Shown here: positions 1 through 41,979 of the stretch, piece after piece | How the letters are laid out: every line of letters starts with the position of its first letter | How positions within the stretch are numbered: the stretch's first letter is position 1 | Assembly (NCBI GenBank): GCA_018335195.1 | Contig: JAGXKN010000029.1 | Coordinates: 1 to 41,979, forward strand | DNA from: Desulfobacterales bacterium | GTDB lineage: Bacteria; Desulfobacterota; Desulfobacteria; Desulfobacterales; Desulfosalsimonadaceae | DNA length: 41,979 bases | Reading direction: 5' to 3' | Translations under genes and position numbers: made by a program | Notes under the pieces: model-generated | Seen by the model: only the letters and a program-made list of their open reading frames with translations | The model's database searches: none | What the model was told of the DNA's origin: nothing

Positions 1-775
1 GGAAAAAAAGAAGAATGGCGATTTCCTCGTTTTCATGGAACCCTGCGGAATAGGCGCCTGAAATCAAGTCCCCGCCGAAATAACTGCCGGCATTCGGAAA
101 AACAAACACCCTGGCGCAATCGTGTACACCAAGACCCAGTTCATCGGCCCGGACCGCGCCCGGGACATTGGCTGCAGGAATATAGGGCTCGCGAATAATA
201 TAGCGCGGCGGCAGCCCCAGAAACAGATGCGACATGGTCGTATTTCCGGCCACTGCCATCAGGTAGACGCTATCCGGGGACATTTCCGCATCCCCGCAAA
301 TCCGTGCGAACTGCTCATTTAGGCCCGCTATGATCAGATTGTGCAGCTCTTCGCCGCCACCGGCGGTTTCCGCATGATGAATCCGGGTCAGAATATCGGC
401 TCCAATGGCGGTCTGGGGATTGTCAAAAGCGGCCTCGGCCAGCACCTCGCCTGAGGCCAGGTCCAGCAGCCGGAGCACCACCCGTGTCGTTCCCAGATCC
501 ACGGCAATGCCCGCGGCCGTCTGCCGGCTGTCGGGGGCAAGCACCGTGATTAACTGCCAGCGCCCGCTTGTCCGGAAGACCACGCACCGACAGGCATAAT
601 CCCATTGACGCAATTTTTCGGGAAGCTGTTTTAAAAGGTAAAGATCCGCGGCCACCGTGTCCGCTCCCAGTTCCGCGGCCAGAGCTTTTTTCAATCGGTC
701 GGCATCCCCGGTATTGTCCTCGAGAGAGGGCGGCTGCATGCGGATATCAACCACCCATCCGTTGTCCGCTGCCAT
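1..775 (-). CDS. RACo/AcsV-like ASKHA-domain corrinoid-protein reductive activator (DUF4445), C-terminus cut by window
   Basis: By family, RACo/RamA proteins use ATP to reduce the inactive Co(II) form of corrinoid proteins back to Co(I), for example the corrinoid iron-sulfur protein of the Wood-Ljungdahl pathway. My translation of the minus strand shows about 85 residues resembling the RACo linker domain, then the ASKHA phosphate loop AVDLGTTRVV, then NPQTAIGADILTRI, GNTTMSHLFLGLPP and PYIPAANVPGAV, all typical of DUF4445. The N-terminal [2Fe-2S] ferredoxin of RACo is absent, so the protein may be closer to RamA, which carries its iron-sulfur clusters at the C-terminus; that end lies outside the window. 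The ATG at 775 has a GGAAAAGGA ribosome site. An in-frame ATG at 790 overlaps the upstream stop codon (TAATG). It is the last visible gene of the cooC operon. Family is clear; the exact target is inferred. Confidence 0.82.
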   Translation of the reverse strand, partial: MAADNGWVVDIRMQPPSLEDNTGDADRLKKALAAELGADTVAADLYLLKQLPEKLRQWDYACRCVVFRTSGRWQLITVLAPDSRQTAAGIAVDLGTTRVVLRLLDLASGEVLAEAAFDNPQTAIGADILTRIHHAETAGGGEELHNLIIAGLNEQFARICGDAEMSPDSVYLMAVAGNTTMSHLFLGLPPRYIIREPYIPAANVPGAVRADELGLGVHDCARVFVFPNAGSYFGGDLISGAYSAGFHENEEIAILLFF

Positions 776-789
776 TTTTTCCTTTTCCA

Positions 790-1629
790 TTACAAATCAA
801 ACGCCATGTCCCGACTGACACCGAAACACTTCATTTGCCCGCCGTTGTCCGCCAGATACCTCCGGCATCCGTCGACCAGCCGGTCCATTCCCGCATCGGT
901 TCGCTCCTGGTTGAGGTGAAACAGCCCCAACTGCCTAACCCCGGACTCCATGGCCAGCCTGAGGGTGTCCATAAAGGAGGAATGTCCCCATTCAATGCTG
1001 TATTTATATTCCTCGGGCGTGAATTCGGCATCATGTATCAGTATGTCCGCTTCCCGGCAGAATGCCACGTAATCGGTGTACCTGCAGCCGCCGGGATGAA
1101 CATAGCCCAGCTCGTTGTCCGTGAGAAATACAAAAGTCTTGCCGTCCTCCTCAAACTTGTAGCCGCACCCGCCGTTGGGGTGACTCAAGGCAATCGGGGT
1201 GACGGTTGCAGACCCGATTTCAAAGGCATCCGGACATCCGTTCAGATACGTCACCTGTGCGGTCAGGTCCGAATACCGGACCGGAAAATGCGGCGGCCGC
1301 ATCAGCTTGGAGACAATGTTTTCCACGTATCTGCCGGGAAACGGGCAGCGGTGCATCCGGATCTGGGCGGCTGCATCGTAGAGGGGCTTGAAAAAGGGAA
1401 AACCCAGGAGGTGATCCCAGTGGGAATGGGTAAAAATAAAATTATAAACATGGCGGTTTTCGCCGATGAGCTGACTGCCCAGCCTGCGGATGCCGGTGCC
1501 GGCATCCACGATGATCAGGTCATCGCTTCGGGTTCGGATTTCAATACAGGTGGTGTCTCCGCCGTATTTTTCGAACTCACAGCCCGAAACCGGTATGGAA
1601 CCCCGCGAACCCCAGCATTTAATATACAT
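790..1629 (-). CDS. MBL-fold metallo-hydrolase
   Basis: Metallo-beta-lactamase-fold hydrolase of 279 residues, close to the usual size for single-domain members. The metal site is complete: HSHWDH at residues 68-73, His150 in SHPNGG, Asp200 in HDAEF and the late His238 in FHLN. The N-terminal GSRGSIPVSG strand with GGDTTC is typical of the group related to RNase Z and cyclic-nucleotide phosphodiesterases. The substrate cannot be read from the sequence. The gene lies between the prmA-like gene (15-nt gap) and the RACo-like gene (TAATG overlap possible), so it is probably co-transcribed with cooC. A role in corrinoid or CODH maturation is only guilt by association. There is no signal peptide, so it should be cytoplasmic. 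Confidence 0.88.
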   Translation of the reverse strand: MYIKCWGSRGSIPVSGCEFEKYGGDTTCIEIRTRSDDLIIVDAGTGIRRLGSQLIGENRHVYNFIFTHSHWDHLLGFPFFKPLYDAAAQIRMHRCPFPGRYVENIVSKLMRPPHFPVRYSDLTAQVTYLNGCPDAFEIGSATVTPIALSHPNGGCGYKFEEDGKTFVFLTDNELGYVHPGGCRYTDYVAFCREADILIHDAEFTPEEYKYSIEWGHSSFMDTLRLAMESGVRQLGLFHLNQERTDAGMDRLVDGCRRYLADNGGQMKCFGVSRDMAFDL

Positions 1630-1644
1630 GTCCGCCCCTTTTAC

Positions 1645-2514
1645 TCAGGCTTCACCGCCACACGTGCCCAGGTACGTGTACCAGATTCCTTCGCTTATCC
1701 AGCGCTGAATGATGCGGCCCGGACCGTAACAGAGCAACTCCTCCACGCGCCGGGACTGGCTTCTCAGCACCCCGGAAAGCACAAACCATTTTTTCTCGTA
1801 AAATGCCGGATTAACGATAACCTGCCGCATCACATCAAAATGGATGTTTGCAATCAGCAAGTCTGCCGGAACCTCCACAAGCTGAGCGGCATCCGCACAA
1901 ACAGAGAGCATCCTGGAACCCATCCGGTTGCGCTCGATATTTTCCCGCGCTGTTCTGGCCGCCAGGTAAATGCTGTCCACTGCCAATACTTTTTGACAGC
2001 CCAGCCGGGCTGCAGCCAGCCCCAGCAGGCCCGTTCCGGTGCCCAGGTCCAGCGCCGATCCGACAGCGCCCTTGTCGCACGCGATCTCAACCGCTTCAAG
2101 GCAGCTGCGGGTGGTCGGATGCGTGCCCGCCCCGAAAACCACGCCGGGATCGATTACCAGTCCGAGCCGATCGTCTCCCGGCGCCTGGTCCGCCCAGGGC
2201 GGGGCCACGTGAAAACGCTGTGTGGAAAACGCCCGAATCTCGCCGCCGTGCCAATCCGCGTAAGGCATGTGGAACCTGTCGATCAGCTCCAGATCCGAAT
2301 TTTCGCGGATCAGGTCATCGACCTGCGCGTCTGCGGGCCTGACAAAAAAGAGGAAGGCTGCATCATCTTCCTGCCAGTTTCCGATAAAACCGCCGTCAAA
2401 CCGGTCTTCCGCCTCCCGGATGTGGCCTTTTACATAATAGATGTGCAGATCAGGATGCGGCGTGTTCACTGGCTTTTGCGGATTCGGTTTCGAGAATTTT
2501 TTCAAATATATCAA
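1645..2514 (-). CDS. 50S ribosomal protein L11 methyltransferase-like (PrmA family)
   Basis: SAM-dependent class I methyltransferase of 289 residues. The PrmA signature GVVFGAGTHPTTRSCLE is followed by the SAM loop DLGTGTGLLGLAAARLG, then VDSIYLAARTARENIERN and the active-site-like LLIANIHFD. PrmA trimethylates ribosomal protein L11, but many PrmA-like enzymes act on other proteins. The gene follows cooC, so another substrate is possible. The reading frame opens at a TTG (2514) that lies 65 nt inside cooC; a GTG at 2466 would cut the overlap to 17 nt. Neither has a strong ribosome site, so the start is uncertain. The enzyme class is secure; the substrate is not. Confidence 0.82.
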   Translation of the reverse strand: MIYLKKFSKPNPQKPVNTPHPDLHIYYVKGHIREAEDRFDGGFIGNWQEDDAAFLFFVRPADAQVDDLIRENSDLELIDRFHMPYADWHGGEIRAFSTQRFHVAPPWADQAPGDDRLGLVIDPGVVFGAGTHPTTRSCLEAVEIACDKGAVGSALDLGTGTGLLGLAAARLGCQKVLAVDSIYLAARTARENIERNRMGSRMLSVCADAAQLVEVPADLLIANIHFDVMRQVIVNPAFYEKKWFVLSGVLRSQSRRVEELLCYGPGRIIQRWISEGIWYTYLGTCGGEA

Positions 2515-3235
2515 ATGCAGCCTGCACCACCGGGTTGTCTTCCGGCAGGTTGATCATGGCGTTGCCCCTGAAGTCATAATCATAGACCGTGTCATCTTCC
2601 GGAAGCACGCCGCCGAGTTCGACCCCGGCTTCCCGGATCATTTCAACAGCCGCCTCAGGTGCCTCGGACTTGACCTGGTTGATAACGATATAACTCCTGC
2701 CCACTCCGACATTCAAGTTCTGTGCCAGTTCGTGTATCCGGAGTGCGGCCTGCAGGCCCCGGCGGGATGCATCGGTGACAATGAGCAGGGCATCCACGTT
2801 TTTGGTGGTCATGCGGCTGACATGCTCCATGCCCGCCTCGTTGTCCATCACCACGTAGGGGTAATTCTCCTGCATCCGGTCCAGAAAATTGGTCAGCAGG
2901 GTGTTGGCCGCACAATAGCAGCCCGCCCCTTCCGGCTGGCCCATGACGATCAGGTCGTAGTCGCCGGATTCCATGACCGCCTGCTCCAGGCGCATGGAAA
3001 TAAACACGTCCTTGGTCATGCCGCTGGGCACATTGCCCTTTTTCATATCCTCCCGCGCCTGCCCCAAGGTGTCGGTGATCTCCAGGCCGAGCACTTCGTT
3101 TAAATTGGCATTGGAATCCGCGTCCACGGCCAGAACCGGGGTGCGGCTGGTTTTTAACAGATACTTGATAAGCAGGCCGGCCACGGTGGTTTTCCCTGTC
3201 CCTCCCTTGCCGGCCAGAGCGATATTAAATGCCAT
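2450..3235 (-). CDS. cooC: CooC/AcsF-type nickel-insertion ATPase
   Basis: P-loop ATPase of the MinD/ParA-like group, 261 residues, expected in the cytoplasm. The deviant Walker A motif GKGGTGKTT is at residues 9-17, with AVDADSNANL following. The CooC-specific Cys-x-Cys pair (C106, C108 in GAGCYCAAN), which forms the metal site at the dimer interface, is present. CooC/AcsF helps put nickel into carbon monoxide dehydrogenase or the CODH/ACS complex at the expense of ATP. It is the first gene after a consensus-like promoter with a leader of about 35 nt. The following prmA-like gene overlaps it, and a RACo-like activator closes the visible part, which fits an accessory operon for the Wood-Ljungdahl pathway. 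CODH/ACS itself is not in the window. Confidence 0.88.
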   Translation of the reverse strand: MAFNIALAGKGGTGKTTVAGLLIKYLLKTSRTPVLAVDADSNANLNEVLGLEITDTLGQAREDMKKGNVPSGMTKDVFISMRLEQAVMESGDYDLIVMGQPEGAGCYCAANTLLTNFLDRMQENYPYVVMDNEAGMEHVSRMTTKNVDALLIVTDASRRGLQAALRIHELAQNLNVGVGRSYIVINQVKSEAPEAAVEMIREAGVELGGVLPEDDTVYDYDFRGNAMINLPEDNPVVQAAFDIFEKILETESAKASEHAAS

Positions 3236-3276
3236 GGCAAGTTAATCCTTTCAACTGAATTTTGTTTATTAAAAAA

Positions 3277-3305
3277 TATTTAGGCCACTTGCCCGAAACA
3301 GTCAA
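3277..3305 (-). promoter_or_regulatory. Sigma-70 promoter of the cooC operon
   Basis: On the minus strand, TTGACT (3305-3300) and TAAATA (3282-3277) are separated by exactly 17 nt. Predicted transcription start is near 3270, about 35 nt before the cooC ATG. The same hexamer pattern and spacing occur before sat and aprB. Confidence 0.65.
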
Positions 3306-3513
3306 GCATCTTTTGGGCAATTCAGGCCGCAGCCCTACACCAGGACCTGAGTGTGGAACATAACCATTGTCGCCCCCGGAGCAAACCCCGGCAAAAAGAT
3401 TGCCTGCGGCAAAATAATTGATCCTCCGGAAAAGCTGTGCTACCGATTGAACCTGCTGTTTATCGGGGGGCAATCATGTGTTTGTTTAATTCAAAACCGG
3501 CAGGCGGAGGACC

Positions 3514-3942
3514 ATGGGCACAACCATATTTTCCGGGGACATCGAGGTAAAACTGGCAGTCGGGATTGATATGGCAGATATCACCGGCGATCTGGAAGCA
3601 CTGGTAAAAGCCTCCGGCATCCGCACGGGGACGCTTTTTGCCACCATGAACGGCTCCACGGGATCATTAACCGCTATCGAACATGAACCCGGGGTCATGA
3701 CGGATCTGCGGCGGGCCATCGACCGCATGGCGCCTGCGGACATGGAATACGAGCATGAAAAGGCATGGCACGACGGAAACGGGCACAGCCACGTCCAGGC
3801 CGCCATGATCGGTCCGTCCATTTCCATGCAGATCCGCGACGGCAGGATGCGCCGCGGCACCTGGCAGCAGGTGGTGGCCATCAATCATGACAACCGGCCC
3901 AGAAACCGCACGGTGGCCGTAACCGTAATGGGCGGGCAATAA
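3514..3942 (+). CDS. yjbQ: YjbQ-family protein (UPF0047, secondary thiamine-phosphate synthase type)
   Basis: Single-domain YjbQ/UPF0047 protein of 142 residues, the usual family length. Diagnostic motifs are present: FATMNGSTGSLTAIEHEPG, the histidine-rich EHEKAWHDGNGHSHVQAAM, and GTWQQVVAINHDNRPRNRTV near the C-terminus. Family members have weak thiamine-phosphate synthase activity, but the physiological role is not settled. A GGCGGAGG ribosome site lies before the ATG. The stop codon is only 5 nt from the cobS start, so the two genes are probably co-transcribed. The upstream 278-bp gap is shared with the divergent cooC promoter; I found no good plus-strand promoter there. Confidence 0.88.
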   Translation: MGTTIFSGDIEVKLAVGIDMADITGDLEALVKASGIRTGTLFATMNGSTGSLTAIEHEPGVMTDLRRAIDRMAPADMEYEHEKAWHDGNGHSHVQAAMIGPSISMQIRDGRMRRGTWQQVVAINHDNRPRNRTVAVTVMGGQ

Positions 3943-3947
3943 ATACA

Positions 3948-4709
3948 ATGTCTCCCATCCCGATGCACTTGAAACACTTTGGCGCCGCCCTCCGCTTTAT
4001 CACGGTATTGCCGGCAGGGCCGGCCGCGGCCTACCATCCCCGGGAAATGATTACCTTTTTTCCGGCCGTGGGCCTGGTGCTCGGGGTGATTCTGGCCTTT
4101 GCAGACGCGGTCTTTTCCGCCTTTTTTGCACCGGCCGTGGTCGGGGCCATAGACGTGATTGTGCTGGCTGCACTCACCGGTGCCCTGCACCTGGACGGTC
4201 TTGCGGATACGGCAGACGGGCTTTTTGCGCACAAGGACAGGGAATCCGCCCTGTCGATCATGAAAGACAGCCGAATCGGCGTAATGGGTGCGGTTGCCCT
4301 GATTTGTCTTTTACTGACAAAATACGGCACATTTGCCGCCCTGGCCGCCGGTGGTCAGGCGGACTGGATCAAATTTCTGATCCTGGTGCTGATTCCGGCA
4401 TATGCCAGAGCCGCCATGCTTTTCGGCATCCGGTTTCTGCCGTATGCCCGGCCCGAGGGGGGCACCGGGTCGGATCTTTTCTCAGAGCCCCTCCGGCCCG
4501 GTGAGTATTGGGGGATTCTGGCATGCGTGCTGCCTTCCCTGCTGCTGGGGTGGCGGGCGGTGCTGATCAATGCAGTGTTTTTTATCACCTGCGCCGGGCT
4601 GATCGGCTTTTACCGCAGACGCATGCGCGGTATCACCGGAGATATGCTCGGCGCCATGTGCGAGATCACGGAAACGATGCTGTTAATTTTTGCCGCCGCT
4701 GGGCTCTGA
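3948..4709 (+). CDS. cobS: Adenosylcobinamide-GDP ribazoletransferase (CobS)
   Basis: Integral membrane enzyme of 253 residues, normal for CobS. It joins adenosylcobinamide-GDP and alpha-ribazole (phosphate) in the last steps of cobamide assembly. The start LKHFGAALRFITVLP, the helix with FFPAVGLVLG, and the metal-binding segment ALHLDGLADTADGLF followed by MKDSRIGVMGAVAL are all CobS hallmarks. Several hydrophobic helices follow. It lies 5 nt after yjbQ with a weak ribosome site. The matching lower-ligand enzyme, cobT, is 4.2 kb downstream behind a cobalamin riboswitch. The gene ends 10 bp from the convergent cytidylate kinase-like gene, leaving no room for a separate terminator. Confidence 0.93.
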   Translation: MSPIPMHLKHFGAALRFITVLPAGPAAAYHPREMITFFPAVGLVLGVILAFADAVFSAFFAPAVVGAIDVIVLAALTGALHLDGLADTADGLFAHKDRESALSIMKDSRIGVMGAVALICLLLTKYGTFAALAAGGQADWIKFLILVLIPAYARAAMLFGIRFLPYARPEGGTGSDLFSEPLRPGEYWGILACVLPSLLLGWRAVLINAVFFITCAGLIGFYRRRMRGITGDMLGAMCEITETMLLIFAAAGL

Positions 4710-4719
4710 GGCCTGGTGG

Positions 4720-5409
4720 CTATGATTTAAAACCAGTATCCACCAGAGCCTTGACCATGGCCACTGCCTGATCATCGGTGATGTCATCGGTATTGATGAT
4801 CAGGTCAAAATGGGTGGGCTCATCAATGTTTGTATAAAAAAACCGGCGGGTAAAGGAACGCCGCTGGGACTCAACCCTGTAGATCTGCCGCCGGGCTTCA
4901 TCTGCCGAGATATTGGAATCTTCTGCCACCTTTTTGATCCGGTTTTCCAGTGAGGCGATCAAGCGCAACCGGATATTTTCCGCCGGCGGAACGATGAACG
5001 TGGCACCCCGGCCCACGATAACCGCCTTTCCGTGTCTGCCGATGGTGCCCACGATTTTCATGAGGTGCTTCATATACTGATCCGGCCACAGGTGCCGCTG
5101 CTCCACAACTGTGGCGATCACATCTTCCAGGACATTAAGCCCTCTTTCATCCAGCGTCTCCAGCACCCGGCTGCTGGTATTGGCATCCTCGGCCATCTGC
5201 TTGATGATTTCCCGATCAAACAACTCGTATCCAAACGCCTCGGCCAGTTTGCCGGCAATTTCATTTCCGCGGCTGCCGGGCTGCCGGGATACGGTGATAA
5301 CCGATGCCTTGGCCGGAGCCTCCTTTGCGGCCGCGCCCTTTGATCTTTGCCATTGCTGGATCTGGTCTTCCACGATTCTGTCAACAGAACGCCCCTTGGG
5401 AATTTTCAT
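4720..5409 (-). CDS. Cytidylate kinase-like family protein
   Basis: 229-residue protein of the Cytidylate_kin2 type. After about 35 polar residues comes a P-loop-like strand, VITVSRQPGSRGNEIAGKLAE, then FDREIIKQMAED, typical of this family. GRGATFIV and LRLIASLENRIKKVAE correspond to the core and lid, and IINTDDITDDQAVAMV ends the fold. Members are common in Desulfobacterota; the substrate is unproven and may be a nucleotide other than CMP. The gene has its own promoter (TTGACA, 17 nt, TATATA) about 75 nt upstream and a GGAGGAGG-like ribosome site. Confidence 0.8.
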   Translation of the reverse strand: MKIPKGRSVDRIVEDQIQQWQRSKGAAAKEAPAKASVITVSRQPGSRGNEIAGKLAEAFGYELFDREIIKQMAEDANTSSRVLETLDERGLNVLEDVIATVVEQRHLWPDQYMKHLMKIVGTIGRHGKAVIVGRGATFIVPPAENIRLRLIASLENRIKKVAEDSNISADEARRQIYRVESQRRSFTRRFFYTNIDEPTHFDLIINTDDITDDQAVAMVKALVDTGFKS

Positions 5410-5483
5410 TCCTCCTCCTTGTGCTTAATTGGGGTATAGGCGGAAAGCGACATCACAACATGCAAGAATATTTCCATATTCAA

Positions 5484-5512
5484 TATATACCGCCGAAGCG
5501 GGTCCGTGTCAA
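5484..5512 (-). promoter_or_regulatory. Sigma-70 promoter of the cytidylate kinase-like gene
   Basis: On the minus strand TTGACA (5512-5507) and TATATA (5489-5484) are 17 nt apart, a near-consensus promoter. Predicted start near 5477 gives a leader of about 68 nt. Confidence 0.65.
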
Positions 5513-5554
5513 TTCAAACGGATGCATAAGGCATGGCACTTAAAAAATCCGAAT

Positions 5555-6160
5555 TTATACGGAATTCAAGGAATGTGCACCGCAGGCCTCGGCCAGCCGC
5601 CGGCCGGCCTCACGGGCCTGCTCCAGGTATTCGGGGAATTTGAGCACATCGCCTTCAAAATCCAGTCCCCGGTACAGCAGCGAATCCCACAAATCGGCAT
5701 CCAGCACGTCGAAAAAATATTTCACACTCAACAAAGTGCCCTCAAACAGGCGCTTTCCCCTGGTGGCGCCCACGGAGATGAGCAGGCCCTTGCGCTGCCG
5801 CCCGGATTTGCCGGCCCCGGACCCGTCAATCCAGTATTTTTTGACCCACCGGGACTGGCACCGGTCCATGAGCATCTTCATATGCGCACTGACCGTGTAA
5901 AAAAATATCGGGGTGGCGATCATCAGTCCGTCTGCGGCCAGCATGGCATCACGCACTTCCTGGAAATCGTCCTTGATCACGCACTCGCCGTCCTGTTTGC
6001 ACCCGTAGATCTCCAGGCAGGGCGAAATCCTGCAGTCCCGCAAAACAAATTCCTCAACCCGGGCACCGCTGTTCCGGGCCCCGGCAACTGCCTCTGAAAG
6101 CAGCGTTGCGGTGTTTCCGCGGCGCCTGGGGCTGCCGTATATAGCTGCAATGCTTGTCAT
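5555..6160 (-). CDS. Flavodoxin-family / NADPH-dependent FMN reductase-like protein
   Basis: 201-residue flavodoxin-fold protein. The FMN phosphate loop GSPRRRGNTATLL is near the N-terminus, and the flavin-contacting ATPIFFYTVSAHMKMLMDR is in the middle. A cysteine group (C43, then C48, C54 and C60 by my count) between them resembles the cluster region of iron-sulfur flavoproteins, although the spacing is not the standard compact motif. It probably transfers electrons in the cytoplasm; the partner is unknown. Downstream lies 145 bp before the cytidylate kinase gene, and upstream lies repeat A copy 1, so it is probably transcribed alone. Confidence 0.8.
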   Translation of the reverse strand: MTSIAAIYGSPRRRGNTATLLSEAVAGARNSGARVEEFVLRDCRISPCLEIYGCKQDGECVIKDDFQEVRDAMLAADGLMIATPIFFYTVSAHMKMLMDRCQSRWVKKYWIDGSGAGKSGRQRKGLLISVGATRGKRLFEGTLLSVKYFFDVLDADLWDSLLYRGLDFEGDVLKFPEYLEQAREAGRRLAEACGAHSLNSV

Positions 6161-6196
6161 TTTCCCCCTTTTTGTTCCGATTTAATAATGTTTATC

Positions 6197-6339
6197 AGTG
6201 TCCATCCAGAGAGCGGATAATTTTTTCAAGTTCAAGGAAGGCGAAAATTTTAACCGCAAGAATACTCAAAGTATTTTGAGGATTCAAATTTGAGCCTGAC
6301 ACAGAAATTGGGCAAATTCGCCATCTCTGGATGGACACT
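6197..6339. repeat. Repeat A copy 1: ~143-bp element with 16-bp perfect terminal inverted repeats
   Basis: The ends AGTGTCCATCCAGAGA (6197-6212) and its exact reverse complement (6324-6339) enclose about 110 bp. That interior is nearly identical to the one at 8312-8455. Inside is a short hairpin, AATAC and GTATT around a 5-nt loop. No open reading frame is present. It fills most of the 302-bp gap between the divergent flavodoxin and radical SAM genes. The rest of that gap holds the radical SAM promoter. Confidence 0.85.
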
Positions 6340-6414
6340 TATTAATAACAAACGGATCTGGAGAATGGCAACCAAAATATCCGTTTTATTCGGTATCGGG
6401 TTCTGCAATTATCA

Positions 6415-6443
6415 TTGACACCCGCTCGGGCGGTCTTTATTTT
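6415..6443 (+). promoter_or_regulatory. Sigma-70 promoter of the radical SAM-cbiR pair
   Basis: TTGACA (6415-6420) and TATTTT (6438-6443) are separated by 17 nt. Predicted start is near 6450. That leaves only about 13 nt before the ATG at 6463, which favours the in-frame ATGs at 6502 or 6505 as the true start. Confidence 0.6.
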
Positions 6444-6462
6444 TAAGTTTTGCTAAATCCGT

Positions 6463-7422
6463 ATGAGCCTTTTTGGCACACACGGAAAACCGGGCATTGA
6501 GATGATGCAAGGCGAGAATACCCCAAGTTACATTCAAACCCACCGCCGGGGCGAGCTGGCAGAAAAAATCCGGCAGGCGTATGATATCCTGGGCGACTGC
6601 ACACTGTGCCCCAGGCAGTGCCACGTGGATCGGCTCTCCGGTGAGACCGGGATCTGCCGGACCGACAGATACATGAAAGTTACTGCCGCGCATCCCCACT
6701 TTGGCGAGGAATCACCGCTGGTGGGACGCAACGGCTCGGGCACCATTTTTGTCACATACTGCAACCTGATGTGCTGTTTCTGCCAGAACTTTGACATCAG
6801 CCATGAAGGCTGGGGCCAGACCGTGGACGACAAGCAGCTTGCCCAAATGATGCTCTCCCTGCAGGCCCGGGGATGCCACAATATCAACTTTGTCACGCCT
6901 TCTCACGTGGTGCCCCAGATTCTTTCCGGACTGGAAAAAGCCATTGAAGGCGGTCTTTGCCTGCCGCTGGTCTATAACTCCGGGGGTTATGACCGGCCAG
7001 AGACCCTGAAGCTCCTGGAAGGCGTGTTTGACATCTACATGCCGGATTTCAAGTTCACGGATACCGAAATTGCCGGGCGCACCTGCGATGCCCCCGATTA
7101 TCCAGAGACCGCCAGGGCTGCGTTAAAGGAAATGCACCGCCAAGTGGGCGACCTGGTAATCGACGAACAGGGGCTTGCCGTTTCCGGACTGCTGGTGCGG
7201 CACCTGGTGCTGCCGGAAAATCTCGCTGGCACCCGGGAAGCCATGCGATTTATCACAAAAGAAATCTCCGCAGACACCTATGTGAACATCATGTCCCAGT
7301 ATCGGCCCATGGGCAGAGCAGCAGAGATACCCGGGCTATCCCGCCCCCTGTCCCCGGAAGAATACCACGAAGCAATAAATGCAGCTACAATGGAAGGAAT
7401 CCACCGCCTTGACCGACCCTGA
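6463..7422 (+). CDS. Radical SAM protein, PflA-like
   Basis: Radical SAM enzyme of up to 319 residues. The SAM [4Fe-4S] motif Cx3Cx2C lies in TYCNLMCCFCQNFD. Upstream, the cysteine motif CTLCPRQCHVDR is typical of the PflA-related subgroup often labelled putative pyruvate formate-lyase activating enzyme. SHVVPQIL and PLVYNSGGYD complete the barrel signature. The substrate of this subgroup is unknown; it is not a proven PflA, and no glycyl radical enzyme is nearby. The ATG at 6463 has no ribosome site; 6502 or 6505 may be the real start because the family usually begins close to the PSYIQ segment. Its 3' end overlaps the CbiR-like frame, so the two are probably co-translated. Confidence 0.87.
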   Translation: MSLFGTHGKPGIEMMQGENTPSYIQTHRRGELAEKIRQAYDILGDCTLCPRQCHVDRLSGETGICRTDRYMKVTAAHPHFGEESPLVGRNGSGTIFVTYCNLMCCFCQNFDISHEGWGQTVDDKQLAQMMLSLQARGCHNINFVTPSHVVPQILSGLEKAIEGGLCLPLVYNSGGYDRPETLKLLEGVFDIYMPDFKFTDTEIAGRTCDAPDYPETARAALKEMHRQVGDLVIDEQGLAVSGLLVRHLVLPENLAGTREAMRFITKEISADTYVNIMSQYRPMGRAAEIPGLSRPLSPEEYHEAINAATMEGIHRLDRP

Positions 7423-8254
7423 GCCCTGCAGCACGAAGAGACTATCGTATCCGCCGCTGCCGGAATCCTGTAAAGGAAGGTTTCAGTTCACCGTAGCTGC
7501 CCCTTCGTTTATTTACCCGGATCATATTCTGCCCAATGTGGTTATGCTCGCCCCGTTTGTCGACGAAGTCGAACTGGTGCTGTTTCAAAGCCGATCCGGC
7601 CAGGACCTGCCGCCGAGATGGGAAATCCGGGAACTGGCGGAAATTTCAAAAAACCGGGGCCTCACCTACAACGTCCATCTGCCCTTTGACGTGATCCTCA
7701 CGGATGCCGACGAACACAACCGCGCCCTGGCGATTGAACACACCGTCCGGGCCGTGGAATGCGCCCGGACTCTTGCCCCTTCCACGTGGACGCTGCATCT
7801 GCCTTATACGGAGGAATTTGCAGACGAGACCTCGGTACACGCTTGGCAAAAAAGGGCAACTGCGGCTGCAGGGCAGCTTCTGGAACGCACCCGGATCGCT
7901 CCGCGTTCGGTTTCAGTCGAGACCCTGGATTTCCCGCCTGAATGGATAAAGCCCGTGGTCAGCCGCCTGGATCTTTCCGTCTGTCTGGATATCGGCCACC
8001 TGATTGAATTCGGATATGACATCTCGAAAACGTTTTACCGCTTCAAAGACCGCATTTCCATCCTTCACCTGTACGGGGACGTGATTTCCGGACGCGGCCA
8101 CGTCGGTCTTCACCGCCTGCCCCAAGCGCACATGCCGGCTGTAAAAGACATCCTTTCGCAGTTTACCGGCACCGTCTGCCTGGAAGTCTTCTCTTATGAG
8201 GACCTCAAAGCATCTCTGACGGCGCTGCGGCAAATTGCAGAAAATCCGGATTGA
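7379..8254 (+). CDS. cbiR: Cobamide-remodelling phosphodiesterase-like protein (CbiR type, AP-endonuclease TIM barrel)
   Basis: TIM-barrel protein of the AP endonuclease 2 / sugar-phosphate isomerase fold, up to 291 residues. TYNVHLPFDV, WTLHLPYTEE, VSVETLDF, CLDIGHLIEFGY and ISILHLYGD place His, Glu and Asp metal ligands at the strand ends. CbiR, described from Akkermansia, removes the lower nucleotide loop of cobamides so that it can be replaced. I assign CbiR from the PSFIYPDHILPNV and VDEVELVLFQS segments, which match my memory of the family, and from the setting between cobS and a riboswitch-controlled cobT. The ATG at 7379 overlaps the radical SAM gene by 44 nt; an in-frame TTG at 7409 preceded by AAGGA is a plausible start. 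The fold is secure and the specific function likely. Confidence 0.72.
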   Translation: MQLQWKESTALTDPEPCSTKRLSYPPLPESCKGRFQFTVAAPSFIYPDHILPNVVMLAPFVDEVELVLFQSRSGQDLPPRWEIRELAEISKNRGLTYNVHLPFDVILTDADEHNRALAIEHTVRAVECARTLAPSTWTLHLPYTEEFADETSVHAWQKRATAAAGQLLERTRIAPRSVSVETLDFPPEWIKPVVSRLDLSVCLDIGHLIEFGYDISKTFYRFKDRISILHLYGDVISGRGHVGLHRLPQAHMPAVKDILSQFTGTVCLEVFSYEDLKASLTALRQIAENPD

Positions 8255-8311
8255 CCTTGATTGCCGCATGGTATAACAAAGGAGTAAACAATCAAATTCA
8301 TTCATGCACAT

Positions 8312-8455
8312 TCGTGTCCGTTCAGAAACGGGATAATTTGTTCAAGTTCAAGGAAGGCGAAAATTCTAACCGCAGGAATACTTTCGTATTTTGAGGATTC
8401 GAATTTGAGCCTGACGCCGAAATCGGGCAAATTCGCCATTTCTAAACGGACACGA
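8312..8455. repeat. Repeat A copy 2: ~144-bp element with 17-bp terminal inverted repeats
   Basis: The left end TCGTGTCCGTTCAGAAA (8312-8328) pairs with 8439-8455 with one G-U-type mismatch. The interior closely matches copy 1 at 6197-6339, with scattered substitutions and a changed loop (TTTC for TCAAA) in the internal hairpin. The ends differ from copy 1 at three positions, and most of these changes are matched on both arms. It abuts the cobalamin riboswitch, whose promoter I could not identify. Confidence 0.85.
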
Positions 8456-8456
8456 C

Positions 8457-8645
8457 AAGGTGTTTTTCACAAACGGAACACGGTGCAAAACCGTGACGCA
8501 CCCGGCGCTGTAAGCCGGAAATGCCGATGCACAAACAGGGTGTTGCCCCGGAAAGCCACTGCCGGTTTTCAAGCCGGCGGGAAGGCAAGCCTCGGCTGAA
8601 ATCCGGCAAGTCAGAAGACGTGTGAGAAACGCGGCTTGCGGAATC
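8457..8645 (+). promoter_or_regulatory. Cobalamin riboswitch
   Basis: The AdoCbl riboswitch core is recognisable. GGTGCAAAACCGTGACGCACC and CGGCGCTGTAAGCCGG are followed by the B12-box region AAAGCCACTGCCGG. Then come the CAAGCCGGCGGGAAGGC hairpin and AAGTCAGAAGAC. It precedes an intrinsic terminator and cobT on the same strand, so cobalamin probably ends transcription before cobT. Boundaries are approximate. Confidence 0.9.
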
Positions 8646-8652
8646 TGATGGC

Positions 8653-8702
8653 AAAGGGTTCCGACGGGAGGAGAAATCCTCCGGTCGGAACCCTTTTTTT
8701 TT
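8653..8702 (+). terminator. Intrinsic terminator of the cobalamin riboswitch
   Basis: AAAGGGTTCCGAC pairs with GTCGGAACCCTTT through an extended inner stem (GGAGGA with TCCTCC), followed by a run of T ending at 8702. It is the expression platform of the riboswitch. Confidence 0.88.
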
Positions 8703-8704
8703 GA

Positions 8705-8904
8705 ACCGAAATTGAGCGATTTTCAAGTTTGCCGGATATACAAGGAAGATGCAGGCTCGCTATAGTGGGCTATGCGAGGCTGCATCTGACGCAGTAGAGA
8801 CGGTAAAATTGGAAATCCCGGAGGGTTTCAGATTTTTAAAATAGAAATGAATATTATCCTTTAAAATAAATTGCTTTTAAAAATCTGAAACGCTCAATTT
8901 AGGT
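8705..8904 (+). mobile_element. 200-bp MITE, copy 1, upstream of cobT
   Basis: A non-coding 200-bp element, about 95% identical to 27040-27239. Its right end CGCTCAATTTAGGT is the inverse of the left ACCGAAATTGAGCG with one mismatch. The flanks repeat TGA (8702-8704 and 8905-8907), a 3-bp target duplication. Inside are a 17-bp perfect inverted repeat (8825-8841 with 8875-8891) and a hairpin around GATGCAGGCTCGC. It separates the riboswitch terminator from the cobT ribosome site. No transposase for it lies in the window. Confidence 0.85.
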
Positions 8905-8930
8905 TGAACTTTCTGATAAAGGAGGAATTC

Positions 8931-9992
8931 ATGGAACTGCATGAAGCAATCAAAAAGATCACCCCGCCGGATGCCGAATTCGAGCAAAAGGCCGCCCGGC
9001 GCCTGGACGAACAGGCCCGGCCCGACGGCAGCCTCGGCATGCTGGAGGACAACGCCCGGCGCCTGGCAGGCATTGCAAAAACCCTGGACGTACATCTGGC
9101 GCACAAGGTCATTGTTACCTGCGCCGGAGACCACGGCGTGGTGGCGGAAGGCGTCAGCCTGTTTCCGCAGGAAGTCACCGCGCAGATGGTATACAGCTTT
9201 GTGGACGGGGGCGCTTCCATTAATGTGCTGGCCCGCCACGCCGGGGCGGAAGTGCGCGCCGCAGACCTGGGGGTCAGCCATGATTTTGAAAAGGAACTGC
9301 AGATATTTCACAAAAAAATCGATAAAGGCACCGGCAATATCCGGCGGGAACCGGCCATGACACGCGATCAGGCGGTTCTGGCAGTTGAAGCCGGCATATC
9401 CATGGTGGAGGAACTCGCCGCCGGGCAGCGCGTGGATATGCTCGGCACCGGAGATATGGGCATCGGCAACACCACGCCGTCTGCTGCGATGCTTGCCGCC
9501 TTTTCCGGCATGGACCCGTCAAAACTGGCGGGCCGCGGCACCGGTTTGGATGACGCCGCCCTCGTTCACAAGATCCGCGTTATCAAGGACGCCCTGGCGC
9601 TTCACCAGCCCGATCCGAACGATCCCGTGGACGTGCTGGCGAAAGTGGGCGGCTTTGAGATCGGAGGGCTTGCCGGACTGGTTATCGGCGCTTCGGCATG
9701 CGGCATTCCAGTGGTCTGCGACGGCCTGATCGCCACGGCCGGCGCCCTGATCGCATGCGAACTGGCGCCTGCGGCAAAATCCTACCTGTTTACCAGCCAC
9801 AACTCCGTGGAGGCCGGACACCGCTTCATGATCGATCGGCTGGGCATTGCCCCGCTTCTCGATCTGAAACTTCGGCTCGGCGAAGGCACGGGCGCCGCCC
9901 TTGCCATGGAGATCCTGGATGCCGCCACCCGGGTGCTGGCAGAGATCCGGACTTTTGAAGAAGTCCGGATCAGAAATGCCCGGCAGGAATAA
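8931..9992 (+). CDS. cobT: Nicotinate-nucleotide--dimethylbenzimidazole phosphoribosyltransferase (CobT)
   Basis: 353-residue CobT, the standard length. It transfers phosphoribose from nicotinate mononucleotide to the lower-ligand base (dimethylbenzimidazole or a related base), giving the alpha-ribazole phosphate used by CobS. Signatures are TRPDG-like ARPDGSLGML, CAGDHGVVAEGVS, GTGDMGIGNTTPSAAM and the C-terminal LRLGEGTGAALAM, which carries the catalytic glutamate. The ATG at 8931 follows a GGAGGAATTC ribosome site; an upstream in-frame ATG at 8904 overlaps the MITE end and is unlikely. The gene is read from the cobalamin riboswitch, across the 200-bp MITE. No other corrin biosynthesis gene is adjacent, so the local set (cobS, cbiR, cobT) points to lower-ligand assembly or exchange. 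Confidence 0.95.
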   Translation: MELHEAIKKITPPDAEFEQKAARRLDEQARPDGSLGMLEDNARRLAGIAKTLDVHLAHKVIVTCAGDHGVVAEGVSLFPQEVTAQMVYSFVDGGASINVLARHAGAEVRAADLGVSHDFEKELQIFHKKIDKGTGNIRREPAMTRDQAVLAVEAGISMVEELAAGQRVDMLGTGDMGIGNTTPSAAMLAAFSGMDPSKLAGRGTGLDDAALVHKIRVIKDALALHQPDPNDPVDVLAKVGGFEIGGLAGLVIGASACGIPVVCDGLIATAGALIACELAPAAKSYLFTSHNSVEAGHRFMIDRLGIAPLLDLKLRLGEGTGAALAMEILDAATRVLAEIRTFEEVRIRNARQE

Positions 9993-10059
9993 ACCGCAAA
10001 CACGGATGAAAACCAGGAACGCTTTTTCCCGCCTTTATCCGAAACCGGCTGAAATAAAC

Positions 10060-10088
10060 TTGACAAACGAAATTTTTCCTAATAAATA
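10060..10088 (+). promoter_or_regulatory. Sigma-70 promoter of sat
   Basis: TTGACA (10060-10065) and TAAATA (10083-10088) are 17 nt apart. Predicted start near 10095 gives a leader of about 109 nt. The hexamers match those before aprB exactly. Confidence 0.65.
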
Positions 10089-10203
10089 AACCTTTTAAAT
10101 TTTTAATGGATTGCCGTCTTTACCGGGTTTTCATCAATGTGATTGAAGATAGCCGTTTTATAGTTGATTCGTAAAGGTAAACGTCAAACAAAGGAGATTC
10201 AAT

Positions 10204-11457
10204 ATGGCCGAAATTGGACACGGCGGAAAAGAAATCAAGGAAAGAATCTTTCAGCCAAGCGAAGCCAAGGAAAAGATCAAGGGGCTGACCGAAATCCCCG
10301 TGCGCAAGCAGATCGCAAATGAAATCATCGACTTGGCCTATGGGTTCTTCTCCCCCCTGGAAGGCTTCATGGGTAAGGCGGATGTCGACGGCGTAGTCAA
10401 AAATATGCGCCTGGCAGACGGCACAATCTGGCCGATTCCCATCCTGTTCGATCTTTCAGAAAAGGAAGTGGCGGATTACGGCGTGGAAGCCGGCAAATCC
10501 GTTGTCCTGACCTACCAGGGCAACCCCATGGCCCTTTTTGAGGTCAATGAGGTATTTGAATACGACAAGGCAGCCATGTGTAAATCGGTTTTCGGCACGG
10601 ACGAGGAAAAGCATCCCGGCTGCAAGAGAACCTACGAGTACAAGGACAAGTTCATCGGCGGGAAGATCACCCTGGTCAAAGAGCCCAAGATCAACGAGCC
10701 TTTTGGCCCGTATTTCCTGCCTCCGCTGAAAATGCGGCAAACGATCAAGGAAAGGGGCTGGAGCCGCACCGTGGCCCACCAGACCCGCAACGTTCCGCAT
10801 ACCGGCCATGAATGGCTGATGAAAGGAGCATTCTTCCAGGCCTACGCAGACCTTCCCATTGAAAAGCCCGAGGTTGGCGTGGTGGTCAACGCCATTATCG
10901 GCGAAAAACGCGTCAAGGACTACATTGATGAAGCCATCGTGCTTTGCCAGGACGAACTGGAAAAGGCCGGCTATTTCGGCCCGCACAATCATCTTACAAG
11001 CCTGACCTTCTGGGATATGCGCTATGCAGGCCCCAAGGAAGCCATTTTTCATGCGATCCTGAGGACCAATCTGGGCATCACCCATCATATGTACGGCCGG
11101 GACCATGCCGGCGTCGGCGACTACTACGGCGCTTATGAAGCTCATCACCTGCTCGACAGCGTCGGCGACGAACTTGACATCACACCGGTCTACTCCATGA
11201 ACTGGCTGTACTGCCCGGTGTGTGCAGAAATTACCAGTGAAGGCCTCTGCAACCACGGTGACCAGCAGCAGAAGTTCAGCGGCACACTGATCCGCAGCAT
11301 TGTCACAGACGGCGTCAAACCGCCCCGCCTGATCATCCGGCCCGAAGTCTTTGACCAGATCATGGAATGCTCTGATAAATACGGACAGGGTTCTCCCTTT
11401 GTAACAGAAGAATACCTGGAGAAGAGATCCCCGGTCTTTGATATTGAACCCTTATAA
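10204..11457 (+). CDS. sat: Sulfate adenylyltransferase (ATP sulfurylase)
   Basis: 417-residue dissimilatory ATP sulfurylase, which activates sulfate with ATP to give APS and pyrophosphate, the first step of sulfate respiration. The nucleotide-binding motifs are complete: QTRN at 193-196, HTGH at 199-202, and GRDHAGVGDYYG near residue 300. Cysteines near the C-terminus (CPVCAEITSEGLCNH) match the zinc site found in bacterial dissimilatory Sat. There is no APS kinase domain, as expected for a respiratory enzyme. A strong AAAGGAG site precedes the ATG. The gene is on the opposite strand from aprBA and qmoABC, 10 kb away, but shares the same promoter hexamers. Confidence 0.97.
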   Translation: MAEIGHGGKEIKERIFQPSEAKEKIKGLTEIPVRKQIANEIIDLAYGFFSPLEGFMGKADVDGVVKNMRLADGTIWPIPILFDLSEKEVADYGVEAGKSVVLTYQGNPMALFEVNEVFEYDKAAMCKSVFGTDEEKHPGCKRTYEYKDKFIGGKITLVKEPKINEPFGPYFLPPLKMRQTIKERGWSRTVAHQTRNVPHTGHEWLMKGAFFQAYADLPIEKPEVGVVVNAIIGEKRVKDYIDEAIVLCQDELEKAGYFGPHNHLTSLTFWDMRYAGPKEAIFHAILRTNLGITHHMYGRDHAGVGDYYGAYEAHHLLDSVGDELDITPVYSMNWLYCPVCAEITSEGLCNHGDQQQKFSGTLIRSIVTDGVKPPRLIIRPEVFDQIMECSDKYGQGSPFVTEEYLEKRSPVFDIEPL

Positions 11458-11480
11458 AAACAGCTACAGGAGGTCATCAC

Positions 11481-11774
11481 ATGGCAGGGAAAAATCCCAT
11501 TTATATCTGGATAAATGAAGAACGCTACGCCGAACTGGAAAAAGCCGGCTTGGCCGACTATACCGAGGAAAGACTGGCGGGCCTCAAGGTTCTGGTGGTT
11601 TACGCCGACGACGAACAGGCCAAGCGCTGCGTCAATGAATTCGGCGCCAAGCACGACACGTCAACGACCGGCAGCATTGAGCTGCTTCCTGCTAACGTCA
11701 AGCACAAGATCTACGAAAAGGTTGTTGAAAAACGGAGCCTCGACGTAGTGGGCGATGCGCTGGCAGAGGTCTGA
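11481..11774 (+). CDS. Small conserved-looking protein encoded after sat
   Basis: 97-residue protein I do not recognise. A strong ACAGGAGG ribosome site and a 23-nt gap after sat, with a terminator only after this gene, indicate a two-gene operon. The protein is charged and soluble, with no cysteine cluster (one Cys, in AKRCVNEFG) and no signal peptide or membrane helix. It has an alpha/beta look: KVLVVYADDEQAKRCV could be a strand-helix unit, and the C-terminus KHKIYEKVVEKRSLDVV a helix. A role with Sat, for example in regulation or assembly, is only suggested by linkage. Confidence 0.75.
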   Translation: MAGKNPIYIWINEERYAELEKAGLADYTEERLAGLKVLVVYADDEQAKRCVNEFGAKHDTSTTGSIELLPANVKHKIYEKVVEKRSLDVVGDALAEV

Positions 11775-11879
11775 ATTTCAACGAACAGGCGACAAAACTA
11801 TATAGGGCCTGCACAAGGGGAATCTTACAAAAATGATCCCGTGCACACCGCATATTGAACAAAACCTTGCCTAAGGCGA

Positions 11880-11913
11880 AAAAGGGGGCTTTGAACAAAA
11901 GCCCCCTTTTTTT
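11880..11913 (+). terminator. Intrinsic terminator of the sat operon
   Basis: AAAAGGGGGCTTT and AAAGCCCCCTTTT form a stem around a short loop, followed by T residues. It lies about 105 nt after the small gene's stop. A 15-nt palindrome (ATCCGCC-C-GGCGGAT, 11915-11929) follows directly. Confidence 0.88.
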
Positions 11914-11978
11914 CATCCGCCCGGCGGATACATGCCTGCCCGTTTGTTCTTTTTACCGAAAAAAACGGTCGAATCTCC

Positions 11979-12806
11979 ATGACCCGGATTTTTGATACCG
12001 ACAAAAGCCGCATCCTGGATCGTGTCCAGGTCAACATTCCGTTTACCTGGCTGATGGACGAGCAGGCCGGCTGGATGGACGTGTTTATTGAAAGCCGTAT
12101 CAACCCGGAAATCGGGTTGGACGCCGAGGCCCTGGATCAATACCGGCAATCCGATTTTGCCGCCGCGGCCCGGCGGTTTCATTTAGCCGGCCGCACCGTC
12201 ACCATCCACGGCCCTTTCCTGGACCTTTCCCCCGGATCCCCGGATACCGAGATCCGGGCGGTCACCCGGCACCGGCTCTCCCAGATGATCAAAGCAGCAG
12301 ACGTGTTCTCCCCGCAAACCATTGTCTGCCACGCTGCCTATGACGCGGCCAGATACGGCTTTGTCCGGGAAACCTGGTATGAAAGAGCAGCGGAGATATG
12401 GAAGTGGGCCGGCAGCGTGCTTGCTGAAAAAGGCATCCGGCTGATGCTGGAAAACGTCTATGAAACCGATCCGGAAGAAATCGGCCGCGTGCTTGAACAG
12501 GTCGAGGAGAAAAACACCGGGTGCTGCCTGGATGTCGGCCATCTGTTTGTCTTCAGCCGCATTCCGCTTTACACTTGGCTCGAAAAACTTTCCCCGTATA
12601 TCGGACAGATCCACCTGCACGACAACCAGGGCAAAAAAGACGACCACATGGGCATGGGCGAAGGGAAAATCGATTTTGCCCCCCTGTTTGGCTGGCTCCG
12701 CAGTCTTTCGCAAATGCCGGTCATAACTCTGGAGCCCCACAACCAGGACGCCCTGGTCACAAGCATTTCGTTTCTCGAAAAACAGGACTTCCCGCCGGAA
12801 AGCTGA
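11979..12806 (+). CDS. Sugar phosphate isomerase/epimerase-family TIM-barrel protein
   Basis: 275-residue AP endonuclease 2-type TIM barrel. TVTIHGPFLDLSPGS, TIVCHAAYD, RLMLENVYE, CLDVGHLFVFS, GQIHLHDNQGKKDDHMGMGEG and ITLEPHNQD carry the His, Glu and Asp metal ligands in the usual order. The LHDN...DDHMGMGEGKIDF segment resembles endonuclease IV-like isomerases. It is related in fold to the CbiR-like protein at 7379 but clearly a different family. The substrate is unknown. It stands alone between the sat terminator and a convergent gene 20 bp away. The start ATG has no strong ribosome site. Confidence 0.82.
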   Translation: MTRIFDTDKSRILDRVQVNIPFTWLMDEQAGWMDVFIESRINPEIGLDAEALDQYRQSDFAAAARRFHLAGRTVTIHGPFLDLSPGSPDTEIRAVTRHRLSQMIKAADVFSPQTIVCHAAYDAARYGFVRETWYERAAEIWKWAGSVLAEKGIRLMLENVYETDPEEIGRVLEQVEEKNTGCCLDVGHLFVFSRIPLYTWLEKLSPYIGQIHLHDNQGKKDDHMGMGEGKIDFAPLFGWLRSLSQMPVITLEPHNQDALVTSISFLEKQDFPPES

Positions 12807-12825
12807 TGCGGGCCGCAATGAAGGG

Positions 12826-14319
12826 TTACTTTTTAATTCCGTAGCGGGAAATCAACCGCGAAAGATAGGTACGCTGAATACCCATTTCCCGGGCTGCCTG
12901 GCTCTGGTTGCCCCCGGTATTTCTGATGTTGGCCTCGATGAACTTCTTTTTGAACTCATGGACCGCTTCCTGAAGCGTTTTGCCCACCGGCATCTCGCTA
13001 AAGGCGGAATCCGGAGAATAAAGGATCGGCAGATCCTCCGGATCGATCTGCTTTCCCCGGCCCATGACCACCGCACGTTCCAGGGCGTTCTGCAGCTCCC
13101 GGACATTGCCCGGCCAATCATAGCTCATCATCTTTTCCAGGGCTGCATCTGATATCTCCAGGGAGGCATATCCCTTTTCCCGCTTAAACATTTCCACGAA
13201 ATGCCTTGCCAGCAGGGGAATGTCTGACTTTCTCTCCCGCAGTGCGGGCATATGGATTTCCACCACATTGAGCCGGTAATACAGGTCCTCCCGGAACCTG
13301 CCGTATTTCACCTCATCGGCGATGTTCCGGTTGGTTGCGGCGATCACCCGGATATCCACGTTCATCGGCGTATTGCTTCCGAGCCGGTAAAAAATCCCGT
13401 CCTGCAGCACGCGCAACAGTTTGGCCTGCATGGATCCGCTCATCTCAGCAATTTCATCAAGGAATATGGTCCCCTGGTCGGCCATCTCAAACTTGCCGAC
13501 TTTTGCCCCGGTTGCACCCGTAAAGGCTCCTTTTTCGTGCCCGAAAAGCTCGGCTTCCAGCAATGTTTCCGGAAAGGCGGCGCAATTCAGCGTCACCAGG
13601 TGCCGATCGGCCCGGGAACTGGCCTGGTGGATCAGCCGGGCCAACAGTTCTTTGCCTGTGCCGCTTTCCCCGAGAATCAGGGTGCTGGCCATGGAATTGG
13701 CTACCTGCAGGGCATCGGACACCACCCGTTCGATCGCCTCACTGTTTCCGACGATTTCATGACTGAGATTGAGTTCCTGCTTCAGCCCGCGGTTTTCCAG
13801 GTCAACCAACCGGAACTTCTGCGCATTCTCAATGGCCACGGCCGCAAGCTCGGCAAAAACGGAAATCAGTTCAAGATCGCTTTCCTGGAAGCTTTCGCCG
13901 CCCTCCTTGTTGACAAACTCCACCACGCCGATGACCTTGTACCCGACCTTTAACGGCACGCAGGCAATCGAATAGGTCTTAAAACCGATCTGTTCGCTGA
14001 TCTGCCGGTACCACCGCCTGTCCCGGGATACATCAGGGATCAACAAAGGCTCTCCCTGCTGGGCCACGTACCCGGCAATGCCCTCCCCGACATTCAGCGA
14101 AAACTGCTTGACCTCTTTTTTTTTCGCCCCTGTGGCAACCCTGAAATGAAGTTTCTGCGTATTGGACTCCACAAGCAGCAAGGAGCTCGCCTTGGCGCGC
14201 ATCATTCGGGCTCCGGATTCCAGGATCATCTCGAGCAAACGGTTCAGATCGTCCTCCGGCGAGGAACCGGAATCCGCCTTTTTCTTTTCCCCGCCTTTTT
14301 TGGGATTGCGCTCTTTCAT
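12826..14319 (-). CDS. GAF-domain sigma-54-dependent transcriptional activator
   Basis: Bacterial enhancer-binding protein of 497 residues. A GAF sensor domain (about 30-170) is followed by the AAA+ domain, with Walker A GESGTGKE at 217-224, the sigma-54 contact loop GAFTGA at 264-269, Walker B TIFLDEI at 284-290 and WPGNVREL at 402-409. A Fis-type helix-turn-helix lies at about 460-495 (NQSQAAREMG). The architecture resembles NifA and NorR-like activators. The ligand of the GAF domain is unknown, and there is no cysteine cluster. It shows that the organism uses sigma-54, which matters for the promoter candidate at 29043. Its start overlaps the stop of the preceding RNase H-like gene (ATGA), so the two are translationally coupled. 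Confidence 0.93.
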   Translation of the reverse strand: MKERNPKKGGEKKKADSGSSPEDDLNRLLEMILESGARMMRAKASSLLLVESNTQKLHFRVATGAKKKEVKQFSLNVGEGIAGYVAQQGEPLLIPDVSRDRRWYRQISEQIGFKTYSIACVPLKVGYKVIGVVEFVNKEGGESFQESDLELISVFAELAAVAIENAQKFRLVDLENRGLKQELNLSHEIVGNSEAIERVVSDALQVANSMASTLILGESGTGKELLARLIHQASSRADRHLVTLNCAAFPETLLEAELFGHEKGAFTGATGAKVGKFEMADQGTIFLDEIAEMSGSMQAKLLRVLQDGIFYRLGSNTPMNVDIRVIAATNRNIADEVKYGRFREDLYYRLNVVEIHMPALRERKSDIPLLARHFVEMFKREKGYASLEISDAALEKMMSYDWPGNVRELQNALERAVVMGRGKQIDPEDLPILYSPDSAFSEMPVGKTLQEAVHEFKKKFIEANIRNTGGNQSQAAREMGIQRTYLSRLISRYGIKK

Positions 14320-15146
14320 AAGAATCTCTTGATGTGGTGGATCACTTCGGCATGGGGTGCCATCGGGACAATGGGCCGGGACGGCGCGGGCAGCGAAAAC
14401 CTGGGTGCAAACGGCGTTTGGGCCAGTTTGCGGTTATAGGCGGCATGCATCAGATACTCGAGATTGACCACATCCTCGATGTTATAGGCCAGCAATGTCT
14501 CAAGCACCCGCGGATCGCCGCATTTTTCATATTCATGCCACAAAAGAACAGCGAAATAGCCGTTCACACCATCAAGGGCATCTCTGGAGAGCCCGAACTG
14601 CTTTTCGCACCCCTTTAAACCGCCGCTGTAGCCGAGGCTTCTGAGCACGTAGCGCAGGTCCACGTGCCCGTGGCGCAGACGGATATTAAAAAACCGCTCG
14701 ATAAACGGCAGATCAAAACTTTTGCCGTTGTAGGTCACCAGCAGGTCATACTGCCGGATATCCTCGACAAATTGTGCCAGGTTCCGGCCGTAGACGTAAT
14801 ACCGGATATCTCTGCCGTCATACAGGGCAATGGTGGTAATCCTGTGCGCGTCGCGGCTCATGCCGGTGGTTTCAATATCAATATACGCGGTGCGGTCTCG
14901 GAAGTCGGCAAACAGGCGCCATTGTTGATCAGACGGCAGGCGGTCGGCAAAATATCGGGGGAGGCGCTTTTCCAGTGCGTGTTGAGAATCTGTCAGTTCC
15001 TGCCGGATACGGGAGATTTTATCCGGGCTGAGCGGTAAATACGGGGCGGCTGAAAAATCCGGCCAGGTCTGAATGCCCGCCTCCCAGAGCCGGTCTTCGG
15101 TCTTTTGACCGATGCCGTTGACATGACAGAAAGTATTTTGCAGCAT
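14316..15146 (-). CDS. Ribonuclease H-like exonuclease domain protein (YprB type)
   Basis: 276-residue protein. Residues 1-40 look like a helix-hairpin-helix segment (HVNGIGQKTEDRLWEAGI). The DEDD-type RNase H-like exonuclease fold follows: D90 and E92 in YIDIETTG, TYNGKSFDLPFI at 138-149, a mid-domain DLRYVLR, and the final acidic motif YNIEDVVNL. By family it should act as a 3'-5' exonuclease on DNA or RNA. It is coupled by an ATGA overlap to the sigma-54 activator gene. Upstream is an AT-rich region containing the palindrome TTGTATACAA (15183-15192), a possible promoter or operator. Confidence 0.85.
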   Translation of the reverse strand: MLQNTFCHVNGIGQKTEDRLWEAGIQTWPDFSAAPYLPLSPDKISRIRQELTDSQHALEKRLPRYFADRLPSDQQWRLFADFRDRTAYIDIETTGMSRDAHRITTIALYDGRDIRYYVYGRNLAQFVEDIRQYDLLVTYNGKSFDLPFIERFFNIRLRHGHVDLRYVLRSLGYSGGLKGCEKQFGLSRDALDGVNGYFAVLLWHEYEKCGDPRVLETLLAYNIEDVVNLEYLMHAAYNRKLAQTPFAPRFSLPAPSRPIVPMAPHAEVIHHIKRFL

Positions 15147-15226
15147 TTATGGATTTCTGCCTTTTGCATTTTTTTATACAGATTGTATACAAATATACCC
15201 GTATTAAAAATAAAATCAATCCGATT

Positions 15227-15880
15227 CTATCCAAAAACGTTTTGAAAACCGATCATTCCGGGCTGCATAGCATTTTCCAGATATTTTCGCTGACGCTCAA
15301 ATTCCTCGTCAGTATCAGCAGGGCCGAAACGGATCATTTCGCCGTAACGGATCGTCACCTTGGTAAACGGCTTCGGCAGTTGAAACCGGTCCCAGGAGTT
15401 AAGATACCAGGCCTTGTCGGCAATCACATATACAGGCACTATTGCGGCACCTGCGCCGTGGGTCATAGAGATCGCCCCTTTTTTGACAACTCCTGCCGGC
15501 CCCCGCGGGCCGTCTAAAATATGGGCAGCAATTCCGGTCGCATGCAGACGCCGAACCATCTGCTGCAACCCTTCTCCTCCGCCCCTGGAGGAAGATGCGC
15601 GCACCACGTGCCAGCCCGTAAGCCCTGCGACTCCGGCAATAATCTCTCCGTCCCGGCTTCGGCTGATCATCAGGCTGGGCCCGTACTTGCGATATCTCCG
15701 GTAATATCGGATCAGTGAGAAAAACTGCTGGTGCCAGACGCAAAGCAGCACCCGGCCGCCGCCGGCAAAATGGGTCAGCCAGGGATTTTCGTTTTCCACC
15801 CGCAGGCGCAGGGTGGCCGAATACATGTGGATAAACCGGTAGAGAAACCAGATAAACACCCGAAAACGGAAATTTTTCAT
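15227..15880 (-). CDS. DUF374-family lysophospholipid acyltransferase-like protein
   Basis: 217-residue protein of the DUF374 type, related to lipid A and lysophospholipid acyltransferases. WHQQFF, ISRSRDGEIIAGV, RASSSRGGGEG, LDGPRGPAGVVKKGAI and AIVPVYV are the family motifs. The N-terminal segment FRFRVFIWFLYRFIHMYS is a likely membrane anchor. The frame is open upstream to 16015, but that part runs through an inverted repeat, so the ATG at 15880 (in FRKMKNFRF) is chosen. It probably acts in envelope lipid synthesis. It is read alone and is not linked to qmo. Confidence 0.82.
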   Translation of the reverse strand: MKNFRFRVFIWFLYRFIHMYSATLRLRVENENPWLTHFAGGGRVLLCVWHQQFFSLIRYYRRYRKYGPSLMISRSRDGEIIAGVAGLTGWHVVRASSSRGGGEGLQQMVRRLHATGIAAHILDGPRGPAGVVKKGAISMTHGAGAAIVPVYVIADKAWYLNSWDRFQLPKPFTKVTIRYGEMIRFGPADTDEEFERQRKYLENAMQPGMIGFQNVFG

Positions 15881-15940
15881 CTTTCTGAAATCCCCTGTAC
15901 GGCAAACGACTGTTTTTTCAGGTCGGGGTTGAAATGATTC

Positions 15941-16009
15941 AAACCACGAAGCCCACGAAAAAAAACGCAAAGGCCGACTGCTTCGTGTTCTTCGTGGGCT
16001 CCGTGGTTT
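15941..16009. repeat. Intergenic inverted repeat (19-bp arms)
   Basis: AAACCACGAAGCCCACGAA (15941-15959) is inverted at 15991-16009 with one mismatch, around a 31-nt spacer. It resembles dispersed intergenic palindromes common in environmental bacterial genomes. It lies between the qmoC terminator and the acyltransferase gene. Confidence 0.7.
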
Positions 16010-16012
16010 ATT

Positions 16013-16051
16013 CAAACGGAAAAAGGGGGCTTGCGCCCCCTCTTTCCGTTT
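16013..16051 (-). terminator. Intrinsic terminator of the qmoABC operon
   Basis: On the minus strand the stem CAAACGGAAAG/AGGGGGC closes on GCAA and is followed by GCCCCCTTTTTTCC. It lies 22 nt after the qmoC stop codon. The outer arms are also symmetric, so it may work in both directions. Confidence 0.8.
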
Positions 16052-16073
16052 GACCTCAGCGCTGCATTATATT

Positions 16074-17228
16074 TCAGATCTTTTTGATCTCCCGGCCCGA
16101 ATACTCATTGTATGCCATGGCCACGGTCCGGTAGACCAAGTGGGCCAGCTTGGAAAAAGGCAGAAACGCGATCAGATGAAATACCATCATCAGGTGGATA
16201 AAATAGATGAGGTATGTCAGAAACGCCGCATCCGCCAGCCGGGTCAGCTCTGCGAGCATGCCGGTCACGCCCAGTCCCAGCACCAGCCACAACAGGTACC
16301 AGTCCTTGTAGGTCGACACCTCGTCGGTTTTGTCCATCCGCTGCTTTATCAAGAGGGCCCCGCCGATGATCAGGGCGATGCCGCTGACATTGGCCAGGAT
16401 CTTGATGGGATGGAGCTGGGAATACGGCCCGTGGATGCCGAAGACGTAAAGCGTGATGAAAAACACGGCGGTTACAATCAACAGACCGATAAAGGAAAAC
16501 AATACCATCATGTGGGGGGTGGCCCGATCATTGTTCTCACTGCACTCGGAAAACTGCCGGTGATTGAGTATCTTGGGAATCACCCGCACCAGGGCGGACA
16601 AAAAGCCCTTGGTATCGATGCTTTCCTTGTCTGTTTTGCCTTCTGCAACCGCGTTTTTGTGAATGTCGCCGATAAACCGCTTCAGCCCCAGGGCAAACAC
16701 CGCCACCGCCCAGATGCTCAACGGGATGAACACCAAGTCCACCAGCCAGGTGGAGAAGAACTGGGCATGCGCGATTTCACCGTGGGCGTTGAGCTCGGGA
16801 GAGAAATCGAGCAGACCTGTCAGCAGTCCGAGCACGATGAACACAATGGCCGGCACCGCAGCCAGCAGCGGCAGCTTCTTTTTATCATTGACCGCGTTGG
16901 CAATGCTCTTGGGCGTGGCGTATTCCTTAATGGCCATCATCCGGATTGCAGCCAGCACATCACCGGGCTTTGCGCCCCGCGGACACTCAGTGGAGCAGTC
17001 CCCGCAATTGTGGCAAAGCCAGATATCCGGGTCGGCCAGCAGTTTATCCTTCAATCCCCAGGATGCCGCGATCATTTCCTTCCTGGGAAAAGGTTTCCGA
17101 TCAGGGGCAATGGGGCACGCCACCGAGCATGTGGCGCATTGAAAACACTTTTTCAGAGACTCGCCCCCCGTTACCCGGATCTCGTTTATAAATTCCACAT
17201 CTGGTTGCACCAGGTATTTATCCGCCAT
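16074..17228 (-). CDS. qmoC: Quinone-interacting membrane-bound oxidoreductase subunit QmoC
   Basis: 384-residue membrane subunit of the Qmo complex, which passes electrons between the menaquinone pool and APS reductase. The HdrC-like N-terminus carries two [4Fe-4S] sites, C28-C31-C34-C38 and C72-C75-C78-C82. From about residue 110 an HdrE-like cytochrome b domain has several hydrophobic helices with conserved histidines (for example FIHLMMVFHLIAF). The ATG at 17228 follows GAGGAGG with 7-nt spacing; a TTG two codons upstream is not needed. The gene follows qmoB after 41 nt and ends the operon before a strong terminator. Confidence 0.96.
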   Translation of the reverse strand: MADKYLVQPDVEFINEIRVTGGESLKKCFQCATCSVACPIAPDRKPFPRKEMIAASWGLKDKLLADPDIWLCHNCGDCSTECPRGAKPGDVLAAIRMMAIKEYATPKSIANAVNDKKKLPLLAAVPAIVFIVLGLLTGLLDFSPELNAHGEIAHAQFFSTWLVDLVFIPLSIWAVAVFALGLKRFIGDIHKNAVAEGKTDKESIDTKGFLSALVRVIPKILNHRQFSECSENNDRATPHMMVLFSFIGLLIVTAVFFITLYVFGIHGPYSQLHPIKILANVSGIALIIGGALLIKQRMDKTDEVSTYKDWYLLWLVLGLGVTGMLAELTRLADAAFLTYLIYFIHLMMVFHLIAFLPFSKLAHLVYRTVAMAYNEYSGREIKKI

Positions 17229-17269
17229 AATCAAACCTCCTCAATTGGGCTGTTTTCGCATCAATCCTT

Positions 17270-19606
17270 TTAGAATCCCTTAAACGGGTTCGGCCCCAGT
17301 TCCTCGATCTGCTCAACAAAGCCGTTGATGATCTCCGGAATCCTGTCGTAGTCGTCAATGGCAACCTCGTACTGTGCCACCCGCTCTTCTTCCAGGGCCA
17401 GGCTGGAAAGCGCGTCCCCGATCTTCTGCATCCGGATCTGGGCAAGCTCGCTGCCCTTGACAAAATGGCACTGGTAATCATCACCGTGCTTGCATCCCAG
17501 CAGGAAGGCGCCGTCCAATCCCTGCGACAGCGCATCCTTGATCCAGATCACGTTGACCGAGCCCAGGCACCGAACCGGGATGATCCGTACATCGGCAGAG
17601 AAGGAGTTTTTGTGAAGCCCCAGGATATCCATGGCCGGATAGGCATCGTTTTCGCAGACCAGGCCCAGAATCCGCAAGGGCGGCTCGTCATAGTCGTCTT
17701 CCGAAGGAACCTCGATGGCTTTGACCTGGGAACCGATGCTGTCGATGCTGTAATCGGCAAAATTGATAATCCGTTCCGGACAGGCGCCCATGCAGGTTCC
17801 GCATCTGCGGCACCGGGTGGGATTGGGCTTCGGTGTGCCTTTTTCATCGTCGTCAATGGCACCAAACGGGCATTCATCCGTACACCGCTTGCACTGCGTG
17901 CAGCGCTGGAAGAAAAAGTCCGGATAGCTCATATCTCCGTACCGCGGATGAACGGAAATTCCGCGGTTAACGCTTTCCAGGCACTGAATTGATTTCAGGG
18001 CCGCGCCGCTGGCGTCTTCCATGCATTCCTCCACGGAAAGCGCCCGACGAACCCCGCCGGCGGAATAAATCCCTGTTCTCTGGGTCTCATAGGGAAAACA
18101 GATGAAGTTGGAGTCCGCATACCTGTCAAAAACTTCGTTGTCCCTGAATCCGGGGCCCTGCCGATAGGCCAGGTTCACAGTTGGATCATCATAGGTCACC
18201 GGCAGCATACCCGTGCCCAGCACCACCAGATCCGCATTCACGCCGATGTTTTCCCCGAGCAGGGTGTTTTGCGCGCTAACCGAAAGCCCGGAGCCGTTTT
18301 TCTCAACGGCCGTGATCTCTCCCTTGCTCATGAAAATGCCCGGATCCTGCTGAGCGGTCTTGTAGAAATTCTCCGCCAGGCCGGAAGTTCGCATATGCTG
18401 GTAGAAAATATAGGCCTTGCCGTCCGGGTAATCCTCGCGCACGTACTGGGCCTGCTTTAAGGCCACCATGCTGGTCACCACGCCGGTATAGGGAAAGTCC
18501 GCATCCTGCCCGGCACCGGGGCTCTGGATAAAGACCACGTTTTTGGCTTCCCTGCCGTCGGACGGACGGGTGATCTTGCCGGCCGCGGCCATTTCCTCGA
18601 ACTGGTAATTGGTAACCACGTCCGGGGTTGCCCCCAAGCCCAGATGCGGGAAATCGTCATCCTTGGGCTCGTAGGGCCGCCATCCGGCCGCCAGGATGAC
18701 CGCGCCGAACTTCTCGCCGTTGGGGTCCAGGGTGAGGATATCGCGGCGGCCTTCGTTATACTCCCGGTATTTTTCCATGAGGGCTTCGGCCTCCAGTTCC
18801 TTGCCGTTTTCATCCACCCGCATTTCCTCGGGCAGGGGATAAGGCACGTCAAACTCGATCTTTTCGCCCGGCTTTTTGAGCGTCACCGTGAAATCACCCG
18901 GCTGCCCGGCAATCCGTGCCACCGCCGTCCCGGTACGAATATCAATGTTGGAATGATTTTCCACAGCCTTGATCTTATCCGATACCATCGGCGGGATCAG
19001 CTCCTCGTAAGGGGGCTGCAGCGGCAGCTGCTTGCGCCAATTGGCCGCATGGCCGCCAAGTTGATCCGCTTTTTCCACGATGGTCACTTCATAGCCGGCA
19101 TTGGCGGCATCCAGGGCCGCGCTCATGCCGGTGACGCCGCCGCCCATGACCAGGATTTTTCTGCTCATGGTTTCCAGCAGGTACGGCTCGGGCAGCTTGA
19201 CCTTCTCGACCCGGGCCATGCCCATGCGCACGTAATCTTCGGCCATCATCTGGACGCGGTCAAAATTCTCCTCGTCCTGCTTTTCCTCTTCTGTGAGCAT
19301 GGGGAACTGCTCCCTGGGATGGCTCCATACCACGCCTTCGCGAAGATTGACCCGTTCCACAATGCAGCCGTCGAACTTGAAGGTGTTGTAGTTGACGCGG
19401 CGGGAGCAGGCGGCAATCACCAGGGTGTTGATCCCGTTTTCCTCCATGTCTTTCTTGATAAAGTCCACGCCCTCCTGGCTGCATAGAAAATCATGGGTTT
19501 TGCAGGGCAGCGCCTCTTCCTCGACCACATCGCATATTGCATCTATATCCAGGGAATCGCCGATGCCGCATCCTTTACAAACATAAACGCCGTATTTTTT
19601 ACTCAT
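17270..19606 (-). CDS. qmoB: Quinone-interacting membrane-bound oxidoreductase subunit QmoB
   Basis: 778-residue soluble QmoB, an HdrA-like flavoprotein with an MvhD-like tail. The N-terminus has CKGCGIG. The FAD site ILVMGGGVTGMSAAL is near residue 155. Two [4Fe-4S] sites, CTQCKRCTDECP and CRRCGTCMGACP, lie around residues 580-620. The last 150 residues (LRILGLVCENDAYPAMDI, GCKHGDDYQC) match MvhD. QmoB carries electrons between QmoC/QmoA and AprBA. The start ATG has an AGGAGG site and sits 11 nt after qmoA. It provides a useful comparison for the separate MvhD gene at 33132. Confidence 0.96.
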   Translation of the reverse strand: MSKKYGVYVCKGCGIGDSLDIDAICDVVEEEALPCKTHDFLCSQEGVDFIKKDMEENGINTLVIAACSRRVNYNTFKFDGCIVERVNLREGVVWSHPREQFPMLTEEEKQDEENFDRVQMMAEDYVRMGMARVEKVKLPEPYLLETMSRKILVMGGGVTGMSAALDAANAGYEVTIVEKADQLGGHAANWRKQLPLQPPYEELIPPMVSDKIKAVENHSNIDIRTGTAVARIAGQPGDFTVTLKKPGEKIEFDVPYPLPEEMRVDENGKELEAEALMEKYREYNEGRRDILTLDPNGEKFGAVILAAGWRPYEPKDDDFPHLGLGATPDVVTNYQFEEMAAAGKITRPSDGREAKNVVFIQSPGAGQDADFPYTGVVTSMVALKQAQYVREDYPDGKAYIFYQHMRTSGLAENFYKTAQQDPGIFMSKGEITAVEKNGSGLSVSAQNTLLGENIGVNADLVVLGTGMLPVTYDDPTVNLAYRQGPGFRDNEVFDRYADSNFICFPYETQRTGIYSAGGVRRALSVEECMEDASGAALKSIQCLESVNRGISVHPRYGDMSYPDFFFQRCTQCKRCTDECPFGAIDDDEKGTPKPNPTRCRRCGTCMGACPERIINFADYSIDSIGSQVKAIEVPSEDDYDEPPLRILGLVCENDAYPAMDILGLHKNSFSADVRIIPVRCLGSVNVIWIKDALSQGLDGAFLLGCKHGDDYQCHFVKGSELAQIRMQKIGDALSSLALEEERVAQYEVAIDDYDRIPEIINGFVEQIEELGPNPFKGF

Positions 19607-19617
19607 GATTTAACCTC

Positions 19618-20895
19618 CTACCGCTTCACCATGGTTTGAATCGCCTTTAAGGCAATACCGGTCGCATTCTGATTGGACATCATGACATCGGCTGGCCGGT
19701 TGGCGCATCCGGTGGCAAACATGCCGCCCTTGTCCAGGTCGTTGATGATGAAGCCGTCTTCCGTGTATTGCAGGTCCGCGGCAGGCAGCTTGGCGTTGAC
19801 GGCGGTGGGCTGCATGCCCGTGGCCAGGACAACCATGTCCACAGTCTGATGAAGCTTTTCGCCGCTTACGGCATCCTCGGCAACCACCGTAACCTTGCCG
19901 TTGCCGCCGTCTTCGACAGCCGCAACCTTACCCTTGACGAACTCGACGTTTTCATCGGATTTGACGTTTTCATAGAATCGTTCATACCGGTATCCCGGGG
20001 TCCGCAGGTCAATATAGAAAATATAGACTTTGGCGTCAGGATACTGTTCCCGGATATAGGTGGCATGCTTCAGCGATGCCATGCAGCAGATATAGGAACA
20101 ATACGGCAGGTGGTTTTCATCCCTGGATCCCGCGCACTGAACAAAGGCCACGCTTTGGGGTGCCTTGTTATCCGAGGGGCGCAGGATCTGGCCCTTGGAG
20201 GGGCCGTTGGGCGCGGCCATCCGCTCGAGCATCATGTTGGTAACGATGTTGGGATACTGGCCGAATCCCAGGTTGTCAATTTTTGCCGCATCATAGGGCT
20301 CCCAGCCGGTGGCCCACACGATTGCGCCCACGTTGAAATCCACGGTCTTGGGCTGCATTTCCAGGTCCACGGCGTCATACGGGCAGGCGTCCTTGCATCG
20401 CTGGGCATCCTCGGTGCCGATAATCTGCGGGGAAATCACGTACCTGGCCGGAAATGCCATTTCATGCGGCAGATAGGCGCCCTTGGTCTTGTCTATGCCG
20501 AAATTGAATTCATTGGGAATTTCGGTCTTGCAGGCATCGGCACACTCGCCGCAGCAGGTGCAGTTTTCATTGACATAGCGGGGGTTGAGCTTGATGCTCA
20601 CGTTGTAATTGCCCGGCGAACCCGCCACCTTTTCCACGTCTGCCAGGGTAAAAAACTTGATTCTCGGATTGTCCTTGATCCGGCGGAAGTTGATTTCCAA
20701 ACCGCAGGTCGGCGGACACAGTTTGGGAAAATACTGCTTTAACTGTGAGACCCGCCCCCCCAGGTAGGGATTTTTTTCTACGATAAAGACTTCGTAGCCC
20801 ACTTCCGCGGCTTCCAAGGCCGTGGTCAGGCCGCTGATACCGCCGCCGACCACCATGATGCTTCCGCTAAACGGGGCTCCTTGTGCTTCACTCAT
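19618..20895 (-). CDS. qmoA: Quinone-interacting membrane-bound oxidoreductase subunit QmoA
   Basis: 425-residue HdrA-like flavoprotein of the Qmo complex. The FAD motif MVVGGGISGLTTALEAA is near residue 14, with LCPPTCGLE downstream of it. The ferredoxin-type segment CTCCGECADAC and the later CKDACPYDAV hold iron-sulfur ligands. AFVQCAGSRDENHLPYCSYICC is the HdrA cysteine signature, and VVLATGMQP ends the second dinucleotide fold. The length is typical of QmoA. The ATG follows GGAGGG. The gene opens the qmo operon about 280 nt after the aprA stop, downstream of a terminator. A TATATA sequence 40 nt upstream may be its -10, but no good -35 was found. Confidence 0.96.
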   Translation of the reverse strand: MSEAQGAPFSGSIMVVGGGISGLTTALEAAEVGYEVFIVEKNPYLGGRVSQLKQYFPKLCPPTCGLEINFRRIKDNPRIKFFTLADVEKVAGSPGNYNVSIKLNPRYVNENCTCCGECADACKTEIPNEFNFGIDKTKGAYLPHEMAFPARYVISPQIIGTEDAQRCKDACPYDAVDLEMQPKTVDFNVGAIVWATGWEPYDAAKIDNLGFGQYPNIVTNMMLERMAAPNGPSKGQILRPSDNKAPQSVAFVQCAGSRDENHLPYCSYICCMASLKHATYIREQYPDAKVYIFYIDLRTPGYRYERFYENVKSDENVEFVKGKVAAVEDGGNGKVTVVAEDAVSGEKLHQTVDMVVLATGMQPTAVNAKLPAADLQYTEDGFIINDLDKGGMFATGCANRPADVMMSNQNATGIALKAIQTMVKR

Positions 20896-21110
20896 GCTGT
20901 CCCTCCGTTCTTATAGGTTCGATTCGGTTAACCGTTTATATATGCAACGACCCTCGTGTATGGTTCCCGACAGCCCGGGCGCGATCTGCACCCCGCCCCT
21001 CTGAAACGGCCAACTCGAGTCCGGAAGCAATCGCCTTTCAGGCTTCCGGCGGATTTTGCCGGCCTCCAGCTTGCAGTTTCAGACCGAAAAACGGTTTGCC
21101 CCTTTTTAAT

Positions 21111-21151
21111 AAAAACCTCCAGGTGTCAGGGCGACACCTGGAGGTTTTTTT
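21111..21151 (-). terminator. Intrinsic terminator between aprA and qmoA
   Basis: AAAAACCTCCAGGTGTC pairs with GACACCTGGAGGTTTTT around AGGGC, with T runs on both strands. It lies 23 nt after the aprA stop. It probably ends aprBA transcription or reduces read-through into qmoABC. Confidence 0.9.
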
Positions 21152-21174
21152 GTTAACCGCCGATCATGCCCACC

Positions 21175-23154
21175 TTATGCGCTGGGGATGATCTGGATGT
21201 AGTCCCGCTTGAAGACATCCCACTTCTGCTCCTTGGGATCATACTTGGAGTTGCTGAAGCAGAACCAGTTCTCGTCATCCTGGTTGGGATAGTCCGCCTG
21301 ATAGTAGAAACCGGGATACCGGGTTTCCTTGCGGAACTGGATGTGACGAAGGTGGGATTCCACCGTCCAGATGCGGTGATAGATCTCCCAGGCGCGCATC
21401 AGTTCGTGCAGGTCGCCGGCTGCCAGCATCTCGCAGTCTTCGCGCATGACTTCCAGCATGTCCATGACGATTTCGAGATTCTTGTTGGTTGTTTCATAGA
21501 AGGTTGCCGTACCGGCACCGTACTCGTGAGTGGCCTTCATCAGCCGGTACATCATGCCTTCGGGCTTGATGTAGTTCGGGTTGATGTCTTCGGCCGTGGT
21601 GTATTCATAGTTGTCCATATAGGTCCGGACCGGCTTGTAGACCATGTCCACGATCTCGTCCTTGCCCAGGGGCAGTTCAGGGGTAAAATCGCTGTGGTCC
21701 TTTGCGTAGCGCACCATCTGCTTGGCGGCCATCCGTCCCTCGGCATGGGAGCCGGAAGAGAACTTGTGGCCGGAGCAGCCAACACCGTCACCTGAGGAGA
21801 ACAGGCCGTTTACCGTGGTCATCCGGTTGTAGATCTTGCCGTTGTCGGCCTTGATCTTGAAGGCGTCCGGGACCCAGTCATAATCCGGGCCAGAGACCCA
21901 GAAGCCGCAGCAGCCGGAATGGGATCCCAACAGATAAGGCTCGGTGGGCATAATCTCGGAGTTCTTCTTCTCCGGTTCGGTGTTGGTGGCGCACCACAGG
22001 TTGGCCTGGCCGCAGGTCATGTCCAGGAAGTCTTCCCATGCCTCGGATTCGAGATGCTTGAGTTCCTTCTTGTCCAGGGACTTTCCGAGTTCGGCAAGTG
22101 CGGTCACCGTGTCCATGATAATCGGGCCGCGGCCTTCCTTCATCTCGAAGAGCATCAGGTGGTTGCGCAGGCAGGTCGGGGTGATGGCGGCCTTGCCGTA
22201 GGGCGCATAGTTCTCCAGCTCTTTCTGGGCGGCTTCGCTGTTGACGTAAGCTTCTCCCAGACCGTTTAAGGCCTTGGCCTTGAAAAGCAGGAACCACGCG
22301 CCGACCGGGCCGTAGCCGTCCTTGAAGCGCGCCGGGGTGAACCGGTTTTCCATCATGGAAAGCTCAGCGCCGACCTTCATGCACAGGGTATAGGTGGAAC
22401 CGGAGTTCCATACCGGGTACCATGCACGGCCTTTGCCTTCACCCACCGAGCGGGGCTGATAGATGTTGACCGCGCCGCCGCAGGCCACCATCATGGTCTT
22501 GGCCTTGATGATGTAAACCTTGTTTTCGCGGACGGAAAAGCCCACCGCGCCGGAAATCTGGTTGTCCCGGTTTTTGTCGAGCAGCAGTTCAACGATGAAT
22601 ACCCGCTCCAGGATATTGTCTTCGCCGAGTGCCTTTTTGGCGGCTTCGGCAACGATCCGCTTGTAGGATTCACCGTTGATCATGATCTGCCATTTACCGG
22701 TGCGCACGGGCTGGGCGCCGGACTTCAGGGTACCCTGCTTGAGGCCCTTTTTCCCGTCCAGGTTCTTGCCTTCCGGGGATTTCTTCCAGACCGGCAGGCC
22801 CCATTCCTCGAACAGATGGACGGAGTCGTCCACGTGGCAGCCCAGGTCGAAGATCAGGTCTTCGCGGACGATGCCCATCAGGTCGTTTCTGACCATGCGG
22901 ACGTAATCATCCGGGGTGTTGTCGCCAAGATAGGTATTAATTGCAGAAAGTCCCTGGGCAACCGCGCCGCTGCGTTCCAGCGCAGCCTTGTCCACAAGGA
23001 GCACGCTTTCGTTATCGGCCCATTTCTTGATTTCAAAGGCAGAGCCACAGGCAGCCATGCCACCGCCCACGATAAGAACATCAACTTCCCTTTCTTCAAC
23101 TTCCGGATCCCTTACGGCCTTGCGTTCACCCTTGGGTTTATTCGGTAATGCCAT
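21175..23154 (-). CDS. aprA: Adenylylsulfate (APS) reductase subunit alpha
   Basis: 659-residue flavoprotein that reduces APS to sulfite and AMP in the cytoplasm, or runs in reverse in sulfur oxidisers. The FAD-binding strand VLIVGGGMAACGSAFE is near residue 28, followed by KAALERSGAVAQGLSAIN, HVDDSVHLFEEWGLP, MINGESYKRIVAEA and VACGGAVNIYQPRS. SSGDGVGCSGHKFSSGSHAEGR closes the flavin site. The length and sequence match the bacterial sulfate-reducer type. It follows aprB by 62 bp with an AAGGAGG site. The product is the central respiratory enzyme of the cell and partner of QmoABC. Confidence 0.97.
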   Translation of the reverse strand: MALPNKPKGERKAVRDPEVEEREVDVLIVGGGMAACGSAFEIKKWADNESVLLVDKAALERSGAVAQGLSAINTYLGDNTPDDYVRMVRNDLMGIVREDLIFDLGCHVDDSVHLFEEWGLPVWKKSPEGKNLDGKKGLKQGTLKSGAQPVRTGKWQIMINGESYKRIVAEAAKKALGEDNILERVFIVELLLDKNRDNQISGAVGFSVRENKVYIIKAKTMMVACGGAVNIYQPRSVGEGKGRAWYPVWNSGSTYTLCMKVGAELSMMENRFTPARFKDGYGPVGAWFLLFKAKALNGLGEAYVNSEAAQKELENYAPYGKAAITPTCLRNHLMLFEMKEGRGPIIMDTVTALAELGKSLDKKELKHLESEAWEDFLDMTCGQANLWCATNTEPEKKNSEIMPTEPYLLGSHSGCCGFWVSGPDYDWVPDAFKIKADNGKIYNRMTTVNGLFSSGDGVGCSGHKFSSGSHAEGRMAAKQMVRYAKDHSDFTPELPLGKDEIVDMVYKPVRTYMDNYEYTTAEDINPNYIKPEGMMYRLMKATHEYGAGTATFYETTNKNLEIVMDMLEVMREDCEMLAAGDLHELMRAWEIYHRIWTVESHLRHIQFRKETRYPGFYYQADYPNQDDENWFCFSNSKYDPKEQKWDVFKRDYIQIIPSA

Positions 23155-23216
23155 GTTATATCCTCCTTAAAAGATCAAATCTGTTTTAATTAAACATCTC
23201 CATTCGGGCGATGGGG

Positions 23217-23654
23217 TTATGCAGTCGCCTGCGGCTTGGGAACCTGATAGCCATCGGCTTCTTCAGTGGCCAGCAGATCGCTTTCCAGGTCCTTGCCTTT
23301 GAGGTCTTCATAGGCGTTGGCATCGCCTTCGGGTGTGGTTCGAATGGGGAACTTAAACCGTTTGACCTGGCCGTTTCTGAACTTGCAGGTCCACATGACA
23401 TCTTCCGTGCCCAGCATGGGATAGATGCTGCTGCCCAGGGGAACGAAGTCGGAATATCCGCGCACTTCAATAGCCTGGGTGGGGCAGATTTTCACACAGG
23501 AAAAGCATTCCCAGCACTGATCCGGTTCTTGGTTGTAGGCCTTCATCGTGTTCGGTTCGAGCACCATCAGGTCGTTGGGACAAATGTACTCACATGCTGT
23601 TTTTTCCCCGCCTTTGCAGCCATCGCATTTTTCGGTAATCACGAAACTTGGCAT
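23217..23654 (-). CDS. aprB: Adenylylsulfate (APS) reductase subunit beta
   Basis: 145-residue iron-sulfur subunit that feeds electrons to the FAD of AprA. Two [4Fe-4S] sites are visible: C10-C13-C21-C25 (CDGCKGGEKTACEYIC) and C47-C50-C53-C57 (CWECFSCVKIC). The C-terminal half (YPMLGTEDVMWTCKFRNG) wraps AprA in known structures. A strong AGGAGG site precedes the ATG. It is the first gene of aprBA and is read from a promoter about 275 nt upstream, which gives an unusually long leader. Confidence 0.97.
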   Translation of the reverse strand: MPSFVITEKCDGCKGGEKTACEYICPNDLMVLEPNTMKAYNQEPDQCWECFSCVKICPTQAIEVRGYSDFVPLGSSIYPMLGTEDVMWTCKFRNGQVKRFKFPIRTTPEGDANAYEDLKGKDLESDLLATEEADGYQVPKPQATA

Positions 23655-24073
23655 TATCTACCTCCTGATTGTCAATTGTTAGTGAATCACAATTTCTCCA
23701 CTAAATTCATGTTAGTCTTCTGATTTTTCCCGTCGTGAGCCCTGAGCACCTCCTTTCTCATCTCACAGTTGCCACATCATTTTCTTGATTCTTATATAAT
23801 CCGTCCCATCGCATCCTTGGGGTTGCAGCCCGGAACCCTGCAGAGGCGGACCCCGCCGCTAAGCGGCTTTAAATCCGGATACAGATATTTGTTTTAAAAT
23901 CACCACGATACCCGCCCACCATCTGCAAAGTAGTTTATTTAACACCCACCCTTTTTATTGTCAAGAGATTTCGGCATGGGATTTCCGGGGCAAATCCGCC
24001 GGGTTAGCGCCTGTTCTTTCGCCCAAGATATGGATGCACCTTTTCTTTTATACACAATATGTAGAAACGCTTC
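23655..24073 (-). other. aprBA promoter region and long 5' leader
   Basis: This 419-bp gap between aprB and alr holds the aprB promoter and about 275 nt of leader. The leader contains a GC-rich hairpin (AAGCCGCTTAGCGGC, around 23855-23872). It also has a full Shine-Dalgarno sequence, AAAGGAGGTG (near 23745-23755), with no well-placed following start codon. No open frame or repeat was found in it. Confidence 0.55.
23936..23964 (-). promoter_or_regulatory. Sigma-70 promoter of aprBA
   Basis: On the minus strand TTGACA (23964-23959) and TAAATA (23941-23936) are 17 nt apart. Predicted start is near 23929. The hexamers are identical to those of the sat promoter. Confidence 0.65.
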
Positions 24074-25231
24074 TCAGCTGCCGCCTTTTATATATACGCG
24101 TGGGATTCGCGAAGAAATCCTTGACAACACCTCATAATTAATCGTTTCCAGCGTACCCGCCACTGACTCCACCGGGAGATCGCCATCTGCGTCCCTGCCG
24201 AAAACCAGCGCCGCATCCCCGCACGCCACCCCCGGGACGTGGCCCACATCCAGCATGGTATGATCCATGCAGACCCGTCCGATCACCGGGGCCCTGTACC
24301 CCCGGACCCGCATGAAACCCCGGGAGGACAGCAGACGGAAGAATCCGTCCGCATACCCGATGGGCACGGTGGCGATCAGGGTGTTTTCCATGGTCTGCTC
24401 GGTCCATCCGTAGCTCACCTTGAAACCGGGGCCCACCCGCTTTAAATGCACGATCCGGGCGCGCACCGTCATGGCCGGGATCAGCTCCACCCCGCAGCCT
24501 TCCATTTTCTGTGACGGATAATGCCCGTATATGCTGATGCCGGGACGGACCATGTCCAGATGGGTTTCGGGCATTTCCATGGCAGCCGCGCTGTTGGCGG
24601 CATGCCGCACCGAAAAGACAACCCCTTGCTCCCGGAGCCGGGAGAGGATCTGCTCAAAGAGCGCAAACTGTCCCCGGGCATCGGATTTATCCGCGCTGTC
24701 GGCAGTGGCGAAATGGGTGTATATGCCTTCCACCGCCAAGCCCTGCAGTCCGCATATGGCCGCAACCTCCGCGACTGCGTCGGAAAAACCGTTTGCGCCG
24801 TCCGGCGGCATGCCGAGCACGCCGAGTCGCCCCATGCCGGTATCAATATTGATATGCACCCGCAGTCGGGCGCCCGCGGCAGCCGACCGGGCCGAAAACG
24901 CTTCTGCGTCCCTGAAGGATGAAACCGTCTGGGTCAGATCATATTCCAGGAGCTTGCGGGTCAGCGCCGGCGGGGTGTGCCCGAAGATGAGGATCGGACT
25001 CTGGATTCCGGCAGAACGAAGCCCCAGGGCCTCCCCGATTCTGGCCACGGCCAGGCAGTCCGCGCCTGCGGCCAGCACCTGCCGGGCCACGGCGACCGCC
25101 CCGTGGCCGTAGCCATCTGCTTTGACTACTCCCATCATCCGGGTTCCCGAAGACAAAGCACCTTTTAGCGCGCGCACATTATGTGCAACCGCACTCAGAT
25201 CGATTTCGGCCCAGACATCATAGGGTACCAA
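24074..25231 (-). CDS. alr: Alanine racemase
   Basis: 385-residue PLP enzyme that interconverts L- and D-alanine for peptidoglycan. The PLP lysine K37 is in VVKADGYGHGA. The second catalytic residue, a tyrosine, lies in VSYGWTEQT. PIGYADGFFRLLSS and the RVCMDHTMLDV segment are typical. The start is a TTG with an ACGGAG site at good spacing, giving MVPYDVWAEIDLSAVAHN. The protein ends next to the aprB leader region. It may be read with comM, but 163 bp of repeat-rich sequence separates them. Confidence 0.95.
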   Translation of the reverse strand: MVPYDVWAEIDLSAVAHNVRALKGALSSGTRMMGVVKADGYGHGAVAVARQVLAAGADCLAVARIGEALGLRSAGIQSPILIFGHTPPALTRKLLEYDLTQTVSSFRDAEAFSARSAAAGARLRVHINIDTGMGRLGVLGMPPDGANGFSDAVAEVAAICGLQGLAVEGIYTHFATADSADKSDARGQFALFEQILSRLREQGVVFSVRHAANSAAAMEMPETHLDMVRPGISIYGHYPSQKMEGCGVELIPAMTVRARIVHLKRVGPGFKVSYGWTEQTMENTLIATVPIGYADGFFRLLSSRGFMRVRGYRAPVIGRVCMDHTMLDVGHVPGVACGDAALVFGRDADGDLPVESVAGTLETINYEVLSRISSRIPRVYIKGGS

Positions 25232-25289
25232 AACAAACTCCGTAACAATATTCTTGACCAGCGGGTATTATGTTTCCCTTCATGGTGGT

Positions 25290-25391
25290 CACCACCCATA
25301 AATCCGAATATCGAAACACGAAATTCAAAACAAAAAAAGCGAAAGCCATCCATTTTTTTTTTCGAATTTCGATTTTCGGATTTCGAATTTC
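25290..25391. repeat. AT-rich degenerate short repeats (AAATCCGAA/ATTCGAAA type), inverted
   Basis: The left arm AATCCGAATATCGAAA is echoed on the opposite strand by AATCCGAAAATCGAAA on the right, with poly-A and poly-T tracts between. A similar short stretch occurs at 33021-33052. It is non-coding and lies between alr and comM. Confidence 0.6.
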
Positions 25392-25394
25392 CCC

Positions 25395-26918
25395 TCACAA
25401 CGGTCGATCCATGCTCCGGTAACCCACGGCCTCCAGGATATGCGGCGGCCGGATGTCGGCCTGACCGGCCAGATCTGCGATGGTGCGGGCGATCTTCAAA
25501 ATCCGGTGATAGGCCCGGGCCGAAAACCCGAGCCGCTCTGCGGCGTTCTCCAGGATGCCGGCCGATTCGCTGTCGGTTGCACAGTACTTCTTGATATGGC
25601 GGCTTTTCATTGCCGCATTGGTCTTGATCCGGGTTCTTGCAAATCGTTTTTCCTGGGCGGCGCGCGCTGCTGTCACCCGGGTGCGGATATCCGCCGAGGG
25701 CTCGCCGGGTGTGGCCGATGCCAGGTCCGCATATGCCACTGCCGGCACCTCCACGTGAATATCGATCCGGTCGAGCAGCGGGCCTGAAATCCGGGTGCGG
25801 TATCTGGCGATCTGCGCCGGCGCGCATCGGCATTCATGGGCCGGATCCGTGTAATACCCGCACGGACAGGGGTTTAAAGCCGCAATCAGGGTAAAATCCG
25901 AGGGATAACTCAGAGCAGAAGAAGCGCGCGAGATGGTCACCAGCCGCTGCTCCAGCGGCTGGCGCAGCACTTCGAGCACGGACTTTTTGAACTCCGGCAG
26001 TTCGTCAAGAAACAGGACCCCGTTATGGGCAAGGCTGACCTCTCCGGGCCGGGGCACATGCCCCCCGCCGATCAGACCGGCATCAGAGACGGTGTGATGC
26101 GGTGCCCGAAACGGCCGCCGGGTCACCAGCGCCTGTCCTTTGTCCAGCAGGCCCGCCACGCTGAAAATCTTGGTAGTCTCGATGGCTTCGTTAAAGTTCA
26201 TGGGCGGCACGATCCCCGCAAATCTTCTTGCCAGCATGGTTTTGCCCGACCCGGGCGGGCCGATCATCAGGACGTTATGGTTTCCGGCCGCCGCAATCTC
26301 CAGAGCCCGTTTCACATGCGCCTGTCCGGAAACCTCTGAAAAATCGGCTCCTGTATCCGGATCCGGTTCAAATGCTCTTGTTTCTCGAGGATGCGGGGCG
26401 ATATCGCGTTTTTGCCGCAGAAAATCCACCGCCTCTGAAAGGCTGGTCACCGGGTAAACCGCCAGGCCGTCGACCACCGCGGCCTCCCGGCGATTTTCCC
26501 GGGGCACCAGGATGCCTGAAAATCCGGCCTCTTTTGCCGCCAGGGCCACGGGCAGCGAACCGGTCACCGGCTTAATGCGCCCGTCTAAGGCCAGCTCTCC
26601 GAGCAGCACGTATGGATCCGCCGCCCCGTCGGGAACAATGCCCGCGGCTCCGAGAATTCCGGCTGCAATGGGCAGATCGAATCCGGTGCCGCCCTTGCGG
26701 ATATGGGCCGGGGCCAGGTTCACGGTAATCCGGTCATCCGGGAAATCGTAGCCGCAGTTGACCACGGCCGATTTGACCCTTTCCCGGCTTTCCCGGACCG
26801 CGGCCTCGGGCAGCCCCACTGTGGAAAAAGCGGGCAGCCCGCGGGCGATATCGACTTCCACCTCCATGAGCAGCCCGTCAACTCCGCTCACCGCCCCGGT
26901 AAAAACTTTGAATAACAC
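25395..26918 (-). CDS. comM: YifB/ComM-family Mg-chelatase-like AAA+ ATPase
   Basis: 507-residue AAA+ protein of the YifB/ComM family, of normal length. An N-terminal Lon-S5-like domain (1-175; GVDGLLMEVEVDIARGLP, VNLAPAHIRKGG) is followed by the ATPase, with Walker A GPPGSGKT at 220-227, LFLDELPEF as Walker B and ISGPLLDRID. A C-terminal Mg-chelatase domain follows (SARAYHRILKIARTIADL). In naturally competent bacteria ComM is a hexameric helicase that promotes branch migration during recombination of incoming DNA. Here no competence gene is near. The ATG has an AAGGAAG-type site. The region above it (26919-27039) shows nothing notable. Confidence 0.95.
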   Translation of the reverse strand: MLFKVFTGAVSGVDGLLMEVEVDIARGLPAFSTVGLPEAAVRESRERVKSAVVNCGYDFPDDRITVNLAPAHIRKGGTGFDLPIAAGILGAAGIVPDGAADPYVLLGELALDGRIKPVTGSLPVALAAKEAGFSGILVPRENRREAAVVDGLAVYPVTSLSEAVDFLRQKRDIAPHPRETRAFEPDPDTGADFSEVSGQAHVKRALEIAAAGNHNVLMIGPPGSGKTMLARRFAGIVPPMNFNEAIETTKIFSVAGLLDKGQALVTRRPFRAPHHTVSDAGLIGGGHVPRPGEVSLAHNGVLFLDELPEFKKSVLEVLRQPLEQRLVTISRASSALSYPSDFTLIAALNPCPCGYYTDPAHECRCAPAQIARYRTRISGPLLDRIDIHVEVPAVAYADLASATPGEPSADIRTRVTAARAAQEKRFARTRIKTNAAMKSRHIKKYCATDSESAGILENAAERLGFSARAYHRILKIARTIADLAGQADIRPPHILEAVGYRSMDRPL

Positions 26919-27039
26919 GCCACTTCCTTTCGCAATCCGGCTGTGAATAAGGCTTCAGCCTGATGCCGAAACAATTCCGGAGCACTATAACAAAGCGGGC
27001 CCGCCGGAACAATTGAAAAATCCGAAACAGCAGGTTATA

Positions 27040-27239
27040 ACCTAAATTGAGCGATTTTCAGGTTTGCCGTATATACAAGGAAGATGCAGGCTCGCTATAG
27101 TGAGCTATGCGAGGCTGCATCTGACGCAGTAGATGCGGTAAACTTGAAAATCCCGGAGGGTTTCAGATTTTTAAAATAGAAATGGATGTTATCCTTTAAA
27201 ATAAATTGCTTTTAAAAATCTGAAACGCTCAATTTAGGT
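27040..27239 (+). mobile_element. 200-bp MITE, copy 2, upstream of the REC-PAS histidine kinase
   Basis: Perfect 14-bp terminal inverted repeats ACCTAAATTGAGCG (27040-27053) and its inverse (27226-27239). The flanks repeat ATA (27037-27039 and 27240-27242), a 3-bp target duplication. It is the same length as the copy at 8705-8904 and about 95% identical. The internal hairpins are conserved. It ends 32 nt before the kinase ATG and fills most of the 353-bp gap after comM. Confidence 0.88.
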
Positions 27240-27271
27240 ATAAGGAAACGATACAGAACCGCCGCGATATC

Positions 27272-28843
27272 ATGAAAAATACAAAGGCGCCGCCTATGCC
27301 GGAAAATCATCCCTGGAAAATTCTGCTCATTGACGATGAGCCCAGCATCCGCAAGGTCACGGGCATCGCCCTGGAGGATGCCGGCTACCGGGTTCAAACC
27401 GCTGAGGACGGGGAAAAGGGCCTGGCGGCATGCCGGGAGTTCGCCCCGCACATTGTCATCACCGACATCCGGATGCCGAAAATGGACGGCATGGCCGTAC
27501 TCGAATCGGTCAAAAATGAATTTCCCGAAACCGAGGTGATCGTGGTCACCGCCTACGGAGAAATGGACGTGGCTATCCGGGCGCTTCAGCTTGACGCCTC
27601 GGATTTCATCACCAAGCCGGTCCACGATGACGCCCTTCACGTTGCAATACAGCGGGCCATCAAGCGATATAACGACAAAAAGCAGCTTGCCGACTACACA
27701 CGTTTTCTGGAAGAAGGGTGGAACCAGACGACCCGGGAACTCATGGAGGCCTTTCATTTTGAAAACAGCTTGATTGAAAGTTCCATGGACGGAATCGTGG
27801 GCTGTGATGCAGAAGAAACCATCATCACCTACAACAAGAGCATGGAATCCATGCTCGGCTACACAAAAAGCGAAGTGATCCGCAGCAAAACCCTCTCCGG
27901 ACTTTTTTCGCCAAAGGATTACCAGCAGCTTAAGTCTGACATGGCCGGCAACGGATTCGGCGGGGAAAACCGGCTGTTTGTCTATGAAACCACGCTTCTG
28001 ACCAAATCCGGCAATCACCTGCCGGTCCAGGTATCTGCGGCCACCATTATCCTCGAGACCGGACCGGCCGGGCTGGTGCTGTTTTTCCGGGATTTACGGG
28101 AAATCCGGCGCCTGGAACGCGAAATGGAGGACCAGGCCAAAATCCTGCATCAGGACAAGATGATGTCTCTGGGGCGGCTGGCTGCCAGCGTGGTGCACGA
28201 GATCAATAACCCGCTTTCCGGCATCCTCAATTACGTCCGCCTGATGATACGGATCCTTTCGAGAAAGGCGCTCGATGACCAGAGCCGGCAGCGATTTTCC
28301 TCCTACCTGTCAATCGTGGAAAACGAAACCGACCGGTGCTGCCGCATCGTGTCCAATCTGCTGACCTTTTCCCGAAAGTCGCCGGCGGAATTCGCCCCGG
28401 TTTCCGTGGAGGCCCTGATTGACCGCTGCGTTCTGCTCAGTCAGCACAAACTGACCCTTTCCAATATCGAGCTTCACTATCACACCGCAGAAAACACACC
28501 ACGGGTACACGGCGATATCAACCAGCTCCAGCAATGCCTGATCAACCTGATTTTCAACGCAATTGATGCCATGGCCGACGGCGGCCGCCTGGAGATCAAA
28601 GCCGGATATGATGCCGCAGCCCGTCGGGTCACCATTTCCGTGACAGACACCGGCACAGGGATTTCCGAAACAGATCTGCCCCGCATTTACGAGCCGTTTT
28701 ACACCACTAAGCAGGAAGGCTACGGGGTGGGCCTCGGGCTTTCCACGGTCTACGGGATCATGGCCGCCCACAGCGGAACTGTTGATGTCCGCTCCGCCCC
28801 GGGCAAAGGCACCACGTTTTATCTGCACCTGCCTGCGGGATGA
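27272..28843 (+). CDS. Hybrid sensor histidine kinase (REC-PAS-HisKA-HATPase)
   Basis: 523-residue cytoplasmic signalling protein with no membrane helix. An N-terminal receiver domain (15-135) has an intact phosphoacceptor D65 (TDIRMPKMDG), T93 and K115 (FITKPV). A PAS domain (about 165-280) precedes a HisKA domain with His309 in SVVHEINNPLSG and a HATPase domain (INLIFNAIDAM, VTDTGTGISE, GVGLGLSTVYG). The receiver at the N-terminus suggests it takes phosphate from another kinase and tunes its own activity. No DNA-binding partner is adjacent. It is followed by a perfect palindrome and then the Hdr operon, so it may belong to that circuit. Its natural promoter appears displaced or replaced by the MITE directly upstream. 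Confidence 0.93.
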   Translation: MKNTKAPPMPENHPWKILLIDDEPSIRKVTGIALEDAGYRVQTAEDGEKGLAACREFAPHIVITDIRMPKMDGMAVLESVKNEFPETEVIVVTAYGEMDVAIRALQLDASDFITKPVHDDALHVAIQRAIKRYNDKKQLADYTRFLEEGWNQTTRELMEAFHFENSLIESSMDGIVGCDAEETIITYNKSMESMLGYTKSEVIRSKTLSGLFSPKDYQQLKSDMAGNGFGGENRLFVYETTLLTKSGNHLPVQVSAATIILETGPAGLVLFFRDLREIRRLEREMEDQAKILHQDKMMSLGRLAASVVHEINNPLSGILNYVRLMIRILSRKALDDQSRQRFSSYLSIVENETDRCCRIVSNLLTFSRKSPAEFAPVSVEALIDRCVLLSQHKLTLSNIELHYHTAENTPRVHGDINQLQQCLINLIFNAIDAMADGGRLEIKAGYDAAARRVTISVTDTGTGISETDLPRIYEPFYTTKQEGYGVGLGLSTVYGIMAAHSGTVDVRSAPGKGTTFYLHLPAG

Positions 28844-28856
28844 TGCAGATGCGGGG

Positions 28857-28907
28857 GTTTACTGTTGCACTCTTGCAACAAAATGTTGCAAGAGTGCAAC
28901 AGTAAAC
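28857..28907. repeat. Perfect 23-bp inverted repeat with nested TTGCA motifs
   Basis: GTTTACTGTTGCACTC... at 28857-28879 is an exact inverse of 28885-28907 around the loop AAAAT. Each arm itself contains a hairpin, GTTGCA-CTCT-TGCAAC and GTTGCA-AGAG-TGCAAC. Further ATTGCAAC, CTGCAAAA and GTTGCATT motifs occur at about 28938-28972. It could be an operator array or a structured RNA. There is no T-rich tail, so it is not a normal terminator. Confidence 0.8.
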
Positions 28908-29042
28908 TGCGACGCCTCAACCTGTCAATAAAACAAAAAATTGCAACATCTGCAAAATTAACCGTTGCATTTCCAAAATCCACCTTCCTGCCGGCCTTTT
29001 TCATAAATCCAACAATAACAATTCGTTATACTTCCAGAAAAC

Positions 29043-29059
29043 ATGGCATGTTTCGTGCA
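29043..29059 (+). promoter_or_regulatory. Candidate sigma-54 promoter of the Hdr operon
   Basis: TGGCATGTTTCGTGCA has the conserved GG (29045-29046) and GC (29057-29058) separated by exactly 10 nt, as sigma-54 requires. The -12 TTGC is imperfect (GTGC). Predicted start is near 29070, 58 nt before the GTG of the receiver protein. Confidence 0.55.
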
Positions 29060-29127
29060 TCTTGATTCATACGACATGCCGTTTCAAAAGGCATTTTTTC
29101 TTTCCTGCCATCAAAAAGGAGTCGGCT

Positions 29128-29556
29128 GTGACTTCTGATGCGCACCGCAAAACCGTTCTTATCGTCGATGATGATCCCGACGTCCGCCTGTTTGTCTCCG
29201 GTCTGATGAAAAGCTCCGGATACCGGCCTGTCAGCGCGCAGAACCGGCAGCACGGCCTGGACAAGGCCCGCACCGAACATCCCGACTGCATCATTTTGAA
29301 CTGCACCATGGGCGGAGAAGACGGCATATCGCTTTACAAGAGCTTAAAAACCCAGAACGATCTGCAGCAAATCCCGGTTGTAATGGTTTCCCCGGTCTCC
29401 AGGGAAGTCATCGGGCAGCACTGGATGCTGCGCCACGGATCGGTGGCCGGGCCGGAGGCTTACCTGCAGTCGCCTCCGGAAGCGGGCAGCATCGTGCGCG
29501 TGGTGGGCGAACTTATCGGAACCCGGCACGCAGCGCATCCGGGAAAAGAAAAATAA
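29128..29556 (+). CDS. Stand-alone degenerate receiver-domain protein
   Basis: 142-residue single receiver domain without an output domain. The acidic pair is present (VDDDPDVR, residues 14-16). The phosphoacceptor aspartate is replaced by Asn58 (ILNCTMGGEDG), and the conserved lysine is replaced by Ser115 (AYLQSPPE), both confirmed in the codons AAC and TCG. It should therefore not be phosphorylated in the normal way and may act as a binding or adaptor domain. The GTG at 29128 follows AAAAAGGAG with good spacing; a longer frame from 29062 lacks a ribosome site. It is the first gene of the Hdr operon and 23 nt ahead of the HdrA-GltD gene. Confidence 0.87.
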   Translation: MTSDAHRKTVLIVDDDPDVRLFVSGLMKSSGYRPVSAQNRQHGLDKARTEHPDCIILNCTMGGEDGISLYKSLKTQNDLQQIPVVMVSPVSREVIGQHWMLRHGSVAGPEAYLQSPPEAGSIVRVVGELIGTRHAAHPGKEK

Positions 29557-29579
29557 CCGGCAGCAAAAAGGGCGGCGCC

Positions 29580-32500
29580 ATGACCCAAGCCATTGCTCCC
29601 CAAATCTCCGCGGAACCCCGCATTGGTTTCTACATCTGCCATTGCGGCATCAACATCGCCTACAAGGTCCGGGTCCAGGAAGTTGCGGCCTGGATGGCAA
29701 ACCAGGCAAATATCGTCATATCCCGGGATTACAAGTTCATGTGCTCGGATCCGGGCCAGGAAATGATTGAAACCGACATCCGCGACTACGGATTAAACCG
29801 CGTGGTGGTGGCCTCCTGTTCGCCCCGGCTGCATGAGAAGACCTTTCAGGGTGTGTGCAGCAAGGCGGGCATCAATCCCTATCTATTCCAGATGGCCTCT
29901 GTTCGCGAACAGGTCTCTTGGGTGACCGCGGATGAAGACGAGGCTACCCAAAAAGCCAAAACCCTGGCAGCCGCAGCGGTCAACCGGGTCCGGTTTCATC
30001 GTCCCCTGCAGACCCGGGAAGTCGGGGTTCACCCGGATACAGTGGTCGTGGGCGGCGGAATCGCAGGCATGCAGGCGGCCCTCGATATTGCCGCAGGCGG
30101 CAAAAAGGTCTACCTTGTGGAAAAGGACACCACCATCGGCGGCCACATGCTCCAGTTTGACAAGACCTTCCCCACGCTGGACTGCGCGGCATGCATCGGC
30201 ACGCCCAAAATGGTGGACGTGGGCCAGCACCCCGACATCGAACTGCTGTCCTACAGCGAGGTTGAATCCGTATCCGGCTATATCGGCAATTACACCGTAA
30301 ACGTACGCAAGCATCCCAGATACGTCAGAGAGGATGCCTGCACCGGCTGCGGGCAGTGCGCCGAAAACTGCCCGGTCACCATGGCAAGCACCTGGGATGC
30401 GGGCATCGGAACCCGGAAAGCCATTTACCGCAGTTTCCCCCAGTCCGTTCCCATTACCTTCTGTATCGACAAAAAGGACCGGGCGCCCTGCGTTTCGGCA
30501 TGCCCGGCCCACGCAAACGTCCAGGGGTACGTCCAGCTTATCGGCCAGGGCAAGTATGAAGCCGCCCTGCGGCTGATCATGGAAAAAATCCCCCTTCCCG
30601 GCGTGCTGGGGCGGGTCTGCCCGCACCCTTGCGAAACCCGCTGCCGCCGCCAGGAAATCGATGCATCGGTTTCCATCCGGGAACTGAAACGATTTGTCGC
30701 AGATGCCGTAGATCTCGATTCCCTCCCACTGCCGGAAATCACCCCGAGGCAGGAAAAAGTGGCGATTATCGGATCCGGCCCCGCGGGCCTGACCGCAGCC
30801 TGGGACCTGGCCCTGGCCGGATACCAGGTGACAATCTTCGAGGCCATGGAGCAGCTCGGCGGAATGCTCAGATACGGAATCCCGGACTACCGGCTGCCGC
30901 CCGGGGTTCTGGACCGGGAAATCGCATACCTGCTTAAAACCGGAATTACTGCCAAAACCGGCCAGCGCCTCGGCCGGGAAATTACCCTGAAATCCCTGGA
31001 AGACGAAGGATTTTCCGCCGTTTTTATCGGCACCGGTGCAAGCGGGGGCAAAAGCCCGGGCATTCCCGGGCAGGACGCCGAAGGGATTACGGATGCAGTG
31101 GATTTTCTGCGCCGGGTTAATGCCGGGGACATGAGCCCGCCAGGCTCACAGGTGGCGGTTATCGGCGGGGGCAACGTGGCCCTTGACGCGGCCCGGGCCG
31201 CCCTGCGGCTGGGCGCAGAAACCGTTACCATCGTATACCGCCGGGACCGCGGGGAAATGCCCGCATTTGCCGAAGAAATCACGGAAGCCGAAAAAGAGGG
31301 GATCCGGCTGGAAGTACATGCCGCACCAAAAGGCGTTATCACCGAAGACGCCGACGTTTCCGGCCTGGAATGCATCCGCACCCGACCCGGCCCGCCGGAT
31401 GAAAGCGGCCGCCGCAGGCCCGAACCGATTGCCGGATCCGAGTTTTCCATTTCCTGCAATTCGGTCATCAGCGCCATCGGCCAGCAGGTTCTCCCGGACT
31501 GGGAGGATGCCGGCATTTCCCTGGAATGTGACGCGGGCAGCCGAATCATCATTAACCCGGAAACCATGCAAACCTGCATCCCCCAAGTATTTGCAGCCGG
31601 AGACGCGGTAACCGGACCGGCCACCGCCGTCGAAGCGGTCGCCGCCGGACACCGGGCAGCAGACAACATCCGGCAATACATTGAAGACCCGAACTCTCTT
31701 GCCGCGGAGGAAACCGCCTCAGAAACCGCAAAGCCGGAACCCGGCGACTGGACGCCCCTGCCTGAGAATATTGAACCCTGCGCCCGGGTCGAAACCTCGG
31801 AACTGGCCCTGCAGGACCGCGCCTGCGGATTTGACGAGGTCTGCACCGGCCTGAGTGCCGAGCAGGCAGCATATGAAGCCCGGCGCTGCATCAACTGCGG
31901 CGGCTGCTGCGAATGCATGGAATGCGTAAAGACCTGCGAGGCAAATGCCATTGATCACACCATGATGCCCGAGGAAAAGGAAATCCGGGCGGGAAGCATC
32001 ATCCTGGCCACCGGATACGATCTGCTGGATCCCACTTCCATGCACCAGTACGGCTACGGCCGATATCCCAACGTCTTTACCAGCCTGGAATTCGAACGCC
32101 TCAGCAACGCCACCGGCCCCACGGGCGGCCGTATCATGATGCGCGATGCGAACTGGGAATTTACAAAACCGCCCGAAAGCGTGGCCCTGCTTCACTGCAT
32201 CGGCAGCCGGGACGCCAATTACCACGAATACTGCAGCCGGGTCTGCTGCATGTATGCGCTCAAGTATTCCCACCTCATTAAGGAAAAAGTGGGGCATCAC
32301 GCGCAGGTATATGAATTTTACATCGACATGCGCTGCTTTGGCAAAAACTACGAGGAGTTTTACAAGCGATGCCAGCAGGAAGGCACGGTCTTTATCCGAG
32401 GCAAGGTGGCTGAAATCACAGACACGGCCCGAAGCCCGGAGGAGGAAGGCAAACTCGTGGCAATCGGCGAGGACACGCTGCTGGGCCGGCAGGTCCGGGT

Positions 32501-33020
32501 GCCGGTGGACATGGCCGTACTTTGCGTGGCCATGGAGGCACGGTCCGAGGCCGCAGAAGTGGGACGCATTTTCGGCATCTCCCAGGGGGCGGACGGGTTT
32601 TTCCTGGAATCGCATCCCAAGCTGGGGCCGATGGATACGCCAACAGACGGGGTGTTTGTGGCCGGGGCCTGCCAGTCGCCAAAGGACATCCCGGACACCG
32701 TGGCCCAGGCCTCGGGCGCGGCAGCCAAATCGCTTTCCCTGACCTCCCGCGGGCGGGTGACCATCTCCTCGATGATCTCGCATATCGACCCGGACATCTG
32801 CATCGGATGCCAGACGTGCATCGGTTTGTGCCCATACGGGGCCATTGAATATAACGCGCGCCGCGGGGTATCCGTGGTCAACGAGGCGCTGTGCAAGGGA
32901 TGCGGTAGCTGCTCGGGATTTTGTCCAAGCGGGGCTGCGCGCGTACGCCATTTTCAGAAAAAACAGCTTCTGGCTGAATTTGACGGCCTGATGGACGCCA
33001 TTGCCGAGGTCGGCGTATAA
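29580..33020 (+). CDS. HdrA-like flavoprotein with inserted GltD/NfnB-type NAD(P)H oxidoreductase module
   Basis: 1146-residue multidomain electron-transfer protein, probably cytoplasmic. The HdrA part starts with the CHCG motif (20-23), has an FAD loop at 154-170 (VVVGGGIAGMQAA) and the first ferredoxin motif CTGCGQCAENCP at 254-265. A GltD/NfnB-like module then intervenes (about 290-720), with its own Cys-rich N-terminus (C304, C308, C347, C351, C355), an FAD loop at 394-407 and an NAD(P) loop at 525-539. HdrA resumes with a Cys-rich segment at 770-786 and CSRVCCMYALK at 885-895, and ends with two [4Fe-4S] sites (1074-1084, 1105-1115). The insert would let HdrA use NAD(P)H directly. With MvhD and HdrBC encoded downstream, it fits flavin-based electron bifurcation; the partner pair is unknown. 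Confidence 0.9.
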   Translation: MTQAIAPQISAEPRIGFYICHCGINIAYKVRVQEVAAWMANQANIVISRDYKFMCSDPGQEMIETDIRDYGLNRVVVASCSPRLHEKTFQGVCSKAGINPYLFQMASVREQVSWVTADEDEATQKAKTLAAAAVNRVRFHRPLQTREVGVHPDTVVVGGGIAGMQAALDIAAGGKKVYLVEKDTTIGGHMLQFDKTFPTLDCAACIGTPKMVDVGQHPDIELLSYSEVESVSGYIGNYTVNVRKHPRYVREDACTGCGQCAENCPVTMASTWDAGIGTRKAIYRSFPQSVPITFCIDKKDRAPCVSACPAHANVQGYVQLIGQGKYEAALRLIMEKIPLPGVLGRVCPHPCETRCRRQEIDASVSIRELKRFVADAVDLDSLPLPEITPRQEKVAIIGSGPAGLTAAWDLALAGYQVTIFEAMEQLGGMLRYGIPDYRLPPGVLDREIAYLLKTGITAKTGQRLGREITLKSLEDEGFSAVFIGTGASGGKSPGIPGQDAEGITDAVDFLRRVNAGDMSPPGSQVAVIGGGNVALDAARAALRLGAETVTIVYRRDRGEMPAFAEEITEAEKEGIRLEVHAAPKGVITEDADVSGLECIRTRPGPPDESGRRRPEPIAGSEFSISCNSVISAIGQQVLPDWEDAGISLECDAGSRIIINPETMQTCIPQVFAAGDAVTGPATAVEAVAAGHRAADNIRQYIEDPNSLAAEETASETAKPEPGDWTPLPENIEPCARVETSELALQDRACGFDEVCTGLSAEQAAYEARRCINCGGCCECMECVKTCEANAIDHTMMPEEKEIRAGSIILATGYDLLDPTSMHQYGYGRYPNVFTSLEFERLSNATGPTGGRIMMRDANWEFTKPPESVALLHCIGSRDANYHEYCSRVCCMYALKYSHLIKEKVGHHAQVYEFYIDMRCFGKNYEEFYKRCQQEGTVFIRGKVAEITDTARSPEEEGKLVAIGEDTLLGRQVRVPVDMAVLCVAMEARSEAAEVGRIFGISQGADGFFLESHPKLGPMDTPTDGVFVAGACQSPKDIPDTVAQASGAAAKSLSLTSRGRVTISSMISHIDPDICIGCQTCIGLCPYGAIEYNARRGVSVVNEALCKGCGSCSGFCPSGAARVRHFQKKQLLAEFDGLMDAIAEVGV

Positions 33021-33131
33021 AAAAATTCGAATATCGAATTCCGAAATTCGAATTCAACCGGAAAACGTTCATATATCGACACGCAAGAATGACGCATAAG
33101 ACCCAAAACACGCAAAGCGAGCTTACACATC
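33021..33131. repeat. AT-rich degenerate short repeat between HdrA-GltD and mvhD
   Basis: AATTCGAATATCGAATTCC and GAAATTCGAATTC at 33025-33052 resemble the repeats at 25290-25391. The remaining bases to 33131 show nothing recognisable apart from a weak GCGAGC before the mvhD ATG. The run of genes is otherwise tight, so this is probably inside one transcript. Confidence 0.5.
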
Positions 33132-33557
33132 ATGGAAGAACAATTTGATCCCGTAATTGTCGCGTTTGTCTGCAACTGGTGTACCTACACAGCCTCCGAC
33201 CTGGCCGGCACCTCCAGGCTGGGATATCCCAAGAACATCCGCCTCATCCGGGTGATGTGCACCGGCATGGTCGACACCCAGTACATCATCAAGGCGTTTC
33301 TGGAGGGCGTGGACGGCGTGCTGGTCTCGGGATGTCATCCCGGCGACTGCCACTACATCAACGGCAACTTCAAGGCCCGGCGCCGGATGAAGCTGTTGAA
33401 AACCATCCTGCCGCAGTTCGGCATCGAGGAAAACCGGCTCCGGCTGACATGGATCGGGGCCAGCGACGGCATCGCCTTTGCCGAAACCATGCAGCGGCTG
33501 GTCGATCAGATCAGGGAACTCGGGCCGAATCCGGCCCGCGCACAGCAGATCATTTAA
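33132..33557 (+). CDS. mvhD: MvhD-like iron-sulfur electron carrier
   Basis: 141-residue MvhD/HdrD-delta-type protein with a [2Fe-2S] site. Ligands are visible as C15-x2-C18 (CNWCTYTAS), C43 in VMCTGMV and GCHPGDCHYINGN. The end, IRELGPNPA, is also family-typical and is shared with the tail of QmoB. By family MvhD passes electrons between a donor (hydrogenase, formate or NADH dehydrogenase) and HdrA. Here the donor is likely the NAD(P)H module fused into the preceding HdrA or the FrhB-like protein that follows 15 nt later. The ATG has a weak ribosome site. Confidence 0.92.
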   Translation: MEEQFDPVIVAFVCNWCTYTASDLAGTSRLGYPKNIRLIRVMCTGMVDTQYIIKAFLEGVDGVLVSGCHPGDCHYINGNFKARRRMKLLKTILPQFGIEENRLRLTWIGASDGIAFAETMQRLVDQIRELGPNPARAQQII

Positions 33558-33572
33558 ACCGGGAGACCGCAT

Positions 33573-34724
33573 ATGTCCCGCACCGCGGATATCAACATCA
33601 AAGACAATCACATCGGCGAAACAATCGGGCAATTTTTGAAAAAAATCCTGGAAAGCGATGAAGTCGCCGCCGTGCTGACACCGCACCGCCCGGCGGAAAA
33701 AGACATGATCATGCCCCGGTTCATAACAGACCCGGAACACCTGCAGGGCGCAGAACCCCTGTCTCCGGCTTTTGCCGTAAACTCGGCGCGCCTGGTTTCC
33801 AGGCTGACCCGGCAATCTCCCGGCGGCACCATTGCAGCCCTTCTTCGGCCCTGCGAAATCCGGGCATTTGTCGAACTGGTCAAGCTCAACCAGGGCAGCA
33901 CCGAAAACCTGATCATAATCGGCACGGATTGCCCGGGCGCCCTGCAGAACGCGGACTTTTTCGCTTTTGCGGAAAAGCACGGAGACAAGGCAACAGCCCG
34001 TTTCCTGGAAACCGCATTTTCCGATGACCAAGCCTCGGCCGAAGATCTGCAGATCGCCCCGGCCTGCCGCGCATGCACACAGCCCACCCCGGAGGGCGCG
34101 GACCTGGCCATCGGGCTGTTCGGCCTGCAGCCGGGACCGAAAATCCAGGTATACGCACAGACCGAACGCGGAGAGGTACTGCTGGAAAAACTGGGCCTGG
34201 AAGAGGCACAGGCGGATGAAAAACACCAATCCGCAGCCGAAGACCTGATTTCCCGCCGCAGCCAGGCCCGGCAGGAAATGATCGAACAGACCCGGGCGGC
34301 CACAGACACCATGGAAAAACTGGCGGATTATTTTTCCCGGTGCATCAACTGTTACAACTGCCGCACGGCCTGCCCGGTCTGTTACTGCCGGGAATGCGTT
34401 TTTGCCACGGATGTTTTCGACCACGAGCCGGTGCAGTACATGAAATGGGCCGGCCGCCGGGGTTCGGTGAAAATGCCTACGGATACGCTGTTTTTCCATC
34501 TCACCCGCATGGCCCATATCAGCACGGCGTGCGTGGGCTGCGGCCAGTGCGCCAACGTCTGCCCGAGCAACATCCCCCTGGCAGAACTGTTCATATCGGT
34601 TGCCGAACAGACCCAGTCGGCATTCAGCTACCAGGCCGGGAAAAGCATTGACGAACAACCGCCCCTGGCAGTGTTCCAGGAGGATGAATTCCAGGAAATC
34701 GTGGGGATCGAAAATGGAAGCTGA
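33573..34724 (+). CDS. FrhB/FdhB-like protein with two [4Fe-4S] sites
   Basis: 383-residue protein related to the beta subunit of coenzyme F420 hydrogenase/dehydrogenase. IAALLRPCEIRAFVEL (88-102) and IIIGTDCPG (115-122) mark the FrhB-like part. C-terminal HdrC-like [4Fe-4S] motifs are C257-C260-C263-C267 and C320-C323-C326-C330; extra cysteines (C270, C272, C275) lie between. FrhB-like proteins often bind FAD and serve different substrates, so F420 use cannot be assumed in this organism. The ATG has a GGGAG site. The gene overlaps the next one by 11 nt, so translation is probably coupled. It may bring electrons from a redox partner into the Hdr complex. Confidence 0.85.
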   Translation: MSRTADINIKDNHIGETIGQFLKKILESDEVAAVLTPHRPAEKDMIMPRFITDPEHLQGAEPLSPAFAVNSARLVSRLTRQSPGGTIAALLRPCEIRAFVELVKLNQGSTENLIIIGTDCPGALQNADFFAFAEKHGDKATARFLETAFSDDQASAEDLQIAPACRACTQPTPEGADLAIGLFGLQPGPKIQVYAQTERGEVLLEKLGLEEAQADEKHQSAAEDLISRRSQARQEMIEQTRAATDTMEKLADYFSRCINCYNCRTACPVCYCRECVFATDVFDHEPVQYMKWAGRRGSVKMPTDTLFFHLTRMAHISTACVGCGQCANVCPSNIPLAELFISVAEQTQSAFSYQAGKSIDEQPPLAVFQEDEFQEIVGIENGS

Positions 34725-37700
34725 AAGCATATCAAAAAAAAAGGGCAGTGCAATGGTCGTGGGCGGCGGCGTCAGCGGGATGCGTGCGGCACTGGACCTG
34801 GCCGAGACCGGCTACCATGTTACCCTCATTGAGGAGAAATCCCATATCGGCGGGGTGGTCAGCCAACTGGACCACCAGTTTCCCACCGACGGATGCGGGA
34901 TATGCAAAATGCTGCCCCACGCCGATGCCGAGCACGTGCTGCAGCAGTGCGTGCGAAGGGGCCTGTCCCACGAAAACATCATCATCCACCTGCAAACCCG
35001 TGTGATGTCCGTGTCCGGGGAGCACGGCAACTTCACTGTCACCCTGCAGCAGCACCCCAACCCGGTAGATCCGGACCGATGCATCGGATGCGGGCTCTGC
35101 ATTCCGGTATGCCCCGTGGATGTTGCAGACCCGTTTAATGCCGGCAAAGTCGCCTGCAAGGCCATCGGTCCGCCCACGCCGCACATGGCTGCCGGCCCCT
35201 ACCGCATCGACACCGAGACATGCACCCAGTGCGGCAAGTGCCGGGATGTCTGTCCCACAGACGCCATCCGTTTACCCGCAGAAGACCGCAAATCCTTTAC
35301 CATCCTGGTGGTCGACGATGAACAGATCATCCGGGATTCGCTTTCGGAATGGCTGGGCGAGGAAGGCGGCTTTTCCGTGATTACCGCCGAGTCCGGGGAA
35401 AAAGCCCTGGAACGGATCGAAGAACAACCCGTGGACCTGATGCTGGCGGATATCAAGATGCCCGGCATGGACGGGATCACCCTGCTGGAAAAAGCCCTGG
35501 AAATCCAGGAACAAATGGCGGTCATGATGATTACCGCCTATGCCACCGTGGACACCGCGGTTTCGGCCATGAAGCAAGGGGCGGCCGATTACCTGGTCAA
35601 GCCCTTTGATCCCGACGATCTGCTGCCAAAAATCGCGGCGATGTATCATGAACTTACGATTCCGCCCGGCCCGGAAATCCGGGTCGGCGCCATTGTGATC
35701 GCCGGCGGCACGGACGAATACAACCCGGCTTCCGGAAAAAACCCGTTCGGATATAAAATCATAGAAGATGTGGTCACCGGCCCGGAGTTCGAAAGGATGC
35801 TCAGCCCGGTGGGCCCGACCGGAGGGCGCCTGGTGCGCCTTTCCGACCAGCGCCCCCTGCGGCGCATTGCCTGGGTCATGTGCGTGGGCTCCAGGGATAT
35901 TCAGGCAGAGGCGGACTACTGCTCCGGGGTATGCTGCATGTATTCCCTCAAGCAGGCCCGCCTGGCGCAAAAGGCGGCCCGGGAGCAGGGCGCGGAAATC
36001 GAGACGGTACTCTATTACATGGACATGCGGACATTTGGCAAATCCGGCCAGCAGTACCGGGACGCCGCAGAAGCCGAAGGCGCGGTATGCAAGCGCAGCC
36101 GCGTGCATTCCATTGTCGGCGAGGAGACGACCGGGGATCTGTGCATCCGGGCGGCAGACCCTTCCGGGCAGATCAACGAGGACCGCTACGACCTGGCGGT
36201 GCTGGCCACGGGGCAGCGCCCCTCGGCAAAGGTCGCGGAGCTGGCGGAAATGCTCGGCATTGAGCTTGATCCCCGGGGCTTTATTAACACCCGGGAATTC
36301 TCTCTGACCCGGACTTCGGGCAACGGCGTGCTGGCCGCAGGATCGTGTACCGGCAGAAAAGACATCAGCGATGCGATCATATGCGGCAGCTCCGCAGCCT
36401 TTCATGCCTCGCGCCTCCTTCATGCCGGCGGCGGCAGCCTGCGCGAGCAACCCGCGCCGCCTGAAACCACCGCAGATATTTTCCACGAACCGCCCCGGGT
36501 GTTTACTGCGGTATGCGGGTGCAGCGGGGCCGTGTCCGGAATTTTCGATCCGGAGGCATTTTCCGGGAAATGCTATGGCGACCCGTCGCTTTGCAGCGTG
36601 GAAACCGCTGACTGGCTGTGCACAGAGGAAGGGATTGCCGAACTGACGGAAAATATCCGGCAGTCTGTTGCCAACCGGGTGGTTATCGGCGCATGCCGTC
36701 CCCTTTGCGCACCGGAAAAGAAAAAGGCGATAGCCCGGGCCGTCTCTCTTTTGCCGGAGCTGATTGAAATCGTGGATCTGCGCTCGCGGGTACCGGCCGC
36801 ATCCGAAGAAAGCCCGGAGCAGCAAAAAACCGACACGCGGGAAACCATGAACATTTGGCTGGAAATGGCCATATCCCGGGTAAAGCTGGCGGATCCGGCA
36901 TTTGCCCCGGAGATCTCAACAGGCCGCTCCGTGCTGGTGGTCGGCGGCGGCATCGCCGGAATGACCGCCGCCCTGGGCGTTGCCGATCACGGCTACGGGG
37001 CATACCTGGTGGAGAAAGCCGACCGCCTGGGCGGCAATCTCAACTGGCTGAATCAGACCATCGAGGGAGATGACATTGCCCAGCTTTCCGAGTATACCCG
37101 ATCGCGGGTGGAAAACCATCCGATGATCACGATTTACACAAACACCCGGGTTTCCGAAACCCGCGGCACGGGGGGCGCGTTTACCACCACGCTGCAAACC
37201 GGAAATGAAGCGGGTTTTTCCGTGAATCACGGGGCGGTAATCCTGGCCACCGGCGGCGGGCAGGCCGAGACCGAATCCTTCGGCCGCGGCACCGACTCCC
37301 GGATTATCACCCAGCAGGAACTGGAATCCCGGATCCGCGAAAATGATCTGGATCCCGAAAAGATCAACAGCATGTGCATGATCCTGTGCGCAGGCACCCG
37401 GCAGCCGCCGAAAAACTACTGCAGCCGGATCTGCTGTGCAAGCGCCCTGAAACATGCCCTGCACGTGAAGGAAAAAAATCCCGAAGCCGGGGTCTATGTT
37501 TTATACCGGGACATGATGGCATACGGATTTCTGGAGGCCTGGTTTACCCGGGCCAGAAAGGCCGGGGTCATATTCATCGCCTACACCCCGGAAACCAGCC
37601 CTGAGGTATCCGCGCAACAAGACGCGGTCCGGATTAGGGCAACCGAACCGGTACTCCAGCAGGAGGTGGAAATCTCCGCAGACCTTCTGGTGCTTGCCAC

Positions 37701-38172
37701 GGGAATTGAACCGGCAGAATGCGGGTCGCTTGCCAGAAGCTTTGGCGCGGACACGGATGAACACGGATTTTTCCGGGAGGCCGAGCCCAAGTGGCAGCCG
37801 GTGGGATCTCTGGCCCCGGGGGTGTATGCCTGCGGAATCGGGCTCCGGCCTGCGAGCATTGCCGAGTCCGTGGCCTCTGCCGAGGCCGCAGCCCAGCAGG
37901 CGGTGATCCTGCTGGGCCGGGATCATCTGCCTGCACCGAAAAGTATCGCCCGGGTCCGGCACAGCCTGTGTTCTTTGTGCCAAAACTGTATTGCGGCCTG
38001 TGCATACGGCGCCCGGACATACGATCGGCAAGCGCAAATGATCATCGTGGATCCGGAAGCATGCCGCGGATGCGGCGCATGTGCGTCTGCCTGCCCGAAC
38101 TTTGCCGCATACGTGGAAGGCTTTGCCCCGGGCCAGATGCTTTCCATTCTGGAGGCGGCCGCAGATAATTAG
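34714..38172 (+). CDS. Tandem HdrA-HdrA flavoprotein with embedded response-regulator receiver domain
   Basis: 1152-residue fusion. First HdrA unit: FAD loop at 13-27 (AMVVGGGVSGMRAAL), C61 and C64 (CGICKM), ferredoxin motifs at 123-133 and 170-180. A complete receiver domain follows at about 194-312, with the acid pair D201-D202, phosphoacceptor D246 (LADIKMPGMDG), T274 and K296 (YLVKPF). HdrA then resumes at GAIVIAGGT (325), with CSGVCCMYSLK at 403-413. Second HdrA unit: CGCSG at 601-605, FAD loop at 740-754, CSRICCASALK at 903-913 and two [4Fe-4S] sites at 1086-1096 and 1117-1127. The second unit lacks the inner ferredoxin segment. The ATG at 34714 overlaps the upstream gene; the longer frame to 34600 has no support. 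All receiver residues are intact, so phosphorylation of the enzyme itself is plausible. Confidence 0.92.
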   Translation: MEAESISKKKGSAMVVGGGVSGMRAALDLAETGYHVTLIEEKSHIGGVVSQLDHQFPTDGCGICKMLPHADAEHVLQQCVRRGLSHENIIIHLQTRVMSVSGEHGNFTVTLQQHPNPVDPDRCIGCGLCIPVCPVDVADPFNAGKVACKAIGPPTPHMAAGPYRIDTETCTQCGKCRDVCPTDAIRLPAEDRKSFTILVVDDEQIIRDSLSEWLGEEGGFSVITAESGEKALERIEEQPVDLMLADIKMPGMDGITLLEKALEIQEQMAVMMITAYATVDTAVSAMKQGAADYLVKPFDPDDLLPKIAAMYHELTIPPGPEIRVGAIVIAGGTDEYNPASGKNPFGYKIIEDVVTGPEFERMLSPVGPTGGRLVRLSDQRPLRRIAWVMCVGSRDIQAEADYCSGVCCMYSLKQARLAQKAAREQGAEIETVLYYMDMRTFGKSGQQYRDAAEAEGAVCKRSRVHSIVGEETTGDLCIRAADPSGQINEDRYDLAVLATGQRPSAKVAELAEMLGIELDPRGFINTREFSLTRTSGNGVLAAGSCTGRKDISDAIICGSSAAFHASRLLHAGGGSLREQPAPPETTADIFHEPPRVFTAVCGCSGAVSGIFDPEAFSGKCYGDPSLCSVETADWLCTEEGIAELTENIRQSVANRVVIGACRPLCAPEKKKAIARAVSLLPELIEIVDLRSRVPAASEESPEQQKTDTRETMNIWLEMAISRVKLADPAFAPEISTGRSVLVVGGGIAGMTAALGVADHGYGAYLVEKADRLGGNLNWLNQTIEGDDIAQLSEYTRSRVENHPMITIYTNTRVSETRGTGGAFTTTLQTGNEAGFSVNHGAVILATGGGQAETESFGRGTDSRIITQQELESRIRENDLDPEKINSMCMILCAGTRQPPKNYCSRICCASALKHALHVKEKNPEAGVYVLYRDMMAYGFLEAWFTRARKAGVIFIAYTPETSPEVSAQQDAVRIRATEPVLQQEVEISADLLVLATGIEPAECGSLARSFGADTDEHGFFREAEPKWQPVGSLAPGVYACGIGLRPASIAESVASAEAAAQQAVILLGRDHLPAPKSIARVRHSLCSLCQNCIAACAYGARTYDRQAQMIIVDPEACRGCGACASACPNFAAYVEGFAPGQMLSILEAAADN

Positions 38173-38179
38173 AACGGAA

Positions 38180-38240
38180 CCGCAGGGGCGAACCTGTGTT
38201 CGCCCTTGCCCAGAATGAACACACAGGTTCGCCCCTGCGG
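38180..38240. repeat. REP-like palindrome inside the Hdr operon
   Basis: CCGCAGGGGCGAACCTGTGT (38180-38199) is repeated inverted at 38221-38240. An inner GGGCGAA/TTCGCCC pair lies within the left part. It resembles dispersed extragenic palindromes of environmental bacteria. It lies between the HdrA-REC-HdrA gene and hdrC, in a 131-bp gap, the longest gap of the operon. Confidence 0.75.
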
Positions 38241-38303
38241 ATATACGATTGATAATATTATAAAGATGCTTTTGAAAAATGAATAAATAAGGAGACTGAC
38301 CGG

Positions 38304-38882
38304 ATGCGCAGGAAAAATGAAGCACCGCAGCCCTGCATTCGTCCCGAACAGCCGGGCCCGGCGCTGGAGCGGGTCAGAGAAAGAGTGCGGACCTGCATCC
38401 AGTGCGGCACGTGCACCGGATCTTGTCCCAATGCATTTGCCATGGATGCCACCCCGCGAAAGCTCTGGCGCCTGGTGCTCATGGGCCAGACCCGGGAGAT
38501 TTTTGAGACCCGCACCTTTGCACTTTGCTCGGATTGCTACTGCTGCACGCTGCGCTGTCCCCGGGGACTTGCGCTCACCGATGCCATGGCCGATCTCAAG
38601 CAGATTGCCGCAGCCGAAAAACACGGCGGGGATCCGGCGTGCACGGCATTTTACCGCGCATTTCTCCGGTCCGCCCGCCAATACGGAAGGGTCCAGGAAA
38701 CCCGGCTGATGGCAAGATACCTGGCGGTGATGACTCCCCGCCGGCCGCTGATGCCATTTCGGTTTTCCGGGCTGGGACTGCAGATGATCAAAAAGGGTAA
38801 AATCAGCCTGCGCCGGCCTGCAGGCGGCAGAACTCTGGAAGGCCTTTTCGCCAGAATCGAATCCAGGAGAAACGGGCAATGA
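38304..38882 (+). CDS. hdrC: Heterodisulfide reductase subunit C-like protein
   Basis: 192-residue HdrC-like iron-sulfur protein. Two [4Fe-4S] sites are visible: C31-C34-C37-C41 (CIQCGTCTGSCP) and C75-C78-C81-C85 (CSDCYCCTLRCP). C-terminal residues beyond 130 are basic and shared with other bacterial HdrC homologues. HdrC relays electrons from HdrA to HdrB. The ATG has an AAGGAGAC site. Its stop overlaps the hdrB start (ATGA), the usual hdrCB arrangement. Confidence 0.93.
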   Translation: MRRKNEAPQPCIRPEQPGPALERVRERVRTCIQCGTCTGSCPNAFAMDATPRKLWRLVLMGQTREIFETRTFALCSDCYCCTLRCPRGLALTDAMADLKQIAAAEKHGGDPACTAFYRAFLRSARQYGRVQETRLMARYLAVMTPRRPLMPFRFSGLGLQMIKKGKISLRRPAGGRTLEGLFARIESRRNGQ

Positions 38883-39739
38883 AATACCTTTACTATCCGG
38901 GTTGTTCACTGGAATCCACGGCCCGGGAATACGACCTGGCAACCCGGGCGATAATGCACGCACTGGGTGCGGAGCTTATTGAAATCCCCGACTGGACGTG
39001 CTGCGGGGCCACGGCCGCCAAGGCCGTGGACCGCCGCCTGGCCCTGGCAATGCCCGCGGTCAGCCTGTCCCTGGCCGAAACCGTGGAATCGGCAGCCGAC
39101 GTACTGGTACCGTGCAGCGCCTGCTACCTCAACCTCAAGCAGGTACACGAAACCGCGGCCACCGCCCCCCGAACCCTGGCGGAAATCAACGAAATTCTTG
39201 CGGAGGAATCCCTGCACTACTCGGGAAAAGCCCGTCCGCGCCACATACTCGACATTCTTTCAAAAGACATCGGTCCAACCGGAATCCTGCAGCAGATCAC
39301 ACACAGCCTTTCCGGTTTGCGTGTGGCTCCCTACTACGGCTGCCAGTGTCTTCGGCCGTACCGGGTTTTTGACGACCCGGAGGCGCCGACCTCAATGGAC
39401 GCCTTGCTGGCAGCCGCCGGGGCGGACCTGTATCCCTGGTCCATGGCTGCCAGATGCTGCGGGGCCTCGCACATGACCACAAACGCGGAGGTCAGCAAGG
39501 AACTGGTCTTTCGCATTTTAAAGTCCGCAAGCGGCGCGGATGCCATCGCTACGGTCTGCCCCATGTGCCAGATGAACCTGGAGGGATACCAGGGATGGAT
39601 ATCTTCCCGCTACGGTGAAGATGTGCGGATTCCGGTTTATTACCTGCCCCAGCTTCTGGGCCTGGCCATGGGTTTGCCGGCCCGGGACCTGGGTCTGGAT
39701 GCCAAATCCGCCCGCACAGTGGCCCCGTCGGCTCAATGA
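38879..39739 (+). CDS. hdrB: Heterodisulfide reductase subunit B-like protein
   Basis: 286-residue HdrB-like protein with both CCG domains complete: C9, C41-C42, C79, C82 and C155, C193-C194, C227, C230. In methanogens these bind two non-cubane [4Fe-4S] clusters that reduce the CoM-CoB disulfide. Bacteria lack that substrate, so HdrB here must act on another acceptor, perhaps a disulfide or ferredoxin-linked partner. The intact cysteines argue for a catalytic subunit rather than a remnant. It overlaps hdrC by 4 nt, and the kinase gene follows after 19 nt. Confidence 0.95.
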   Translation: MKYLYYPGCSLESTAREYDLATRAIMHALGAELIEIPDWTCCGATAAKAVDRRLALAMPAVSLSLAETVESAADVLVPCSACYLNLKQVHETAATAPRTLAEINEILAEESLHYSGKARPRHILDILSKDIGPTGILQQITHSLSGLRVAPYYGCQCLRPYRVFDDPEAPTSMDALLAAAGADLYPWSMAARCCGASHMTTNAEVSKELVFRILKSASGADAIATVCPMCQMNLEGYQGWISSRYGEDVRIPVYYLPQLLGLAMGLPARDLGLDAKSARTVAPSAQ

Positions 39740-39758
39740 TTGATCCGGGGAGTCCGGG

Positions 39759-41480
39759 ATGTTAAAATTTTTCACATATATGCGAACCCGCACGGCCTTC
39801 AAGCTGCTGTTTCTCATGGTCACGGGAACCGCCCTGCTGATGTGCATTACCTTCTGGGCCTGGTCCGGCATGGACACGGACCGGCAAACATTGCCGCTCG
39901 TAAAAGCCGTCCTGCTGCTGGCCATGTTCGCCTTCGCCGGGGCCGCGGTACTGATTTTCTTCATGGGCGAGCAAATTGCGCGCAAACAGGCCGCACTCAA
40001 CAAGCAAAAGCAGAAATACCGAAACCTTTTCGAGCTGGTGCCCTGCGAGATCGCGGTGCTGAATACGAATTTCCGGCTGATCCACTTCAATCACAGGTTT
40101 GCTGAAAAATTCAATCCGAAAATCGGCGAATACTGCTTTCGCGCGTACAAGGGCCGCGAGCAGAAATGCGTACCCTGCCCGGTGGAAAAAACCTTCGAAG
40201 ACGGGCTGCCCCATTTCAGCGAGGAAACCGGACACACCAGAGACGGGGCAACCGCCCACTGGCTGGTGGTCACCTCCCCGCAAAAAGACGATGATACCGG
40301 AGAGGTTACGGGCGCGCTGGAAATGACCGTTGATCTCACGGATTTGAAGCTGCTCGAAGACAAATTGAAAAAATCGGAAAAAAAGTATAAAGATATATTC
40401 AACAACATTGCCAATCCCATCTTTGTCATCGACAGGGAAGATTTCACCATTCTCGACTGCAACAAAAGCGTTCAGGGAGTTTACGGATACAGTAAATCCG
40501 AGATTTGCGGCACCCGGTTTACGGATCTGTTCGTTTCCGACGACCGGAAATACTTCGAGCATTTAATGAAAACCCGGAATGAAATCCACCGGGCCAGGCA
40601 CCTGCGGAAAAGCGAAAAAGCCCTGTTTGTCAACATCCGCATTTCTCCTTCGGAATACGAGGGCAAATCCGTGTATCTGGTGACCACCAGCGACATCACC
40701 CAGCGCCTGGAAGCCGAGCAGCAGCTCATCCAGGCAAGCAAAATGGCCACCCTCGGGGAAATGGCCACCGGCGTGGCCCACGAACTCAACCAGCCTCTGT
40801 CTGTGATCAAGACGGCAAGCAGCTATTTGATGAAAAAAATCAAGAACAACACCCCGATTTCGGAGGAAAACCTTTATACCATGGCCTCGGAGATCGACTC
40901 CCACATCAACCGGGCCACGAAAATCATCAACCACATGCGCGAATTCGGCCGCAAATCCGAAATCACCACGGAAAATATCAACGTCAACCCGGTGATTGAA
41001 AAGGCTTTTGAAATTTTTGCCCAGCAGCTCAAGCTGCGGGGCATTCACGTGGTCTGGGAACTCGGCCCGGATCTGCCCAGCGTAAGGGCCGATGCCAGCA
41101 AGCTTGAACAGGTGATCATCAATCTGCTGGTCAATGCCCGGGACGCCATCGAAGAGCACTGGGGCCAGCGCCCGTCTGATACAGACGCCGAGGATAAGAA
41201 AATCCTTCTGCGCTCGCATTCAGACGGCCGTTTTGTTACCATCGAGGTCGAGGATACGGGAAGCGGTATACCGCCCGACTTGGTGGATAAGATTTTCGAA
41301 CCTTTCTTCACCACCAAGGATGCGGGAAAAGGCACCGGGCTGGGCCTTTCGATTTCCTACAGCATCATCAAGGAATGGGGGGCCACCATCCACGCCGAGC
41401 CGGGCCGCAGCCAGGGCGCCCGGTTTATGATCCGCTTTCCGGTTCCAAAGCAGAACACAACGCCGCCAGAGGGGGCATGA
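39759..41480 (+). CDS. Membrane PAS-domain sensor histidine kinase
   Basis: 573-residue kinase. Two hydrophobic segments (about 13-35 and 47-69) place it in the inner membrane with almost no periplasmic loop, so it probably senses a cytoplasmic or membrane signal. PAS 1 (about 85-200) carries C126, C137 and C140; PAS 2 (205-320) has none of these. HisKA has His341 in [11 protein letters not shown], and the HATPase contains [19 protein letters not shown] and [11 protein letters not shown]. The gene sits 19 nt after hdrB in the Hdr operon with a GGGGAG site. The obvious candidate substrate encoded nearby is the receiver inside HdrA-REC-HdrA. That pairing is inferred from linkage only. Confidence 0.92.
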
Positions 41481-41486
41481 TCAGAA

Positions 41487-41979
41487 ATGCTGCTGCAGTA
41501 CGAACAGATCGGTGAAATCTTTGACTGCCTTTCACTGGGCGTGATCATTTTGTCCACGGACCGAAAGATTTGCTCCATTAACCGGTCCGCCCAGCAGTTG
41601 ACCGGATTTTCGGCATCCGAGACCGTCGGCCGCTACTGCTACCACGTGTTTCTCGATTACCTGTGCGGCGGCAGGTGCAAGTTTCTCGAATCCGAAGACG
41701 AAATCCGCCAGACTCTGGTCTCGGATATCGAGGTCACCGACCAGCAGAACAAGGCATCCTCCATTACCAAGATCGAATCGCCGATTTACGGCCAAAACGG
41801 CGAGATGATCGGATGCATGGAGGTTTTCCAGGATCACAGCGCTTTCCGGGAACTCATCAAGCGCATCCGGTTTGACGACCTCCGGCTCAAGCTGATTTTG
41901 GACAACCTGGATATCGGCATCCTGACCCTGGACCGGGGCAACCATGTCACGTTTGTCAACACCAAGGCCGAACAGATTA
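41487..41979 (+). CDS. PAS-domain regulator, 3' end beyond the window
   Basis: Partial gene, at least 164 residues, starting 6 nt after the kinase stop. The translation from the ATG at 41487 shows one PAS domain (about 8-120) with cysteines C51, C60 and C64 (YCYHVF, LCGGRC). A second PAS begins near residue 131 (LRLKLILDNLDIGILTLDRG). In sulfate reducers this PAS-PAS start often leads to a sigma-54 activator, which would fit the sigma-54-type promoter at 29043, but a kinase is also possible. Without the C-terminus the class is open. There is no obvious ribosome site, so translation may be coupled to the kinase gene. Confidence 0.75.
   Translation, partial: MLLQYEQIGEIFDCLSLGVIILSTDRKICSINRSAQQLTGFSASETVGRYCYHVFLDYLCGGRCKFLESEDEIRQTLVSDIEVTDQQNKASSITKIESPIYGQNGEMIGCMEVFQDHSAFRELIKRIRFDDLRLKLILDNLDIGILTLDRGNHVTFVNTKAEQI

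Follow-up and report, generated by a model that had tools for sequence, protein, structure and literature searches.

A receiver domain inside the first HdrA of a tandem HdrA protein from Desulfobacterales, a candidate phospho-switch of an Hdr complex

A contig of a Desulfobacterales bacterium (Desulfosalsimonadaceae; assembly GCA_018335195.1, contig JAGXKN010000029.1) encodes a single 1152-aa chain in which two HdrA units follow one another and a complete receiver (REC) domain is built into the first. This stretch of 41,979 nt is referred to here as the window. An earlier reading of the DNA, made from the sequence alone, had described this architecture with the same residues and had proposed that phosphorylation of the receiver controls electron flow; the observation is confirmed, and the interpretation is partly supported. 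On the evidence of conservation and gene neighbourhood presented below, the receiver is probably a working phospho-switch, such that neighbouring kinases would phosphorylate D246 and tune the Hdr complex post-translationally. The chain and its parts are located as follows.

34714..38172, + strand: HdrA(REC)-HdrA fusion protein, 1152 aa (open reading frame, Pfam, model and structure matches)
34744..35283, + strand: first HdrA half, FAD-binding N part with inserted 2x[4Fe-4S] ferredoxin, residues ~11-190
35296..35643, + strand: receiver domain, residues 195-310, with D201, D202, the acceptor D246, T274 and K296
35674..36453, + strand: remainder of the first HdrA flavin fold, residues ~321-580
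36490..38169, + strand: second HdrA half (Pfam, structure matches)

The chain is read in a single open frame (ATG at 34714, stop at 38172). Two ferredoxin motifs (CIGCGLC at residue 123, CTQCGKC at 170) are followed by the receiver motifs VVDDE (199), ADIKMP (245, containing D246), MITAY (272, T274) and VKPFD (295, K296), and the resumption of the flavin fold is marked by GAIVIAGGT (325). The receiver had been placed between the second ferredoxin motif (ending at 180) and this resumption, and Pfam, an AlphaFold2 model and structure matches all agree with that position. The Pfam Response_reg model covers residues 197-307 (E 2.6e-30, model positions 1-110 of 111) at 105.3 bits versus a gathering score of 30.2, and the fold likewise identifies a receiver. 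Structure prediction, proposed earlier as a check, gave a model of the chain (11 sequences, mean pLDDT 74.4) that shows the receiver plus two HdrA halves, with a predicted (beta-alpha)5 order at residues 196-315. In this model, residues 194-319 match the solved receiver 3crn_A (Z 21.8, rmsd 1.3 Å, 125 residues), residues 9-573 match HdrA 8rwn_A (Z 24.7), and residues 592-1140 match HdrA 7bkd_A (Z 29.2). In the alignment to HdrA 9sfi_A, the stretch ending with the inserted ferredoxin stops at 311 and the next begins at 317, so the receiver replaces a link of about five residues in canonical HdrA. The second half comprises an N-terminal-type domain (593-735), a FAD domain lacking an inserted ferredoxin (737-1078) and a C-terminal 2x[4Fe-4S] domain (1079-1134). 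The tandem itself was dismissed as the novelty, because a profile of REC-less tandems matched 92 of 96 genomes of the order (E<=1e-150, matches taken at this threshold and not each inspected); with tandems this widespread, what sets the chain apart is the receiver.

Conservation was assessed in an alignment of 67 tandem HdrA proteins, drawn from 60 neighbourhoods, the window and the named loci after removal of three duplicates (L077, L078, L126); L022, which has no REC, was included, and L021, which scored as HdrL, was left out. Lack of conservation of D246 among homologues of the same architecture had been named as a result that would speak against the proposal. The acceptor is present in all 66 REC-bearing proteins, window included, and the full set of acidic pair, acceptor Asp, Thr and Lys (DDDTK: D201, D202, D246, T274, K296) is found in the window receiver and 62 others, that is, in 63 of the 66. 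The ferredoxin cysteines (123/126/129/133 and 170/173/176/180) are complete in 62/67 rows, again including the window.

Searches of wider scope indicate that the architecture extends well beyond this genome. Among the 12 loci recovered in a related-locus search, which finds close relatives and was the sole look outside the bacterium's own phylum, eight (L013-L020) encode the same single-chain protein at 46-91% identity; the others are REC-less tandems (L021, L022), a split REC-less HdrA (L023) and a receiver-only match (L024). A profile of the junction (E<=1e-50) matched 15/36 genomes of the family and 3/9 of the genus, a patchy distribution in samples where some genomes are incomplete. Within the order, 389 genomes were sampled and at least 145 were matched at E<=1e-70. 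This number results from the 154 matched at E<=1e-50 by subtracting nine with best E between 1e-53 and 1e-61; the matches shown for these are short and include one or more classes of other REC proteins. A contig end truncates a few of the matches that were counted. At E<=1e-60, at least 110 of 291 genomes of the class and at least 14 of 395 in the phylum sample were matched, eight of the latter outside the order. The family, order, class and phylum samples overlap, and the counts from the large profile searches are lower bounds because 4-8 candidates were scored per genome. Two further loci outside the order (L159, L160) have an intact DDDTK set when read by eye.

The gene cluster surrounding the chain contains the remaining subunits of an Hdr complex together with candidate phosphate donors.

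27272..28843, + strand: REC-PAS-HisKA-HATPase hybrid kinase (Pfam; top NCBIfam match AtoS, below cut-off)
29062..29556, + strand: stand-alone receiver-like protein with N at the acceptor position (ILNCT)
29580..33020, + strand: HdrL, an HdrA with a GltD-like NAD(P)H-oxidoreductase insert
33132..33557, + strand: MvhD/FlpD
33573..34724, + strand: FrhB/FdhB-type subunit with two Fer4 motifs
38304..38882, + strand: HdrC (Pfam; NCBIfam below cut-off)
38879..39739, + strand: HdrB, CCG domains (Pfam; NCBIfam below cut-off)
39759..41480, + strand: sensor histidine kinase, PAS-PAS-HisKA-HATPase, with a Cys-rich PAS motif
41487..41978, + strand: PAS part of a protein cut by the window end

The HdrA partners HdrB, HdrC and MvhD are all encoded beside hdrAA, and the genes are packed in an operon-like manner (an 11-base overlap between the end of the FrhB-type gene and the start of hdrAA, a 4-base overlap of hdrB and hdrC). 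Judging from the subunits (the GltD-like part of HdrL, MvhD, FrhB and HdrB/C), the complex probably bifurcates or confurcates electrons in an NAD(P)H-linked reaction that involves ferredoxin and a disulfide, possibly that of DsrC. The histidine kinase at 39759, already recognised in the operon by the sequence-only reading, is joined by the hybrid kinase at 27272-28843. The receiver-like protein between the hybrid kinase and HdrL is probably not phosphorylated, given the N in place of the acceptor Asp (motif read by eye). The top NCBIfam matches pair in type, REC with AtoC and both window kinases with AtoS, at scores that fall short of membership (AtoS 226 and 246 of 646 bits; AtoC 95 of 714, the match being restricted to the receiver part of AtoC).

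The same surroundings recur in relatives, in the order (REC-kinase)-HdrL-MvhD-FrhB-HdrAA(REC)-HdrC-HdrB-kinase-REC-kinase, with genes labelled by phmmer using few reference proteins and a greedy choice of open reading frames. Upstream, HdrL is found in 59/60 loci, MvhD in 49/60 and FrhB in 55/60; downstream, HdrC is found in 48/62 and HdrB in 51/62, where the 62 loci are those with 5 kb downstream (four of 66, including the window, were set aside). Of these 62 loci, 58 have a kinase no more than 6 kb downstream, and in 52 it is encoded on the same strand; two of the 57 loci with both sides available have no kinase on either side. Among 59 stretches with intact receivers, kinases like that at 39759 (>=180 bits) occur in 50, all of which reach at least 240 bits, and REC-kinases (>=150 bits) occur in 51; either kinase is present in 53, both in 48 and neither in six. 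The best scores in 20 REC-less control stretches were 132 bits (39759-like) and 61 bits (REC-kinase). In these counts an orthologue is defined by bit score, the thresholds of 180 and 150 were chosen after viewing a two-peaked list, and a kinase was counted wherever it lay in the retrieved sequence, which spans at most 20 kb. Of the six genomes in whose stretches both kinases are missing by score (L018, L080, L081, L087, L100, L113), four have a 52-56% identical kinase elsewhere and L100 has one just beyond the stretch; in the genome of L087, no 39759-like kinase was found at E<=1e-60. That the two kinases recur close to intact receivers speaks for phosphorylation. A CxxCH motif is present in 43, and the Cys-rich PAS motif in 41, of the 39759-like kinases, a set of 51 that includes the window's own (which has the latter and lacks CxxCH); these motifs suggest redox sensing. 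In 37/57 loci a further receiver, either stand-alone or joined to a sigma-54 domain, is encoded no more than 9 kb away and is a possible alternative target of the kinases.

Operons with REC-less tandems provide a comparison. Ten REC-less HdrAA operons with MTHFR-type genes (L130-L139; gene order MvhD-222 aa-307 aa; Pfam confirmation of the MTHFR-type neighbours covers L130 alone), one of them a copy in the window's own genome (L130), resemble the REC-HdrAA cluster in HdrAA, MvhD and kinases, and differ in encoding the receiver as a protein of its own; nine of the ten have such a stand-alone receiver together with a kinase and a hybrid kinase, the kinases being on the other strand in L131. In ten REC-less stretches with TGA-bearing HdrAA, which are probably selenocysteine proteins, the map shows no same-strand kinase downstream (only ~2.6 kb is available there in L141); kinases lie upstream in three, and in L146 a hybrid kinase is encoded on the opposite strand. 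For the HdrL-MvhD-FrhB group, 11 stretches were fetched, of which eight (L150-L157) were REC-less candidates and two (L159, L160) carry REC; L158, from the bacterium's own order, is cut inside HdrAA, yet both kinases follow. In L150 and L151, REC-less clusters of the same type, two stand-alone receivers and a kinase follow HdrAA. These receivers belong to a different subfamily and are therefore a parallel to the built-in receiver and not its ancestor, which weakens a strict Rosetta-stone argument. No stand-alone receivers or kinase were found within the stretches fetched for L152, L155 and L157; the stretches of L153 and L154 are truncated, and L156, labelled HdrL, has a different arrangement. 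Receivers without a DNA-binding output accompany several Hdr operons, whether fused or free.

We infer phosphorylation, the identity of the donor, the sensed signal and the effect on electron flow, and the resulting proposal runs as follows. The receiver would have been inserted, probably once in view of the single clade formed by the HdrA receivers (see below), where a link joins the inserted ferredoxin of the first HdrA to its flavin domain, within an HdrL-MvhD-FrhB-HdrAA-HdrC-HdrB oxidoreductase. Neighbouring AtoS/NtrB-like kinases may sense the redox state via a haem-c and/or a Cys-rich PAS sensor and would transfer phosphate to D246. Because links of nearly fixed length tie the receiver at both ends, phosphorylation would move it relative to the flavin domain and the ferredoxin and alter electron transfer there, so that the enzyme could be adjusted without new transcription. 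The available text of one study of solved Hdr complexes anticipates that electrons leave through the inserted ferredoxin-like domain, which also binds partners, and that study suggests gating of electron transfer by a mobile arm (PMC12350162). A receiver carried on the linker of this exit domain could gate the departure of electrons. The narrower possibility that D246 phosphorylation gates bifurcation, with the exit open or closed, or electron flow coupled or uncoupled, according to the redox state sensed, is put forward tentatively and is rather doubtful. In four loci from one genus, the inserted ferredoxin has been lost and REC stands in its place with DDDTK intact in 4/4, which speaks against a switch acting on the inserted ferredoxin alone.

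Alternatively, the receiver may be phosphorylated for docking or dimerisation, tethering the complex to a membrane kinase or a USP partner and leaving electron transfer unchanged; this is unlikely, although several observations fit it. In a FastTree phylogeny of 230 receivers from the neighbourhoods (119 columns, few for the number of rows), 63 HdrA receivers and three receivers of USP-REC-USP proteins form one clade (support 97), within which the USP-REC-USP receivers (L071-L073) are nested (support 95). The tree indicates that the receiver was probably inserted into HdrA a single time and later copied to a stress protein of the same cluster, and the two proteins could share partners. A USP protein also follows hdrB in L123, and retention of the receiver where the neighbouring ferredoxin has been lost is likewise compatible with docking. 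However, a tether would presumably sit more easily at a chain end, and the nearly fixed junction lengths on both sides fit rigid coupling better: the spacing from Cys180 to D202 is 22 residues in 59/59 proteins (four ferredoxin-less proteins set aside) and that from K296 to G325 is 29 residues in 59/63, despite variation in the letters of the links.

It is also conceivable, though improbable, that the signal runs in reverse, with HdrA as the sensor whose flavin or cluster redox state alters the gain or loss of phosphate by the receiver; the enzyme would thereby report electron load to the kinases as a trigger enzyme or phosphate sink. Such a role would be in keeping with the presence of two kinases in the window and of a third (a REC-kinase) in close relatives, past the point matching the window end, and receivers with a sigma-54 domain, found within 9 kb in 7/57 loci, would be reachable targets. 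On the other hand, the sigma-54 activator beside the kinase in L013, which is the whole counterpart of the protein cut by the window end, has no REC.

A purely structural role, in which the receiver is a spacer or pseudoreceiver that is never phosphorylated, is very unlikely. The three exceptions to the DDDTK set, all in family f112 and from one lineage, have degenerate sites (DPDAH or TPDAK) and retain the insert, so the fold can persist without phosphorylation. Nevertheless, all five residues are kept in the other 63 proteins, and pseudoreceivers as the general case were rejected on this count. Mean pairwise identity among nine homologues is as high in REC (0.69) as in the first FAD stretch (0.70) and higher than in the ferredoxin (0.62), the resumed first FAD domain (0.57), the second FAD domain (0.54), the C-terminal ferredoxin (0.57) and the middle of the chain (0.38). 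The best kinases in the f112 stretches score only 71-75 bits; in one f112 genome a kinase of 53% identity is located ~220 kb from the locus, and the other two have 39-42% identical ones. The idea that a degenerate receiver goes with a lost kinase is weakened accordingly, given that only adjacency differs and that the three genomes represent one lineage.

An artefact has a negligible probability: the frame error that the sequence-only reading had allowed for, and likewise a misassembly, is ruled out because 66 distinct genes, window included, encode this protein as a single chain, among them genes in genomes that consist of a single contig (e.g., G203, G270, G280), and the architecture shared by these homologues excludes chance or a two-gene join.

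Both halves of the window protein align in sequence and fold with the HdrA of HdrABC-MvhAGD, Fdh-HdrABC and Elp-Hdr (5odc, 7bkd, 8rvu, 9sfi), with which they share the inserted and C-terminal ferredoxins and the FAD domains, and the cluster likewise contains MvhD, FrhB/FdhB, HdrB and HdrC. Unlike those HdrA proteins, it combines two HdrA units in one chain and has a receiver after the first inserted ferredoxin. NCBIfam cut-offs were missed (HdrA2 597 of 1100 bits; HdrA models 490 of 1400 and 467 of 1300), and by these scores and alignments the protein is homologous to HdrA and is not the methanogen enzyme; none of the best 25 NCBIfam matches covers the REC-in-HdrA architecture. Locus VIII of Desulfobacterium autotrophicum HRM2 contains an hdrL/hdrA4 tandem with genes for a formate dehydrogenase B-type protein, HdrB and HdrC (PMC2702500). 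In a relative, the REC-HdrAA gene lies after hdrL and before hdrC/hdrB, an arrangement that fits locus VIII. We infer that the HdrL-MvhD-FrhB-HdrAA(REC)-HdrC-HdrB cluster of a relative is this locus VIII and that HdrAA is hdrA4, in which case the REC-HdrAA gene has probably been publicly visible since 2009. The available portion of the locus VIII report mentions no receiver in HdrA4 and identifies no MvhD protein for HdrA4 (PMC2702500).

The earlier reading was fair in generalising that receivers usually act on DNA-binding or enzyme output domains, but receivers joined to metabolic enzymes, thioredoxin reductase included, have already been described, their activity being under environmental control according to the authors, as far as the available text of that paper goes (PMC5847659). 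REC-thioredoxin reductase resembles REC-HdrA in joining a receiver to a metabolic enzyme, and the flavin domains of HdrA share the thioredoxin-reductase fold (structure matches such as 7aaw_B). REC-HdrA differs from the fusion in that text in having its receiver within the flavin domain and kinases usually nearby. A full-text literature search (by titles and abstracts, with preprints and most subscription journals outside its scope) returned no description of a receiver inside HdrA.

To our knowledge, how electron-bifurcating complexes of anaerobes are adjusted rapidly is largely an open question. The REC-HdrA protein offers a direct handle on it: the acceptor is one Asp residue, the cluster supplies candidate kinases, pseudoreceiver and ferredoxin-less forms occur in nature, and one host has probably been cultured. 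If the phospho-switch reading is true, two-component control would reach beyond transcription into core energy metabolism, in hosts important for the turnover of carbon and sulfur in the sea.

In the receiver tree, the receiver of a USP-REC-USP protein is placed within the HdrA-receiver clade, and a universal stress protein of the same cluster seems to have acquired a copy of the receiver module. This protein and a receiver-like protein of the window are located as follows.

Related loci L071, L072 and L073, adjoining hdrB: USP-REC-USP protein, ~440 aa
Related locus L040, 1054-2376: USP-REC-USP protein, ~440 aa (the locus on which the domain make-up was checked with Pfam)
Window, 29062-29556, directly upstream of hdrL: receiver-like protein, Asn at the acceptor position

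The closest tree relatives of the 29062-29556 protein are the stand-alone receivers of L013, L070, L015, L014 and L081. In genus g133 (L119-L122) the HdrA receiver occupies the site of the first HdrA's inserted ferredoxin, which is absent. In family f112 HdrA carries a pseudoreceiver (L123-L125); genes for a USP protein and for a stand-alone receiver lie downstream of hdrB in L123.

The window kinase (39759-41480) and its orthologues have a PAS domain with a Cys-rich motif (21 residues in the window); this domain is possibly redox-sensing. Most orthologues contain a CxxCH as well. In-frame TGA codons, probably encoding selenocysteine, occur in HdrA reading frames of the window's own genome (C32:12874-13353) and of many REC-less HdrAA.

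Nine of the ten REC-less HdrAA operons with MTHFR-type genes (L130-L139; Pfam check in L130, on contig C30 of the window's own genome) contain a stand-alone receiver plus two kinases, one of them a hybrid kinase, a gene content which suggests that methylene-THF reduction, too, is under two-component control.
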